From Comamonas sp. B21-038 (GTDB taxonomy: Bacteria > Pseudomonadota > Gammaproteobacteria > Burkholderiales > Burkholderiaceae_C): DNA of 64,000 nt. The stretch is from the NCBI RefSeq assembly GCF_022387135.1, contig NZ_CP092462.1, forward strand, positions 4,216,001 through 4,280,000, in the 5' to 3' direction. A program made the position numbers and the translations under genes. The notes under the pieces are model-generated. The model worked only from the letters and a program-made list of their open reading frames with translations. It ran no database searches and was not told the DNA's origin. Below, in pieces: positions 1 through 64,000 of this stretch (position 1 is the stretch's first letter; each line of letters starts with the position of its first letter).

Positions 1-88
1 ATGCGGGTGCGGCGGGCTGCGTGAAGGCGGCGCTGCTGGCGCCCAGGGTGGCGGCGCAAAGGGCGAGGTGGTGCAGAGAGATCTTCAT
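1..88 (-). CDS. N-terminus of an exported protein, probable TonB-dependent receptor (cut by window edge)
   Basis: The first 29 codons of a minus-strand gene begin at an ATG complementary to 86-88. They encode a Lys-containing n-region (MKIS), a hydrophobic Ala/Leu-rich stretch and small residues, which is a typical Sec signal peptide. The gene starts 63 bp after the stop of the siderophore ABC transporter ATPase and points the same way. In iron-uptake operons that slot often holds the outer-membrane TonB-dependent receptor, so that is the best guess. The receptor identity is inference from context only, because nothing of the mature protein is inside the window. Confidence 0.45.
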   Translation of the reverse strand, partial: MKISLHHLALCAATLGASSAAFTQPAAPA

Positions 89-151
89 GGTTGGTCGCTT
101 GGGTCGTTGAGAAAGAGGAAATCAGCGCTGAGGCGGTGCATGCCTAGCCGT

Positions 152-949
152 TCAGGCCAGCAGGCCGTCCACCATCACCTGCGGAATGCCGCGCGAGCAG
201 GGCTCGACACGGGCCTGCACGCCATAGACACGGGCCAGCAGCTCGGGGTTGATCGCATCGCTGGGGAGGCCATCGGCCTGCAGCTCGCCGTTCTGCAGCA
301 CCAGCACGCGGTCGGCATGGCGCAGCGCCAGGCCCAGGTCATGCAGCACCACCAGGGTGACCATGCCGCTGCGCCGGGTCTGCTCGCCCACCAGCGCCAT
401 CACATGGAACTGGTGGTTCAGGTCCAGCGCCGACAGCGGCTCATCGAGCATCAGCACCTGGGGCTGGCGGACCAGCGCCTGCGCCAGGCCGGCCAGCTGC
501 GCTTGGCCGCCCGATAGCTCATCGAGGTGGCGCATCGCCAGGTGGTCAATGCCCAGTTGCTGCAGCACAGCAGCGCATTGCATGACCGCATCCTGGGCTG
601 GCTCGGCACCTGCATGCAGGCTGTGGGGCGAGGCCTTGCGCGCCGCCATCAGCGATTCGATCACGCGCAAATGCACCGCCGCCGGCAAGGCCTGGGGCTG
701 GTAGACCACGCGCCGGGCGCGCTCGGCCAGGCTGGCCTGGTCCAGCGACTGCCCTTGCAAGCGCACCTGGCCGCTGGCACGGGTCAGCCCCGCAAGCGCC
801 CGCAAAAAGGTCGATTTGCCACTGCCATTGGGGCCCAGCACCACGGTGACCGTGCCCGGCTGTAGATCGGCCACCGACAACGAAGGAATGACGACGCGCC
901 GGCCATAGGCCACATGCAGTCCGCTGATCTGCAAACCGCCGCCGCTCAT
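152..949 (-). CDS. Iron-siderophore ABC transporter, ATP-binding protein
   Basis: This 265-residue protein is the cytoplasmic ATPase of a FecE/FhuC-type importer and would power uptake of an Fe(III)-siderophore or haem-like ligand. A Walker A (GPNGSGKST) sits near residue 40, the ABC signature LSGGQ near 145 and a Walker B (LMLDEP) near 165, followed by the switch-region histidine (VLHDL). The start codon overlaps the stop of the upstream permease gene by four bases (ATGA), which shows translational coupling. Length and motif order are normal for the family. The exact ligand cannot be read from the ATPase. Confidence 0.93.
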   Translation of the reverse strand: MSGGGLQISGLHVAYGRRVVIPSLSVADLQPGTVTVVLGPNGSGKSTFLRALAGLTRASGQVRLQGQSLDQASLAERARRVVYQPQALPAAVHLRVIESLMAARKASPHSLHAGAEPAQDAVMQCAAVLQQLGIDHLAMRHLDELSGGQAQLAGLAQALVRQPQVLMLDEPLSALDLNHQFHVMALVGEQTRRSGMVTLVVLHDLGLALRHADRVLVLQNGELQADGLPSDAINPELLARVYGVQARVEPCSRGIPQVMVDGLLA

Positions 950-2046
950 GCCCGCCCCCGGGTGCGCAGCACAATGGCCAGAAAGAAGGGAATGCCCACC
1001 AGCGAGGTGACAATGCCCACCGGCACGATGACGCCCGGCACCAGCGCCTTGGATGCCACCGAGGCCAAGGACAGCACCAGCGCGCCAGTCAAGGCCGAGG
1101 CCGGCAGGTAAAAGCGGTGGTCATCGCCCACCAGCCGGCGCGCAATATGCGGTGCGACCAGGCCAATAAAGCCGATGCTGCCGACAAAGGCCACCGACAG
1201 GGCCGCCAGCAGGCTGATGCGCAGCAGCGCACCCAGGCGCAGGCGCCGCACATCCACACCAAAGCTGGCCGCGCGGTCCTCCCCCAGGCGCAGCGCCGTC
1301 AGCCGCCAGGCATTGCGCATGGACAGCGGCAGCACCACCGCCAAGGCCAATGCCAGCGCACCCAGCTTGGGCCAGGTCGCCCGCGAGAGGCTGCCCATGG
1401 TCCAGAACACCAGACCCTGCAAGGCCTCGGCCGTGGCCACAAACTGCAGCAAGGACACCAGCGCATTGAAGCTGAACACCAGCGCAATGCCAAACAGCAC
1501 CACGCCGGTGGCGCTCATGCCACCCCAGCGGGCCACCAGATCGAGCAGCAAGGCCGAGGCCATCGCAAACACAAAGGCATTGGCCGGCACCGCCCAGGAT
1601 GCAGGCACGCCCGGCAGGCTCCAGTCCAGCACAATCGCCAGCGCTGCGCCAAAGGCGGCGGCCGACGACAGCCCCAAGGTAAAAGGGCTGGCCAGCGGGT
1701 TGGCCAGCACGGTCTGCATCTCGGCACCCGCCAGGCCCAGCGCCAGGCCGACGGCCACCGCCATCAAGGCATAGGGCAGGCGGATATCCCAGACAATCAC
1801 CCGCAGCGCCGGCGGCGCGGCATCGGGCGTGTACAGGGTCTGCAGCAGCTGCCGCAGCGCCAGGCCCGATGGGCCGGTGGTGAAGTCAAACAGCAGGGCC
1901 GCGACAATGGCACCAGCCAGCAGCGCCAGCACCAGCAGGCGCCAGCCCGTCAAGCGACGGTAGGCCTTGGCGTGCTGGCCAGCCTGCCCTGCATCTACGC
2001 CCAGCGCAGCCGAAGTGGCTGCGAGCGGCGGCAGGGACACGCTCAT
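946..2046 (-). CDS. Iron-siderophore ABC transporter, permease (FecCD family)
   Basis: This 366-residue inner-membrane protein has about ten hydrophobic segments and the BtuC/FecCD-type layout. Conserved family stretches include LPYALMAVAVGLALGLAG near the N-terminus, GAEMQTVLANPLASPFTLG, and the ATPase-coupling region GLVAPHIARRLVGDDHR in the C-terminal third. An open frame extends further upstream, but the ATG at 2046 (MSVSLPPL) overlaps the stop of the binding-protein gene in an ATGA and is the sensible start. The 3' end overlaps the ATPase start in the same way, so the three genes form one tightly coupled operon. Confidence 0.92.
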   Translation of the reverse strand: MSVSLPPLAATSAALGVDAGQAGQHAKAYRRLTGWRLLVLALLAGAIVAALLFDFTTGPSGLALRQLLQTLYTPDAAPPALRVIVWDIRLPYALMAVAVGLALGLAGAEMQTVLANPLASPFTLGLSSAAAFGAALAIVLDWSLPGVPASWAVPANAFVFAMASALLLDLVARWGGMSATGVVLFGIALVFSFNALVSLLQFVATAEALQGLVFWTMGSLSRATWPKLGALALALAVVLPLSMRNAWRLTALRLGEDRAASFGVDVRRLRLGALLRISLLAALSVAFVGSIGFIGLVAPHIARRLVGDDHRFYLPASALTGALVLSLASVASKALVPGVIVPVGIVTSLVGIPFFLAIVLRTRGRA

Positions 2047-3308
2047 GGCTTGGCCTTCAAGGGGGCGATATCGCCCCAGTACGCGCCTTGCATCGGCAGC
2101 GCCTGCAAGAAGCGCCGGTTGATCTCGGCCATCGTCGCCTGCGGGTCCACATCGGCAAAACGCTCGGGGTAGAACCACTTGGCCATGGCCTCGATCGCCA
2201 AAATATTGGTGGGCGCATCGTAGAAGTTGTGCCACAGGCCATGGGCGCGGCCCGAGCGCACGGCGCTCAGCATCTCAAAACCGGGGCGCTGGGCCAGTTC
2301 GCGCAGGCTGCTGCCCAGCTGCGCGGCGCTCACCCCTTCGCCCGCCCGCACCATGGGGCGGCTGCCTTGGGGCCGGCTGCCGGTGGCGATGTAGATGGCC
2401 GGGTCCTGGGCGATCAGTGCTTCCTGGTTCAGGTCGCCGATCGCGCCGGGGATCTTGCCTGCCGCGATGTTGATGCCGCCAGCGGCGTCAATGAACTCCC
2501 CGACGTTGCCCTTGCCCGCCGTGTGGCAGCAGCCATCCCAGACACCGGCCAGCAGCTCGGCAAACACCAGCGGGCGCTGCTGCGCAGGGATGTCCTTGAC
2601 CCGGGACTGCACCCGCAGCAGATGCGCCTCGTAGAAATCGGCATAGGCATTGGCCTGCGCCTCGCGATGCACTGCCTGGCCCAGGATGCGGATGCTCTTG
2701 GCGGTGTTGCGCACCGGCTGGGCGCGAAAGTCGATGAACACCACCGGCACGCCCGACTTCTCCAGTGCCTGCACCAGGCTGCTTTGGCGGCCCGGGCCAT
2801 GGCCACCCAGGCCGAAGATGGCGATGTCGGGCTGGGTCGACACCGATTTTTCGTAGCTGACGCTGTCTTCCGAGCTGCGGCCAATCAGCGGAATCTGCGT
2901 GATCTGCGGAAAGCGCTGCTGGTAGGCCGCCCAGCCATTGGGATCGGCAAAGGCCAGCTCGCCTTGCCAGCCCACGATGCGTTTCAAGGGCTCAGCGCCC
3001 TCCATCAGTGCCAGTGCATACAGAAAGCGGCCTTCGCCCAGCAGAATATGGTCCACCTTGGCGGGGATCTGCACGGTGCGGCCGACGATATCCACCACCG
3101 TGCTGCCCTGCGCGGCCGGGGCATCCGCTGCAGCTTGCGCCGGAGCTGCCATGGTCAGACCCGTGGCCAGGCCCAGCCCCAGCGCCACACCCAGCGCGCG
3201 CAAGCGCATGCCCGCTTGTGCGGCAGTACGAAAAAGGTCCGACATGCGGACCAGGGATGCGCCTGCAGCTTGCAGTGCCGGGGAGAGCTTCGATGCGGTC
3301 ATGGTCAC
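2043..3308 (-). CDS. Periplasmic iron-siderophore-type substrate-binding protein
   Basis: This protein of up to 421 residues has a cleavable signal around residues 34-60 (MRLRALGVALGLGLATG... ending APAQA|A). The mature part is of the TroA/FecB/BtuF fold: it opens with VVDIVGRTVQIP, as in many ferric-ligand binding proteins, and later carries PDIAIFGLGGHG and a second lobe with the family's AAGGINIAAG motif. The start is uncertain. The ATG at 3308 gives a long n-region, while internal ATGs at about 3245 and 3209 would give conventional signal peptides. It is the first gene of the importer operon and a Fur-box-like site lies just upstream, so iron repression is likely. Confidence 0.9.
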   Translation of the reverse strand: MTMTASKLSPALQAAGASLVRMSDLFRTAAQAGMRLRALGVALGLGLATGLTMAAPAQAAADAPAAQGSTVVDIVGRTVQIPAKVDHILLGEGRFLYALALMEGAEPLKRIVGWQGELAFADPNGWAAYQQRFPQITQIPLIGRSSEDSVSYEKSVSTQPDIAIFGLGGHGPGRQSSLVQALEKSGVPVVFIDFRAQPVRNTAKSIRILGQAVHREAQANAYADFYEAHLLRVQSRVKDIPAQQRPLVFAELLAGVWDGCCHTAGKGNVGEFIDAAGGINIAAGKIPGAIGDLNQEALIAQDPAIYIATGSRPQGSRPMVRAGEGVSAAQLGSSLRELAQRPGFEMLSAVRSGRAHGLWHNFYDAPTNILAIEAMAKWFYPERFADVDPQATMAEINRRFLQALPMQGAYWGDIAPLKAKP

Positions 3309-3318
3309 AACAAACTAG

Positions 3319-3337
3319 AATGAAAATCGTTCTTATT
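3319..3337. promoter_or_regulatory. Fur-box-like operator upstream of the iron importer
   Basis: The sequence AATGAAAATCGTTCTTATT matches the 7-1-7 Fur core TGATAATNATTATCA at 11 of 14 defined positions (core 3321-3335). It lies 11-29 bp upstream of the binding-protein start codon, between the divergent importer and response-regulator genes, so Fur-Fe(II) would be expected to repress the importer when iron is plentiful. No promoter hexamers could be placed with confidence. Confidence 0.6.
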
Positions 3338-3459
3338 GATCAGTGAGCCGCCACTTTAATCAGCGCCGCAGCGGCCCAGCCGCCACCGCCCGCCTGATTT
3401 GCAATGCCATGTTTTCGCGCTGCCCTCCAACACAATCCATTACTTATCCGGAGAAAACC

Positions 3460-4206
3460 GTGACCTCGCCCCCCGCCAGCCTGCCCGGCAAGGCCCGCAT
3501 CCTGGTGGTCGATGACGACCCCGAGATCCGCGAGCTGCTCTGCGACTACCTGCGTGCCCAGGGCATGCAGGCGGCTGCCGTGCCCGATGGCCAGGGCATG
3601 TGGGACTGGCTGGCCCGCCACAGCGCCGACCTGGTGGTGCTGGACCTGATGCTGCCCGGCGTCGATGGCCTGGCGCTGTGCCGCAGCCTGCGCGAGCGCA
3701 CCCCCATCGCCGTGGTGATGCTGACGGCACGTGGCGCGCTGATGGACCGCATCCTGGGGCTGGAGATGGGGGCCGACGACTACCTGCCCAAGCCCTTTGA
3801 CCCGCGCGAGCTGCTGGCCCGCATCACCGGCGTGCTGCGGCGCACGCGCCAGGTGCCGGCATCGATGCACGAGCCCGAGCACCTGGCCACCCTGCGCTTT
3901 GCCGGCTGGACCTTGAACATGCAAAGCCGCAGCCTGCATGACCCCAAGGGCCTGCTGATCAGCCTGGCCCAGTCGGACTACCGCGTGCTCTGCGCGCTGG
4001 CGCAAAACCCGCAGCGCACCCTGAGCCGCGACTACCTGGCCGAATACACCTTTGGCCGCGAGCGCCAGGCGCTGGACCGCGCCGTCGATGTCTGCATCAG
4101 CCGCCTGCGCCAGCACCTGGAGCCCCAGCCACGCCAGGCCCAGCTGCTGCGCACCGTGCGCAATGCCGGCTATGTGCTTGCCTGCGAGGTCGAGACGCTG
4201 GCGTGA
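3460..4206 (+). CDS. OmpR-family response regulator
   Basis: The DNA-binding half of a two-component system, 248 residues from a GTG start. That start was chosen because GGAG stands six bases before the GTG at 3460; the open frame continues upstream but has no good ribosome site. The receiver domain shows the acidic pair in LVVDDD (residues 18-20), the phospho-acceptor Asp62 in VVLDLMLPG, the conserved Thr in MLTARG and the Lys in YLPKPFD. The C-terminal winged-helix domain includes RTLSRDYLAEYTFGRE and the recognition-helix region AVDVCISRLRQHLE. The gene overlaps its sensor kinase by GTGA. The signal is unknown. It is divergent from the iron importer, but no iron-sensing motif is seen. Confidence 0.93.
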   Translation: MTSPPASLPGKARILVVDDDPEIRELLCDYLRAQGMQAAAVPDGQGMWDWLARHSADLVVLDLMLPGVDGLALCRSLRERTPIAVVMLTARGALMDRILGLEMGADDYLPKPFDPRELLARITGVLRRTRQVPASMHEPEHLATLRFAGWTLNMQSRSLHDPKGLLISLAQSDYRVLCALAQNPQRTLSRDYLAEYTFGRERQALDRAVDVCISRLRQHLEPQPRQAQLLRTVRNAGYVLACEVETLA

Positions 4207-5690
4207 GCACCGCCCCCGACACCCCCGCCACGCATCGCACCGGCCGCTGGCTTCCCAGTTGGTTGTCGTGGTTGGCGCGGCTGTGGCCGCAAACCCTGTC
4301 CGGCCGCATTGCCGCCATCCTGGTCATCGGCATGCTGGCCGCCCAGGCAATGACCGGCACCATCTGGTGGGAAATGCGCCGCAGCCAGCTGCTGGATGTG
4401 CCCTTGCGCCTGGTGGCGGCACGCAGCGCCGATACGCTGGCCTTGCTGCGAGCCAGCCCGCCCGAGCAGCGTGCCGCGCTGCTGGCACAGTGGCAAGGCA
4501 GCCGCTACCAGTTGCATCTGGTCGATGCACCCGATGCCACGCAGACCTCGCCCTACCCCGAAGCCCAGGCCTTGATGGCCCAGGTGGTGCGCGAGCGCCT
4601 GGGCCAGCCCGTGCCGCTGCAATTGCAGCAGTTGGCGCTGCTGGGCGAGCGCAGCACCGATGGCCGCCGCAGCCCCGTGCTGCTGGCCGACAAACCCGAA
4701 GCCCATGTGCGCCTGCTGCTGCAACTGCAGGACGGTCCCTGGCTGCAGATCGATGCGCAGGAAGGCGAAATCGGCCAGCCGGTACAACCCCTGCAGGCGC
4801 TGGCCGACTATGTGCTGCGCGTCTACCTGCTGCGCAGCCTGGTGATTGTGGCGGTGGCCCTGGTGGCAGTGCGCCTGGCCATGCGCCCCCTGCAGCGCCT
4901 GGCCGCCGCCGCCGAGGCGCTGGGCCGTAACCTGCAAAGCCCGCCGATGGATGCGCGGGGCCCGCGCGAAGTGCAGCAGGCTGCGCAGGCCTTCAATGCC
5001 ATGCAGCAAAAAATCAACGAAGGCCTGGCCGAGCGCACCCGCTTCCTGGCCGCCGTGTCGCATGACCTGCGCTCCCCCATCACCCGGCTGCGCCTGCGCG
5101 CTGAAATGCTGGAGCCCGATGCGCTGCGCGCCAAGTTCCGCAAGGACCTGAAAGAGATGGAGCACATGGTCGCCTCCACCCTCGACATGCTCACCGGTGC
5201 CCACGCCAGCGGCCCGCGCCAGACCATGGACATCCATGCGCTGGTGCATGGCGTGGCACAAGACATGCACGAGTCCAGCGGCCTGCCGGTCCCCGTCAGC
5301 GGCCAGGCGCTGCAGCCTTACACCGGCTACGCCCAAAGCCTGCGCCGGGGACTTCAGAACCTGGTGGAAAACGCACTGCGCTATGCCGGCGATGCGCAGC
5401 TGCACATCGACGACGATGGACAACAACTGCGCATCCACGTGCGCGACCACGGCCCGGGTATCCCCGCCGCGCAGATGGCCAGGGTGCTGGAGCCCTTCTA
5501 CCGCATGGAACACTCCCGCAATGCCGACTCCGGCGGGGTCGGGCTGGGCCTGTCGATTGCGCAGACGGTGGCACAGGCCCATGGTGGGGAGCTGCTGTTT
5601 CGCGCGGCGGATGGGGGCGGGTTGGAAGCGGTGCTGGTGTTGCCTCGGGGGGAGGCTGCCGCTATGAACGACAGCCGTTCTTACACGTAG
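4203..5690 (+). CDS. EnvZ-type sensor histidine kinase
   Basis: A 495-residue inner-membrane sensor kinase that starts at a GTG overlapping the regulator's stop codon. Two transmembrane segments (about residues 30-55 and 208-225) bracket a periplasmic sensor region of about 150 residues. A HAMP linker follows (RPLQRLAAAAEALG). The H-box VSHDLRSPITRLRLRAEML places the phosphorylated His at about residue 287. The ATPase domain has an N-box LVENALRYA, G1 DHGPGIP and G2 GVGLGLSIA. All catalytic motifs are intact, so the kinase should be active. The sensor region is not recognisable and the stimulus cannot be stated. Confidence 0.93.
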   Translation: MSTAPDTPATHRTGRWLPSWLSWLARLWPQTLSGRIAAILVIGMLAAQAMTGTIWWEMRRSQLLDVPLRLVAARSADTLALLRASPPEQRAALLAQWQGSRYQLHLVDAPDATQTSPYPEAQALMAQVVRERLGQPVPLQLQQLALLGERSTDGRRSPVLLADKPEAHVRLLLQLQDGPWLQIDAQEGEIGQPVQPLQALADYVLRVYLLRSLVIVAVALVAVRLAMRPLQRLAAAAEALGRNLQSPPMDARGPREVQQAAQAFNAMQQKINEGLAERTRFLAAVSHDLRSPITRLRLRAEMLEPDALRAKFRKDLKEMEHMVASTLDMLTGAHASGPRQTMDIHALVHGVAQDMHESSGLPVPVSGQALQPYTGYAQSLRRGLQNLVENALRYAGDAQLHIDDDGQQLRIHVRDHGPGIPAAQMARVLEPFYRMEHSRNADSGGVGLGLSIAQTVAQAHGGELLFRAADGGGLEAVLVLPRGEAAAMNDSRSYT

Positions 5691-5751
5691 CCCGGTGACC
5701 GTCTTCCGAAAGCTCAGCAGAACCCAATACGTTGGGCGTGGCCCTCATGCT

Positions 5752-5778
5752 GAACTATCCGGAATTTCCGGATAGTTC
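5752..5778. repeat. Perfect 27-bp palindrome between convergent genes
   Basis: GAACTATCCGGAA and its exact complement TTCCGGATAGTTC are separated by one T. It lies 61 bp after the kinase stop and 50 bp before the mnmE stop, where a bidirectional terminator would be expected. Neither side carries a convincing T-tract, so it may instead be a protein-binding site or a dispersed palindromic element. Confidence 0.75.
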
Positions 5779-5828
5779 TAAGCTTGCCTAGATGTGAACT
5801 GACGCTGCGCACGCGCCAGAACTTCGCA

Positions 5829-7298
5829 TCACTTCCCAATACAAAAGCTCGAAAAAATCACCCCCAGCAAATCATCCGACGTGAATTCGCCGGTGATGGC
5901 ATTCAACGCATGCTGGGCCAGGCGCAGCTCCTCGGCCAGCAGGTCGAGCGCAGGGCTGTCCACATGCAGCTGGGCATAGGCGATGTCCAGGTGCTGTTCG
6001 ACCTGTTGCAGCGCCTGCACATGGCGGGCGCGGGCGATGTAGGTGCCTTCGGCGGCGGGCTGCCAGCCGGCCATGGCCAGCAGCTGCTGGCGCAGGGTGT
6101 CGAGGCCATCGCCGGTTTTGGCCGACAGCACCAGCGGGGCCTGGCCGCCCGCCGGAGCAGCGGCAGCAGCAGTGCCAAACTGCGCGGCGGCCTCGGCGCT
6201 TTGGCGGCGGGCCTCGTCGGCGGTCATGGCATCGGCCTTGTTCCAGACCTGCAGCACCGGTACGGTGGCGGGCAGTTGCTGCTGCAAGGTGGCGGCGATC
6301 TGGCGGTCGGCCTCGGCGTAGTCGGGCGCGGCCATGCGGGTCAGGTCGTGCAGGAACAGCACGGCATCGGCGGCGGCGATTTCTTCCCACGCGCGGGCAA
6401 TGCCGATGCGCTCGACCTCGTCGCTGCTCTCGCGCAGGCCGGCAGTGTCGATCACATGCAGGGGCACGCCTTCGATCTGGATGGTCTGCGCGACCTTGTC
6501 ACGCGTGGTGCCGGCTATCGGCGTGACGATGGCCAGCTCGGCGCCGGCCAGCGCGTTGAGCAGCGAGCTTTTGCCGGCATTGGGCTGCCCGGCGATCACC
6601 ACCTTGATGCCCTCGCGCAGCAAGGCGCCCTGGCGGGTGCGCTGCATGACGGCCTGCACGGTGGCGCGCAGCTGGTCCAGCTGGCCATAGGCATCGGCCT
6701 TTTGCAGAAAGTCGATTTCCTCTTCGGGGAAATCCAAGGTGGCCTCGACCAGCATGCGCAGGTGCACCAGCGCATCGCGCAGGCGGTGCACCTCTTGCGA
6801 GAAGGCGCCGGTCAATGAGCGGCTGGCGCTGCGTGCTGCCGCCTCGGTGCTGGCATCGATCAGATCGGCAATCGCCTCGGCCTGGGCCAGGTCGATCTTG
6901 TCGTTCAGAAATGCGCGCTCGGTGAACTCCCCTGGCTCAGCCAGGCGCAGGCCGGGCAGCAGCGGCTTGCCGCTATCGGCCTCTGCCCGCGCGGCTTCCA
7001 GGCAACGGGCCAGCAGCAGCTGCAGCACCACGGGGCCGCCATGGGCCTGCAGCTCCAGAACGTCCTCCCCGGTGTAGCTGTGCGGCGCGGGAAAGTACAA
7101 GGCCAGACCCTGATCGATGGCCTGGCCGTCCGCCGCCTTGAAAGGCAGGTAGCTGGCCTCGCGCGGCTTCAGGGCCTTGCCGCAAAGGCGCTCGACCAGC
7201 GGCGCAATCGCCTTGCCCGACACGCGCACAATGCCCACCGCTCCGCGCCCGGGGGCAGTGGCAATGGCAACAATCGGATCGTGGTGGCGGGCAAGCAT
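5829..7298 (-). CDS. mnmE: tRNA uridine-5-carboxymethylaminomethyl modification GTPase MnmE
   Basis: MnmE acts with MnmG to install the cmnm5 group on wobble uridine-34 of several tRNAs, using methylene-tetrahydrofolate and GTP. The 489-residue protein has the N-terminal folate-binding domain ([18 protein letters not shown]), a helical domain, an inserted G domain with P-loop GQPNAGKSS and switch region GTTRDK, and the diagnostic C-terminal FCIGK with the catalytic Cys. Length is normal. In many gammaproteobacteria mnmE directly follows yidC; here a peptide-binding protein gene with its own terminator stands between them. Confidence 0.97.
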
Positions 7299-7419
7299 GG
7301 GCAGGTCTCTGGCGCTAGTGGGGCAAGGCCCACATTATCGGGCGGCTGCGCCAGCCGCCTGCGCCGCAGGCTATTGGCCGGCCCGGTGCCCGCCCAGGTG
7401 CCCCCCTGAAACGCCCATG

Positions 7420-7444
7420 AAAAAAGCCTGCTGGCGCAGGCTTT
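7420..7444 (-). terminator. Rho-independent terminator of the peptide-binding protein gene
   Basis: Read on the minus strand this is AAAGCCTGC / GCAGGCTTT around a four-base loop, followed by a run of six T. It begins 27 bp after the stop of the gene ending at 7472. Confidence 0.88.
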
Positions 7445-7471
7445 GGGGTAGTCGGATCCAGCAGCGGCTGC

Positions 7472-9055
7472 TTACTTGACCGTGGTCCAGGCGGGGATGG
7501 GGCGTGCATCGGCGCGGTAGACGGTCTCGATGCCCTTGCGCATGGCCCAGGGGAAAATCTGGTGGTGCACGGGGATCGTGTAGAAGTTGTCCTTGGCCAT
7601 CTTCAACGCGTCGTTCATCAAGGCATCGCGCTTGGCCGTGTCGGTTTCGGTCTTCAGCGCGTCGATCTTGGCATCCAGCTCCTTGTCGGCAATGCGGCCG
7701 CCGTTGTAGACGCCGCCGCCCGCGGCGCCCTTGCTGTGGATCAGCGCGTCCAGCGAGTAGAGCGCATCAAAGGTCGCCACGCCCCAGCCGAACAGGTAGG
7801 CGTTCGGGTCGGAGTTCATCACGCGGGTCACGAACTGGGCCATCGGCGTGGCCTGCAGGCTGGTCTTGATGCCAATGCGGGTCCACATTGCGGTGACGGC
7901 CTGGCAGATCGCCTCGTCGTTCACATAGCGGTCATTCGGGCATTCGAGCTTGAGGTTGAAGCCATTGGGGTAGCCTGCTTCGGCCAGCAGCTTCTTGGCG
8001 CCTTCGACGTCGTACTTGGCAGCACGCTCTTCGAGCTCCTTGCTCCAGCCATGCACCATTGGCGCGACCATGGTGCCTGCGGTGATCGACATGCCGCGCA
8101 TCGTGCGCTTGTGCAGGCCTTCGGTGTCGATCGCCATGTACATGGCCTTGCGCACGCGCACATCCTTCATCGGGTTCTTGCCCGGGGTGCCAGCGCCTGG
8201 CAGCTCGTCGCGGAACACGTCCAGGCCCAGGTAGATGGTGCGGTTCTCGGTGCCTTCGAGCAGCTTCAGCTCGGCGGTCTTCTTGATGCGCTCCTGGTCC
8301 TGCGGTGGCGGGTCGACCATGAAGTCCACCTGGTTGGAGATCAGCGCCGCAGTGCGGGTCGCGGCCGACTTGATGGGGGTGAAGACGATCTCATCCACGT
8401 TGCCGGTGGGCTTGTCCCACCAGGCGGCGTTCTTCTTCAGGGTCAGCTTCACATCGGGCTGCCAGCTGACGGCGATGAAGGAGCCTGTGCCGTTGGTGTT
8501 GCGGCTGGAGTAGCTTTCTTCCTTGCCGGCATAGTCCTGGGTCTTGACGGCATTGTTCTTCTCGGCCCAAGCCTTGTTCATGATGCGCGCCTCGGTCAGC
8601 TCGCGCAGCAGGATCGGGTTGGGGCCCTTGAGGATCAGGTCCACGGTGAAGTCATCGACCTTCTTGACTTCCTTGATGCTCTGCGTGGCACTCATCATGT
8701 TCGATGGCGGGGTCATGATGCGGGTCAGCGAGAAGACCACGTCATCGGCGGTGAAGGGTGCGCCGTCATGGAATTTGACGCCCTTGCGCAGCTCGAAGCG
8801 CCACTGGGTGGGGCTCACCTCGGTCCACTTGGTGGCCAGGGCGGGCTCCAGCTGGAAATCCTTGCCATAGCGCACCAGGGGCTCATAGACCTGCTGCAGG
8901 AACGCATGGGTGGTCTGGTGGTTCTGTGCGTGCGGATCCAGGGTCAGGATGTCGTTGGCACCTGCCCAGCGCAAGGTGGCCGCCTGGGCTGCGCCTGCAC
9001 AGAGCAACACTGCCAGCGCCAGCGCGCTAGGTCGAAAAACCGATACTTTCGCCAT
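7472..9055 (-). CDS. Dipeptide/oligopeptide-type ABC transporter substrate-binding protein (SBP_bac_5)
   Basis: This 527-residue periplasmic protein has a clear signal peptide (ALALAVLLCAGAAQA|A). The mature sequence starts with the family's TLRWAGANDILTLDPH and carries YEPLVRYG, the signature WRFELRKGVKFHDG, and ADDVVFSLTRI, all typical of DppA/OppA-class solute-binding proteins. Such proteins load peptides, opines or nickel onto a DppBCDF-type importer. No permease or ATPase gene lies beside it, and it has its own terminator, so it is an orphan component. It sits between yidC and mnmE, an unexpected spot. The ligand is unknown. Confidence 0.93.
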   Translation of the reverse strand: MAKVSVFRPSALALAVLLCAGAAQAATLRWAGANDILTLDPHAQNHQTTHAFLQQVYEPLVRYGKDFQLEPALATKWTEVSPTQWRFELRKGVKFHDGAPFTADDVVFSLTRIMTPPSNMMSATQSIKEVKKVDDFTVDLILKGPNPILLRELTEARIMNKAWAEKNNAVKTQDYAGKEESYSSRNTNGTGSFIAVSWQPDVKLTLKKNAAWWDKPTGNVDEIVFTPIKSAATRTAALISNQVDFMVDPPPQDQERIKKTAELKLLEGTENRTIYLGLDVFRDELPGAGTPGKNPMKDVRVRKAMYMAIDTEGLHKRTMRGMSITAGTMVAPMVHGWSKELEERAAKYDVEGAKKLLAEAGYPNGFNLKLECPNDRYVNDEAICQAVTAMWTRIGIKTSLQATPMAQFVTRVMNSDPNAYLFGWGVATFDALYSLDALIHSKGAAGGGVYNGGRIADKELDAKIDALKTETDTAKRDALMNDALKMAKDNFYTIPVHHQIFPWAMRKGIETVYRADARPIPAWTTVK

Positions 9056-9105
9056 ACCTGAACCCCTATTTTGTTGAACACACTTTCAAACAGTTGATGC
9101 TAACG

Positions 9106-9132
9106 AAAAAACGGTCGCAAATGCGACCGTTT
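9106..9132 (-). terminator. Rho-independent terminator after yidC
   Basis: On the minus strand AAACGGTCGCA pairs with TGCGACCGTTT (9109-9132) and is followed by T residues. It lies 56 bp beyond the yidC stop and upstream of the peptide-binding protein gene, and separates the two transcription units. Confidence 0.85.
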
Positions 9133-9187
9133 GGGAGGAGTATCCGGGAATGCCCGCCTAGGCAATCCCTGCATTGACAAATGCCGG

Positions 9188-10891
9188 CTACTTGAACTTT
9201 GGCAGATTGAACTGCGGTGGCACACCCATGCGGGTATTGATGATCCACTGCTGGGCAATCGACAGCAAGTTGTTGGTCAGCCAGTACAGCACCAGACCGG
9301 CCGGGAAGAAGAAGAACATCACGCTGAACATCAGCGGCATGATCCACATCATCTTGGCTTGCATCGGATCGGGTGGTGCGGGGTTCAGCGCCGTCTGCAG
9401 CAGCGACGACAGGGTCATCAGCACCGGCAGGATGAAGAACGGATCGGGCACCGACAGGTCATGGATCCAGCCGATCCAAGGCGCGTTGCGGATTTCCACC
9501 GACGACAGCAGCACCCAGTACAGCGCGATGAACACGGGGATCTGGATCACGATCGGGAAGCAACCGCCCATGGGGTTGACCTTCTCTTCGCGGTAGATGC
9601 GCATCATCTCCTGCTGCATCTGCTGGGGCTTGTCCTTGAGGCGCTCACGCATCTCCATGATGCGGGGATTGATCGCCTTCATCTTGGCCATCGATGCATA
9701 GGCCTTGGCATTGAGCCAGTAGAACGCAATCTTCAGCAGCAGCACCAGCGCGACGATCGACCAGCCCCAGTTGCCGATGAAGCCGTGCAGCTTGTCGAGC
9801 AGCCAGTACAGCGGCTTGGCCAGAATCGTCACCCAGCCGTAGTCCTTGACCAGCTCCAGACCGGGAGCGATGGCTTCCAGCGTCTTTTCGATCTGCGGGC
9901 CCACGAACAGGCGCGCATCGATGGCCTTGCTCTGGCCGGGTGCAATCTCGCCCAGGTGGGTGATCTCGCCGACCGAGTACAGGTTGGTGCCGGCCTTGCG
10001 CACATAGATGTCGCGCTGCGTGCCTTGGGGCAGCAGCCAGGCGCTGGCAAAGTAGTGCTGCACCATGGCCACGTAGCCGTTGTCGGCTGCCTTGTCCACG
10101 CTGTCGGTCTTGCCGTTTTCGATGTCCTTGAAGTCGACCTTGTGGTACTTCTTGGCTTCGGTGTAGACGGCAGGGCCGGTAAACGTGGAATAGAACGAGG
10201 ATTCACCGGCAGGCTTGTTGCCATCGCGCGTCAGCTGCAGGTACAGCTGCGGGTTGACTGCCGCAGAGCCGGTGTTGACCACCTCTTGCTTCAGGCCAAT
10301 GGCGTAGTCACCGCGCTTGAGCGTCCAGGTCTTGACCAGCTTGACGCCGCCCAGATCGGGCGACTCGAACACCACGTTCAGTTCGTTCTGGCCCTCGGCC
10401 AGCTCGCGCGGACCGGGCTTGAGGGTCATCGCCGTCTTGTGGGTCGGGAAGTTGCCACCGATCAGACCGGTCTGTGCCACGTAGACGCGGTTAGCGCTTT
10501 CGTCGAGCAGCTTCACAGGCTTGGTCTTGTCGTCCTGGTCCGCGTACTTGAGCAGCTCGGCACCCACCAGCGATGCGCCTTCGCTGTCAAAGGTCAGGCG
10601 CAGCAGGTCGGAGGCCACGGTCAGCTTCTCGCGTGCAGCAGCGGGGGCTGCTGCATCGGCGCCTGCCGTGCCGGGCACGTTGCTGGCGTTCGCAGTTGCC
10701 GCAGGGCTGGTAGCGCTGGCAGCGGGCAGACCGTTGTCGGTGCTGACTGCGTCTGCAGGCGCCTGGGCCGTCACCTCAGGTGTGGGGAAGAATGTGGGTT
10801 TGCGACCATTGTGGATTTGCCACTTGTCCCAGAGCAGGACCAGGGAGAAACCAAATATCACCCACAAGATGGTGCGGCGAATATCGTTCAT
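9188..10891 (-). CDS. yidC: Membrane protein insertase YidC
   Basis: YidC inserts and folds inner-membrane proteins, alone or with SecYEG. The 567-residue protein has the proteobacterial architecture: an N-terminal membrane anchor (ILWVIFGFSLVLLWDKWQ), a large periplasmic domain (about residues 60-350), then the conserved 60-kDa insertase core with YGWVTILAKPLYWLLDKLHG, YREEKVNPMGGCFPIVIQIP and a C-terminal hydrophobic hairpin. Its start overlaps the yidD stop by ATGA. It belongs to the rpmH-rnpA-yidD-yidC unit transcribed away from oriC. Confidence 0.98.
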   Translation of the reverse strand: MNDIRRTILWVIFGFSLVLLWDKWQIHNGRKPTFFPTPEVTAQAPADAVSTDNGLPAASATSPAATANASNVPGTAGADAAAPAAAREKLTVASDLLRLTFDSEGASLVGAELLKYADQDDKTKPVKLLDESANRVYVAQTGLIGGNFPTHKTAMTLKPGPRELAEGQNELNVVFESPDLGGVKLVKTWTLKRGDYAIGLKQEVVNTGSAAVNPQLYLQLTRDGNKPAGESSFYSTFTGPAVYTEAKKYHKVDFKDIENGKTDSVDKAADNGYVAMVQHYFASAWLLPQGTQRDIYVRKAGTNLYSVGEITHLGEIAPGQSKAIDARLFVGPQIEKTLEAIAPGLELVKDYGWVTILAKPLYWLLDKLHGFIGNWGWSIVALVLLLKIAFYWLNAKAYASMAKMKAINPRIMEMRERLKDKPQQMQQEMMRIYREEKVNPMGGCFPIVIQIPVFIALYWVLLSSVEIRNAPWIGWIHDLSVPDPFFILPVLMTLSSLLQTALNPAPPDPMQAKMMWIMPLMFSVMFFFFPAGLVLYWLTNNLLSIAQQWIINTRMGVPPQFNLPKFK

Positions 10892-11172
10892 GAAGACTTC
10901 TCAGAGGGGGAAGAGGATGAATCGGCGGGAGTCACCAGACGACTGAACCAGCGCGGATGCGCGGGGACCGGGTCATGGCCGCCCTCGCACCAGGGATGGC
11001 AGCGCACCAGGCGGCGCACCGTCAAATAGCTGCCCATGGCAGCACCGTGCTGTTCCAGCGCCTGCAATGAATAGGCAGAGCACGTGGGCTCGAACCGGCA
11101 GGCAGAACCTAGCCAAGGACTCAGCAGCAGCCGGTAGCCGCGCACCAAACCCATGAGCAAGCGTTGCATCAT
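10888..11172 (-). CDS. yidD: Membrane protein insertion efficiency factor YidD
   Basis: This 94-residue small protein has the family hallmark CRFEPTCSAYSLQALEQHG followed by RLVRCHPWCEGGHDPVP, including the conserved cysteines. YidD is a peripheral inner-membrane protein thought to help YidC-dependent insertion. It overlaps rnpA upstream and yidC downstream, each by an ATGA, so the three are translationally coupled. Confidence 0.97.
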   Translation of the reverse strand: MMQRLLMGLVRGYRLLLSPWLGSACRFEPTCSAYSLQALEQHGAAMGSYLTVRRLVRCHPWCEGGHDPVPAHPRWFSRLVTPADSSSSPSEKSS

Positions 11173-11651
11173 ACGCTAAGCGCCTTGGCGCCCTCGTTGC
11201 GCTCGGCTTTGGCGGGCAGGCTGTTCTTGTGTGCCCGGGCAAACAGCTGCATCAGCTCGGCCCGCACCGCCTGCTTGAGCACGTCGGAGCTGGGACTGAT
11301 GAATTGCTTGCGGTCAAACGTGCTGCGCAGGCGCACCACGTGGGCGGCCACCGGCAACTGCGCTTCATGCAGCGCAGCGACGGCATAGATCTGCCGCTTG
11401 ATCGCATTGCGCGTGACCGCGCGGCGTGCCCAGCGCTTGGGCACCATGGCGCCCAGCCAGGTCGCCTCAAACGCAAAAAGAGCCGGTGGCACAACCTTGG
11501 CAGGTTGGTCACCAGGCCCTGATGGGGCAGCATCGCTGCCTGAGGCGTCAGCAGACAAAACCAGCCTGTGCAGCGCAAAGTGCGCAGTACGGGCGATGGT
11601 TCCGCCTGCCATGGCGGCTTGGAACTGAGGGCGAGTCTTAAGGCGATGCAT
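11169..11651 (-). CDS. rnpA: Ribonuclease P protein component
   Basis: The protein subunit of RNase P, which matures tRNA 5' ends together with the RNA subunit. The sequence includes the N-terminal LKTRPQFQAAM and the RNR-type signature RWARRAVTRNAIKRQIYA. It is about 160 residues, longer than E. coli RnpA (119), because of an insert rich in Ala/Ser/Pro after residue 35 and a C-terminal tail. The start is ambiguous: GTG at 11672, ATG at 11660 and ATG at 11651 are all in frame and none has a strong ribosome site. The last was chosen because it places the conserved LKTRxQF next to the N-terminus. The stop overlaps the yidD start. Confidence 0.93.
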   Translation of the reverse strand: MHRLKTRPQFQAAMAGGTIARTAHFALHRLVLSADASGSDAAPSGPGDQPAKVVPPALFAFEATWLGAMVPKRWARRAVTRNAIKRQIYAVAALHEAQLPVAAHVVRLRSTFDRKQFISPSSDVLKQAVRAELMQLFARAHKNSLPAKAERNEGAKALSV

Positions 11652-11710
11652 AAGTGTCATCCACTGGTGCACTACCTGGCACCCGAGAGGTGCCTGTCAC
11701 CCTGCTGGCC

Positions 11711-11845
11711 TTACAGGCCCAGACGCTTGCGGCCCTTGGCGCGGCGTGCGTTGATAACAGCACGGCCACCCTTGGTCTTCATGCGGACGAGGAAACCGTG
11801 GGTACGGGCGCGGCGGACTTTGGAAGGTTGGTAAGTACGTTTCAT
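11711..11845 (-). CDS. rpmH: 50S ribosomal protein L34
   Basis: A 44-residue protein beginning [18 protein letters not shown] and ending in the basic tail [12 protein letters not shown], which is the complete L34 sequence pattern. The ATG at 11845 is preceded by AGGAA at good spacing; the open frame upstream of it is not part of the protein. It is the first gene of the rpmH-rnpA-yidD-yidC unit and borders oriC. Confidence 0.98.
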
Positions 11846-12190
11846 GATGCAATTCCTAGAGAGGCTTGGTTCCGGTTTGTTGGCTGCTTGCGCCCAAATG
11901 AATGAACACAAAGGCAACCAAGCTCAAGCCCTGCTCAAGCGCAACACCGGTGAAATAGTGCGGACCACCCCCATGGCAATGGCGCAAGCCAGGCTGCCAG
12001 CGCGGCGGACACGCGCGTAAAATTCGCCCTGACATGCAGGGAAACCGCAAATTATCGCAGTGTTTACTGTCCTTGGCAATTACTTGGCTTTGTCCTCGGT
12101 TTTTTCTGTAATATGCGCAGACTTTTGCCAAGTCGGCGGCCAGCCCATCGAGGAAACCCGAGCATGGGGCATGTGCAGACCCGTCCGCCG

Positions 12191-12199
12191 TGTGGATAA
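12191..12199 (-). promoter_or_regulatory. DnaA box (exact TTATCCACA)
   Basis: TGTGGATAA on the plus strand is the exact complement of the high-affinity consensus TTATCCACA. It lies one base from the relaxed box that follows. Confidence 0.85.
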
Positions 12200-12200
12200 C

Positions 12201-12209
12201 TTTTGCACA
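12201..12209 (+). promoter_or_regulatory. DnaA box (relaxed, TTTTGCACA)
   Basis: This matches the relaxed consensus TTWTNCACA and faces the exact box at 12191-12199, forming a close inverted pair. Confidence 0.6.
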
Positions 12210-12241
12210 AGCTACAATAGGCAGCCGATCAACCTTCCCCC

Positions 12242-12250
12242 TTATCCACA
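12242..12250 (+). promoter_or_regulatory. DnaA box (exact TTATCCACA)
   Basis: An exact high-affinity DnaA box 41 bp before the dnaA start codon. It is positioned for both origin binding and autorepression. Confidence 0.85.
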
Positions 12251-12291
12251 ACAACAACAGCGTGGGGGACGAATATTTCCGTGGGATAACA

Positions 12292-13827
12292 ATGGATGAA
12301 GCCAGCCTGGGCCAAGGTTTGTGGCGCGCAGTTGTAGAGCAACTCGCCCAAGAAATGCCCGAGCAACAGTTCAACACCTGGATCAAGCCGCTGACCGCTG
12401 TCGTGTCGGACGACTTGTCCAAGGTCACGCTCTATGTGGCCAACCGTTTCAAGCTCGACTGGATCCGCGCCCAATACACCGGCCGCCTGGCCGCCATGCT
12501 GGAAGAAACCTACGGACAACCGGTGGCCATCGAGTTGGCCATTGCGCAGCGCGATGCCGCCGTGCGCACCGTCGTGCGCCCGCCGGTGCGCAGCGGAGGC
12601 GCACTCGCGGCCTCCGCGCAAGGCAGCGGCACCTCGTCCGGCCTGGGCCTGGGCCCCTCGTACGGGCCGGCCAGCCGCAACCCTGCCCAGGCCGCCGCCA
12701 GTGCTGCCGAGCAGTACCGCAACAGCATCCAGATCAGCGACGGCAGCGCTGCCCCAGCAAGCCAGGGCAGCGCCGAGGGCGATACCGGCAACGCCAGCGG
12801 CAATTTCCGCAACCGGCTCAACCCGGTGCTCACCTTTGACACGCTGGTTGAAGGTACCGCCAACCGCATGGCGCGCTCGGCGGCCATGCATGTGGCAGCC
12901 TCGCCCGGCCATTTGTACAACCCCTTGTTTATCTACGGCGGCGTCGGTCTGGGTAAGACCCACCTGGTGCATGCGGTGGGCAACAAGCTGCTGGCCGACA
13001 ACCCGGACGCCAAAGTTCTCTACATCCATGCCGAGCAGTTCGTCTCGGATGTGGTCAAGTCCTACCAGCGCCGCACCTTTGACGAGTTCAAGGAGCGCTA
13101 CCACTCGCTCGATCTGCTGCTGATCGACGATGTGCAGTTCTTCGCCAACAAGGACCGCACGCAGGAAGAATTCTTCAACGCCTTCGAAGCGCTGCTGGCT
13201 AAGAAGAGCCACATCGTGATGACGTCCGACACCTATCCCAAGGGTCTGGCCAACATCCACGAACGCCTGGTCTCGCGCTTTGACTCCGGCCTGACGGTGG
13301 CCATCGAGCCGCCCGAGCTGGAGATGCGCGTCGCGATTCTGATCAACAAGTCGAGGGTCGAAGGCACCGAGATGCCCGAGGAAGTGGCCTTCTTCGTCGC
13401 CAAGAACGTGCGCTCCAATGTGCGCGAACTCGAAGGTGCGCTGCGCAAGATCCTCGCCTACTCGCGCTTCAACCAGAAGGAGATCTCCATCCAGCTGGCG
13501 CGCGAGGCGCTGCGCGATCTGCTGTCGATCCAGAACCGCCAGATCAGCGTGGAGAACATCCAGAAGACCGTCGCGGACTACTACAAGATCAAGGTCGCCG
13601 ACATGTACAGCAAGAAGCGCCCGGCCAGCATTGCCCGCCCGCGCCAGATTGCGATGTACCTGGCCAAGGAGCTGACCCAGAAGAGCCTGCCCGAGATTGG
13701 CGAGCTGTTTGGCGGCCGCGACCACACCACCGTGCTGCACGCCGTGCGCAAGATCGGTGGCGAGCGCCAGCAACTGACCGAGCTGAACCAGCAATTGCAC
13801 GTGCTGGAGCAGACCCTCAAGGGCTAG
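12292..13827 (+). CDS. dnaA: Chromosomal replication initiator protein DnaA
   Basis: DnaA binds DnaA boxes, oligomerises with ATP and melts oriC. The 511-residue protein starts at MDEASLGQG (12292). Domain I (about 1-90) contains [13 protein letters not shown]; domain II is a long Ala/Ser/Gly linker (about 95-190). Domain III has the start motif [18 protein letters not shown], Walker [11 protein letters not shown], Walker [10 protein letters not shown] and the Arg-rich sensor region. Domain IV ends with the DnaA-box-binding signature [15 protein letters not shown]. The open frame extends 34 codons upstream through the oriC boxes, but no start there is convincing. Confidence 0.98.
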
Positions 13828-13956
13828 CCGATGGAATTTTTTGTTTTCGCCAATTGCCTGCGCGCCGCAGGCACAATGGCAAATGGGACAGGTGCAGAGG
13901 GGGCTCCGTGCACAGCTGCCGTCCACAACAACACCGCAATTTGACAAGAGGTTGAA

Positions 13957-15075
13957 ATGATTGTTCTGAAGGCCACACAAGACAAAGTCATCGCAGTACT
14001 GCAGTCGGTCGCCGGTATTGTCGAGCGGCGCCACACTTTGCCGATTCTGGCCAATGTGCTGATCCGCAAGACCGGCAATGCGCTGCAGCTGACCACCAGC
14101 GATCTGGAAATCCAGATCCGCACGACGGCCGAGCTGGGCGGTGACATGGGTGACTTCACCACCACCGTGGGTGCCCGCAAGCTGATCGACATTCTGAAGA
14201 CCATGCCCAGCGACCAGACCGTGAGCCTGGAGACGCAGCAGTCCAAGATGATCCTCAAGGGTGGCAAGAGCCGCTTCACCCTGCAGACCCTGCCTGCGGA
14301 AGACTTCCCGCTGGTGCAGGAGGCGCCCTCCTTCGGCCCCGTGTTCAGCGTGCCGCAAAAGGTGCTCAAGGACCTGATGAGCCAGGTCTCGTTCGCCATG
14401 GCCGTGCAGGACATCCGCTACTACCTCAACGGCATCCTGTTCGTGGCCGAAGGCAACACCCTGAGCCTGGTGGCCACCGATGGCCACCGCCTGGCCTTTG
14501 CCAGCGCCACCCTGGATGTGGAAGTGCCCAAGCAGGAAGTGATTCTGCCGCGCAAGACCGTGCTGGAACTCCAGCGCCTCCTGTCGGATGCCAGCGGCGA
14601 CAACCAGCCCGTCATCGAGATGCAGTTCGCCAGCAACCAGGCGCGCTTCACCTTTGCCGGCATGGAATTCGTCACCAAGCTGGTCGAGGGCAAGTTCCCC
14701 GACTACAACCGCGTCATCCCGCGCAACCACCCCAACAGCATCACGTTGGGCCGCGCGCCGCTGCTCGCCAGCATGCAGCGCACGGCCATCATGACCAGCG
14801 ACAAGTTCAAGGGCGTGCGCCTGACCATCGAGCCCGGCACCTTGCGCATCGCGGCCAACAACGCCGAGCAGGAAGAGGCGGTGGATGAGCTGGACATCGA
14901 CTACGGCGGCCCGGCTGTCGAAGTCGGCTTCAACGTCACCTACCTGATCGATGTGCTCTCCAACATGGGCCAGGACATGGTGCGCATCGACTTTGCCGAC
15001 AACAACAACTCGGCGCTGATCACCAACCCGGAAAACGATACCTTCAAGTACGTGGTCATGCCGATGCGCATGTAA
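13957..15075 (+). CDS. dnaN: DNA polymerase III subunit beta (sliding clamp)
   Basis: This 372-residue clamp subunit forms the ring that tethers polymerase III to DNA. It opens with MIVLKATQDKVIAVLQSVAG and has the usual three structurally repeated domains, the conserved VATDGHRLA in the middle domain, and the C-terminal partner-binding pocket segment ending YVVMPMRM. AAGAGG lies nine bases before the ATG. It follows dnaA by 129 bp in the usual dnaA-dnaN-gyrB order (no recF is present here). Confidence 0.98.
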   Translation: MIVLKATQDKVIAVLQSVAGIVERRHTLPILANVLIRKTGNALQLTTSDLEIQIRTTAELGGDMGDFTTTVGARKLIDILKTMPSDQTVSLETQQSKMILKGGKSRFTLQTLPAEDFPLVQEAPSFGPVFSVPQKVLKDLMSQVSFAMAVQDIRYYLNGILFVAEGNTLSLVATDGHRLAFASATLDVEVPKQEVILPRKTVLELQRLLSDASGDNQPVIEMQFASNQARFTFAGMEFVTKLVEGKFPDYNRVIPRNHPNSITLGRAPLLASMQRTAIMTSDKFKGVRLTIEPGTLRIAANNAEQEEAVDELDIDYGGPAVEVGFNVTYLIDVLSNMGQDMVRIDFADNNNSALITNPENDTFKYVVMPMRM

Positions 15076-15140
15076 GCGACGGACACGACCCGCGCGCCGG
15101 CTGGCAGATGCAGGCCGGCGCAGGACCGAGATTTATTTGA

Positions 15141-17771
<2,631 letters not shown>

Positions 17772-17855
17772 TGGCCCGTGGGCCGTCAAAGACTGAGGCG
17801 CCGTTTTAGCACCCTGTCTTTTGACTGTTGCTCAGCACCAGCCCGATGCCTCCCT

Positions 17856-17884
17856 AAAAACAGCCGCGAAAGCGGCTGTTTTTA
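17856..17884 (+). terminator. Rho-independent terminator of gyrB
   Basis: A strong stem, AAAAACAGCCGC / GCGGCTGTTTTT around a GAAA tetraloop, sits 85 bp downstream of gyrB. The A/T-rich flanks make it effectively bidirectional. Confidence 0.92.
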
Positions 17885-17980
17885 CGTGTGCTAGTGCACT
17901 TCCGCTTCAGGCATGCAGTCGTACTCTGCCTGCAGTTAACACGCTCGTTTTCCACCAACGAGGCTGACTATGCCGCCATA

Positions 17981-18000
17981 AATCCTATTGCACTAGGATT
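17981..18000. promoter_or_regulatory. HipB-type operator 1
   Basis: AATCCTA-N6-TAGGATT is a perfect inverted repeat. The shape (about 7-6-7) resembles the TATCC-N8-GGATA operators bound by E. coli HipB. It is centred exactly 50 bp upstream of operator 2. Confidence 0.75.
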
Positions 18001-18030
18001 TCAAGCAAGTACCGCGTGACTGCATCCCAA

Positions 18031-18050
18031 AATCCTAGTCTGCCAGGCAT
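18031..18050. promoter_or_regulatory. HipB-type operator 2 (imperfect)
   Basis: AATCCTA-N6-CAGGCAT: the left half is identical to operator 1 and the right half matches at four of seven positions. Its centre is exactly 50 bp from the centres of operators 1 and 3. Confidence 0.6.
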
Positions 18051-18080
18051 TGTTGAATCCACGGTGGGTGCTTTTTCAAA

Positions 18081-18100
18081 ATGCCTAGCAAACTAGGAAC
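18081..18100. promoter_or_regulatory. HipB-type operator 3, overlapping the hipB start
   Basis: ATGCCTA-N6-TAGGAAC, with the core CCTA-N6-TAGG intact. It begins on the ATG of the regulator gene, so bound protein would cover the initiation region. It lies 50 bp after operator 2. Confidence 0.65.
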
Positions 18101-18512
18101 TGTGAAGCACGAAATCAAGTCCTCGTCAGACCTCGCCCATGCCATCCGAGCCGTGCGCAAAGCCTCGGGCATTCGGCTGGATGACCTCTCGGGCATCGTC
18201 GGCGTCAGCAAACAAACGACGTCCAATCTGGAATATGGCAAAGACACCGTTTTCTTGGGAACGGTTCTGCGCCATCTGGAGGAGCTCGGTACCCGCTTGT
18301 ATGCCTACATCTCTGACCCGAAGGCCATGCAGCAGCTGCTCAAGCTCTCCAGCGGCGACCCGGATGCGGTTGAGCGCATTACGGCAGCGCTGGACAAGCC
18401 TCCCACCCAGATTCAGCCTACAGGGTTCCACTTGGTCATGGAGGATTTGGCAAAGACGGCGGCGCCAGCAACCACCGAGCCGGCGCCACAGCCCAAGCCC
18501 CGCAATGGCTGA
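18081..18512 (+). CDS. HipB-like XRE-family transcriptional regulator (antitoxin-type)
   Basis: A protein of up to 143 residues with an N-terminal helix-turn-helix of the XRE/Cro class (LDDLSGIVGVSKQTTSNLEYGKD, about residues 31-56) and a Pro/Ala-rich C-terminal tail. HipB proteins repress their own hipBA operon and neutralise the HipA kinase. Three HipB-like operators precede the gene, the last overlapping the start. An alternative start is the GTG at 18102, which has AGGA just upstream. The gene ends in a short overlap with an ATG that looks like the beginning of a hipA, but no full hipA follows. The protein may therefore act as a stand-alone repressor. Confidence 0.8.
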   Translation: MPSKLGTVKHEIKSSSDLAHAIRAVRKASGIRLDDLSGIVGVSKQTTSNLEYGKDTVFLGTVLRHLEELGTRLYAYISDPKAMQQLLKLSSGDPDAVERITAALDKPPTQIQPTGFHLVMEDLAKTAAPATTEPAPQPKPRNG

Positions 18513-18764
18513 GCATCCCTTCAACCGCGCGCTCGTGGTGTACAGCAATGGCGGCCCAGCGTGGCCGAAGCCGGGATCGCGCTGGGCTTGGCTGCAGGCA
18601 TGGCGGGCCGCATTCTGGACGAGACGCATAGCCATATCGACAAGGCCGCCGCAGAGTTGTTGCGCGACGATGCACCGCACATCCAGGGCAACCCACCACA
18701 CCTGCATGTTGCCCTGGCCATGCGCCATATCGTGATGGCAGAGATGCTGGAGCGGCGGAGGTAG
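18505..18764 (+). pseudogene. Probable hipA remnant (N- and C-terminal scraps in different frames)
   Basis: An ATG overlapping the hipB stop opens MAEHPFNRALVVYSNGG, which resembles the first strand of HipA-type kinases (ALVVYxNG). Within about 20 codons that frame loses any resemblance. A second frame from about 18552 reads PSVAEAGIALGLAAGMAG and then RILDETHSHIDKAAAELL, similar in pattern to the C-terminal helices of HipA. The central kinase domain (about 350 codons) is missing. This is read from pattern memory and could be wrong; the 18561-18764 piece could instead be a small independent gene of 67 codons. Confidence 0.35.
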
Positions 18765-18961
18765 TCCGAGAATTGCCTTCCGCCGCAATGGGTGTATGCG
18801 CCCGCCCCCTGCGCATGCGCTTGGCGGTTCACAGAAGCTCTGGGGGGTAATAGGCGCCTGATGCATCCACCGCACCTGATTTTGCATGCCATGACTACAG
18901 GAGCCAGCCACAAAACCCGCACTGCTACACTGCTCCCGACCCCACTCCCCGCCCCAAAGCC

Positions 18962-19807
18962 TTGGCCCAAGCACCCCAAAACCGCGCCGCGCTGCGCAAG
19001 CGCAAGTCCAGCTGGGCGTCGCTGCGCATGCCCCAACGCATTACGGCGACCTTGCAGGAAAAGCACTGGCTGCGCCTGCATGGCCTGTGCATGGGGCTGC
19101 TGGTCATGCTGGTCATGTGGGCCGTCACGGCAGCGCTGCTCCATTCCGGCGTCTACTCGATGGCGCTGCGCTATGCCATCAGCTTGGGGGTCGGGTATGG
19201 GGTCTATTTGCTGGCGCTGCGGCTGTGGGCAGCCTACCTGGTGCGCAATGCCTATGCGCGCAAGCGCGGTGACTCCTGGGCCGATGGCGTGGACCCTACA
19301 CCGGGCCTGCAGTTTGGCGAGGGCAGACCAGATTGGGAGGCCGGAGGGGGTGGTGATTTTGGGGGCGGGGGCGCATCGGGTGATTGGGTCGATATAGAAG
19401 TATCGTCGGCAGCATCCAACGCTTCAGAGGCCTCCAGCTCCTGGACTGACGCCGTGGATGTGGTGGATGTCGGCGGTGATGAAGCCGCCATCATCATCGT
19501 GCCAATCCTGGCGGTATTTGCCGGTTTGCTGCTCGCCTTCTTTGGCTTTGGCGCGCTGCTGTGGCTGTACTTTGGCGTGGATGTGCTGCTGTCCGTGGCG
19601 GTGGAACTGGCTTTTTCGATGATGACCGCCCGCGCACTGGTGCAGGTGGAGCGCGCAGGCTGGCTGGCCTCTGCCGTGCGACTGACCTGGAAGCCGCTGC
19701 TCGGCGCCCTGGTCTGCGCCGTGGCTCTAGGCGCGTTGGCCGACTGGTGGGTGCCCGATGCCACCACCTTGCGTGAAGTGATCGCCCATATCCGGGGCAC
19801 GCGATAA
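18962..19807 (+). CDS. Multi-spanning membrane protein with internal Gly-rich GGGASxxW motif
   Basis: A protein of about 281 residues of unknown function. It has a basic N-terminus, two transmembrane segments (about residues 45-63 and 68-88), then a soluble linker containing a glycine block GGGGDFGGGGASGDW (about 130-145) and an acidic Ser-rich stretch. Two or three further hydrophobic segments follow (about 177-205 and 238-258). The glycine motif resembles the C-terminal tail of TPM-domain (YgcG-type) and DUF2207 membrane proteins, but here it is internal. The listed start is a TTG at 18962; an ATG at 19028 is an alternative. No operon partner is evident. Confidence 0.7.
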   Translation: MAQAPQNRAALRKRKSSWASLRMPQRITATLQEKHWLRLHGLCMGLLVMLVMWAVTAALLHSGVYSMALRYAISLGVGYGVYLLALRLWAAYLVRNAYARKRGDSWADGVDPTPGLQFGEGRPDWEAGGGGDFGGGGASGDWVDIEVSSAASNASEASSSWTDAVDVVDVGGDEAAIIIVPILAVFAGLLLAFFGFGALLWLYFGVDVLLSVAVELAFSMMTARALVQVERAGWLASAVRLTWKPLLGALVCAVALGALADWWVPDATTLREVIAHIRGTR

Positions 19808-19902
19808 CTACCTGGGCCTACCCAGCGCTGCCACAAAGCCGGTTTATGCTGGGCCCTTGCTGGCCGCCACGGCTTCCCTCTCATTCATGACAAGGACTGT
19901 TC

Positions 19903-20313
19903 ATGCCCATCGTCGTTACTGCCCAGGACACCATCCAGATCGGCGCCGCCGAGCCCATCCAAGGCAACGCCCCTGAAGGCAGCTATGCCGCAGTATTCGA
20001 AGACGATGGCGACACTGCCTACTTCTACGCGCTGGATTTTGCGAATGCCGAGCAACCCATCCAGAACGCGCTGCACATCTACAACGTGGCCGATGTCTCA
20101 GACAAGCACCTGCCGTCCGAGGTAACGATGGGCTGGTCCACCGATGGCAGCAAGGTCGTCCTGCTGATCAATGGCTACCCGCATGCGGTGTTTGATTTTG
20201 CGGCCAAGCATGGCTATTGCCGCACCGCCTTCCCGCCGCCCGATGCAGATTCCGGCTGGAGCGGCCATGAATGGTCCGACGATGCCGTCGAGCTGTTTGC
20301 GACGGAGAGCTGA
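19903..20313 (+). CDS. Conserved hypothetical protein, DUF2251-like
   Basis: A 136-residue soluble acidic protein (YAAVFEDDGDTAYFYALDF in the first half; GWSTDGSKVVLLINGYPHAV in the second). AAGGA seven bases before the ATG supports the start. The overall pattern matches what I recall of the uncharacterised DUF2251 family, but that is memory rather than a search result. No signal peptide or membrane segment is seen, and the function is unknown. It lies 81 bp before a small GNAT-like gene in the same direction. Confidence 0.75.
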   Translation: MPIVVTAQDTIQIGAAEPIQGNAPEGSYAAVFEDDGDTAYFYALDFANAEQPIQNALHIYNVADVSDKHLPSEVTMGWSTDGSKVVLLINGYPHAVFDFAAKHGYCRTAFPPPDADSGWSGHEWSDDAVELFATES

Positions 20314-20394
20314 TACGACAAGGAACACAGCCCTGCCGATCGCAAGGCTGCAGCCTTCCCTTATTCTTGGGGTTTTGTTCAGCCAAAGGCCCGC

Positions 20395-20682
20395 ATGCCA
20401 TACACCGTCCAACACGAAGAAGCCGATTACAAAGGCGCATTCTTTATCAACCGCGATGCGTCACGCGTGGCCGAGATGACCTACAGCCGCACCAATGCCA
20501 CGATGATCATCATCGACCACACGGAAGTGGACGATTCACTGCGCGGTGAAGGCGCGGGCCGCCAGCTGCTCAATGCGCTGGTCGCCTGGGCCCGTGAGAC
20601 GCACACCAAGGTGCTGCCACTGTGCCCCTTCGCTAAGGCCCAGTTCGCCAAGGATGCGTCGCTGCGGGATGTGCTGTCCTGA
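20395..20682 (+). CDS. Small GNAT-like N-acetyltransferase (YjdJ type)
   Basis: A 95-residue single-domain protein of the short Gcn5-related family. It shows IIDHTEVDDSLRGEGAGRQLLNALVAWARE, where RGEGAGRQL is the acetyl-CoA-binding loop, and ends PLCPFAKAQFAKDASLRDVL, the conserved C-terminus of this family. Members bind acetyl-CoA; physiological substrates are mostly unknown. It is complete and of usual length. Confidence 0.88.
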   Translation: MPYTVQHEEADYKGAFFINRDASRVAEMTYSRTNATMIIIDHTEVDDSLRGEGAGRQLLNALVAWARETHTKVLPLCPFAKAQFAKDASLRDVLS

Positions 20683-20894
20683 TACGGCTAGGGCAGAGCG
20701 CATCACGACTCTCTGCCCCACATACGCATGCTCAGAGGGTGACCCAAACTGCACGGACAGCAGCCCCAATAGCTATCCGCTGAGCTGTCCTCAGCCCTTA
20801 CCTTAAAAGGGCATCTAAAAATTGCCATATCTATATGGCTAGGCATCGAACTCTTGGCAAAAGACCGCCTGCATGACTGGATATAAAAGCAGCG

Positions 20895-21500
20895 CTATAT
20901 TGCTTTCTGGAATTCCAGCTCATAGCTGGGCATTCCAACACCGCCCCCTGCTGCAGATTGCTCAAAGCGCAATGTCTGCGCATCATCCCGCTTGGCAAAG
21001 CCCTCTAGGATCAGCGCCATCATATAAAAAATATGACGCGGCGCTGCCATATATGCCATGCGCTTACGAGTCGGCATGATCGTTCCATGACCTCCGTTCT
21101 TGGCCATAGCGATAGGCCAGCCTTCTTCGAAAATACCTAAAACAGGCAAGTACAAAAAGGGGTCTTCTGAGCGCGGGCCAAATACAAGATCAGATGAGAA
21201 TCCTGCAAAAGGCGAGATAGCATAAAACGCCTTCATCTGAATACCGGAAAAATTTTGGCCCACAGTATCACTGCACCAAGATTGAATACACACATACCGT
21301 ACATCGCTACCAGAATCTGCTGGGAATCTCACAAAGCGGTATTCCTGTTGCGCGGCTGATATCTTTCTAAAAAATCCTGCCATGCCCCTAAAGTCGGAAT
21401 GGTGCACCACGATCCCAGGCAAAGCAATGTGCCCAACACACCTTTGGTTTAAATTTATTTTTATCAATGGATAGTTACTTACCATGGCGGGGCGATTCAT
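20895..21500 (-). CDS. Hypothetical protein at the edge of an AT-rich island
   Basis: A 201-residue protein I do not recognise. It has no signal peptide and mixed hydrophobic/aromatic content, with stretches such as SDLVFGPRSEDPFLYLPVLG and the Met-rich RHIFYMMALILEGF. Starts at 21500 or 21485 (MVSNYPL) are both possible and neither has a good ribosome site. It is the last of a run of minus-strand genes in a region with visibly lower GC than its surroundings, which suggests horizontal origin. No function is proposed. Confidence 0.6.
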   Translation of the reverse strand: MNRPAMVSNYPLIKINLNQRCVGHIALPGIVVHHSDFRGMAGFFRKISAAQQEYRFVRFPADSGSDVRYVCIQSWCSDTVGQNFSGIQMKAFYAISPFAGFSSDLVFGPRSEDPFLYLPVLGIFEEGWPIAMAKNGGHGTIMPTRKRMAYMAAPRHIFYMMALILEGFAKRDDAQTLRFEQSAAGGGVGMPSYELEFQKAI

Positions 21501-21665
21501 TAAAAATTAAGAGCATGTCGTTATTTCTCTGAAGCCCGCAGCGTCACATTGAAAAATACTGCATCAGATGCATCACGCCAGGGATACAAAGCAACACCCA
21601 GACAACGAAAAACAACCACTTTTTGATTCGCACTTTCATAGCAACAACCCTCACAAAGAAAACCA

Positions 21666-21880
21666 TTACAGCCGAAAGTAGAACAAGGCCAGCGACATCA
21701 AAACCAATGCAGCAACGATCTTGCCTCTATTTTCATTTGCAGCTTTCGCAATGGATGTCAGATTAGCCACACAAGCTACAGAAGCCAAAAATGAGAATAG
21801 TACTGCGCCATAGTATTTATACTCAAGCCCCTGCACTACGAGCAAAATCAATATTGGGTTTATAAGCAGGAATTTTTCAT
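21666..21880 (-). pseudogene. Small two-helix membrane protein gene with a single-base frameshift near its start
   Basis: The frame ending at 21666 encodes two hydrophobic helices (LVVQGLEYKYYGAVLFSFL... and ALVLMSLALFYFRL) but has no credible start of its own. The only in-frame option in the track of codons is a TTG at 21851 with no ribosome site. Upstream at 21880 an ATG with an ideal AAGGG site opens ATG-AAA-AAT and stops after six codons. Adding one A to the A5 run (21873-21877) would give MKKFLLINPILILLVVQG and join the long frame. This is either a real disruption, a slippery homopolymer, or a sequencing error. Confidence 0.6.
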
Positions 21881-21918
21881 CAGTACCCTTTAGCCTTGAA
21901 CCTGATTCATGCCAAATC

Positions 21919-22200
21919 TTAATTTTTCACCTGATACCCGAACCACCATCTGAACAACAAAACAAGCACAAAGGAAACAAACAGATATATGGTCAAGACG
22001 ACATTTTTGACAAAAATATCAGAAAGCAAAGGATCCGCTATCCAAGTCTTAACAGGAAATACAGATATAGGAAGCAAGTAAAGACAAGTATCGAGCTTTG
22101 ATTTTTTCAAATGCGCACCACAGCTGCAGCATTTCTCCATAGCGCTAAAAATCGCTTTCCAGAATAGGAACTCTCCGCAATTTTCGCATCGACCCCTCAT
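21919..22200 (-). CDS. Small membrane protein with zinc-ribbon-like cysteines
   Basis: A 93-residue protein with an N-terminal CENCGEFLFW and a second CCSCGAHLKK, together a plausible four-Cys zinc ribbon (residues 5-28). One or two hydrophobic segments follow (LLPISVFPVK; VVLTIYLFVSFVLVLLFRWW). The layout resembles small membrane zinc-ribbon proteins, but no specific family is recognised. It is the member of the AT-rich minus-strand cluster that directly precedes the frameshifted gene. Confidence 0.65.
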   Translation of the reverse strand: MRGRCENCGEFLFWKAIFSAMEKCCSCGAHLKKSKLDTCLYLLPISVFPVKTWIADPLLSDIFVKNVVLTIYLFVSFVLVLLFRWWFGYQVKN

Positions 22201-22259
22201 AACAACTCCTGCATACGTTCTACTACGCTTCTACCTTGATAGCACTCACCCAAAAATAT

Positions 22260-22523
22260 CTACAGGAGGAAACCTGCAGCAATCCCCATAGAAAAGAAAG
22301 GGAAGATGGCACCATCCAGAAGAATATACTTTAGTTTATCTTCTTCAATTTTTCTTAGGAATTGCACCTCAATGACACCCAACAACAACCCAATGCCGAA
22401 GGACTTTAATATATTCAGGGAGGGTAGGGAAAAAATAAACTTAACTAAAAAGCATAAAATCACGCCAACCAGCAATATAAACAGAGGGAAAAATATCGTT
22501 GCAATTCTTTTCATCACTACCAT
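22260..22523 (-). CDS. Small membrane protein, unknown
   Basis: An 87-residue (or 84 if it starts at MKRIATIFF) protein. It has a basic N-terminus, a strong hydrophobic segment (IFFPLFILLVGVILCFLVKF) and a second and third hydrophobic stretch (FGIGLLLGVIEVQFL; GAIFPFFSMGIAAGFLL) around an acidic/basic loop. No recognised family. AT-rich codon use is shared with its neighbours. Confidence 0.55.
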   Translation of the reverse strand: MVVMKRIATIFFPLFILLVGVILCFLVKFIFSLPSLNILKSFGIGLLLGVIEVQFLRKIEEDKLKYILLDGAIFPFFSMGIAAGFLL

Positions 22524-22590
22524 CCAGCAGAAAGATATAAAAATCTAGAAATCCCAATTTCTCACATCAAAAATACTCAAGCCAACAGAT

Positions 22591-22905
22591 TTATTTCTTG
22601 AAGCGCATAGCAATCCACGCAGTCATAAGTGCAACAAATAAAATCATAAGACCAACAGTGGCATGATTCCCATCCAGAACTCTTGCCAATCGACTCAACA
22701 AAAAGCAGTTAAGCAGAAAAATTGCGATCGCTGAAAAGCTCTGCAGTTTCAAAAAAAGCAAAGACACAAACGACAGCGACGATATCAAGTACCAACAATA
22801 GAAAAACTGATTGAGAACAAAGACGGCTTCAGTATTTTTTGAAAAAGTTAATCCAATTAGAATTAAATTAACCAAACCAATTAATACAATCACTATTGCA
22901 CGCAT
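22591..22905 (-). CDS. Small four-helix membrane protein, unknown
   Basis: A 104-residue protein made almost wholly of hydrophobic segments (AIVIVLIGLVNLILIG; YLISSLSFVSLLFLKL; AIAIFLLNCFLL; VGLMILFVALMTAWIAM) ending in basic FKK. GAGAGAG precedes the ATG. The pattern suggests a small integral membrane protein. In a toxin context it could be an immunity protein to a membrane-active toxin, but no toxin gene is adjacent. Confidence 0.6.
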   Translation of the reverse strand: MRAIVIVLIGLVNLILIGLTFSKNTEAVFVLNQFFYCWYLISSLSFVSLLFLKLQSFSAIAIFLLNCFLLSRLARVLDGNHATVGLMILFVALMTAWIAMRFKK

Positions 22906-23009
22906 GGGTTACTACTCTCTCGATTTGTGCTTAACATGAAATGTAGCAATGAAACCATTACATCCAGCACACACCACTGCCACAGAGATAAGTGCACCAA
23001 GAGACTATT

Positions 23010-23258
23010 CTATTTGTATTTGGCGTTTCCATGTATGCCATTCAAGAAAACACTGACTGCAAAGAATACCGCCACCTGAATCACACCCCAATATATACCA
23101 CCATAATACAAGCAGAATACAGTAAAAACCAAAATCATCAATAACTTAACCACCCGCGTGCCGACGATGTTTTTAGTAAAAACAAGTATTAAAACTCCTA
23201 CAATAGGATATATTTTAATCCAGTTTAACTCTATAAATATATCTAGAGAATTTATCAC
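23010..23258 (-). CDS. Small membrane protein, unknown
   Basis: An 82-residue protein from a GTG start, with three hydrophobic segments (IYPIVGVLILVFT; LLMILVFTVFCLYYGGIYWG; VIQVAVFFAVSVFL) and a short polar tail. It is the first gene of the AT-rich minus-strand cluster. No family is recognised. Confidence 0.5.
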   Translation of the reverse strand: MINSLDIFIELNWIKIYPIVGVLILVFTKNIVGTRVVKLLMILVFTVFCLYYGGIYWGVIQVAVFFAVSVFLNGIHGNAKYK

Positions 23259-23776
23259 ACCATTTGTCCCGGAAACATTTTTCTATAGCTACAGCCAATA
23301 TTGCTGCTTTCGAGCTATCGCTCTAGATGCAAGCGATAGCAGATTCAGCATGTTTGCATGCCAACCCTTTGCAGGCCGCATAGGCGCCAGAATATCTTTA
23401 GATATTTATTTACCGACTGGATAAAACCCTCACTACGGATACAGTCAAGAGAAGGATATTTGCAATGAATGAAAGTATATCTTGGGCTTCGACTGCCTCA
23501 TAAGATCGGGACGATCCGTAAGACCAGGCGCCCCATCCACTGCAGCAACATCGCAAAATCTTCAGGACAGCGTGGCTTGTCCACCGTCATCACAAACCGT
23601 AGCCGGGCGTTCTGCCGCGCATGCCTTAGCTTTGTAAACCAAGCCACTGTGGCATTTATGCATTAGCAATAGCTGTTGCTCCGCATATGTCAGCAACATT
23701 GCAGCCCATGCCCTTGAAGCAAGAGGCTGAAACGTGGACTCTTTACGCAGAATATGCGGCAGCTCAGGGGAAAAAC
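23259..23776. other. Non-coding edge of the AT-rich island with inverted repeats
   Basis: No convincing gene is seen. Two clean inverted repeats are present: GCTATCGCT / AGCGATAGC (23314-23322 and 23332-23340) and AATATCT / AGATATT (23391-23406). A short minus-strand frame ending near 23500 (LRFVMTVDKPRCPEDFAMLL) has no start and is not recognised. This stretch is where base composition returns to the GC-rich background. Confidence 0.5.
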
Positions 23777-24199
23777 ATGGAACACGAGACTCGCTTCATT
23801 ACCTTGGAGATTCACGACACGGCCTGGCAGGTACACGTATGCCGTGGGCTGTTGGAGTCTGAAGGCATACCAGCGCATTTGTGCAGCGAGCACCATATTG
23901 AGATTCAATGGCCCATGTCGCTGGCCTTGGGAGGTGTTCGGGTGGTAGTGCCTGCAGCGCTGATGCAGCAGGCACAGGCCCTACTGGCTGAGCGTGATGA
24001 GGGGCTGCTACTACAGGCTTTGGAACTGGACTTTCCCACCCCTGCCTTGCTATGCAAACAGTGTGGTGGGCAGGCGTTTTTGCGCAAAACCCCACTCAGC
24101 TCTATATTGGCTGCCTTTCTGATGCTCTGGCTGTGGAGTGCGCCCTATCCACCGGCCAAACAGCACCAGTGCAAACAATGTGGCGCCATGGCGTCATAA
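23777..24199 (+). CDS. DUF2007-like protein with C-terminal zinc ribbon and membrane segment
   Basis: A 140-residue protein. The N-terminal half (FITLEIHDTAWQVHVCRGLLESEGIPAHL ... GGVRVVVPAALMQQAQALLAE) follows the DUF2007 putative signal-transducing fold, in which the protein binds an as yet undefined partner. The C-terminal half has CKQCGG, a hydrophobic segment (ILAAFLMLWLWSA) and a second CKQCG, a split zinc ribbon around a membrane helix. The ATG at 23777 has AGGGG upstream. An in-frame ATG at 23687 has no ribosome site and adds 30 unlikely residues. Confidence 0.78.
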   Translation: MEHETRFITLEIHDTAWQVHVCRGLLESEGIPAHLCSEHHIEIQWPMSLALGGVRVVVPAALMQQAQALLAERDEGLLLQALELDFPTPALLCKQCGGQAFLRKTPLSSILAAFLMLWLWSAPYPPAKQHQCKQCGAMAS

Positions 24200-24273
24200 A
24201 GCCCTGAAGAAGATCAGCGCTCCCACGCCCCAGCAGCGCGTCTATTGCCCACCGGGCAGCAACTCGTTGAGGG

Positions 24274-25101
24274 CTAGGCCTTCAAACCCTCGCCCACCAC
24301 CCCATCCCGCAAACGCGCCAGCGCCCCATTACCTAAAGCCTGCACGTTGTAGCAAAGCCCAATGCGGCGTTTGAGCTCCACCTCCAGCGGTTGGGTCTGC
24401 ACGCCCGGCATTGCTTGCGCCAGGGATTCGGGCACGATGGCCTTGCCCACACTGGCCGCCACCAAGTCCAGCGCCAGCGAGAAGTTGCTGGCCAGCGCAG
24501 CGGGCGAGTCGGCGCGGCTGCCGTAGATCGGCATCAGGCGCTGGTGGCTGGCGTGGGTGGGGCAGACGATCCAGTCGGTGGCGGGGTCCTGCGGGGCAGC
24601 CGTTGCGTTGTCTGGCAGCAGGGCCTGGGCGGGCAGGGCCAGCACATAGCGCTCGCTCAGCAGGGGCAGGAACAGTTCGTCCTCGCAGCGCAGCTCTTCG
24701 CTGGCCAGGCGCGCATCGCCCTCGCATTGCGCCAGCAAATGCAGTTGCACGCCGGGCACACAGGCGCGGGCAGTGGCGGCCAAATACTGCACGGTGCTGC
24801 GGGCTACATCCTCTTCCACGCCAATGGTCAGGCGCTCGCGCTCGTCACGTTTGCGAAAGCGCTGGGCCAGGTCATCGGCCTCGGCCACCATGCGGCGCAG
24901 CTGGGGGTAGAGCGCGCGGGCGTCGTCCGTCACATCCACACCGCGCGCCTTGCGCACAAACAAGGCAGTGCCCAGCGCCTCTTCCAGCAGGCGGATGCTG
25001 CCCGACAGCGCCGGCTGGCTCAAGTGCAGGCGCTGCGCGGCAGCGGTGATATTGCGCTCTTCAAAGACGGCCACAAAGGCGCGGAACTGGCGGTAATCCA
25101 T
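24274..25101 (-). CDS. LysR-family transcriptional regulator
   Basis: A 275-residue LysR protein. The N-terminal winged HTH is MDYRQFRAFVAVFEERNITAAAQRLHLSQPALSGSIRLLE, followed by the linker helix and a periplasmic-binding-protein-like effector domain. The start at 25101 fits the family; the frame upstream is not conserved-looking. It is divergent from the short-chain dehydrogenase gene across a 128-bp gap, the usual arrangement for a LysR regulator controlling its neighbour. The inducer is unknown. Confidence 0.92.
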   Translation of the reverse strand: MDYRQFRAFVAVFEERNITAAAQRLHLSQPALSGSIRLLEEALGTALFVRKARGVDVTDDARALYPQLRRMVAEADDLAQRFRKRDERERLTIGVEEDVARSTVQYLAATARACVPGVQLHLLAQCEGDARLASEELRCEDELFLPLLSERYVLALPAQALLPDNATAAPQDPATDWIVCPTHASHQRLMPIYGSRADSPAALASNFSLALDLVAASVGKAIVPESLAQAMPGVQTQPLEVELKRRIGLCYNVQALGNGALARLRDGVVGEGLKA

Positions 25102-25229
25102 GGCAAGCCATAAGCAAAACGTATGAGTGAAAGAAGAATAAACCATTTTTCAAATGCCATACGCTCGCTCTACACTAGATTCTCTACTCATTCATCAGAA
25201 ATATCTATTTCTAAGAAGGCTCCCGGATT

Positions 25230-25961
25230 ATGCAAAACCGCAAACCCCTGATCGTCATCACCGGTGCCAGCTCGGGCATTGGGCTGGCCACCGCCCAGCT
25301 GTTTTCATCGCTGGGCCACCCGCTGCTGCTGCTGGCCCGCCGGCTGGAAAACATGCAGGCCCTGAACCTCCCCGACACCCTGGCCCTCTCCGTCGACGTG
25401 ACCGACCGCGCCGCACTGGCCGCCGCCGTGCAGCAAGGCGAAGCCCGCTTTGGCCCGGCCGATGCCATCGTCAACAATGCCGGCGTCATGCTGCTGGGCG
25501 AGATCACGCGCCAGGACCCGGACCAGTGGGACCGCATGCTGGATGTGAATGTCAAAGGCGTCTTGAACGGCGTGCATGCCGTCGCCGCCGGCATGGTGCA
25601 GCGCCAGCGCGGCAGCATCATCAATGTGAGCTCGGTGGCCGGCCGCAAGACCTTTCCCAACCATGTCGCCTATGTCGGTACCAAGTTCGCCGTGCATGGC
25701 CTGACGGAGAACCTGCGCGAAGAGCTCGCCGCCCACAATGTGCGCGTGACCACCATCGCCCCCGGCGCGGTCGAGACCGAGCTGCTCGGCCACACCACCG
25801 ATGACAGCATCAAGGCCGGCTACGAGGAATGGAAGACCTCCATGGGCAGCAAGGTGCTGTCGGCTCAGGATGTGGCCAACGCCATCCACTACGCTTATGC
25901 GCAGCCCGATGGCGTCTGCATCCGCGAGATTGTGCTGGCTGCTACCCGCCAGCAAGCCTGA
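25230..25961 (+). CDS. Short-chain dehydrogenase/reductase (SDR)
   Basis: A 243-residue classical SDR with the NAD(P)-binding TGASSGIG (residues 10-17), the structural NNAG, the catalytic Ser in NVSSVAG, and YVGTK carrying the catalytic Tyr and Lys. The Arg-rich region after the first strand (ARRLEN) favours NADP(H). It resembles YdfG-type serine/3-hydroxy acid dehydrogenases in length and motif spacing, but the substrate cannot be assigned. Probably regulated by the divergent LysR protein. Confidence 0.93.
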   Translation: MQNRKPLIVITGASSGIGLATAQLFSSLGHPLLLLARRLENMQALNLPDTLALSVDVTDRAALAAAVQQGEARFGPADAIVNNAGVMLLGEITRQDPDQWDRMLDVNVKGVLNGVHAVAAGMVQRQRGSIINVSSVAGRKTFPNHVAYVGTKFAVHGLTENLREELAAHNVRVTTIAPGAVETELLGHTTDDSIKAGYEEWKTSMGSKVLSAQDVANAIHYAYAQPDGVCIREIVLAATRQQA

Positions 25962-26572
25962 GGGCCCTCTCTCCCACCCCACCCTGACCTCCATCGCCGC
26001 AAGCCTTCGCGGCGAGGGCCCTGTGCCCAGCAATGGCTGGCTCCGCCGCAAAAGGCACCCCAAACGCGCAGCGCCGTCCGAGCCAGCCCTGTTTGGGTTG
26101 GAAGTAAATACCGCCGAATAAGTAAGCAAATATTACATACTCAATGACTAGGGCTGTGTTTTTTGCAGGACCGGATCCTTCAATCGCCTTACAGGCATAT
26201 GGCCTGCAATACCGGCCTCGCAGCAGAGCAATCTGAATACCGAGAGTTTTGCTTATTGATCTGTTCACTAATCAATACAAACTCCCCGCCATCCATCGTC
26301 GAGGCTCAAATACGCGTAAACCCTAGGTATGCCAACCGTCTAAAACGCCGTTTTGATATAAGTCAGCGCATTGACGGAGTTCATGATTTTGACAATCTTT
26401 GACAAATGTGAATGAGCGCACGCTTCCGCAAAATCAGCGTGCCATCGGGCCTAAGTGCATGTTTTCAATCCACTCTTACTAACAAAACCAAACATTCATA
26501 GTAATTTTGATATCCAATATAACTATGATAGAAATGCTCATCATAAATTTAAATACTTAAAAAGGTGAGCGT
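25962..26572. other. Intergenic stretch, no gene seen
   Basis: About 610 bp with no supportable reading frame. The first 150 bp are GC-rich; from about 26110 the sequence becomes AT-rich up to the next gene and presumably holds its promoter. No riboswitch, tRNA or clear terminator was recognised. Confidence 0.5.
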
Positions 26573-27829
26573 ATGACATGGGGAAAATGGTTGGCGGGCG
26601 TGCTGGTCAGTGTGCCGGCCATGGTGTTGGCGCAGGCCAATATCGAGAACGGAACATTGCGGATTGGGGTGCGGGCCGATGGCTCGTTGATGCCGGAGGA
26701 TATCTCTCCCTTGACCGGCATTACCTACCTGGCCAATGGCGCTGATGGTCTAACACCCGGCTGCTACTGCGAGGCCTGGGGCATTGCCGATGCAGTCACC
26801 AGCACCTCCGGTTTCACCGGGGCCAGTGTCGGTATCAATGGCATTACCTCGGAATCCTTCACCTCGACCGCCACCACGGCCACGGCGGTCGCCAACGCCT
26901 TTGGCACCTTCCGCGTCACCCATGCCTTTGCACCGTCGACGACCAACAACATCTACGAAGTCAAGGTAACGATCGAGAACATCTCGTCCGCACCGGTCGA
27001 GGCGCTCTATGGCCGCGCGATGGACTGGGATGTGTTCCCCACCCAGTTCAACGAATACACCACCATCCAGCGCGGCAGCAGCACGGCGCTGGTGTTCTCC
27101 AGCGACAACGGCTTCCACACCGCCGATCCGCTGGAAGACGACCCCGGCATTCTGTTTGTGAACCAGGACGTCGACGACAGCGGCCCGACCGACCATGGCG
27201 CGCACTTCCGCTTCAACTTCGGCACCATTGCGCCCGGTGCCAAGGTCGAGTTCACCATCGGCTACGGTGTCGCCGGCAACCAGGCCGATGCGCTGGCCGC
27301 GCTGGCCACCTTTGGCGCCGAGGCCTATTCGCTGGGCAAGCCCAGTGAAAACCCCCCGGGCACCCCCAATACCGATGGCACGCCCAACACCTTCATCTTT
27401 GCGTTCAAGGGCATTGGCGGTGTGCAGCTGATCGGTGTCGATGCCACCGACGACGCAGCCCCTGCGCTGACCCGCCCCGCGACGGGCACCGTCACGGCGG
27501 TCAACGTGCTGACCAATGACACGGTGGACGGCGTAGCGGCCACCCCGGGCAGCGTCACGCTGACGGCAGTGGGCACCTGGCCTGCCGGTATCACCGTGTC
27601 GCCGGATGGCAATGTGCTAGTCGGCCCTACAGCGGCGGCTGGCGCGTACACCTTGGGCTACCAGATCTGCAGCACAGTGCAGGCGACGCAGTGCGATACC
27701 GCGAATGTGACGTTGCAGGTGGATGCGCCGGTGGTGGTTGTGCCCAAGGCGGTGCCTGTGGGCCATCCGCTGGTGTTGGCGGGTTTGGGTTTGCTGCTGC
27801 TGGGCGTGGCGCGCCGCAAGCTGGTTTGA
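26573..27829 (+). CDS. Exported protein with C-terminal sorting-signal-like anchor
   Basis: A 418-residue protein. It has a signal peptide (WLAGVLVSVPAMVLAQA), a beta-rich extracellular-type body (repeated VTIENISSAP, GRAMDWDVFP, GAHFRFNFGTIAPG), and then an Ig-like segment (DATDDAAPALTRPATGTVTA and VLTNDTVDG) of the kind found beside IPTL-CTERM anchors. The C-terminus VPVGHPLVLAGLGLLLLGVARRKLV has a short polar motif, a hydrophobic helix and a basic tail, the layout of exosortase-type or IPTL-CTERM sorting signals. AAGGTGAG precedes the ATG. Function unknown; surface display or release is inferred from the ends only. Confidence 0.8.
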   Translation: MTWGKWLAGVLVSVPAMVLAQANIENGTLRIGVRADGSLMPEDISPLTGITYLANGADGLTPGCYCEAWGIADAVTSTSGFTGASVGINGITSESFTSTATTATAVANAFGTFRVTHAFAPSTTNNIYEVKVTIENISSAPVEALYGRAMDWDVFPTQFNEYTTIQRGSSTALVFSSDNGFHTADPLEDDPGILFVNQDVDDSGPTDHGAHFRFNFGTIAPGAKVEFTIGYGVAGNQADALAALATFGAEAYSLGKPSENPPGTPNTDGTPNTFIFAFKGIGGVQLIGVDATDDAAPALTRPATGTVTAVNVLTNDTVDGVAATPGSVTLTAVGTWPAGITVSPDGNVLVGPTAAAGAYTLGYQICSTVQATQCDTANVTLQVDAPVVVVPKAVPVGHPLVLAGLGLLLLGVARRKLV

Positions 27830-27881
27830 TCAGCTAACGGGGTACTGTGCCCTCATGCCTCGTTGCTTTGGCGCGGGGCTC

Positions 27882-27935
27882 TTCATGTTCATGTTCATGT
27901 TCATGTTCATGTTCATGTTCATGTTCATGTTCATG
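27882..27935. repeat. Hexamer microsatellite, nine copies of TTCATG
   Basis: Nine uninterrupted TTCATG units, 53 bp after the exported-protein gene. It is open in all frames and so generates Met-Phe, His-Val or His-Glu alternating peptides, which are taken as artefacts. A longer array of the same unit lies at 33900. Confidence 0.95.
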
Positions 27936-27989
27936 CTTTTGCATGTGCCTGCGGCGCGGCTTGGTTTTGCTGGCCGGATTTCGCCCGGC

Positions 27990-28035
27990 GGGCGAGGTAC
28001 TTTTCTTGGCGACCAAGAAAAGTACCCAAAAGAAG
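27990..28035. repeat. Palindrome-bearing dispersed element, TACTTTTCTTGG type
   Basis: TACTTTTCTTGG-CGA-CCAAGAAAAGTA is an almost perfect palindrome flanked by CGCCCGGCGGGCG and AAGAAGGTCGCC. It matches, in inverted orientation, the module around the TTTCATTTGGCGCCAAATG palindromes at 28537, 28925, 34169 and 34543. A related copy with a larger central loop is at about 34046-34090. Confidence 0.75.
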
Positions 28036-28088
28036 GTCGCCCTGCTGACTGCGTCCCTTCGCTTCGCTGCGGGCAACCTGTGGTGCTC

Positions 28089-28205
28089 GGGTATGGGCTG
28101 CACCGCGAAACTCACTACGCGCCAGAGGCGCTCCGTTCAAACAGACGCGGTGAGTCAGTTCACGAAGCAGTTGCACTCTTCGGTGCAACTGCCCAGCCCA
28201 TACCC
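28089..28205 (-). repeat. Structured repeat element, divergent inverted copy
   Basis: The outer stem GGGTATGGGCTG (28089-28100) pairs with CAGCCCATACCC (28194-28205). The inner hairpin CAGTTGCAC / GTGCAACTG is at 28168-28191, with stem CACCGCG / CGCGGTG (28101-28107, 28146-28152) and hairpin GCGCC-AGA-GGCGC (28119-28131). The same layout with different paired bases is found in the three copies of the opposite orientation. Confidence 0.8.
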
Positions 28206-28350
28206 TGTGCTCCTCGGCGCATTCAGAAGGGGAGATTCGCAGACGCAGGCCATCGCTGCGCTCGGCCTGTTTGGGGGGCCGAGCGCAGCGATGGCCTATT
28301 GGTATTGGCTGTTGGGGTGTTCGCATTCCCCTTTTGCATGCGCCTGGGGC

Positions 28351-28476
28351 GTGGTGTTTGTGGGGTGGCGCTGGCACCGCAGAGTGCCAGCGCTTCGTCA
28401 ACTAGCTTGCCGCGTCTGTCCGAACGGAGCGCCTACGGCGCGTAGAGAGTTTCGCGGCACACCCCGCAAACGCCAC
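28351..28476 (+). repeat. Structured repeat element, copy 2
   Basis: The outer 17-bp stem is 28351-28367 with 28460-28476. Two C-to-T changes in its left arm (28355, 28361) still allow G-T/U pairing. The inner hairpin GCGCTGGCAC / GTGCCAGCGC, the TGCCGCG / CGCGGCA stem and the GCGCC-TAC-GGCGC hairpin are intact. A CCCTTCGC-AAC-GCGAAGGG hairpin and a 30-bp perfect palindrome follow. Confidence 0.85.
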
Positions 28477-28536
28477 GGCACAGGTTGCCCTTCGCAACGC
28501 GAAGGGTCGCAGGCAGCAGGGGCGCCTTTTCTTTGG

Positions 28537-28566
28537 TTACTTTCATTTGGCGCCAAATGAAAGTAA
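28537..28566. repeat. Perfect 30-bp palindrome (copy 1)
   Basis: TTACTTTCATTTGGC followed directly by its reverse complement. It is part of the module that follows the structured repeat, and at least 26 bp of it recurs at 28925, 34169 and 34543. Confidence 0.95.
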
Positions 28567-28736
28567 CTGCGCCGCCGGGCGCACATCCCGGCCAGCCGCC
28601 CTACGCCAGTAGTAAACAGCGCCTATAAATATGCGCAGCGGAAAGCAAACCAGAAGCCACACTTAACTGCAAAGAACCAAGTCCTCCACCACCCAAAGAA
28701 GCTATCCCGAATCCCCCTTTTGCATGCGCCTGGGGC

Positions 28737-28862
28737 GTGGCGTTTACGGGGTGGCGCTGGCACCGCAGAGTGCCAGTGCATCGTCCACTAGCTTGCCGCG
28801 TCTGTCCGAACGGAGCGCCTACGGCGCGTAGAGAGTTTCGCGGCACACCCCGCAAACGCCAC
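28737..28862 (+). repeat. Structured repeat element, copy 3
   Basis: The same four stems as copy 2. The outer stem is 28737-28753 with 28846-28862, with a single A-C mismatch at 28746; the inner hairpin carries one G-T change. The downstream module and palindrome are also repeated, giving a 386-bp step from copy 2. Confidence 0.85.
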
Positions 28863-28924
28863 GGCACAGGTTGCCCTTCGCAACGCGAAGGGCCGCAAGC
28901 AGCAGGGGCGCCTTTGCTTTGGTT

Positions 28925-28950
28925 ACTTTCATTTGGCGCCAAATGAAAGT
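28925..28950. repeat. Perfect 26-bp palindrome (copy 2)
   Basis: ACTTTCATTTGGC plus its exact reverse complement, in the same context as the copies at 28537, 34169 and 34543. Confidence 0.95.
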
Positions 28951-29083
28951 GACTGCGCCGCCGGGCGCACATCCCGGCCAGCCGCCCTACGTTGTAGTAA
29001 ACAAAACCAATAAACAAGCACAACGGCCAGCCAACCAGACTCAGCAACGCCGCAGGCATATGCAAAGGCACAGCCTTAAAAAC

Positions 29084-29108
29084 AAAAAACCGGAGCCAAA
29101 GCCCCGGT
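29084..29108 (-). terminator. Terminator of the first giant exported-protein gene
   Basis: On the minus strand ACCGGGGC / GCTCCGGT (one mismatch) is followed by six T, 59 bp after the gene's stop. The same terminator, with a perfect stem, follows the paralog at 34702-34726. Confidence 0.82.
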
Positions 29109-29166
29109 CCTCACTCACATCGACCAGACAGCAGCTTGGAGTAGCCCGCGCTCCTGCCCAGCGGAT

Positions 29167-32100
29167 TTAACGCTTGCGCATATGCAAACTAGCAGCAGCT
29201 GCCATCGCCATCGCCAACAACAGCAAAGCAACCCGGCTATCCACAGGCACCCGCTCAGCGCTACCCACTTCCATGCGCGCAAGGCTATTCGTCACCGCCA
29301 CAGGCATATCGGCATCCGCCTCCACCGTCACCATGGCCTGGTCAAAGGCAGGATCTGCCCAGCGGTACCCCGATGGCGCATCGGGCAGACCTGCCGACAG
29401 CGCACATTGCGCACCGGCCTGCACGCCACTGATCATGGCCGACGAGCTGCTGGGGTAGTCCAGCGTCACGCTGTGCTTGGTGCCAGCTTCTGGCAGGTCA
29501 CAGGTGGCAGTCAGCACAAAGCTGAACGGGCCAGTGATGCCCTCGGGCAAGTTCGTGGTGGCGTTCAGCACAATGTTGCCCAGCTGCCCAAAGGGCGCGA
29601 GCACATTGGTCACCGTCACCGCCACATTGCTGCCGCCGGCGATCACCACAGCATCCGGTGCCGTAGGGGCCGCCCACTGGTAGGTGTCCGGTGCTGCAGG
29701 CAGGGGCTGGTCTTCCGTCACCAGGCAGTTGGCGCCAGCGGGCAGGTTGTCCATCGTCACCGCCGTGTTGGCCGGGTAGCCTGCCAGCGTAGCGGCGTAG
29801 GTGAAACCGGCCGTTGGCAGATCGCAGGTTGCGGTGAACGCAAAGTCAAAAGGACCGGTCACGCCATCGGGCAAGGCCAGTGCCTTGTTGATGGTCAGGC
29901 TACCCATTTGGGATTCGCTGAACACATAGTCCACTGCGGTTGCACCGGTGGGCACAACGATGCCGGTGATCGAGCGGCCTACCGCATCACCCGACGCAAC
30001 ACCATTGACGGTACCGGCTGTCGAGCTGCGATGGGTCCAGCTCGCCTCAGGCGCGATGCTCAAGGTCCAGGAGCCGCTGGCCAGACCCGGGAAGTTCGGC
30101 TGTCCGTCCACCGTCGCGCCCGGCGCAAAGCGGTAGACACCATCCGCATCGGTCACCGCCGTGTGCGAGGCACCAGCGGTACAGGCAGGGCCTGCTTCAC
30201 AGGTCACCGTCGCAGTCACACCCGCCACACCAGGTTCACCCGCATCGCGGCTGGCATTCATGTTCAGGTCGTTGAACACTTGGCCCGTCAGGCTCGCTGC
30301 GGCCTGTCCGCTCAGCTCCACCCTTCCGCTGGCCGTCAGCACCAGACCGCCCGGGCTCAGCTCGCGGCCGAACACGTCGTTGAACAGCTGGGTTGCCGGC
30401 GTCAGTGCCGTGGTGCTGCGCATCTCCAGATTCGCAATACCGCTGAAGCCCGGTTGCAAACCCAGGGTGGTGGTCAAGCGCAGCGCAGTCACGCCGACAG
30501 GGAAAGCCGCACCTGGCGTATACGCAGTCCAGTCCACACCGGTCGATGCATCTTCATTGCCTGGCGTTTGCACGGCAGCTTGCACCGCAGCGGCGCCTGT
30601 CAGCGTGTACTCGATGTCGATCGCGCCTTGGCTGGCACTGGCCATTGCTGCCTCGGCGCTCAGCATCTGCAACGGGCCCAGCGCCGCGGTGCCACGGCTG
30701 TCGCCGTCAAAGGGCAGCACATCGACCATGCGCAACCTGCCCTTGGTCAAGCTGGTGGCATTGCCAAACGCGATCGCATAGGTAAAGGGCTCACCCGCGG
30801 TGATGCGCGTGACAGGATTGGCCGGGTCGGTGTTATCCACCGTGCCACCGCTGACCAGCGACTTGCTCATCTGGAAGCCGCCCACCCCCGACACCGTGGT
30901 GCTGACGCGCTCGGTGCGGTCTTGCTGCATAGTCTCTGGCGAAATGTTGTCCACATCGGTGTAATCGGCCACGCTCAGATCGTTGGTAGCGGCCACACGT
31001 CCCACCAGCGGGTATGAGCCCACTGGGGAGATATAGGCCGCCTGCGCTTGGAAAGTGATGGGCGGATACTCCGTGACATGGCCTTGGTGCAGGCCTGGGC
31101 CCTGGGCACCGCCTGGGGCTGCCAGATCACCCAGGCGCAGCACCAGCTTGGCAGGTGCCTCACCCGCATCACCCGTGCCTGGCAGGCCATCTTGGCCCAA
31201 GTTCGCTTCGGTCAGCGTATGGGTAGCGCCCGGTGGCAATGCCGCAGCAATAGAACTGGCAATAGGCTGTATATAGGTGTTGGGGAAATCAATGGTGATC
31301 TCGACGTTACGAGACACGCCATCCACCCCTGCACCAACAGCGCCAATCGTGCGCGGTGTCACGCTGACTGGAAATATCTCGCCCGGAGCCACGCTGTTGG
31401 GCATGCTGATGCTGTGGCGGGCAAGCGCCGAGGCGGCCTGCACAAACCCGCCCCCGTCTCCACCGGAAGTCGATCCATCGCCAGCATACCGAGAGTAGAC
31501 GCGCCCGGTGGCCTCGCTGTAGTACTGGGTAAACCAGGCCAACGGTGCATCATCGGGCAGGGCCAAAGAGGCAGCACCGGTGCTGCGCTGGAAAGGCATC
31601 ACCAAACCAACCGTTTCGCCCGGCTGCAGCTCTGGGCGGTAGGCGTAGCGTACGCTAGTGATCGTATTGGCCGGCAGCGATGCATAGTTGCTGGTCCACA
31701 GCGGGTTTCCATCACCTGCCTCGCCACAGTTAGCGGCCTTGCGCGCATCGTTATTGGCATAAGGCTGAGCCGAATACTCCAGCACCAGGTCCGCTGGGGC
31801 TACATTCGGCAAATCCACCATGGGGGGGAAGATAAAGTACGGCGAGTTGGACAGTTTGAGGCTGGATGCTGCGCGTAACTCGAGCAAGGCGGGGTCCCAG
31901 GCAACACAAGATTGCGCCTCGGTGGCTGCCAGCTCAGAACTGCTCTGGTTCACCAGACCGACCGTGGCCATAAAGTTCTGGCCAGGCAGCACTTTTTCGG
32001 CACCGATGGTGTATCCGTGGGCATCGCCGTATATGTAGCCGCTGCCGTCATGCACCGCGCCCCCATTGGCCTCCAGCAACAGCGGCTGGGAGCGGTCGAT

Positions 32101-33240
32101 GACGGTGTTAAAGCAGCTTTGCGTGACATTCAGGTTCACATCCGGTGCACAGCTGAACCCAGGCTGGTGCCCGGGTGCGGGCGCTGCATTGGCCTGACCC
32201 GACAAACCCTGCGGCGCGAAATTCGTCAGCTGCGCCGTGATCCGGCTGGTCTGGCCAGCTGGAAAATTCGGGTCCTCGGGCACCCCGATCTGCACCACAA
32301 ACTGTGCAGTTTCCATCCAGGTGTCGCCAAAGCCAGGCGAGGTCGCCGGGTCCAGGAAATGGGTCGTCGGATTGTTGAACAGCACCGTGATATCAGCACC
32401 TGGCGCCGACTGGCTGCAAGTGACTCCGCTCGGGCAGTCCAGCACCACTGCACCGGGCTGCACCTGGATGGTGGCAGACACCGGGCTTTGCAAGGCCTCG
32501 AATCCCTTGTAATTGCCTGAAGCAGGCTTTACAGCACCCAGGCTGATAGCCACCGGCATGCTCCGCATCCACACGCCCGAACCCGCAGGGTTTTGCACCC
32601 GTGTCATGTTGGGCACTTCCACCCGCACGCGGGTGTCGGTCTTGGGCGTGGCAGACACCGTCACCGGTGCCGAAGTGACAGACGACGTGCCCGCTGCAGC
32701 GGTCATCGCCACCGTAGCGCCATGTGCCACATTGCCCACCCAGCTCAGCACCTGGAACGACTCCACCCCAGGCGTGCTGGGCTGGCGATCGCAGGTCAAC
32801 ACGGTTCTGGCATCGTTCAAGCTACCGCCGGCCGGGCCATTACAAACGCTGGCCGCTGTGGCAGTGGGATCCCAGCGCATGCCGGCGGGCAAGGTCGCGG
32901 TGATGGTGCCGCTGCTGGTGTTCGACGCGTTGTAGTTGATGGTGTACAGAACGGTGTCTTGCGTACGCACCACGCCGTTGTTGGTGCCGCTGTCATGGCC
33001 CGGTGCATTGTCTGCATCAAACGGGCCACTGCCATCTGCCGCAACGACCGCACTGGTGATGGTGATGGCCGCATGGGCCGGTGCCGCCAACGCCGCCATT
33101 GCACACAGGCTGGCCAGTGCCAACATGACCGGCTTGCGCTTTGCCCTGCCAACGGGGCTGCTGCGCGCGCCGAGTGGGCGAGCTTGCCCCAAGTAAGGGG
33201 CGCCACTGGCATTCCGAGAAAATAAGATATTTCTAATCAC
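29167..33240 (-). CDS. Giant exported surface protein, paralog 1 (two C-terminal repeats)
   Basis: About 1357 residues. The GTG at 33240 is chosen because GGAG lies five bases upstream at the place equivalent to the paralog's start. A long basic n-region precedes a signal core ending AAPAHA|A. The N-terminal 1000 residues are a beta-rich body including SVRYAYRPELQPGETVG and FQMSKSLVSGGTVDNTDPAN. An SdrD-B-like domain follows (LTGQVFNDLNMNASRDAGEPG, about 985), then two DUF5979-like repeats (about 1112 onwards, each with FxxTATCDLPxAG) and the C-terminal VPVDSRVALLLLAMAM...RKR anchor. Probably a surface or released adhesin-like protein; no ligand is known. It is a duplicate of the next giant gene. 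Confidence 0.85.
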   Translation of the reverse strand: MIRNILFSRNASGAPYLGQARPLGARSSPVGRAKRKPVMLALASLCAMAALAAPAHAAITITSAVVAADGSGPFDADNAPGHDSGTNNGVVRTQDTVLYTINYNASNTSSGTITATLPAGMRWDPTATAASVCNGPAGGSLNDARTVLTCDRQPSTPGVESFQVLSWVGNVAHGATVAMTAAAGTSSVTSAPVTVSATPKTDTRVRVEVPNMTRVQNPAGSGVWMRSMPVAISLGAVKPASGNYKGFEALQSPVSATIQVQPGAVVLDCPSGVTCSQSAPGADITVLFNNPTTHFLDPATSPGFGDTWMETAQFVVQIGVPEDPNFPAGQTSRITAQLTNFAPQGLSGQANAAPAPGHQPGFSCAPDVNLNVTQSCFNTVIDRSQPLLLEANGGAVHDGSGYIYGDAHGYTIGAEKVLPGQNFMATVGLVNQSSSELAATEAQSCVAWDPALLELRAASSLKLSNSPYFIFPPMVDLPNVAPADLVLEYSAQPYANNDARKAANCGEAGDGNPLWTSNYASLPANTITSVRYAYRPELQPGETVGLVMPFQRSTGAASLALPDDAPLAWFTQYYSEATGRVYSRYAGDGSTSGGDGGGFVQAASALARHSISMPNSVAPGEIFPVSVTPRTIGAVGAGVDGVSRNVEITIDFPNTYIQPIASSIAAALPPGATHTLTEANLGQDGLPGTGDAGEAPAKLVLRLGDLAAPGGAQGPGLHQGHVTEYPPITFQAQAAYISPVGSYPLVGRVAATNDLSVADYTDVDNISPETMQQDRTERVSTTVSGVGGFQMSKSLVSGGTVDNTDPANPVTRITAGEPFTYAIAFGNATSLTKGRLRMVDVLPFDGDSRGTAALGPLQMLSAEAAMASASQGAIDIEYTLTGAAAVQAAVQTPGNEDASTGVDWTAYTPGAAFPVGVTALRLTTTLGLQPGFSGIANLEMRSTTALTPATQLFNDVFGRELSPGGLVLTASGRVELSGQAAASLTGQVFNDLNMNASRDAGEPGVAGVTATVTCEAGPACTAGASHTAVTDADGVYRFAPGATVDGQPNFPGLASGSWTLSIAPEASWTHRSSTAGTVNGVASGDAVGRSITGIVVPTGATAVDYVFSESQMGSLTINKALALPDGVTGPFDFAFTATCDLPTAGFTYAATLAGYPANTAVTMDNLPAGANCLVTEDQPLPAAPDTYQWAAPTAPDAVVIAGGSNVAVTVTNVLAPFGQLGNIVLNATTNLPEGITGPFSFVLTATCDLPEAGTKHSVTLDYPSSSSAMISGVQAGAQCALSAGLPDAPSGYRWADPAFDQAMVTVEADADMPVAVTNSLARMEVGSAERVPVDSRVALLLLAMAMAAAASLHMRKR

Positions 33241-33899
33241 TTCAACTCCATTGATTGATAACATCAATACTTAGGAAGTCTAATGGTGACCATGTCCAAA
33301 CCAGCTTTTTTTCTGTTTTTCCTGCATCTGCATCAACAAAAAGCTGATGTTTCAGAAATCTGACGACGCTGTGGTTTATCCCATACGAATGTTGCTGCCT
33401 CACGTCCAATTCGAGGTCGATCCGGACGCTCTGCAGACAACACCCCTGCTGACAAACCCGCGTGTTTATTGGCTTTGCCCAGCGATGATGGGTATACGCC
33501 ACACACAAGATTGGGTGACCGCATTTCGCGGAAATAAACAACATGGCGCGCTGCTACTTCATGCAACATGCAGCGCGCTTAAACGTATGCGCTATGGCTT
33601 ATTTGTATCCAAACCTCTTGGGCTTGACGAAGATACAACTTAGACGGTGCTCCATCAGCGCGTTTGATGGGGGATGTCGATAGATTTAAAGAACCCTGTT
33701 ATTCAGGGGCTATCAAGCTGTTAACTTTTCAATACTGTCTGAGTGGGATGGTCGGAAAATGAAGCTGACCTGCGGTGCGGATTTTTAAGGCAGCTGCCTG
33801 CTTTTGCTTAGGCTTGCGGCGGTGCCTAGTTATGCTGGCCTGGTTTCGCTCCGGTGGATGGGGATACGCATTGCCATGTATGGCAGCTACAGCTGGCTG
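33241..33899. other. Leader of giant gene 1 and uncharacterised intergenic DNA
   Basis: The first 45 bp upstream of the start (CCATTAGA, TTC, TATT) are shared with the leader of the second giant gene and must carry common 5' sequences. The rest contains no convincing gene. A small hairpin CCCTG-TTATT-CAGGG lies at about 33691. Confidence 0.5.
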
Positions 33900-33983
33900 T
33901 TCATGTTCATGTTCATGTTCATGTTCATGTTCATGTTCATGTTCATGTTCATGTTCATGTTCATGTTCATGTTTATGTTTATG
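33900..33983. repeat. Hexamer microsatellite, twelve TTCATG plus two TTTATG
   Basis: Twelve perfect TTCATG units (33900-33971) followed by two TTTATG units. The array is flanked downstream by the same sequence that flanks the array at 27882, so the two loci derive from one duplicated segment with differing repeat number. Confidence 0.95.
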
Positions 33984-34103
33984 CTTTTGCATGTGCCTGC
34001 GGCGCGGCTTGGTTTTGTTGGCCGGATTTCGCCCGGCGGGCGAGATACTTTTCTTGGCGACCCCGGATCGCCGGCCGAAGAAAAGTATCCAAAAGAAGGT
34101 CGC

Positions 34104-34150
34104 CCTGCTGCTTGCGACCCTTCGCGTTGCGAAGGGTCGCAAGCAGCAGG
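34104..34150. repeat. Long perfect hairpin, 22-bp arms with GTT loop
   Basis: CCTGCTGCTTGCGACCCTTCGC pairs without error with 34129-34150 around three bases (left arm 34104-34125). It forms the centre of a larger inverted repeat: an AAGAAAAGTA-type element on its left and the TTTCATTTGGCGCC palindrome on its right are reverse-complement relatives. Confidence 0.92.
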
Positions 34151-34168
34151 GGCGCCTTAGCTTTGGTT

Positions 34169-34194
34169 ACTTTCATTTGGCGCCAAATGAAAGT
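34169..34194. repeat. Perfect 26-bp palindrome (copy 3)
   Basis: The same palindrome as at 28925, here next to the 22-bp-arm hairpin and without a full structured repeat before it. Confidence 0.95.
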
Positions 34195-34354
34195 GACTGC
34201 GCCGCCGGGCGCACATCCCGGCCAGCTGCCCTACGCAGTAGTAAACAAAACCAATAAACAAGCACAACGGCCAGCCAACCAGACTCTCAAAGCCCTAGCC
34301 CCAAAACACCCAAAGAAGCTATCCCGAATCCCCCCTTTTGCATGCGCCTGGGGC

Positions 34355-34480
34355 GTGGCGTTTGCGGGGTGGCGCTGGCACCGCAGAGTGCCAGCGCTTC
34401 GTCAACTAGCTTGCCGCGTCTGTCCGAACGGAGCGCCTACGGCGCGTAGAGAGTTTCGCGGCACACCCCGCAAACGCCAC
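34355..34480 (+). repeat. Structured repeat element, copy 4 (best paired)
   Basis: The outer stem GTGGCGTTTGCGGGGTG (34355-34371) is perfectly complementary to 34464-34480. The inner hairpin is 34372-34381 with 34388-34397; stem TGCCGCG / CGCGGCA is 34412-34418 with 34457-34463; hairpin GCGCC-TAC-GGCGC is 34433-34445. The whole folds as a three-way junction. Confidence 0.87.
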
Positions 34481-34542
34481 GGCACAGGTTGCCCTTCGCA
34501 ACGCGAAGGGTCGCAAGCAGCAGGGGCGCCTTTGCTTTGGTT

Positions 34543-34568
34543 ACTTTCATTTGGCGCCAAATGAAAGT
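34543..34568. repeat. Perfect 26-bp palindrome (copy 4)
   Basis: The same palindrome and flanks as copies 1 and 2, following structured repeat copy 4 at the same distance. Confidence 0.95.
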
Positions 34569-34701
34569 GACTGCGCCGCCGGGCGCACATCCCGGCCAGC
34601 TGCCCTACGCAGTAGTAAACAAAACCAAACAATAAGCACAACGGCCATCCAACAAAACTCAGCAACGCCGCAGGCATATGCAAAGGCACAGCCTTAAAAA
34701 C

Positions 34702-34726
34702 AAAAAACCGGGGCCAAAGCCCCGGT
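34702..34726 (-). terminator. Terminator of the second giant exported-protein gene
   Basis: On the minus strand ACCGGGGC / GCCCCGGT is a perfect 8-bp stem around a four-base loop, followed by T6, 59 bp after the stop. The flanks are near-identical to the terminator of paralog 1. Confidence 0.9.
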
Positions 34727-34784
34727 CCTCACTCACATCAACCAGACAGCAACGCGGAGTGGCCCGCGCTGCTGCCCAGCGGAT

Positions 34785-37700
34785 TTAACGCTTGCGCATA
34801 TGCACGCCAGCAGCTGCCATCATCAGCATCGCCAGCAACATCAATGCCACACGGCTGTCCACAGGCACAGGCACGGGATTAGCCGCTTGCACCTTGGTCA
34901 GCTCGTTCGTCAGCGCCACCGGCATATCCGAATCCGCCTCCACCGTCACCGTGGTCTGGTCGAACGCAGGGTCCGCCCAGCGGTAGCCGGCAGGTGCGTC
35001 AGGCAGCGTCTCGGTGATCGTGCACTGGGCACCGGCTTGCACACCGGTGATCATGGCCGACGCCGCAGGCGGCGCGGTCAGGGTCACGCTGTGGGTCGTG
35101 CCAGCGGTGGGCAGGTCGCAGGTGGCAGTCAGCACAAAGCTGAACGGACCGGCCACCCCGTCAGGCAAGGTCGTGGTGGCATTCACCTGGATGTTGCCTT
35201 GCTTGCCGGTCAGCGCATTGGTCACGCTCACCGCCACGGCACCGGTGGCAGGCACCACCACAGGGGCGGGCACCGAAGGGGCAGCCCAGCTGTAGTTGGC
35301 CGGGGCGGCCGGCAGCGGCTGGTCTTCGACCACCGAGCAGTTGGCGCCGGCGGGCACGTTGGCAATGGTCACCTTGGTGTTGGCCGGGTAGTTGGCCAAG
35401 GTCGCGGTGTAGGTGGTACCGGCAGCGGGCAGGTCACAGGTGGCGGTAAAGCCAAAGTTGAAGGGGCCCGTCACACCGCTGGGCAGCGCCAGGGTCTTGG
35501 TCACTTCAATGCCGGCTTGTCCGCGCACCAGGGTGCTGGCCATCGTCGTCGCCACATCGCTGTTGGCCACCACGGTCACCGTCGCATTGGCAGGCGCAGG
35601 GCCCCAGGTGAAGTTGGTGGGGGCCGTGGGCGCTGGGCCTTCGGCCACCACGCACTGCGCACCGGCAGGCACGTTGGCGATCGTGGTCGAGGTCGCGCCC
35701 GGGTAGCTCAAGCTGGCAGGGAACACGGTGCCAGCGGTCGGCAGATCGCAGGTGGCCGTGTAGCTGAAGTTGAACGGACCGGTCACGCCTTGGGGCAGGG
35801 TCAACGTCTTGTTGATGGTGATCGTGCCGAACTGCTGAACCAGCGTATTCGTCACACCGACCGACGCCACACCGCTGGCAGGCACCGTCACCGGCGCAGG
35901 CACGCTAGGGGCGCCCCACTGGTAGCCATTCGGCGCCGCAGGCAGCGGAGCGTTTTCCGCCACCGCGCAGCTGGCACCCGATGGGATACCGGGGATCGTC
36001 ACCCGCGTGTTGGCCGGGTAGTTGGCCAACGTCGCGCTGAAGACCGAGCCGGGCGTAGGCAGGTTGCAGGTAGCGGTAAAGCCAAAGCTGAAGGGGCCGG
36101 TCACACCGTCTGGCAGGGCCAGCGTCTTGGTCACTTCAATACCGGCAAGCACACGCACCAGGGTGCTGGCCATCGTCACCGGGGCCGTTGCGTTCAAAGG
36201 CACCGTCACTGGCACATTGGCAGCCGCTGGGCCCCAGGTGTAGTTCGCAGGGGCTGCAGGCAGGGGGCCTTCAGCCACCACGCACTGTGCACCGGCAGGC
36301 ACACCGGCAATCGTGGTCGACGTTGCGGTCGGGTAGGTCAGGCTCGCAGGGAACACCGAGCCGGCCGTGGGCAGGTCGCAAGTAGCGGTATAGGTGAACG
36401 TGAACGGACCAGGAGCATCACCAGGCAAGGCCAGATCCTTGGTGATCGTGATGCCGCCCAGCAGCGGGTTCAGCGCGTTGGTCACCGTCACGGCCGCATT
36501 GCTGCTGGCAGGAATCACCACCGCAGCCGGGGTCGTCGGCGCTGCCCATTCGTACAAGGCCGGGGCCGCAGGCAGCGTGTCTTCGGTCACCGTGCAGGTG
36601 GCGCCAGCAGGCAGGCCTTCAATCGCGACCGAGGTGGCGCCGGGGTAGCCCACCAGGGTGGCAGGGTAGGTGAAGCCCGCCGTTGGCAGGTCGCAGGTGG
36701 CGGTAAAGCCAAAGTCAAACGGACCGGTGCCAGGTGGCACGACCAGCGCCTTGTTGATCGTCAGCGCACCCACTTCATGCTCGGCAAAGCGGTAGTCCAC
36801 AGCGGTAGCGCCGGTGGCCACCACAATGCCGCTGATGCTGCGACCCACGGGCGTGCCCGATGCGGCGCCGTTGACCGTGCCGGCCGTCGAGCCCACATTG
36901 CGCAACGTCGCAGCCGGGGTAATGCTCAGGGTCCACGATCCGCTGGCCAGGCCGGGGAAGTTGGCTTGGCCATCAACCGTAGCGCCAGGCGCAAAGCTGT
37001 AGACGCCCGAGGCGTTGGTCACCGCGGTATGGGTCTCACCGGCCACGCAAGCGGGGCCTGCATCGCAGGTCAGGGTAGCAGTCACACCGGCAATACCGGC
37101 TTCACCGGCATCCGGCGTGTTGTTCATGTTCGCATCGAGGAACACGCTACCCGTCAGGCTGGCCGCTGCCTGGCCGCTCAGCTGCACCGAGCCGCTGGCC
37201 GTCAGCACCAGGCCGCCGGGGGTCTGCTCGCGGCCAAACACATCGTTGAACAGCTGGGTCGTCGGCGACAGTGGCGACACCGTGCGCATCTGCAGATTCG
37301 CAATACCGCTATAGCCGGGGTTCAGCACCGAGCTGGTGGTAAAGCGCAAGGCCGTTACACCCGCGGGGAACGCTGCGCCCGCCGTGTAGGGCTGCCAGTT
37401 CACTCCGGTGGCAGCGTCTTCGTTACCCACCGTGCGCACTGCTGCTTGCACGTTGGCTGCCGAGTCCGTTGTGTACTCCACAGCAATCGTGCCTTGGCTC
37501 ACGTCCGCCATGGCCGCGTCCACGCTCAGCATTTGCAGCGCGCCCAGGCCGGTAGTCCCACGCAGGTCACCGTCAAACGGCAGTACATCGACCATGCGCA
37601 GCTGGCCCTTGGTCAGGCTCGTCGCATTGCCAAAGGAGATCGCATAGGTAAAGGGCTGGCCGGCAGTAATGCGGGTCACCGGGTTGGCCGGGTCGGTGTT

Positions 37701-40088
37701 ATCGACCGTACCGCCTGCGACCAGCGATTTGCTCATCTGGAAGCCGGCTACGCCGGAGACTGTGGTGCTGGCCACTTCGCGGCGGTCTTGCGTCAACGCC
37801 ACTGGTGTGATATTCCCTACGCCAGTCCAATCCGCAAAGCTCAGGTCATTGGTCGCCGAGATCAAGCTGCTCAACGGATAGGCGCCGACCGGCGAGATAA
37901 AGGCTGCCTGGGCTTGGAAGGTAATGGGCGGATAGGTGGTTACATGGCCTTGGTGCGGGGCGGGGCCTACGGCACCGCCAGGGGCAGGCAAGTCACCCAG
38001 GCGCACCACCAGCTTGGCAGGTGCACCATCATCCGCTGTACCAGGCAGGCCATCCAAACCCAAATCAGCCGGGGTCAGTGTATGGGTTGCACCAGGTGGC
38101 AGACCTGCAGCAATCGAGCTGGCAACCGGCTGGATATAGGTGTTCGGGAAGTCAATCACATACTCCACATTGCGCGAAACAGCATTGATTCCTGCCGCAG
38201 CAGCACCAATCGTGCGTGGGACCACCGAGACAGGGAAGATAGCGCCCGGCGCGACACTGGGAGGCATTTCAATGCTATGGCGCACCAGCGCCGATGCGGC
38301 TTGCACATAGCCGCCGCCCGTGTTACCGCCCCCAGCGCTGCCGTTGCCAGGATAGGTGGCGTACACGCGTCCACTTGCTGCAGTAAAGTATTGACGGAAC
38401 CAGGGCAGCGGTGCGTCATCAGCCAGCGCCAAAGATGCTGGGCTGGTACTGCGCAGCAGAGGCAAGACCAAACCCACTGTCTGGCCAGGCTGCAGATCTG
38501 GCCGGTAGGCGTAACGCACACTGGTGATCGTATTGGGCGGCAAGGATGCGTAATTGCTGGTCCACAGCGCATTGCCATCACCGGCCACGCCACAGTTAGC
38601 GGCACGACGCGCAGCGTTATCTGCATAAGGCTGGGCCGAATATTCCAGAACCATATCAGCAGGTGCGACATCCGGCTGTGCCAAGTTGGCAGGCTGATAA
38701 AACAGCGTGACGTTGCTGAACTTCAGACTTGCTGCTGCGCGCAACTCCAGCAACGCAGGATCCCAGGCCACGCAAGACTGCACATCAGTCGAGGCCTGTT
38801 CGGATACGCTCCGGTTAGCTACGCCCATCAACGCAAAGAAGGTTTGGCCAGGAAATACCTTTTCACGGCCTTCTGTAAAACCATGACCATCGTTGTAGAT
38901 AAAGTTACTGCCATCGTAGGCAGTACCTCCACTGATAGTCAGTTGCTCCGTTTGAACGCGATCAATGGGCGTACGGAAACAGGTTTGTGCATTATTCACA
39001 TTGGTGGTTGGGCAAACGAAGCCGGGCTCGTAACCCGGCGCTGGCACCACATTAGGTTGGCCTGATAAACCCAGTGGCGCGAAATTCGTCAACTGCGTCG
39101 TTAGAGGACTTACCACTCCAGCTGGGAAGTTGGGGTCTTCAGGTACGTCAATTCGTACGTCTACAGCTACGGTTTGCCGCCATGCCGACTCAAAGCCGCC
39201 TGCGGGCGCCGCATCCAAATAATGGGTGATGCGATTGTTCAACTGCAATGTTACGTCCGTACCCGGACCGCCCGGCTGGCTACACGTCGCACCGTTTGGA
39301 CAGGTTGAGACTACCGCGCCTGGCTGGACCTTTATAGTCAGAGAAATTGGACTTTGCAAAGCCTCATAGCCTTTAAAGTTACCGCTTGCTGGTAGAACTG
39401 CCCCGAAGCTGATAACGAACGGCATCCGACGCATCCATACGCCTGAGCCGGGAGCGCTCTCCACCCGTACGATGTTGGCGACTTCAACTCGGTTGCGAGT
39501 ATCCGTCTTCGGCGTAGCCGACACCGTCACCGGCCCCGAAGTCGCCGACGAACCACCCGATGCGGCCGTCATCGTCACCGCAGCGCCATTGCCTACCGCA
39601 CCGACCCAGCTCAGCAACTGGAACGATTCCACACCAGCACTGTCCGGCTTGCGGTTACAGGTCAGCACGGTACGGTCCGCATTCAACGTACCACCGCCGG
39701 TGCCATTACACACGGTAGCCGCAGTAGCGGTTGGATCCCAGCGCATGCCAGCCGGCAAGGTCGCGGTAATCGTGCTGCTATCGGTGTTCGACGCGTTGTA
39801 GTTGATGGTGTACAGAACGGTGTCTTGCGTACGCACAACGCCGTTCAGCGGGCCACTGTCATTGCCGGGGTTGTTGTCGGCATCAAAGGGGCCCGTGCCA
39901 TCGGCGCTGACGACCACGCTGGTGATGCTGATGGCGGCATGGGCCGGGGCGGCCAAAGCGCAAAAGCCGGCCAAGGCCAGCAGTGTTTTACCCAGTGCGC
40001 CCCGTAGCGGCGCCCCCTCCCTGGCGGCGCTGCGGAGCGGGTGCGCATGCGCCCCCGGCCACAGCAGATTGATGCGATTTTTTATCAT
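34785..40088 (-). CDS. Giant exported surface protein, paralog 2 (six C-terminal repeats)
   Basis: About 1767 residues. The start at ATG 40088 (MIKNRINLLW) is preceded by TGGAG; an upstream in-frame ATG at 40103 lacks a site. A long basic n-region and the signal core TLLALAGFCALAAPAHA|A lead into a body closely matching paralog 1 over about 1100 residues. It includes an SdrD-B-like domain (LTGSVFLDANMNNTPDAGEAG). Six DUF5979-like repeats of about 105 residues (about 1104-1735) follow, each with FxxTATCDLPxAG and PAGAxCxVxE. The C-terminus PVPVDSRVALMLLAM...RKR is a hydrophobic sorting-type anchor. Cysteine pairs recur in every repeat. Function is inferred only as a surface or secreted protein. 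Confidence 0.87.
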   Translation of the reverse strand: MIKNRINLLWPGAHAHPLRSAAREGAPLRGALGKTLLALAGFCALAAPAHAAISITSVVVSADGTGPFDADNNPGNDSGPLNGVVRTQDTVLYTINYNASNTDSSTITATLPAGMRWDPTATAATVCNGTGGGTLNADRTVLTCNRKPDSAGVESFQLLSWVGAVGNGAAVTMTAASGGSSATSGPVTVSATPKTDTRNRVEVANIVRVESAPGSGVWMRRMPFVISFGAVLPASGNFKGYEALQSPISLTIKVQPGAVVSTCPNGATCSQPGGPGTDVTLQLNNRITHYLDAAPAGGFESAWRQTVAVDVRIDVPEDPNFPAGVVSPLTTQLTNFAPLGLSGQPNVVPAPGYEPGFVCPTTNVNNAQTCFRTPIDRVQTEQLTISGGTAYDGSNFIYNDGHGFTEGREKVFPGQTFFALMGVANRSVSEQASTDVQSCVAWDPALLELRAAASLKFSNVTLFYQPANLAQPDVAPADMVLEYSAQPYADNAARRAANCGVAGDGNALWTSNYASLPPNTITSVRYAYRPDLQPGQTVGLVLPLLRSTSPASLALADDAPLPWFRQYFTAASGRVYATYPGNGSAGGGNTGGGYVQAASALVRHSIEMPPSVAPGAIFPVSVVPRTIGAAAAGINAVSRNVEYVIDFPNTYIQPVASSIAAGLPPGATHTLTPADLGLDGLPGTADDGAPAKLVVRLGDLPAPGGAVGPAPHQGHVTTYPPITFQAQAAFISPVGAYPLSSLISATNDLSFADWTGVGNITPVALTQDRREVASTTVSGVAGFQMSKSLVAGGTVDNTDPANPVTRITAGQPFTYAISFGNATSLTKGQLRMVDVLPFDGDLRGTTGLGALQMLSVDAAMADVSQGTIAVEYTTDSAANVQAAVRTVGNEDAATGVNWQPYTAGAAFPAGVTALRFTTSSVLNPGYSGIANLQMRTVSPLSPTTQLFNDVFGREQTPGGLVLTASGSVQLSGQAAASLTGSVFLDANMNNTPDAGEAGIAGVTATLTCDAGPACVAGETHTAVTNASGVYSFAPGATVDGQANFPGLASGSWTLSITPAATLRNVGSTAGTVNGAASGTPVGRSISGIVVATGATAVDYRFAEHEVGALTINKALVVPPGTGPFDFGFTATCDLPTAGFTYPATLVGYPGATSVAIEGLPAGATCTVTEDTLPAAPALYEWAAPTTPAAVVIPASSNAAVTVTNALNPLLGGITITKDLALPGDAPGPFTFTYTATCDLPTAGSVFPASLTYPTATSTTIAGVPAGAQCVVAEGPLPAAPANYTWGPAAANVPVTVPLNATAPVTMASTLVRVLAGIEVTKTLALPDGVTGPFSFGFTATCNLPTPGSVFSATLANYPANTRVTIPGIPSGASCAVAENAPLPAAPNGYQWGAPSVPAPVTVPASGVASVGVTNTLVQQFGTITINKTLTLPQGVTGPFNFSYTATCDLPTAGTVFPASLSYPGATSTTIANVPAGAQCVVAEGPAPTAPTNFTWGPAPANATVTVVANSDVATTMASTLVRGQAGIEVTKTLALPSGVTGPFNFGFTATCDLPAAGTTYTATLANYPANTKVTIANVPAGANCSVVEDQPLPAAPANYSWAAPSVPAPVVVPATGAVAVSVTNALTGKQGNIQVNATTTLPDGVAGPFSFVLTATCDLPTAGTTHSVTLTAPPAASAMITGVQAGAQCTITETLPDAPAGYRWADPAFDQTTVTVEADSDMPVALTNELTKVQAANPVPVPVDSRVALMLLAMLMMAAAGVHMRKR

Positions 40089-41232
40089 CACAACTCCATT
40101 CATTGAAAATATTAATATTTAAGAATTCTAATGGCTGCTGCGATGAAAGTAGCATCTGTCACAACAAACGGCGTAAAAACCACCTTTTCTACACTGGTTT
40201 AGAAAAATTGACATTTGTGCGGGAGACGTGTGCCAAACCAGGGTTTACCCAGGCGTCGCGAGGCCCATCGTGGTGGGCGCTCCCACCCCCCTTGAAACAT
40301 CCGAATCTGCCCGCCAGTATTCGCTGGAGTGCTAGCGCTTATGGCGCAGAAAGCGGTTTTTGAACGGCGCTACCTGGGTTGAAGATTGACTGAAAATCAA
40401 TGGGTATAGCATTTATGCGTATTTTGTAACGAATAGTTTATGTACGCATCGAACCACGGCGATTTCAGCGGAATGAATCAAAAAGTAACTTCCCGGCCTG
40501 CTCCGAAAATTTCCTGTATTAGCAAGGGGATACGATTTTCCTCTCGCTGCTAATTTATGATGGAACGGCAATCATTTCTGATTCATTAATCGTTAAATGA
40601 ATGTGCTTATTCACATACTTCTGTTTGTTAATTTCTGAAAACCAAACCCTGCAGTCTGGTCGGGCAATGGAGGGCATTTTCAGCGGTTAAAGGGCTGAAT
40701 CGCTGCGCCATGGCAGCCCGCTCATACCGCTGCTACCCGGCCTATGGCGGCGGGGATAACGGCAGTGCGCTGCATGGAGCCGCACCGCGCTGCGGCGAGG
40801 GCAAAAGGCGTGCCCGCACGGTCACCGGGCCATGCCGCCACGGCGCCAAAACAGCTGAAAAAGGGGTGGCGGCGGCAGAACGCGGCCACCCAGGCCGGCC
40901 ACCGGTTGGGGTGGAACCAACGCATTGAATAGACGTTAATGATTGGTTTAATTGTTTTATTAGTACATAGCTATAATTTGCGCAGTCATGCCTGGCGGCA
41001 GCGCACGCTGTAGCGCGCTGCACCGTAGGCATGCTTCGTGCCGCTTGCCGCGCGGGGATGGGCAGATGCCTTCCCGCACGGCGCTCCGGCTCCCCCCATC
41101 ACCATGGGCAGGCGTGCCCCTCGTGGTCTGAGCCCACGCCGCCTGCCCGCACTGCAGCGCCGCTGCGCCTTGCCACCATGCTCCCCAGCGCGGCAAGCCG
41201 GCCTGCAGTGCACGCCCTCCCGCACCGCTGCC
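40089..41232. other. Intergenic stretch between giant gene 2 and the small Trp-rich gene
   Basis: About 1.1 kb in which no reading frame is convincing. The first 45 bp are the leader shared with giant gene 1. A good -10-like TATAAT is present at 40972-40977, but its -35 region is weak; it could serve the small gene starting at 41233. The remainder holds no recognised element. Confidence 0.5.
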
Positions 41233-41484
41233 ATGTACCTGCTGATCATTGCTGTCGTCGTACTGATGCTGAAAATCTATGACATTCCACCAGTTAATAG
41301 CTGGCTATGGATGGAGGTGCTGCTGCCCTCTTTCATGGCGCTGCTGTGGAAGCTTTGGGCCGACTGGTCCGGCTACACGCGCAGGCGCCTGCGGGCGCGC
41401 CACGCCCGCAGGCGGTCGGCCCGCTATGTCCAGGACAAAGGCCTTTGCAAGATCAACGCCACACCCCGGCCGCCCAGCCGGTAG
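41233..41484 (+). CDS. Small Trp-rich membrane protein (TIGR04438-like)
   Basis: An 83-residue protein: MYLLIIAVVVLMLKIYDIPPV, a hydrophobic helix, then a Trp-rich second helix (SWLWMEVLLPSFMALLWKLWADWSGY) and a strongly basic tail. This is the pattern of the small Trp-rich protein family of Burkholderiales, an inner-membrane protein of unknown role. The longer open frame upstream is GC-rich and unlike coding sequence, so the ATG at 41233 was chosen. Confidence 0.8.
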   Translation: MYLLIIAVVVLMLKIYDIPPVNSWLWMEVLLPSFMALLWKLWADWSGYTRRRLRARHARRRSARYVQDKGLCKINATPRPPSR

Positions 41485-41658
41485 GAACTGCCCACACGGC
41501 CCGGCCAACCCGCCCACCCGGGCACTGGTTTGCCGAGGAGACAAGACGGGAGGCCCCAGTGCCCCCGTCCCCTGCGTGTGTGGCCTTCGCGCCCGCCGGC
41601 CGCACCCGTTGACAGGTAGCGGCCACTTCCCCCCACGCACTATAAGAAACAAGTACCT

Positions 41659-43170
41659 ATGCTCACGTTGATTGGTTTAGCCATTATTGTTGTCATCGTC
41701 GCCTTGCTGCTGACCGAGAAAGTCTCGCCCGTCATCAGCATGGTGCTGGTTCCGCTGGTCGGCGCGCTGGTCGCCGGCTTCAGCACCACCGAGATCAACG
41801 CCTTCTACCGCCATGGCATCGGCTCGGTGGTGCAGGTGGTGACGATGTTCATCTTCGCCATTCTGTTTTTTGGCGTGATGAACGATGTGGGCCTGTTCGA
41901 CCCGCTGATCCGCGCGATGGTGCGCATCACGCGCGGCAATGTGATTGCGGTGGCCGTCGGCACGGTGCTGATCTCGGCGATTGCCCAGCTCGACGGGGCT
42001 GGCGCATCAACCTTTTTGCTGGTGGTGCCGCCGCTGCTGCCGCTGTACCAGCGGCTCAAGATGAGCCCTTACCTGCTGTTCCTGCTGCTGGCCGCGAGTG
42101 CCGGTGTCGTCAACATGCTGCCCTGGGGCGGCCCGTTGGGCCGTGTGGCGACGGTGCTGGAGATGGATGCCGTGGTGCTGTGGCGCGATCTGATCGTGGT
42201 GCAGGCCATGGGCCTGGCGATGCTGCTGGCATTGGCGGTGTTCCTGGGTCTGCGTGAGCAGCGCCGCATTCGCCTGCAGGCGCGCCGCGCAGCGCAGGCA
42301 GTGCAAGCGGGTGATGGCGCGGCCGATGCAGCGATGAACGCGGACGCGCAGACAACGGCGGCCACACCGCTGGATGCGCAGGCTCCCGCACAGCCGGCAC
42401 CTACACAGCCCGCAGCAGCGGCAGCCGCCCCGGCGGCAGCGGTGGCCCCTGCGCCGCTGGCCGATTTGGCTGCAGCGCTGCAGCCGCATGCGGCCACCGA
42501 GCTGGCGATACAGGAAGCAGCGGCCCGAACGGCCGACGACGCGCGCAAGCTGCTGCTGCGCCCCCGGCTGCGCTGGGTCAACGCGCTGGTGTTTCTGCTG
42601 ACCCTGGCGGTGCTGGTGATGGGCGTGTTCCCGCCGGGCTATACCTTCATGATTGCGCTGTGCGTGGCACTGGTGATCAACTACCCCCAGCCCAAGGTGC
42701 AGATCGAGCGCATCAATGCCCATGCGGGTGGCGCGATCATGATGGCCAGCATCATCCTGGCAGCGGGCACCTTCCTGGGCATCCTCAAGGAGTCAGGCAT
42801 GCTCAACAGCATTGCGCTGGCACTGGTCCATGTGCTGCCCGAGGTGCTGCTGCCCTATGTGCATCTGGTCATTGGCGCCATCGGCATTCCGCTGGAGCTG
42901 GTGCTGAGCACCGATGCCTATTACTTTGCGCTGTTCCCGGTGGTCGAGCAGATCACCTCGCAGGCTGGCGTGCCACCAACCTCTGCCGCCTACGCAATGG
43001 TCATCGGCAGCATTGTGGGCACGTTTGTCTCGCCGTTCTCACCGGCGCTGTGGATGGGGCTGGGCCTGGCCAAGCTGTCGATGGGCCAGCATATCCGCTA
43101 CTCGTTCTTCTGGGTCTGGGGGGTGTCGCTGTCGCTGCTGGCAGCGACCTGGTTCCTCGGCATCATCTGA
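41659..43170 (+). CDS. Citrate-metal (CitMHS family) transporter
   Basis: A 503-residue inner-membrane symporter of the CitMHS family, which imports divalent-metal citrate complexes (Mg2+ or Ca2+) with protons. About twelve hydrophobic segments are visible. Family-typical segments include GVMNDVGLFDPLIR, AQLDGAGASTFLLVVPPLLPLY, the re-entrant VNMLPWGGPLGR and, in the second half, LVLSTDAYYFALFP. The central cytoplasmic loop (about 205-300) is unusually Ala/Pro-rich, a variable linker between the two halves. The regulator may be the LysR gene at 44249. Confidence 0.9.
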   Translation: MLTLIGLAIIVVIVALLLTEKVSPVISMVLVPLVGALVAGFSTTEINAFYRHGIGSVVQVVTMFIFAILFFGVMNDVGLFDPLIRAMVRITRGNVIAVAVGTVLISAIAQLDGAGASTFLLVVPPLLPLYQRLKMSPYLLFLLLAASAGVVNMLPWGGPLGRVATVLEMDAVVLWRDLIVVQAMGLAMLLALAVFLGLREQRRIRLQARRAAQAVQAGDGAADAAMNADAQTTAATPLDAQAPAQPAPTQPAAAAAAPAAAVAPAPLADLAAALQPHAATELAIQEAAARTADDARKLLLRPRLRWVNALVFLLTLAVLVMGVFPPGYTFMIALCVALVINYPQPKVQIERINAHAGGAIMMASIILAAGTFLGILKESGMLNSIALALVHVLPEVLLPYVHLVIGAIGIPLELVLSTDAYYFALFPVVEQITSQAGVPPTSAAYAMVIGSIVGTFVSPFSPALWMGLGLAKLSMGQHIRYSFFWVWGVSLSLLAATWFLGII

Positions 43171-43295
43171 ACGCGCAGTGCGGGCGGCCTTGGCAGCTGG
43201 CCCGCAACTGGCACAAGCACGGCGCCCGAGGGCGCCGTTGTCGTTGCTGTGCCTGCCGGGGCGGTGGGGCCGCGGTGGGGGCGCGAGGCGCCCGC

Positions 43296-43547
43296 TCAGC
43301 GGCGCAGCATGCGCGCTGCCGCTGCCAGCGCCGGTGCATCGTCTGCAGCGGCCGGGCGCTCCTGCAGCGACAGCCGGAAGTCGCGGGCATAGCCAAAGCT
43401 GGGCGCCGGGTGGCGCGCTGCAAACCAGAACGTCGTCGCCGACGCGATCTGCGGCGTGCAGTACCAGTAGGCATGGCCATCACCGTCCATCGCCCACCAG
43501 CGCGCGTTGGCGGGGGCCTGGTTCCAATCAATTGCTGAAAATTTCAT
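43296..43547 (-). CDS. Small hypothetical protein
   Basis: An 83-residue protein from ATG 43547 (MKFSAIDWNQAPANARWWAMD), with a Trp/Tyr-rich N-terminal half (GHAYWYCTPQ, FWFAARHPAP) and an Ala-rich tail. GAG precedes the start by seven bases; a second ATG at 43559 has no site. The aromatic content is unlike a random antisense frame, so it is probably real. No signal peptide, no known family. It is convergent with the citrate transporter. Confidence 0.6.
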   Translation of the reverse strand: MKFSAIDWNQAPANARWWAMDGDGHAYWYCTPQIASATTFWFAARHPAPSFGYARDFRLSLQERPAAADDAPALAAAARMLRR

Positions 43548-44248
43548 CACAGAGCTCATATAGAAAAAAGTGTCGTGTCCAACGCCGCTGCAGCACCGGA
43601 CGCCTCGACGGGCAGACGGGCCTGCGCTTTATCGCCAGCGAGCGATGCAGCCATGGGCATGCGGAGGGAAGGAAGCGGCAACGCAGGCCCCGCGCGCTGC
43701 GGCGGCCCGTGCGGACAGCACCGGTTTGCACAGACGCGCTATTGCCTGCAGCGGCGAGCCCGGGGCGCCGGCATTCCGGGTGCGCGCCACCCACCGGTGA
43801 GGCGGCAACCTAGCCGCCGGGCGCATCGCTTGAGTGCACACGCCACTTGCCAAACGCCCGTTCTTTGCCAGGCACCTGCACCAGGTTGCCGGCCGCCAGC
43901 GCGGGGCGCGGGCCCCGCCCCAAAAAAGCAGCACGAATGATATATCACACCTATCAGGAATAATAGTTAATTAATTTAACAAATGTTATGCCTTTGGGTG
44001 CTTGCGCCCTTTGCCGCTGCGGAACCGCACCCGAAACAGCGCCTCCTAAGCTGTTGTAAACCGGTGAAAACCCCATCCACAAAGGCTTTCCAGGCGACAA
44101 GTCAGTACCCGTTTCGCGCTGCAGCATTGCGCTACGGGCCTCACAGGAACGGTGAATTCTCTTCAATTACTTACTTTTTAGTAAAAACTGCATAACATAG
44201 GAATTTACAATTGGATGATTTAACGCCATTTGAAAAAATGAATTCATC
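43548..44248. other. Intergenic stretch before the LysR gene
   Basis: About 700 bp, GC-rich up to 43930 and then AT-rich. No supportable gene is present. The inverted repeat GTTAA-TTAAT-TTAAC at about 43967-43981 and the AT-rich last 90 bp could hold the promoter and autoregulatory site of the LysR gene. Confidence 0.45.
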
Positions 44249-45163
44249 ATGACGCACGTATTTCAGCCGCAGAGATCGGCACCCATCCCCACCCTGCGGC
44301 AGCTGAGCTGTTTCAAGCAAGCTGCCGAGCACCCTACTTTTACCCAGGCCGCACAGGCGCTGGACATGAGCCAACCGGCTTTCTCGTCCGCGATCCGCGA
44401 GCTGGAAATCACCCTCGGGGCCACGTTGTTTGACCGCAGCATGCGGCGCGTGCGGCTGACGCCTGCCGGCGAATCGGTACGCGCCCAGGTCAGCTGGATG
44501 ATCGCCACCTTTGACCAGGGCATGGAAGACATGCACCAGCGCCTGCAGCGCCAAAGCCAGCTGATTCGCGTGCACTGCATTCCATCGGCCTCGCAGTGGA
44601 TCGCACCGCGCATGGGGCGCTTTCAGCAGCGCCACCCGCAGGTGCAGTTCGAGCTCGATGACATGCACAGCGACACCTTGGCCGAGTCGATCACGCAAGG
44701 AGATGCCGACATCGCCATCGGCCTGCACTTCGACACGCCGCTGCACATCGATTCGCGCCTGATCACGACCGACGAGATGATGGTGGTGGTGTCGCAGCGG
44801 CACCCGCTCGCCCGCCTGCCCAAGCTGTACTGGAAGGACCTGAAAGACCAGTCGCTGGTGGTGCTGCGCCGGGGCAATACCTACGATATGGTGGCCTCGG
44901 CGCTCAAGGAGCAAGGGGTGGAGATCAACGGCCCGCAGAACCTGTCGTCGATCGAGTCGCTGTATGCCGTGGTGCACAGCGATCTGAAGGTGGGCGTGAT
45001 TTCCAGCATGAGCCGGCAGGCGCACCAGGACCCGCAGCTGTGCTACCTGCCGGTGAGCCGCCCGCACCTGGCCAGAAAGATCTGCCTGATGAAGCATGGC
45101 CGGCGTGCCGATACGCCGCTGCTGGTGCAGACCTTCTGGGACATGCTCTGCGACGAGCTGTGA
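44249..45163 (+). CDS. LysR-family transcriptional regulator
   Basis: A 304-residue LysR protein with the N-terminal HTH LRQLSCFKQAAEHPTFTQAAQALDMSQPAFSSAIRELE and an effector-binding domain (IRVHCIPSASQWIAPRMGRFQ; GDADIAIGL; ITTDEMMVVVSQRHPLA). It ends convergent with the dld gene. It may control the citrate transporter upstream or a distant target. No direct neighbour in divergent orientation helps to decide. Confidence 0.92.
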   Translation: MTHVFQPQRSAPIPTLRQLSCFKQAAEHPTFTQAAQALDMSQPAFSSAIRELEITLGATLFDRSMRRVRLTPAGESVRAQVSWMIATFDQGMEDMHQRLQRQSQLIRVHCIPSASQWIAPRMGRFQQRHPQVQFELDDMHSDTLAESITQGDADIAIGLHFDTPLHIDSRLITTDEMMVVVSQRHPLARLPKLYWKDLKDQSLVVLRRGNTYDMVASALKEQGVEINGPQNLSSIESLYAVVHSDLKVGVISSMSRQAHQDPQLCYLPVSRPHLARKICLMKHGRRADTPLLVQTFWDMLCDEL

Positions 45164-45293
45164 GCGTGCCCGGCGGTGCCAGCACCCCACGAAGCCGACC
45201 CCAGCAATGTGCGCTTATCAGCGCCCTCCAGCACCTTCCGATACCGCCAGCCTACCCGCCAGCCAACGCCACAACGATGGACGGGCTCAAGCC

Positions 45294-47054
45294 CTAGTCC
45301 GCATAACCCTGAGGCCAGCGTGTTCGCCGATCACAGCAAGCCTCCCAGTTCTTGCCCCGGGCCGTGTGGCCAATGCCGGGGTTGAAGCTGTTGCTGGGAT
45401 CCAGTTCCCGATAAAAATCAGCCAGCGCAGGCTTGGCCACATAGAGGTGGCCCACATTATGTTCTGCCGGGTACTCGGCCCGGCGCGCATCGAGCAGCGC
45501 CCACATGCGGTGCTCCATCGCCAGCGGATCGACGCCTTTTTTGACGATGTAATCCTGGTGAAACACATGGCAGAAGAAATGGCCGTAGTAGAGCTTGTGC
45601 ACCATGTCGGCCTCGACGTCGGGCGGTAGCTGCTCCACCCAGTCGCGGTCATTGCGGCGCAGCGCCACATCGAGCGCCACGATGTCTTCCACCTCGGCGC
45701 GGTGCACTTCGCGGTAGCGAATGGCAGCACCGGCAATCGCAAAGCGGTGCAAAAACGCCTTGCGGCCCTCGTCCGCATCACACTCAAACCAGCCGCCGCT
45801 GGCGCTGCCGCTGAAATGCTCCGTAAGGAACGCGCGCGTGGCATCGGCCGTGTCGGTGGACACGCGCAGCAGCAGGTGGTGCGTATAGCGCTCGCGCCAC
45901 TGGCGCATGCGCGGCGGCAAGTGGCTGGGCAGCAGGTTGGTCAAGGCCTGGATGATGCGGTCGCTGACGCCGCGCAGGCCCAGCCGTTCAAAAAAGCCAT
46001 CGACCCGGCTTTTGAGCGCAAAGGCCGCCGGCACGCGGGCCGTGCCAAAGCGGTCGATCAGCAAGAAGGTGTCCTTGCCGTATTTCTCGCCGATGTCGTA
46101 GGCGGTGCGGTGGATGTACTCGCCAGCAATGGGCAGCTCCGGCAAGGCGGTGAGCAGATGGCGGCGCACGGTGGTCAGGTCGTCGGCCGCATTGCTGCCG
46201 ATGTAGAAGACGGTGCTGGGCACCTTGGGAAAGGTATCGAGCCGCACCGCAAACAGGCAGAGCTTGCCGGCCGAGCCCGAGGCCTCGAACAGGCGCGAGG
46301 GATCGGCATTGAAGCGCGCGGGCGAGTCCTGGTCCACATCGCGCACGGCGGCGGCGTAGCGCGGGTCGGATGCGGCGCGCTGCGCATCATGGGCAATATC
46401 GGCCTCGCGGTAGTCGCCGCTTTGCAGCCGGGTCAATATCTCTTGCGGCGTGGCGCCCAGCGCAATGCCCAGGTGGTTGACCAGCACCAGCCGGCCATCG
46501 GCCTGCACCTGGGCGTAGAGCGCCAGCTCGGTATAGGCCGGGCCGCGCCGCACCAGGGCGCCGCCGGAGTTGTTGCAGATACCGCCCAGCACCGAGGCAC
46601 CGATGCAGGACGAGCCGATGACCGAATGCGGCTCGCGGCCCAGGGGCGCCAGCACCTGCTCCAACTTGTCCAACGTCGCCCCGGGCAGGCAGACGACCTG
46701 GGCGCCGCCGGCAATCACCTGCACCCCGGTGATGCGCAAGGTGTTGATCAGCACGATCTCGCGGTCATAGCCGCTGCCGTCGGGCGTCGATCCGCCTGTC
46801 AAGCCGGTGTTGGCCGCCTGCATGATGACGATGCGGTCGGCGGCCACGGCCGCCTCCAGCACCTGCCACTGCTCCCACAAACTGCCAGGGCGCACCACCG
46901 CCAGCACCGGGCCTTCCCCGGTGCGGTGGCCTTTGCGAAAGCGGCGCGTGGCCTGGTCGCCGGTCAGCACATGGGCAGGGCCGACGGCGGCACGCAGCTG
47001 GGCGAGCAGTGCATCGCGCGAGACGGGGGTGGTGGTGGCAGTAGCGGCGGTCAT
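45294..47054 (-). CDS. dld: Quinone-dependent D-lactate dehydrogenase
   Basis: A 586-residue peripheral membrane flavoprotein oxidising D-lactate to pyruvate with electrons to quinone. The N-terminal FAD-binding domain contains QAANTGLTGGSTPDG and the conserved IGSSCIGASVLGGICNNSGGALVRRGPA. The C-terminal half has the Dld-specific membrane-binding segment (YDIGEKYGKDTFLLIDRFG) and the C-terminal NSFNPGIGHT. It follows lldD by 22 bp, in the same direction, as the last gene of the lactate operon. With LldD the cell can use both lactate isomers. Confidence 0.95.
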   Translation of the reverse strand: MTAATATTTPVSRDALLAQLRAAVGPAHVLTGDQATRRFRKGHRTGEGPVLAVVRPGSLWEQWQVLEAAVAADRIVIMQAANTGLTGGSTPDGSGYDREIVLINTLRITGVQVIAGGAQVVCLPGATLDKLEQVLAPLGREPHSVIGSSCIGASVLGGICNNSGGALVRRGPAYTELALYAQVQADGRLVLVNHLGIALGATPQEILTRLQSGDYREADIAHDAQRAASDPRYAAAVRDVDQDSPARFNADPSRLFEASGSAGKLCLFAVRLDTFPKVPSTVFYIGSNAADDLTTVRRHLLTALPELPIAGEYIHRTAYDIGEKYGKDTFLLIDRFGTARVPAAFALKSRVDGFFERLGLRGVSDRIIQALTNLLPSHLPPRMRQWRERYTHHLLLRVSTDTADATRAFLTEHFSGSASGGWFECDADEGRKAFLHRFAIAGAAIRYREVHRAEVEDIVALDVALRRNDRDWVEQLPPDVEADMVHKLYYGHFFCHVFHQDYIVKKGVDPLAMEHRMWALLDARRAEYPAEHNVGHLYVAKPALADFYRELDPSNSFNPGIGHTARGKNWEACCDRRTRWPQGYAD

Positions 47055-47076
47055 CGGGTCTGGACGGTGACGGGGT

Positions 47077-48213
47077 TCAGGGGCGTACCAGCAGATCGCC
47101 GTTGATATCGGCCACCTTGGCCACGCTGGTCAGGGTCATCGCAACGCGCATTTCCTTTTCCATCAGCTCCAGCAGGTGCTTGACGCCGGCCTGGCCCGAA
47201 GTGGCCAGCGCATAGATAAAGGCGCGGCCGAGCAAGGTGGCATCGGCGCCCAGCGCGATGGCACGCACGATATCGAGGCCGTTGCGGATGCCTGAGTCCG
47301 CCAGGATCTTGATCTGGCCCTTGACCGCATCGGCAATGGCCGGCAGCGCGCGGGCCGATGACAGCACGCCATCGAGCTGGCGGCCGCCATGGTTGCTGAC
47401 CACAATGCCATCGGCGCCAAAGCGCACGGCATCCTTGGCATCTTCCGGATCGAGGATGCCCTTGATAACCATCGGGCCCTTCCAGAAGTCGCGGATCCAT
47501 TCCAGGTCCTTCCAGGAGATCGATGGATCAAAATTGCTGCCCAGCCAGCCGATGTAGTCGGCCAGGCCCGTGGGGCTGCCCCGGTAGGCGGAGATATTGC
47601 CCAGGTCATGCGGGCGGCCGTTCAGCCCCACATCCCAGGACCAGGCCGGGTGGGTGACCGACTGCCAGTAGCGGCGCATCGCGGCGTTGGGGCCGCTCAT
47701 GCCTGAATGGGCATCGCGGTAGCGTGCGCCGGGCACGGGCATGTCGACCGTGAACACCAGGGTGGAGCAGCCAGCGGCCTGCGCGCGCTCCAGCGCATTC
47801 TTCATAAAGCCCCGGTCCTTGAGCACATAGAGCTGGAACCACATCGGCCGGCCCAGGCCGGGTGCCACCTCTTCAATCGGGCAGACGGAGACGGTGGACA
47901 GGGTGAAGGGAATGCCATGGGCGGCGGCAGCGCGCGAGGCCTGCACCTCGCCCCGGCGCGCAAACATGCCCAGCAGGCCGACGGGCGCGAGGATGGCGGG
48001 GATGGAGAGCTTTTCGCCAAACAGCTCGGTGCTGGTGTCGAGCTGGCTCATGTCCTTGAGCACGCGCTGGCGCAGGGCCACATCGGCATAGTCGGCAACA
48101 TTGCGCTTGAGCGTTTGCTCGGCATAGGCGCCGCCATCGATGTAGTGGAACAGAAACGGCGGCAGGCGCTTTTGCGCGGCGGCGCGGTAGTCGGATGCGG
48201 AAGAGATGATCAT
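47077..48213 (-). CDS. lldD: FMN-dependent L-lactate dehydrogenase
   Basis: A 378-residue protein of the alpha-hydroxyacid dehydrogenase family that oxidises L-lactate to pyruvate at the inner face of the cytoplasmic membrane. Seen are [17 protein letters not shown], the FMN-binding [15 protein letters not shown] and [10 protein letters not shown], the catalytic His in [10 protein letters not shown], and [21 protein letters not shown] with the phosphate-binding LLGRAF. Length equals the E. coli enzyme class. Third gene of the operon. Confidence 0.96.
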
Positions 48214-48281
48214 GCTGGCTCTCTCAGGGCTGGGTGTTTGTCTCGGCTGTTGTCTCGGGCAGTGGTTTGGCGCAGCGCAGG

Positions 48282-49058
48282 CTATCGCGCAGCGGGCAGG
48301 CTGGGCATCAGCTCGGCGGGCAGGCGCATCGAGCGCTCGCGTCGCGCGCGCTCTTCGTCCATCTGCTGGATGGTGTGGCGCACATGCTCCAGGTGCTCGC
48401 CAATACAGGCGCGGGCGCGCTGCGGGTCGCCTTCCAAAATCGCCTGCATCAGGCTTTGGTGCTGCACGGTGAGCTGCTGCAGGGTGACGGGGGCGCTCAG
48501 GCGGAACATGTCGTGGCGGTTGCGCTCCACGGTGGACAGCACGACGGTGAACAGGCTTTGCATCACCTGCACCAGCACCAGGTTGTGCGAGGCCTCGGCA
48601 ATCGCCAGGTGGAACTGCGCATCGGCACGCGCGGCCAGCTCGGCATGGCCGCTTTGCTGGTGGTCGATCATCACGTCAAAGCAGCGCTGGATGCGCTCCT
48701 TGTCTTGCGCGGTGGCGCGCTGCGCAGCCAGCCAGGCGGTGCTGCTCTCCAGCGCATGGCGGGTCTCCAGCACGTCATAGCGGTAGTTGGGGTCCGACTC
48801 GATCAGGCCGGCCAGCGGGCCCATGGCCTCCTGCAGCCAATCGGCCGATGGCACCGTCTGCACATAGGTGCCATCGCCGCGCCGGGCCGACAGCACCCCC
48901 TGGCTGATGAGCTTTTGCAGCGCTTCGCGCACTGACGTGCGCGACACCCCCAGCTCCAGCGCCAGCTGCCGCTCGGCCGGCAGGCGCTGGCCCGGCTGCA
49001 GCCCGCGGGCCTGCACCAGGGCAAGCAGTTTTTCGACGACATGGTCAGCGAGGCGCAT
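48282..49058 (-). CDS. lldR: FadR/GntR-family lactate-operon regulator (LldR type)
   Basis: A 258-residue regulator starting [15 protein letters not shown]. The N-terminal winged HTH reads [35 protein letters not shown], the GntR family signature, and the C-terminal FCD domain has the metal-binding Asp/His pattern ([15 protein letters not shown]). LldR in enterobacteria represses or activates lldPRD according to L-lactate. Two matching operators precede lldP in this operon. The gene is separated from lldP by a 123-bp structured repeat. Confidence 0.93.
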
Positions 49059-49086
49059 GGGGTGAGCTTTCAGGTGTTGGTTGCCT

Positions 49087-49209
49087 AGAGTCGCTAAAGC
49101 AGCCCAGCAAACCGTAGGTTTGCGATTGAGACGAGGCGCCAAGCCGCAGGCAGTACTTTAGTACGACAAGGCTTGGCAACGACGTATCAAGGGCTGGGTT
49201 AGCGACTCT
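49087..49209. repeat. Structured 123-bp inverted-repeat element inside the lactate operon
   Basis: The outer arms AGAGTCGCTAA (49087-49097) and TTAGCGACTCT (49199-49209) enclose nested hairpins: GCAAACC-GTA-GGTTTGC (49107-49123), GCCAAGCC / GGCTTGGC (49138-49145, 49170-49177) and GTAC-TTTA-GTAC. The right end touches the lldP stop codon. It looks like a dispersed intergenic element. A structured RNA here could affect the ratio of lldP to lldR-lldD-dld messages. Confidence 0.8.
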
Positions 49210-50891
49210 CAATGACCTGGAATCATCCACGGAAACACGTAGGCCTGCAGCGTAGTCATCAAACCGATGATGACGGCGAAGACCAGGCTGTGCTTGACGG
49301 TGAAGCGGAACAGGTCCGACTCACGCCCCGCCAGGCCCACAGCAGCGCAGGCAATCGCGATGGACTGGGGCGAGATCATCTTGCCGGTGACGCCGCCGGT
49401 GGTGTTGGCAGCAACGGTCAGCACCTGGGGCAGGCCCAGCTGCTGCGCGGTGGTGGCTTGCAGCGCGGCAAACAGCGCATTGGCAGAGGTGTCCGAGCCT
49501 GTCAGGAACACGCCAATCCAACCCAGGAACGGCGAGAAGAAGGTAAACGCCTGGCCGGTGTGCGCAAGGGCCAGCGCCAGGGTGGCCGACAGGCCCGAGT
49601 AGTTGGCGACAAAGGCAAAGGCCAGCACCATGCCGATGGAGTAGATCGGCACAGCCAGTTCCTTGAAGGTCTCACCCAAGGTCGCCACTGCCTTGGACGG
49701 CGACAGGCGGGTGAAGGCAATGGTGATCAGCGCCGCAATCAGGATGGCGGTGCCGGTGGCCAGCAGCCAGTTGAAGGTGTAGACAGCGCCATAAGAGGTG
49801 GCAGCGGCCACGACGGGCGGCGTCTTCTCGACCAGGTTGTGCAGGAACGGCACCGGAATATTGATGACGGTGGACGCCAGCGGGCCGCCTGCGGCAAACA
49901 GCGCCTTGAAGGGCTTGATGCTCCAGACGGTGACCATCGCAGTCAGGATGATGAAGGGCGACCAGGCCTTGATGACGGCCATGGCCGTCAGTGGTGCACC
50001 CGAGGGTACCGGTGCTGCGGGCACGGCCGTAGCAGCCTGCTCACCCGCCTCCAGCGTAAAACGGAAAATGCGCTTGGGCTGCCAGACCTTGAGGAACAGG
50101 GTCAGCGCAATCAAGGACACGATGGCCGAGGTGATATCAGGCAGCTCGGGGCCAATGTAGTTGGCGGTCAGAAACTGCACGATCGCAAACGAGCCGCCGC
50201 CGACCAGCACCGCAGGCCAGGTCTCCTTCACACCCCGCCAGCCATCCATGATGGCCATCAGCCAGAACAGCACCAGCACGGTCATGAACGGCAGCTGGCG
50301 GCCGGCCATCTGGCCAATCGCAAACGCATCGACCTGCGAGACCTGGCCAGCGACGATGATCGGAATACCCATCGCGCCAAAGGCCACCGGCGCGGTATTG
50401 GCGATCAGGCACAGCCCTGCGGCATACAGCGGCTTAAAGCCCAGGCCGACGAGCAAGGCCGCCGTGATGGCCACCGGCGCGCCAAAGCCTGCAGCACCTT
50501 CCAAAAACGCGCCAAAGCAAAAGCCCACCAGAATGAGCTGCAGGCGCTGGTCCGGTGTGACCGACAGGATCGACGAGCGGATCACATCGAACTGCCCCGT
50601 CTTGACGGAGATTTTGTACAGAAACACGGCCGCCACAATGATCCAGGCAATGGGCCAGAGACCATAGAAGAAGCCATAGACCGCCGAGGCCAGCGCCGCG
50701 CTGACGGGCATGCGGTAGAACAACAACGCCACCGCCAGGGCCAGCACCACCGTGACGGTCCCCGCCTGGTAGCCCTTGAGCCGCAGCTTGGTCAGCGCCA
50801 AAAAGAAAAACAGGATCGGAATCAATGCCACCAGGGCCGACACCCAGATGTTGCCAGCCGGGTCGTAGTTTTGCTGCCAGAGAGTTTGCAT
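49209..50891 (-). CDS. lldP: L-lactate permease
   Basis: A 560-residue lactate permease of the LctP family, with about twelve transmembrane segments. Visible hallmarks include [24 protein letters not shown], the core [28 protein letters not shown], and [22 protein letters not shown]. It imports lactate (and glycolate) with protons. First gene of the lld operon, with a leader of about 160 bp between operator O1 and the start. Confidence 0.96.
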
Positions 50892-51049
50892 GGCGATGTC
50901 TCGAAGTTATAGGACGGGCGCATGGCGCGCCTTGTTCTTGGGCTGTTTACCAGGGGCGTGGCGCTATCGGGCTGCTTGGGCTGCCCTTTGCTTGGCCTAG
51001 CCTGGTGAATGGCTTGTTCGCTGTGCCGATGGTTGGACCTTTGGTCTAA

Positions 51050-51064
51050 ATTGGTATTACCAAT
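51050..51064. promoter_or_regulatory. LldR-type operator O1
   Basis: ATTGGTATTACCAAT is a perfect palindrome fitting the LldR/FadR-like consensus ATTGGT-N3-ACCAAT known from E. coli lldPRD. It is the promoter-proximal site, about 160 bp before lldP. Confidence 0.87.
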
Positions 51065-51174
51065 AAACCATTTCGTCTCCAACTTGCGGCAAAGTTCGGC
51101 GATTATTGGGGAATCACGCGAACTTACTGCCAGGGTAAACCCGTAATTTGACAATCTAACGGCATATTTGTCAT

Positions 51175-51189
51175 ATTGGTAATACCAAT
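51175..51189. promoter_or_regulatory. LldR-type operator O2
   Basis: ATTGGTAATACCAAT is a second perfect site, centred 125 bp from O1. The spacing is close to that between the two operators of E. coli lldPRD (recalled as about 127 bp), consistent with DNA looping. Confidence 0.87.
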
Positions 51190-51700
51190 TTATTAAATGC
51201 AGCTGGACGTACATCCAGTGGCTCTTCGCTCCACTTGCCTTAAGTCAAGGGTCTTTAGTACTCGCGCGGGTGGACCATGCCGGGCTGGGTGACTCAGCAG
51301 AATCTGGGGCTCTGCGTGGGCTTTGGCTGTTAAAGCGCTTGGCACATGGCGGGCTCGGTATAGCGCTGAGGCGCTTGCCTGTGCTTGTTGAAGCAGTCGG
51401 ATGTTTGGGTGGGAATGTGGGAACTTGTGCGGCACGCTGGTGGCGTGGGCACCTATTTGGTGGTCACTGCAGCAGCATGCTGCCTAGCAGAGGGAAAGCC
51501 GCATCTCATGGCGAGATGCGGCTGCTGCACAAGACCGCTGGTGGTCAGCTGGAATGGTAGAGATGCCGAAGAGTGGACGGGCGTAGCCCCTTTACGGAGG
51601 GCTCACGTCGTCGGCATGTGTTCTTGTGGCGCCAATGCAAGATCACGACAACCAAACCTGGCGCGTACTGTTCTCCGCCAAGCTCAACAGCGCCTACAAA
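51190..51700. other. Intergenic stretch beyond the immunity gene
   Basis: About 510 bp without a convincing gene. It holds the 11-bp-arm hairpin AGCCGCATCTC / GAGATGCGGCT at 51497-51523, followed on the minus strand by TTTCCC, a possible weak terminator about 180 bp after the immunity gene. Confidence 0.5.
51497..51523 (-). terminator. Possible weak terminator hairpin
   Basis: A perfect 11-bp stem with a five-base loop. The minus-strand tail is only TTTCCC, so termination is uncertain. Confidence 0.35.
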
Positions 51701-52360
51701 TTAGTTATGGTCGCCATCTTCAGCGTCGAGCTGGAATTTCTTCTCCAGCGAGTGCTTGATATTAAGAAGAAATTGCCCGTAGTCATCAGCCACTTTATAC
51801 ATGATGCAAAAATTCTCCAAAGAATTAAAATTATAGAGCGAGCCATAACTTGGGTTGGATGCGGGCTCTCTCAAATCCATATACAGCGACTCTGAGTAAG
51901 TGGCTCCGATGAGCAAAAAACTTCTATCATGCAACCACATTAGATCGCAGTCTACTCCAATATATTGTTTTGCATCCATTTCACTCATGTATTCAACATT
52001 TAGTGCTTTGAGACCTTGAGCGTCCTCACCATCCCATTCTGGAGGCGCATAAACAATAGAAATTTCTAAGTCATCTTTAAAGTAGTCTTCAGAAATTTCT
52101 CTTCTAGATCTTTTAATAACTTCACTCTGAATTCTCTTAAAAGCATTCCCCAAAAAATAAGGAGTCTCATGGTAAATCGCTGAAAATTGGCCTGATACAT
52201 CCTTGAGCACTTCTGGAAAGACAACATCCATGCGGTCTTCCGCTTCTTTGAGCACATGAGGCGAAACACCAGCGCCGGTCCATTCAGGAACAACGTCATA
52301 AGGCTCGTTTAGTCCTTTGAAGAGGTTATCCAACTCATATTTCAATGCAACGAAATTCAT
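51701..52360 (-). CDS. SUKH-like immunity protein for the Rhs nuclease toxin
   Basis: A 219-residue acidic cytoplasmic protein starting MNFVALKYELDN at 52360, preceded by GGAAAGG inside the end of the toxin gene. The segment VSPHVLKEAEDRMDVVFPEVLKDV follows the SUKH (SMI1/KNR4) pattern in which conserved Glu and Pro lie near an amphipathic helix, a family commonly encoded directly after nuclease toxins. Only one base separates its start from the toxin stop, so translation is coupled. The acidic, AT-rich sequence differs from the surrounding GC-rich DNA, a usual sign of exchangeable toxin tip and immunity cassettes. The family call is by pattern; neutralisation is inferred from position. Confidence 0.7.
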   Translation of the reverse strand: MNFVALKYELDNLFKGLNEPYDVVPEWTGAGVSPHVLKEAEDRMDVVFPEVLKDVSGQFSAIYHETPYFLGNAFKRIQSEVIKRSRREISEDYFKDDLEISIVYAPPEWDGEDAQGLKALNVEYMSEMDAKQYIGVDCDLMWLHDRSFLLIGATYSESLYMDLREPASNPSYGSLYNFNSLENFCIMYKVADDYGQFLLNIKHSLEKKFQLDAEDGDHN

Positions 52361-52361
52361 G

Positions 52362-55300
52362 TCAATGCGCCTTTCCATTTTTATCGATATAAAATCCTGG
52401 ACCATAAGGAATCGCCAGATTTATGAAGGGTTTACCTGTTCCAATTCTATTCTTTTGATAAAAACTCTTTAGCTTATTGCCTTGGGCCCTGTTATCTTGT
52501 AATGGCACGCCTCGCAAAGAAACTCCCCCTAACTCGTACATAGCCGTCCCACCATTGAATGTAGAGGCGTATGGATACTCATCACAATCGTAACCATGGG
52601 GTCTATTTCCACATCGAATAGAGGCATTTCTAACACTCGGCTTCACATCATCGCGATCAGAACGTTTGATCAGAATGAATGAGAGCGGGTAAGGCACGTC
52701 ATCCGCTGTTCCTCCATTGCCCTGCAACGAGTCCCAGATATGGCGAGAAGTCTCAGGGCTGGCCCAACCGTTCACCATGACAGGAATCTTCTTCAACAGA
52801 CATTTCTTTGTCACTCGGCATTGCAGCGCCAAACTCGTCAACAACTGCGATACGCCTGCGTTGCCATAGACCACTCTCTGGGTGTTTCCATCGCCCATAA
52901 AGCTCTTTACCGCAGCGTCCATGATGGGAGACAGCAGCGCATTGGAGATCATGTCAAAAACGGCCATCCGTGCATAGGACATGGTAGCCAGGTTGGCCAT
53001 GGAGCCCATCGATGCACCCATCCCACCCAAACCAAAGTTCCCACTCGGATCCACCGTATTGACCGGGTCCGCATTCCCATACAGGTACTTGTTCAAAGTC
53101 AGCGGAATGCGATTCGCGCCCGGATGCTCATCCATCGAGATAAACCGGCCAACCTGCGGATCGTAATCACGCGCACGGAGGTGCAGCAGGCCCGTCTGGC
53201 TGTCGGCATATTCGCCGGTGTAGCGGTGGCTGGTGGCAGCGGCATCGGCCGCATTGGTGGGCATGCCTTCGGTGGCGCCCAGCGCAATGCCGAATGCGTC
53301 ATAGCTGAAGACATGGCTGGCGGCAGCGGTTTGGGCCACTCGCACGCTGCCCAGGCCATCGCTGAACAGCTGGGTTTGCACGCCGGCCGAGGTGCTGGCG
53401 ATCAGCTCGCCCAGGCCATCGGGGGTATGCACATGCACGGTGTCGACCCAGGGGCCACTGTTGACCTTGGTACTCTCCACCAGGATCTCGCTGTAGCCGC
53501 GCTGGTGGTCCACCTTGTAGTGGGTCTCCGTGGTGGTGGCGCCCTCTTTGACCAGGCGCTTGATGCGGCGGCCGCTGCTGTCATAGCCATATTCGACCGT
53601 TTTGGCGCCGGTGCTGACCTTGGCCAGGCGGTTGTCCACCGTCCAGGCATAGGTGGTGGTATCGGCGGGTGATGCCTTCTGCACCAGGTTGCCGCGCTCG
53701 TCCCACTGGTAGGTGGTGGTGCCGGTAAGGCTGTCCACACTTTGCGTGAGACGGTCATGGCTGTCGTACTGGTAGGTAGTGACTTGGCCGTTGTGGCCGA
53801 CAGTGCGGCGGCTGCGGTTGCCCACGTCGTCGTAGACGTAGTCGATGGTCGAGTCGAACACCGCAGGGGCGGTTTGTGCCACGCGCTCCTGCAGCAGCTT
53901 GCCGGCCGCGTCGTACTGGTAGTGCACCGAGCGCTCCACCGTCGCTGCCGGGCTGCCTACCCCCACCATGCGCTCAGCCACCTGGGTGCGCTGGCCTGCG
54001 GCATTGAGCGTGTAGACAAAGCTGGCAATGTCTGCACCGTCCGCTTTTTTGTGCAGCACGGCGGTGAGTTGGTTGGCCGGGTTGTACTGGTAGTCGGTGG
54101 TGCTGCCGTCCGCCCGCACCACCTGCACGCGGTTGCCTGCGTTGTCATAGGCAAAACGGGTGGTGGTGCCATCGGGGTGGGTCAGGGTCTCCAGCTGGTT
54201 GAGCGTGTTGTAGCTGGCCTTGATGGCCTGGCCCGAGGTGCTGACCTGGGTGCGGTTGCTGTTGGCGTCCCAGGCGTAGTCCAGGGTGGCACTGAAGCTG
54301 GTGCCCAGGCTGTTGTGGCTCCAGACCTCGCGGGTGACGCGGTCGTTGCCGTCCAGGGTCAGGCCCAGGTTGCCATAGGCCGTATCGGTCTGGCTGTTCA
54401 TGCGGCCGAAGCTGTCATAGCCTTGGCTCAGGCTGCGGCCATCGCTGCGCGTAACTTTGCTGAGCTTGCCGCCCACGTCATAGCTGTAGATGGTCTGGCT
54501 ACCGTCAAAGTCAGTACGGGACACCAGACGGCCTTCGCTGTCGTAGACCAAGCCTTCGCTCTTGCCGCCTGGCAGGGTGCGGACCACACGACGGCCAGCG
54601 CTGTCATAGCCATAGCGGGTGGTATGGCCGTTGGCATCGGTCTGCGTCAGCAGCTGGTTGCTGCCATTCCACGTGTAGCCGGTCACCTTGCCCAGTGGGT
54701 CGGTCACGGTCTTGAGGGCGCCCAGCGGATCGTGGCCAAACTGGTAGGCATGGCCCAGCGGGTTGGTCTCGCTCAGCAGCACGCCATTGGCGTCATACGC
54801 AAACTGCGTTACCGCACCATGGGCCAAGGTGGTGCTGGTGCGCTTTTGGGTGCTGTTGTAGGCGTGGACCGTCGCCCGGCCCAAGCCATCGGTGGTCTTG
54901 ACCAGGTTGCCCGCCAGATCGTACTCGCGCGTCACCTCGATGCCAGCGGCATTGGTCTGCTTGGTTTCACGGCCGGCCAGGTCGTATTCAAACGCCGTGC
55001 TGTTGCCGCGTGCATCCTTGCTGGAGCTGAGCTGGCCTGCTGCGTCGTACACACTCTCCACGGCAAAGCCCATCGGGTCGGTGACCTTGGTCGCACGGTC
55101 CAGCGCATCGTAGGCTGTGCGCGTGCACAGGCTGCCGGTGCAGCGCTGGGTTTCGTTGCCGTTGTTGTCATAGGCCCAGCTCTCTACCCTGCCATCGGGG
55201 TAGGTGGTCTTGGACTTTTCACCGCGCAGGCTGTACTCATGCGCCGTCTTGCGGCCCTGGCTGTCGGTCTCTTGCACCAGCTGGCCGGCCGCATCGTAGA

Positions 55301-58300
55301 GGTAGGTGGTGGTATCGCCCACCGCATTGGTGCGGCTGGTGACATTGCCCTTGGTGTCGTAGCTGGTCTTTTCTACCACCGTGGTGGCAGGTTGGCCCGG
55401 CTGGGTGACGATGGCGCGCGTGGTGGAGGTGACGTTGCCTGCGCTGTCATACGCGTAGGTGGTCACCGTACCGTCTGGAGCGGTCTCGGTCTGCTTGAGC
55501 GTGGTGCCGTTTATCTTGGCATAGGTGTAGCGGGTGACATTGCCGGCTTTGTCGGTCATGCTGCTCAGGCTGCCCGTGGGGCTGTAGCCCATGCCAAAGG
55601 CCTTGCCAGCGGCATCGGTGATGGCTGTCAGATCACCGCTGGCGTTGTAGCCATTGGTGGTGACGTTGCCTGCCGCATCGGTGATGGTGGTGACATTGCC
55701 TTGCGCATTGAAGGCCGTTTGGGTCACGCGGCCGGCAGGATCGGTTTCGCTGGTGACATTGCCGAAGGCGTCGTAGCTGCGCGTGGTCTTGCGGCCCAGC
55801 GCGTCGATCACCTCGATCTCGTTGTCATGGGCGTCATAGGCGTACTGGGTGATGCCGCCTGCGGCATCCAGCACGCGGGTGATGTTGCCCCGGTCATCAA
55901 AGTCATACACGGTGGTGTTGCCGTTGCGGTCCTTGATGGTCTGCTTGTTGGCCGTGTTGTCGGTGCTCACCGTCACGGCCTTGCCGGCGGCATCGGTCTG
56001 GCTGAGTACGCGCCCGGCGTCGTCATAAGTAGTCTTCAGCGCCAGCCGGCCCAGCGGATCGGTGTAGCTGGTCAGGCCATGCGCTACCTTGGGGTTCTCG
56101 TAACGGAAGTCGGAAACCGCATTGCTCTGGTCGACCACCGAGATCAGGTTGTCGGCCGCATCGTAGCCATAGTTCAGCACCTGGCTGCCGGGGCCGGTGA
56201 TCTTGCTGATCTTGCCTTGGGCATCGCGGGTAAAGGCCAGTGCCCAGCCGCCGGAGTGGCTGATACCGCTGCGCGTGAACTGCAGGCTGTTGCCATTGCG
56301 GTCCTTGATCTGCTGAATGCCGAAGTCCTTGTTCAGGATGTACTCGATGCCATCCAGGGTGGTGAGCTTGTACTGCGTGGGGTTGAAGGTCTCCGTCGTG
56401 CCCATGTCGAACAGGTCACCACCGGCCAGGCGCAGATCGCTGTAGCCCAGCGCTTCGAGCTTGCTGCCGCTTTTGTTGCTGGCCTTGGCGCTGAACGCGA
56501 GGCTGACGCTGGGGTTGGAGGCCCACTGCAGCACGCTCACGCACTCCGGGCTGGCCCGCAGGTCGAACTGCTCAAGCCTGCCATCGGGCATATGCACCGA
56601 TGCCACGCGGGAGCCCTGGGGACGCACGCAGATCTTGCGGTTGAAGCCCGATCCCGTCTCCTGCATGACCCAGGAGCGGCCCAGCACACCATTGGTCTGC
56701 AACCAGACGTCCTGGTAGTCCACCGACCAGCCGTAACCAAAGTCCATGCGCTGCGCGCGCTTGAGCGAGTCGTAGCTGCGGCGAACCGTCAGCGGCAGGC
56801 CTTCGATCTCAAAGGCCATGTCGGTAAAGGTCAGCTGCAGCGGCGCCGCCTTTTGCTCACCGCTGATGGCCACCGTCACCTTGGCGCTGGTCTCGTTGCC
56901 GGAGACATCGCGCACGATCAAACCCAGGTCATACAAACCGTTGGCCAGGGTCTGGGGGTTCAGGTCGCCCAGCTTGGCCGCAGTGACGCTGGCAGTGCCG
57001 CCGCCCACCTTGCTCCACTGGTTCTGCCCGGCCGGCGAGATCATCAGCAGGTACTCGGCCAGGTTGGCATCGGAGGCCGTGCCGATGATGGCTGTGGGCT
57101 CGAACACATCGGTCACCGTGATGTCGTCCGAGCTGCCCGGTGCAGTGATGGCGGCCAACGGCGCCAGCACATCGCTGGGGTCCTTGACGCCAAACCAGTC
57201 GTCCACGGTCACGCTGCTGCCCTTGGCATCGCGCAAGGTTAGGCGCAGGTTGTGCTTGCCCATCGCTGTGGGCGTGAAGACAGCCTGGTAGGCGGTATCC
57301 ACCGTAACGGCGCGGCCGTTCACGGTCAGGCTGCTGACGGTATAGGGCGCGGTGCCGCCCTGCGCAAACACCTGCAGGGTCGTCGATTCACCCAGGTTGA
57401 GGTACTTGGGCGATGGCGTCACGCCGGCCTCCAGCGGTCCGCCCGCTGCGGGCTCGGTCACGCGCAAGGTCCAGCTCTGGGTGACGGAGGCCTGGCCGTC
57501 CGACACCGTCACCGTGATCGCATGCGTGCCTTGCGCCGTCGGCGTGCCAGAGATCAGGCCTGTGGCCGACATCGTGAAGCTGGCCGGTGCGCCGCTCATC
57601 CGGTAGGTGAGGAAGTCGCCGTCCGGGTCCGTGGCCACCACCTGGTAGGCATAAGGCGTTGCGATAGCCGCAGAAGGCACGGGCGCGCTGGTGATGACCG
57701 GCTCGCGGTTGGCCGCAATCTGCAAGGTGTAGCTTTGCACCACATAGGCGCCACGGGTGTCCTGCACCTTGATCTCCACCGCATGGCTGCCCAGCACCGG
57801 GCTGTTCCAGGTCAGCAGGCCCGTGCCGGTCGCCATCGCCATACCAGCCGGGGCCTTGTCCAGGGCATAGGTCAGTGGGTCGTTTTCAGGGTCGGTGGCC
57901 GTGACCTGGTATTGGTAGGGCACGCCCGGCGCCCAGCGCAAGGTGGGCTTGCTGCTGATCTGCGGCGGGTTGTTGTTGGGCAACTGCACGTAGATGCCGA
58001 AGCTTTGCGTGGCATAGGCCCCCTTGGCATCGGTGGCGCGCACCGCAACCGCATGGGTGCCGCCTTGCGCCAACGTAGGTGTCCAGCTGATGGCGCCCGA
58101 TGTGGCGTTGATGGACATACCAGCAGGGGCCGCGTCCAGCGTATAGCTGATGGCATCGCCATCCGGATCGGTCGCCCGCGCGGTGTAGGCGTAAGCCGTA
58201 CCTGCGGTGGCCGAGGTGACTGGGGTAGAGCTGAAAGCCGGTGCGCGGTTGGACGCGCCCGAGACCGAGATGGCGTAGCCCTGGGTGGCGATGCCGCCCT

Positions 58301-61300
58301 TGCCGTCCGTCACCTCCACCATCACGGGCGCCAGCCCTGCCACATTGGCCGGAATGCTCCACTGGACAGCTCCGGTGCTGCTGTCGATCACCATGCCCTG
58401 CGGGAACTCCGTCAACGCATAGGCCAAGGTGTCACCGTCGGCATCCACGGCCTTGAGCGCATAGGTATAGCTCGCACCGGAGATACCACTGGTGCCTGGC
58501 TGCGTGGTTACCCGAGGCGGACGGTTGCCGGGCTGGCCCACACCAATCGCATAGGTCTGCGATGCGGTGCCGCCCTTGCCATCCGTGACCAGCACGGTCA
58601 GTTGCGCCTGGCCGCTCGCGCCGGCCGGCACAGCCCAGGAGACCCGGCCCGTCTGCGCATCAACGGAGATACCGGGCTCGCTGGTGGAGACGCTGTAGGT
58701 CAGCGCATCGCCATCCGGGTCACTGGCCAGAATCTGGTACAGGTAGGCTGCACCGGCCGTGCCGGTAGCAACCGGTGTTGAATTGATCAGCGGCGGCCGG
58801 TTGGCGGTGATGCCCACGCCAATCGCATAGGCCTGGGTCACTTCGCCGCCCCGGCCATCGGCCACCTGGATCTCCACCGTCTCGCTGCCAGCGAAGCCTG
58901 CTGGCACGGGCCATTCGAGCTTGCCGGTGGCAGAGAGCGTCATGCCTGCGGGGCCGGTCAGCAACTGGTAGCTGAGCGGGTCACCATCGCGGTCGGTGGC
59001 CACGACCTGGTACTCATACACCCCGCCCGCAACGGCCGTCACCTTGGGGGTGGAACTGATCACCGGAGGCTGGTTGCCGCTGGCCGGCAGCACTTCAAGC
59101 TGCCAGTTTTGCTGCGCGACATTGCCGGCGGTATCGGCCACCTCGATCAGCATCGCATGCACGCCAACATCGGCCGCGCTGGTGGCCCAGCTCAGCTGGT
59201 TGCCAGCCCAGGCAGCGGCGGCGGGCCCGGAGGCCAGGCGGTAGCTGAGCGTTTCGCCCTCTGGGTCGGTCGCACTGACCGAATAGGTATAGATGGCGCC
59301 AGCGCGCACCTGGCTGGGCGGGCGGCTGGTGATGGTGGGAGCACCATTGCCATACACGGGCACCTGGACTTCAAACGCCTGCTCGGTCTGGCCACCGCGC
59401 TGGTCGTCCACCAGCACGCGCACGGCAAACTTGCCGGCGGTGTTGCTGGCAAATTTCCAGGCGATCGCGCCATTGCGCGCGTTGATCGCCATGTCCGCTG
59501 GTGCCTCCAACAGCGTCCAGACCAGGTTGTCACCATCGGCATCACTGGCCGAGGCCGTATAGCTGTAGGCCGCCGGATAGGCCAAATAGGTCACCGGTGT
59601 GGCGGTGAACACGGGCGCACGGTTAGGCGATGTGGTCACGCGGATGCTGAAGCTCTGCTTGCCCTGGTTGCCATCCGGATCGGTGGCGGCCAGCACCACC
59701 GCTGCTGTGCCCGTCACTGGCGAGGGCCAGGTCACGGCGCCGCTGCTGGCGTTGATCACCAGGCCCGCTGGGCCGCTGAGCACGCTGTAGATGACCGGGT
59801 CACCGTCGCGGTCGCTGGCCAAGGCCTGGTAGCTATAGGGCTGGGCGACGGTGGCCGTCAACACGGGCAGGCTGGTGAATTCCGGGAACGCCTGCACCGA
59901 CACCACCACGCGCTGCACATCACGGGCGCCATGCTGGTCGGTGACCTGGATCACCAGCGGGTAGGTGCCAGGCTGGGGATCTGTCCAGGTGATGCGTCCA
60001 GCCGCATCAATGCTGATGCCCTCTGCCTGGCTGCCCAAGGTGTACTGCAACGGCCCTTTCTCGGGATCTGTTGCGGTGACCTGGTGGGAGAAACTCACAC
60101 CCGCAGGCACCTTGGCCGGGAACTGGCTGGTGATCTGCGGTGGCAGGTTGCCATCGACCACATGGATGGAGAAGGCCTGGCTGGCCAGCAGGCCTTTGCC
60201 GTCGCTCACCTGCAGGTTGACGCGGAAATCCCCCATCAGGCCGGGCTGCCAGCTGATCTTGCCGCTGGCGGCATCCACGGTCATGCCCACCGGGGCATAC
60301 ATCAGCTGGTAGCTGAGCGGGTCGCCATCGGCATCGACGGCGGTGGCCTGGTATTCATACAGCTGGCGGACATCCCCGGCAAGCACCGGCTGGCTGGTGA
60401 AAATCGGCGGGCGGTTCACCGGATCCCCTATGCTCCAGTGCGCGGGCACATAGGTAGCGACCTCGCCAGAGCTGCACAGCGCGTGGCCATCCACATCGAG
60501 CGCCCGGATGCTGTAGTAGTAGGTCTTTTGCGGCTGCACCGTGCGGTCCAGCCAGGTGGCGTGGCGCGATTGCGTGGTGCCCAGGCGGACATAAGGGCCG
60601 TCGAGCTTGTCAGCACGGTAGACCGCATAGCTGGCAGCGCCGGTATCGGCCCAGGTCAGCTGCACATTGCCAGGTTTGGCGCGCAGTTGCAGGTCATTGA
60701 CGCAGGCGCCTTGCGGCGGAATGCTGACCGAGCCAAAGGCATCGACATAGACATAGCCGCCATGACCGCTCTGGGAGCAATCGGCACCCACGACGCGGAT
60801 TTGCAGCTCATGGCCCAGGCTGCTGTCGGGCACCTCCAGGTCCACATCGATGAACGGCGTGGACACCCATTTGCTGCCCTTGTAGACCGTGGTGTAGAAG
60901 ACGCGGCCAGGCTGGTTGGCAAACGCAAAGTCGTAATACAGCGTCTCGCCCTTGGTCAAATCCTTGATCTCGACAAAGAAGTAGGGCTGGTTCGTGGGCT
61001 CGTGACTGGGGTCCTCCAGCACCGCTGCGTAGCTGAATCGCACGTGGAGCTTGCCGTCGCCCGGGTCGCGGTCGGTCTCGGTGATCACGCCTTTTTGGCT
61101 GATCTCGTTGATGTGTGCGCCGTTGTCATCGTCATTGACCTTGGCCGAGAAATTGCCCTGGCGCGGCAGCACCAGTTGCGGTGCGCGCGGGTCAAAACGG
61201 CCGTCCACCACGGTGACTTTTTCAACACCTCCGCCATTGAAGCGCACATCACCCACCTGGAACGGAGGCGCACCGGTCAAGCCCGGGTTCAGGCCAAAGC

Positions 61301-63041
61301 GCTTGGTCCAGCCTGTCAGGGTCTGGCTTTCAAAATCGCCATTGACAAAGATCGCGTGCGAATCGCCGCCCGCACCCAGGCCCAGCACCAGCAGCAAGGC
61401 CAGGGTCCAGCCGCGCCGGCTGCGCAGCGCGTCTCTACGCTGCAGCCACAGGGCGCCCAACACCAGGGTACTGACCGACAGCACGCTCAGCGCCAGCCAT
61501 CCCATCGCAGGAATGGCCTTGAGCGCACCGGCAGGTGCATTGACGGAGGCCGAGGCGCGGTTGTTCGACAGCACCGGATCGGGCAGCTCTGAAGCCAAGG
61601 TCACGGTGTTGACCAGCGGGCCATCCGCCTGCGCCATCACGCCGGTCACATCGATGGTGATGGAGGCGCCCACCGGCATCTCGGCGCGCACGCGGATATC
61701 GCTGCCCTGGCCAGATGCTGCGCGGCATACAGCGCCGCCCCGGGCGCTGCAGGTCCAGCGCACCGCTTCCACGCCCGAGGGCACCAGGTCTTCCAGTTGC
61801 GCAGCGGTGACTGCTGCCGGGCCATGGTTGACCGCCACCAGCTGGAAGGCCACTGGGCCACCAGGCAACACATGGGGCGTACTGGTGGTCTTGGATACGG
61901 CCAGATCGGCCTGCGCAGCGCCTGCCGAGCCGACGCTGACCTGCACCAGGCTGTCGTTATTGGCTGCATCGGTGTCCACCGTATCGGTGTGCGTTGGCGC
62001 CACCGTGGCGCGGTGCGTCAACACGCCGTCTACGGTCGCTGTGCCGGTGACCGTGACCACCACCTGGTTGCCCGTGCCCGCAGGCACCTGGGCATCGACC
62101 CGCAGCTGGTGGCCTGTGCGAGGGCTCGCATCGCAGGCGGCCAGTCCCTGGGCACTGCACGACCACTGCACATCGGCCAGCGACGCGGGCACGGCGCTGC
62201 TCAGCGTCACGCCCGTACCGGCAGCCAGACCGGCGTTGCTGACCACCAGGCGGTACTGCACCCGCTCGCCCACCTGGTAGTGGGCCTGTGCCACTGTCTG
62301 CGTGACCGCGTAATCCACCTGCGCCCGGGTATCGGGAGCGGCACCTTTGAACAGATAAAACTGCGCAAAATGCCTGCGCGCCGATGCCAGGTCATTTTGC
62401 GTGGCACCGGCATTTTCTTCGTCGCCGACCACCAGCCAGACACGGACATCCTGCCCGGGTGCGATGGCCCCTGGTACTGCGGACATCGCAATGGCCATAT
62501 CCTCACCGCCGGCATTCGGCAAGGTACTGTTACTGAGATCGCCGGTTGCCGCACGCGCGAGCAGGGAGCCATTCCAATAACCCATCTCCCCCGCTTCCCA
62601 GCGGTCTGCAGCGATATGGCCGGCAGGCGCTGTCAGCGACGGGGCCACCACCGCTTCGTTGAAGAAGGTATTTTGGGCGGCGTCCTGGTCTATATCCACA
62701 AAGCCGGTAATACGGACATTTTCCAGCGGCAATGCGGAGTTATTGCGAAGTAACCACTTCCACTGCACCCCCTCCTTGCCAAAGCTGGACTTCTCGGTAT
62801 TGACGAGGGTCAAGCCATTTTGAAGCGGCGCCAGGCTTTCAGCCGGAATCTGGCGTATTTCTTCAGCAGCGGCTCCATCGCTGAGAAAAAGGCTTACCCG
62901 TTCCACAGTGAAACTGGCCGTCTGTGCGGCGGCCATGCCGGCCACTAGCAAAAACCATACACCTAACCAAAAACTGCTTACTTGAATTATTTTTCGTTGC
63001 AGCTTTGTTTTTTGTCGCTGCGGCGCCTGCTGACCTGTCAT
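52362..63041 (-). CDS. Giant Rhs polymorphic toxin with internal sorting-signal-like segment and C-terminal NucA/NucB-type nuclease
   Basis: A 3559-residue exported protein. Order: signal peptide (1-40); DUF11-like domains (about 230-500); an IPTL-CTERM-like stretch IPAMGWLALSVLSVSTLVLG plus QRRDALRSRR (about 508-545); a second hydrophobic helix; a new extracellular start VNGDFESQTLTGW (about 565); an FN3-like domain; eleven Ig/cadherin-like repeats with ATDxDGDxL motifs (about 875-1863); an Rhs/YD-repeat shell (about 2050-3260) with RHS core RARDYDPQVGRFISMDE; the junction VDPSGN near 3330. The last 225 residues end in a nuclease domain with CDEYPYAST (Cys3486 onward), the NucA/NucB signature. 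An immunity gene follows. No VgrG or PAAR is present. Confidence 0.86.
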   Translation of the reverse strand: MTGQQAPQRQKTKLQRKIIQVSSFWLGVWFLLVAGMAAAQTASFTVERVSLFLSDGAAAEEIRQIPAESLAPLQNGLTLVNTEKSSFGKEGVQWKWLLRNNSALPLENVRITGFVDIDQDAAQNTFFNEAVVAPSLTAPAGHIAADRWEAGEMGYWNGSLLARAATGDLSNSTLPNAGGEDMAIAMSAVPGAIAPGQDVRVWLVVGDEENAGATQNDLASARRHFAQFYLFKGAAPDTRAQVDYAVTQTVAQAHYQVGERVQYRLVVSNAGLAAGTGVTLSSAVPASLADVQWSCSAQGLAACDASPRTGHQLRVDAQVPAGTGNQVVVTVTGTATVDGVLTHRATVAPTHTDTVDTDAANNDSLVQVSVGSAGAAQADLAVSKTTSTPHVLPGGPVAFQLVAVNHGPAAVTAAQLEDLVPSGVEAVRWTCSARGGAVCRAASGQGSDIRVRAEMPVGASITIDVTGVMAQADGPLVNTVTLASELPDPVLSNNRASASVNAPAGALKAIPAMGWLALSVLSVSTLVLGALWLQRRDALRSRRGWTLALLLVLGLGAGGDSHAIFVNGDFESQTLTGWTKRFGLNPGLTGAPPFQVGDVRFNGGGVEKVTVVDGRFDPRAPQLVLPRQGNFSAKVNDDDNGAHINEISQKGVITETDRDPGDGKLHVRFSYAAVLEDPSHEPTNQPYFFVEIKDLTKGETLYYDFAFANQPGRVFYTTVYKGSKWVSTPFIDVDLEVPDSSLGHELQIRVVGADCSQSGHGGYVYVDAFGSVSIPPQGACVNDLQLRAKPGNVQLTWADTGAASYAVYRADKLDGPYVRLGTTQSRHATWLDRTVQPQKTYYYSIRALDVDGHALCSSGEVATYVPAHWSIGDPVNRPPIFTSQPVLAGDVRQLYEYQATAVDADGDPLSYQLMYAPVGMTVDAASGKISWQPGLMGDFRVNLQVSDGKGLLASQAFSIHVVDGNLPPQITSQFPAKVPAGVSFSHQVTATDPEKGPLQYTLGSQAEGISIDAAGRITWTDPQPGTYPLVIQVTDQHGARDVQRVVVSVQAFPEFTSLPVLTATVAQPYSYQALASDRDGDPVIYSVLSGPAGLVINASSGAVTWPSPVTGTAAVVLAATDPDGNQGKQSFSIRVTTSPNRAPVFTATPVTYLAYPAAYSYTASASDADGDNLVWTLLEAPADMAINARNGAIAWKFASNTAGKFAVRVLVDDQRGGQTEQAFEVQVPVYGNGAPTITSRPPSQVRAGAIYTYSVSATDPEGETLSYRLASGPAAAAWAGNQLSWATSAADVGVHAMLIEVADTAGNVAQQNWQLEVLPASGNQPPVISSTPKVTAVAGGVYEYQVVATDRDGDPLSYQLLTGPAGMTLSATGKLEWPVPAGFAGSETVEIQVADGRGGEVTQAYAIGVGITANRPPLINSTPVATGTAGAAYLYQILASDPDGDALTYSVSTSEPGISVDAQTGRVSWAVPAGASGQAQLTVLVTDGKGGTASQTYAIGVGQPGNRPPRVTTQPGTSGISGASYTYALKAVDADGDTLAYALTEFPQGMVIDSSTGAVQWSIPANVAGLAPVMVEVTDGKGGIATQGYAISVSGASNRAPAFSSTPVTSATAGTAYAYTARATDPDGDAISYTLDAAPAGMSINATSGAISWTPTLAQGGTHAVAVRATDAKGAYATQSFGIYVQLPNNNPPQISSKPTLRWAPGVPYQYQVTATDPENDPLTYALDKAPAGMAMATGTGLLTWNSPVLGSHAVEIKVQDTRGAYVVQSYTLQIAANREPVITSAPVPSAAIATPYAYQVVATDPDGDFLTYRMSGAPASFTMSATGLISGTPTAQGTHAITVTVSDGQASVTQSWTLRVTEPAAGGPLEAGVTPSPKYLNLGESTTLQVFAQGGTAPYTVSSLTVNGRAVTVDTAYQAVFTPTAMGKHNLRLTLRDAKGSSVTVDDWFGVKDPSDVLAPLAAITAPGSSDDITVTDVFEPTAIIGTASDANLAEYLLMISPAGQNQWSKVGGGTASVTAAKLGDLNPQTLANGLYDLGLIVRDVSGNETSAKVTVAISGEQKAAPLQLTFTDMAFEIEGLPLTVRRSYDSLKRAQRMDFGYGWSVDYQDVWLQTNGVLGRSWVMQETGSGFNRKICVRPQGSRVASVHMPDGRLEQFDLRASPECVSVLQWASNPSVSLAFSAKASNKSGSKLEALGYSDLRLAGGDLFDMGTTETFNPTQYKLTTLDGIEYILNKDFGIQQIKDRNGNSLQFTRSGISHSGGWALAFTRDAQGKISKITGPGSQVLNYGYDAADNLISVVDQSNAVSDFRYENPKVAHGLTSYTDPLGRLALKTTYDDAGRVLSQTDAAGKAVTVSTDNTANKQTIKDRNGNTTVYDFDDRGNITRVLDAAGGITQYAYDAHDNEIEVIDALGRKTTRSYDAFGNVTSETDPAGRVTQTAFNAQGNVTTITDAAGNVTTNGYNASGDLTAITDAAGKAFGMGYSPTGSLSSMTDKAGNVTRYTYAKINGTTLKQTETAPDGTVTTYAYDSAGNVTSTTRAIVTQPGQPATTVVEKTSYDTKGNVTSRTNAVGDTTTYLYDAAGQLVQETDSQGRKTAHEYSLRGEKSKTTYPDGRVESWAYDNNGNETQRCTGSLCTRTAYDALDRATKVTDPMGFAVESVYDAAGQLSSSKDARGNSTAFEYDLAGRETKQTNAAGIEVTREYDLAGNLVKTTDGLGRATVHAYNSTQKRTSTTLAHGAVTQFAYDANGVLLSETNPLGHAYQFGHDPLGALKTVTDPLGKVTGYTWNGSNQLLTQTDANGHTTRYGYDSAGRRVVRTLPGGKSEGLVYDSEGRLVSRTDFDGSQTIYSYDVGGKLSKVTRSDGRSLSQGYDSFGRMNSQTDTAYGNLGLTLDGNDRVTREVWSHNSLGTSFSATLDYAWDANSNRTQVSTSGQAIKASYNTLNQLETLTHPDGTTTRFAYDNAGNRVQVVRADGSTTDYQYNPANQLTAVLHKKADGADIASFVYTLNAAGQRTQVAERMVGVGSPAATVERSVHYQYDAAGKLLQERVAQTAPAVFDSTIDYVYDDVGNRSRRTVGHNGQVTTYQYDSHDRLTQSVDSLTGTTTYQWDERGNLVQKASPADTTTYAWTVDNRLAKVSTGAKTVEYGYDSSGRRIKRLVKEGATTTETHYKVDHQRGYSEILVESTKVNSGPWVDTVHVHTPDGLGELIASTSAGVQTQLFSDGLGSVRVAQTAAASHVFSYDAFGIALGATEGMPTNAADAAATSHRYTGEYADSQTGLLHLRARDYDPQVGRFISMDEHPGANRIPLTLNKYLYGNADPVNTVDPSGNFGLGGMGASMGSMANLATMSYARMAVFDMISNALLSPIMDAAVKSFMGDGNTQRVVYGNAGVSQLLTSLALQCRVTKKCLLKKIPVMVNGWASPETSRHIWDSLQGNGGTADDVPYPLSFILIKRSDRDDVKPSVRNASIRCGNRPHGYDCDEYPYASTFNGGTAMYELGGVSLRGVPLQDNRAQGNKLKSFYQKNRIGTGKPFINLAIPYGPGFYIDKNGKAH

Positions 63042-63058
63042 ACCCCACCCGATCGCTG

Positions 63059-63064
63059 ATTATA
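63059..63064 (-). promoter_or_regulatory. Candidate -10 hexamer of the giant toxin gene
   Basis: TATAAT on the minus strand, 18 bp before the start codon. The ribosome site GGGTGGGG lies between them. The -35 position is weak (CAAGCG), and the implied leader is only about 11 nt. Confidence 0.4.
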
Positions 63065-63378
63065 GAAATGGGCGAGATTCTCGCTTGAAACCTTTGTTTT
63101 CAACTATCACTGTTTTTAAAAAACACTATAGTTACTTATGGTTTCTTAACTTATTTATTTCTTACACCCATAACCTGCGGGTATTTTTGGGGCATCTTGG
63201 GATGCCACGCCCGCATTTCCTCAGAGGGCACAGCCCCCATTTATGGAACACAGGCCTTTATCGGTTTCCGGGCTACCACGGCGAGATAGACGCCAAAACA
63301 ACGCAGCGCCGTTACAACACCATTCCCGACAAATTCCCCAGTTTCAGGGATGGCATTTTTTGTTCACTCGCATACCAT

Positions 63379-63398
63379 CGCGGGGGTCCACCCCCGCG
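63379..63398 (+). other. GC-rich hairpin in the leader of the response-regulator gene
   Basis: CGCGGGGGT-CC-ACCCCCGCG is followed by TTTGT, 16 bp before the regulator ATG. It could be an attenuator, or the end of a transcript coming from upstream. Confidence 0.4.
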
Positions 63399-63413
63399 TT
63401 TGTCTGGTTGCCC

Positions 63414-64000
63414 ATGCTTGAACCCTCGTTGCTTGTTGAAGATGCCCTTTTGCCGGTCCCGGTGTTGGTCGTGGAGGACGAGCCGCTTTTGCAGCAACGC
63501 TTGCGCCAGGTGCTCAGGCAGCTGGGCTATGAGGACGATGCGCTGATTTTTACCGGCACCTTGGCCGAAGCCCGTGCCGTGGTGGCCGAAGAGCCGGTGG
63601 GCCTGGCCTTGGTGGATCTGCGCCTGCCCGACGGCAATGGCCAGTCGCTGATCGAAGAGCTGCGGGCCGAAGACCCGGGCCTGGGCATTCTGGTGGTGTC
63701 GGCCTGGAGCTCCGAAGAGCTGATCCTGAGCGCGCTGCGCGCCGGGGCCACCGGCTATGTGCTCAAGCAGCGCGATGATTTTGAGGTGATGCTGTCCATC
63801 CGCAGCGTACTGCGGGGTGGTGCACCGATAGACCCCTTCATCGCGCGGCGCATCTTGCAGCTGCTGCCCATGCGTGCGCCCAAGCCGGCGGGCAGCGCCA
63901 CCCCCGCAGCCCACAGTGGCGAGCTGGACGTGGGCCTGACACCCCGTGAGGCCGAGATTTTGCGCCTGGTCGCCGATGGCATGAGCAACCGGGAAATCGC
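63414..64000 (+). CDS. NarL/LuxR-family response regulator (cut by window end)
   Basis: 195 codons are visible. The receiver domain starts after a short N-terminal tail (LVVEDEPLLQQRLRQVL), with the phospho-acceptor Asp in LALVDLRLPDGNGQSL, then VVSAWSSEE and the Lys in YVLKQRDD. A linker rich in Pro/Ala leads to the LuxR-type HTH (LTPREAEILRLVADGMSNREIA...), where the window ends. Genes of this type usually sit beside a sensor kinase, which would be downstream. Divergent from the giant toxin gene. Confidence 0.92.
   Translation, partial: MLEPSLLVEDALLPVPVLVVEDEPLLQQRLRQVLRQLGYEDDALIFTGTLAEARAVVAEEPVGLALVDLRLPDGNGQSLIEELRAEDPGLGILVVSAWSSEELILSALRAGATGYVLKQRDDFEVMLSIRSVLRGGAPIDPFIARRILQLLPMRAPKPAGSATPAAHSGELDVGLTPREAEILRLVADGMSNREI

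Follow-up and report, generated by a model that had tools for sequence, protein, structure and literature searches.

The BIMEs of enterobacteria are mosaics of modules in alternating orientation that lie 3' of genes and favour convergent pairs, and the attC sites of integrons keep their structure despite sequence drift, fold strand-specifically and carry an extrahelical base near the tip. REPINs, the REP doublets mobilised by RAYTs, are extragenic, dispersed and non-autonomous; their two halves are inverted and separated by a spacer, and the prediction is that they fold when single-stranded, as DNA or as mRNA (Bertels and Rainey, 2011; PMC3116915). The REP unit itself is a short palindrome of 20-40 bp (PMC3733652).

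The window, by which we mean the whole 64,000-nucleotide stretch of Comamonas sp. B21-038 DNA that was analysed, holds members of a family of three-way junctions (TWJs) that is real, widespread and extragenic; its layout is closest to REPINs, and by the tests made it stands outside the RAYT-linked REP family. Like REPINs, TWJs are dispersed, non-autonomous and extragenic, and form inverted doublets with conserved spacing (72 of 105 gaps measure 120-180 nt). Unlike REPINs, they have as their unit a junction of ~125 nt plus a tail instead of a short palindrome, the dimer in the window reaching about 630 bp; they are not associated with the presence of RAYTs, and none adjoins any of the 11 RAYT genes examined. 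TWJs share with BIMEs the mosaic of modules in alternating orientation, the position 3' of genes and the preference for convergent pairs, but their folds are much longer, show family-wide covariation and keep a narrow head-to-head spacing. As in attC sites, structure is conserved over sequence, folding is strand-specific and an extrahelical base lies near the tip; the three-way junction and the mirror dimers set TWJs apart. The structured RNAs of Rfam likewise have covarying helices around a conserved core, yet the TWJ reaches no family's gathering score. The best reading is that of an undescribed, REPIN-like structured mobile repeat. With roughly even confidence, we take it to be a DNA-level, non-autonomous extragenic repeat family whose unit is read as folded single-stranded DNA (ssDNA) and usually works within a dimer of mirror images.

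Elements in the window and their folds

The initial annotation had placed four copies of one junction, made of an outer stem P1, a hairpin P2 and a stem P3 closing hairpin P4, at 28089-28205 (inverted), 28351-28476, 28737-28862 and 34355-34480, and the sequence and repeat analysis of the window finds all four there. Each folds with a z-score between -5.5 and -7.7, and none of 200 dinucleotide shuffles does as well. The proposed pairing could be rebuilt: the three A-type copies share 39 pairs, and the inverted B-type copy has 34. Every pair is Watson-Crick in the copies at 28089 (B) and 34355 (A); the 28351 copy has the two G.U pairs that had been named for it, and in the 28737 copy one pair is G.U and another is broken (A.C). 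That the four copies share the same junction holds by comparison but not by energy alone: on its own strand the B-type copy has an RNA minimum-energy fold of -66.8 kcal/mol, against -59.1 kcal/mol for the TWJ, and because it energetically prefers this other RNA fold, the common structure of the four copies rests on comparison.

The element had been drawn too small and counted too low. Each TWJ is preceded by a 5' head (CCCCTTYTGMATGCGCC) and followed by a hairpin-bearing 3' tail about 110-130 nt long; the 5.18-Mb genome holds ten TWJs at E<=0.001 (model R1), four of them in the window. They fall into three clusters, all ordered minus, plus, plus, with a solitary copy at 34355 in the window.

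The first two copies are read, from sequence and repeats, as a single head-to-head dimer of about 630 bp. Its minus-strand arm begins with the B-type 3' tail (27975-28088), which matches the A-type tails through inverted repeats I4 and I21 and contains the palindrome GGTACTTTTCTTGGCGACCAAGAAAAGTACC at 27996-28026, and continues into the B-type junction at 28089-28205 (P1 to P4; z -6.7; model match 28085-28210 at 131-134 bits; 34 Watson-Crick pairs). In the centre of the dimer (28206-28350), two heads, GGCGCATTCAGAAGGGG and CCCCTTTTGCATGCGCC, flank the palindrome GGCCATCGCTGCGCTCGGCC / GGCCGAGCGCAGCGATGGCC at 28248-28296. The plus-strand arm consists of the first A-type junction, 28351-28476 (z -6.6; 135-137 bits), and its 3' tail, 28477-28600, with palindromes at 28488-28506 and 28536-28567, repeat families D1 and D2 and inverted repeat I14. 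The 140-nt gap between the two model matches lies inside the family-wide gap distribution. The third unit of the cluster, also on the plus strand, is the second A-type junction at 28737-28862 (z -5.5; 128-129 bits), followed by a tail at 28863-28990 with repeat families D1 and D2. Farther along, 34074-34226 holds tail-only remnants in both orientations and without a junction (own-genome matches 4250118-4250226, plus, and 4250074-4250136, minus; inverted repeats I10 and I20). The third A-type junction, a single plus-strand unit at 34355-34480 (z -7.7; 137-139 bits), is followed by its tail at 34481-34605, again with D1 and D2; the fold of 34340-34600 has a z-score of -6.6.

Covariation and distribution across genomes

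A covariance model (R1) was built from 21 sequences and refined twice, to R2 and R3; matches in the genus, family, order and class are those of R2 or R3. Genome counts are lower bounds, since any search covering over 40 genomes applies stricter filters and scores few candidates in each. The search of related genomes with such a model, for which the initial annotation had called, recovers a large family. Within the genus, TWJ matches occur in at least 51 of 53 genomes, the source genome included, and copy number ranges from 0 to 40, with two of the 53 genomes giving no match under the stricter filters. At least 105 of 250 genomes and at least 63 of 141 genera of the family carry the TWJ, Acidovorax, Paracidovorax, Hydrogenophaga, Variovorax, Rhodoferax, Rubrivivax, Ramlibacter, Xenophilus and Delftia being among the carriers in the matches listed. 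Matches are found in at least 12 of 300 genomes of the order, five of these belonging to the same family, and in at least 4 of 369 genomes of the class, two of which are the source genome and a congener. In the outlying matches, which are G303, G499 and, as weak relatives beyond the order, G812 and G662, P2 is absent or replaced by a few unpaired bases, and P1, P3 and the core TGTYTGARCGGAG ... GCAGYGAGTT are retained (8 of 14 alignments). This suggests that P2 is a later addition, or that it was lost in the outlying lineages.

A phage origin was rejected, since no match is present in 50,697 phage records and the exact core pattern is not found in IMG/VR. A plasmid-borne element was rejected as well: a single plasmid record, from Comamonas odontotermitis, matches, in two places. 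In the window every Rfam family stays below its gathering score, and the sub-threshold matches are chance-like only; in 18 related loci the only hits above gathering score are two glycine riboswitch aptamers at one locus. No earlier description of the TWJ family was recognised in full-text literature taken mostly from outside the subscription journals, with core-string matches judged from those listed.

Covariation was assessed with a tree-aware test, our own script after the idea of R-scape and not R-scape itself, which uses 60 null alignments and an extrapolated tail. Its input was 91 of the 99 rows of alignment A5; short rows, rows of at least 97% identity and two weak matches were dropped. 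Among the 91 sequences, 20 of 35 pairs are significant (E<0.05). Only two significant column pairs fall off the structure: one extends P1, and the other is an R-Y pair within the P3/P4 internal loop, adjoining GA/GA steps. In a 35-sequence alignment that was fitted to the structure, 96.6% of cells pair, changes on both sides occur in 32 of 35 pairs, and the covariation score is 0.625, against 0.186 after shuffling and at most 0.11 after sliding. The letters of P1 and P2 differ between genera and their pairing is retained. A kissing interaction of the P2 loop with the CTTCG that follows P2 was rejected, since the loop varies (CGNAG) and its partner does not. The earlier claim of selection on structure, which a lack of covariation across many genomes would have contradicted, is thus borne out by the pairs that covary against the tree-aware null and by the pairing kept as P1 and P2 change, and such selection is strongly supported.

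Dimers, genomic sites and the folded strand

The arrangement of TWJs was counted over 306 distinct full junctions, with neighbours closer than 700 nt, A4 comprising the best 150 of 159 matches and rows shorter than 105 letters being dropped. Neighbours stand head to head in 105 cases, against 10 plus-plus, 6 minus-minus and 2 tail-to-tail arrangements, and the head-to-head gaps, most of them in the range given above, have a median of 160 nt. Head-to-head pairs occur also in other families of the order and, outside the order, in G812. By a rough rule based on flank motifs, the arms of 98 dimers are of types A+B in 45, AA in 11, BB in 16 and unclear in 26. Open reading frames are seen between head-to-head units at two loci, a 610-aa frame at L241 and, at L210, two small frames that by eye resemble a toxin-antitoxin pair; they are treated as chance neighbours and not as cargo.

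With a heuristic gene finder, 111 of 176 clusters could be judged for their site and 62 were not judged; 53 of the 111 lie between convergent genes, 54 between tandem genes and 4 between divergent genes, and three more clusters are inside a predicted frame. Background gaps of at least 60 bp, called by the same finder at loci L212-L291, divide into 31 convergent, 96 tandem and 38 divergent of 165. TWJs avoid divergent gene pairs, at 4 of 111 sites against 38 of 165 in the background. In tandem contexts, ten monomers point along transcription and 12 against it, which amounts to no orientation bias.

The strand that folds can be read from the mismatches. On the head-to-tail strand, G.T pairs exceed A.C pairs by 27:4 (53 sequences), 42:8 (76) and 57:10 (86) at <90% identity and by 6:0, 14:1 and 17:4 at <70% identity, in three alignments that share some rows or places and in a count that leaves out the loop-closing C.A pair. 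A double-stranded cruciform would give G.T and A.C in about equal numbers; the excess of G.T indicates that the head-to-tail strand folds alone. Wobbles make up 1.3-2.1% of pairs, taken as an absolute share. A scan for tRNAs as a wobble control found two in 50 sources and was set aside.

C(GNA)G loops are extraordinarily stable in DNA, and GNA triloops are found in RNA also. With close relatives counted, C(GNA)G forms the tip of P2 in 208 of 302 sequences and that of P4 in 129, and P4 ends in a triloop in 243 of 302. At <80% identity, the three alignments have C(GNA)G in 26/30, 29/48 and 26/54 sequences at P2 and in 13/30, 21/48 and 24/54 at P4. Among 125 background hairpins with stems of at least 8 from 80 related loci, two have C(GNA)G and 36 have triloops. 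The abundance of C(GNA)G hints at ssDNA as the folded molecule, with RNA the less likely alternative.

Such an RNA, with the head-to-tail strand transcribed from a central bidirectional start or by read-through from a neighbour and acting as a small RNA, a terminator or a 3'-end stabiliser, is an unlikely alternative that several observations suit. Strand-specific wobble tolerance and covariation fit RNA as well as ssDNA; the heads face each other, so that transcription starting in both directions from the centre would run through each junction in sense; the sites lie after genes, one of them where a relative has, by eye, an apparent bidirectional terminator; and 27800-29200 contains 7 terminator-like sites against 2.3 in shuffles, an excess that would fit a role at transcript ends. 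The same interval, scanned for sigma-70-like promoters, has none (0.2 expected). Against an RNA stand also the even orientation between tandem genes, the few wobbles and many triloops, the B-type copy, whose RNA minimum-energy fold is not the junction, and the lack of any matching Rfam family. Where the initial annotation had left the choice between a small structured RNA, a REP-like unit and a mobile element, the latter two are favoured and the first loses ground, since no promoter is found in that interval, orientation shows no bias, C(GNA)G triloops are many and wobbles few; these are pointers, not proof. The TWJ is probably read as folded ssDNA.

Mobility and the search for an enzyme

The combination of inverted repeats and 8-bp duplications is typical of cut-and-paste (DDE) transposases, not of ssDNA transposition. 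In one genome, G184, 12 aligned dimers end in 22-bp terminal inverted repeats (CCTGATTAG...), and perfect 8-bp target duplications flank 8 of them. This genome has 43 such ends, which make up 18 pairs 137-807 bp apart and 7 unpaired ends. No autonomous copy was seen among these 43 ends. That the TWJ dimer is an ordinary miniature transposon, the passive cargo of a DDE-transposase MITE, would account for the inverted repeats, the duplications and one 137-bp pair of such ends, which leaves no room for a junction dimer. It is nevertheless very improbable: duplications of 8 bp or more are confined to G184 among 44 dimers tested (none beside the 32 of other genomes), the dimer is family-wide, no autonomous copy is seen in G184, and what is conserved across the family is the internal fold and not the ends.

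In the lineage of the source genome, no target duplication was found at the dimer ends. Judged by eye, single units at 6 of 9 loci in G200 have defined ends without inverted repeats, and in eight dimers of G160, G177, G193 and G196 conservation stops after the last tail hairpin. TWJs are present or absent at the same place in related species. At one site that is filled in G200, G151 has no element and, by eye, carries the apparent bidirectional terminator mentioned above; G166 and G167 have an empty L019 site, which is filled in five nearer relatives, as is the L018 site. Dimers thus stay at the same place across species, which implies that movement is slow or past. From left to right, the arms at L019 read A, B in the source genome, G178 and G164 and B, A in G171 and G168, and G189 has A on the left; because the arms are swapped between relatives, the dimer has been inverted or replaced in place.

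The stability of these sites bears on a rather doubtful alternative, in which the TWJ is a chromosomal DNA site that serves the host, bound by a nucleoid protein, gyrase or a fork or terminator factor, and is kept by selection like BIMEs with little mobility. The places common to five close relatives agree with it, as do the enrichment between convergent genes (53/111 against 31/165) and a core sequence conserved beyond the order; a copy number that runs from 0 to 40 within one genus, with two genomes giving no match under the stricter filters, and the 8-bp duplications in G184 speak against it. Tail modules are exchanged patchwise between copies. Together with the dimer inverted at one orthologous site and the near-perfect Watson-Crick stems with few wobbles, this exchange could be explained by compensation that serves no function, in which one arm is copied onto the other through hairpin-templated repair or template switching in a decaying mobile repeat. 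We consider this improbable, as it leaves unexplained the asymmetry of G.T over A.C, the conserved unpaired core, the GNA loops and the covarying pair in the internal loop.

For a REPIN-like mobile repeat, the natural candidate for the mobiliser is a RAYT (PF01797). Of 12 Comamonas genomes, 11 have one copy each; judged by eye, its HUH motif is intact in 5 of the 11 and degenerate in 6, and no TWJ lies within 1.5 kb of a RAYT at the 11 Comamonas loci. Over 250 family genomes, RAYTs occur in 75 of 105 TWJ carriers and in 112 of 145 non-carriers (Fisher p 0.31), stricter filters possibly having missed some carriers. With no TWJ nearby and no association, the RAYT was rejected; no mobilising enzyme was found among the candidates examined, RAYTs and autonomous copies in G184.

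The reading preferred here, that of a structured mobile repeat, can be framed as a mechanism. The unit, made of head, three-way junction and tail hairpins, would act as folded ssDNA and not as RNA, usually within a mirror dimer whose two folds flank a centre about 150 nt long, in a REPIN-like layout with branched folds of ~125 nt replacing the short palindromes. A protein acting in trans may recognise the conserved P3-P4 core, that is, TGTYTGARCGGAG ... GCAGYGAGTT and the pair inside the internal loop, and the same protein may move or copy the dimer, for instance while it is single-stranded at the replication fork; the stems would drift because pairing alone matters. More tentatively, TWJs may constitute a class of mobile element of their own: each half of the dimer would fold strand-specifically into branched ssDNA with a conserved non-canonical core recognised by a putative enzyme, and the element would have spread in Comamonadaceae and beyond without a RAYT.

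The family is common, occurring in at least 105 of 250 family genomes without a matching Rfam entry, and its members are larger and more elaborate than known REP elements. They illustrate that strong covariation alone is no proof of RNA, and that wobble share, loop type and orientation bias need checking. Should the TWJ fold as DNA, it would be a natural DNA structure of unusual elaboration whose compensatory evolution can be demonstrated, and the covariance model is a ready tool for finding the protein that reads the fold.

Dimer inversion and dimer ends

At one orthologous site (loci L157-L162), two out of five closely related genomes have the head-to-head dimer of three-way junctions inverted, so that the A-type and B-type arms change places. 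In genome G184, the 22-bp ends that bound the 750-bp dimers also occur as a 137-bp pair (G184:C1:2038405-2038541), which is too short to contain a junction dimer.

RAYT-like proteins and lone tail palindromes

The RAYT-like proteins of Comamonas (L146-L156; PF01797, the family of the RAYTs that mobilise REPINs) are single-copy; judged by eye, five genomes encode one with an intact HUH motif and six one in which the motif is degenerate. In several genera, e.g., in genome G119, the palindrome of the tail that follows each junction on its 3' side (GGTTACTTTC...GAAAGTRAC; query 190-244) is also found outside full units, as tandem or inverted pairs.

Surroundings of the junctions

In the window, two long ORFs on the minus strand, paralogous and secreted-looking by eye, lie at 29167-33267 and 34785-40103; the sequence downstream of them is duplicated and contains a terminator-like hairpin as well as an A-type junction. 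Runs of the hexamers TTCATG/ATGTTC, ~54-90 bp long, adjoin the repeat clusters at 27882-27936 and 33894-33985. Elsewhere, two small ORFs resembling a toxin-antitoxin pair by eye are enclosed by two head-to-head junctions (L210, 596-1251), and in L214 (6056-6611) a tandem glycine riboswitch has a junction ~200 nt upstream.
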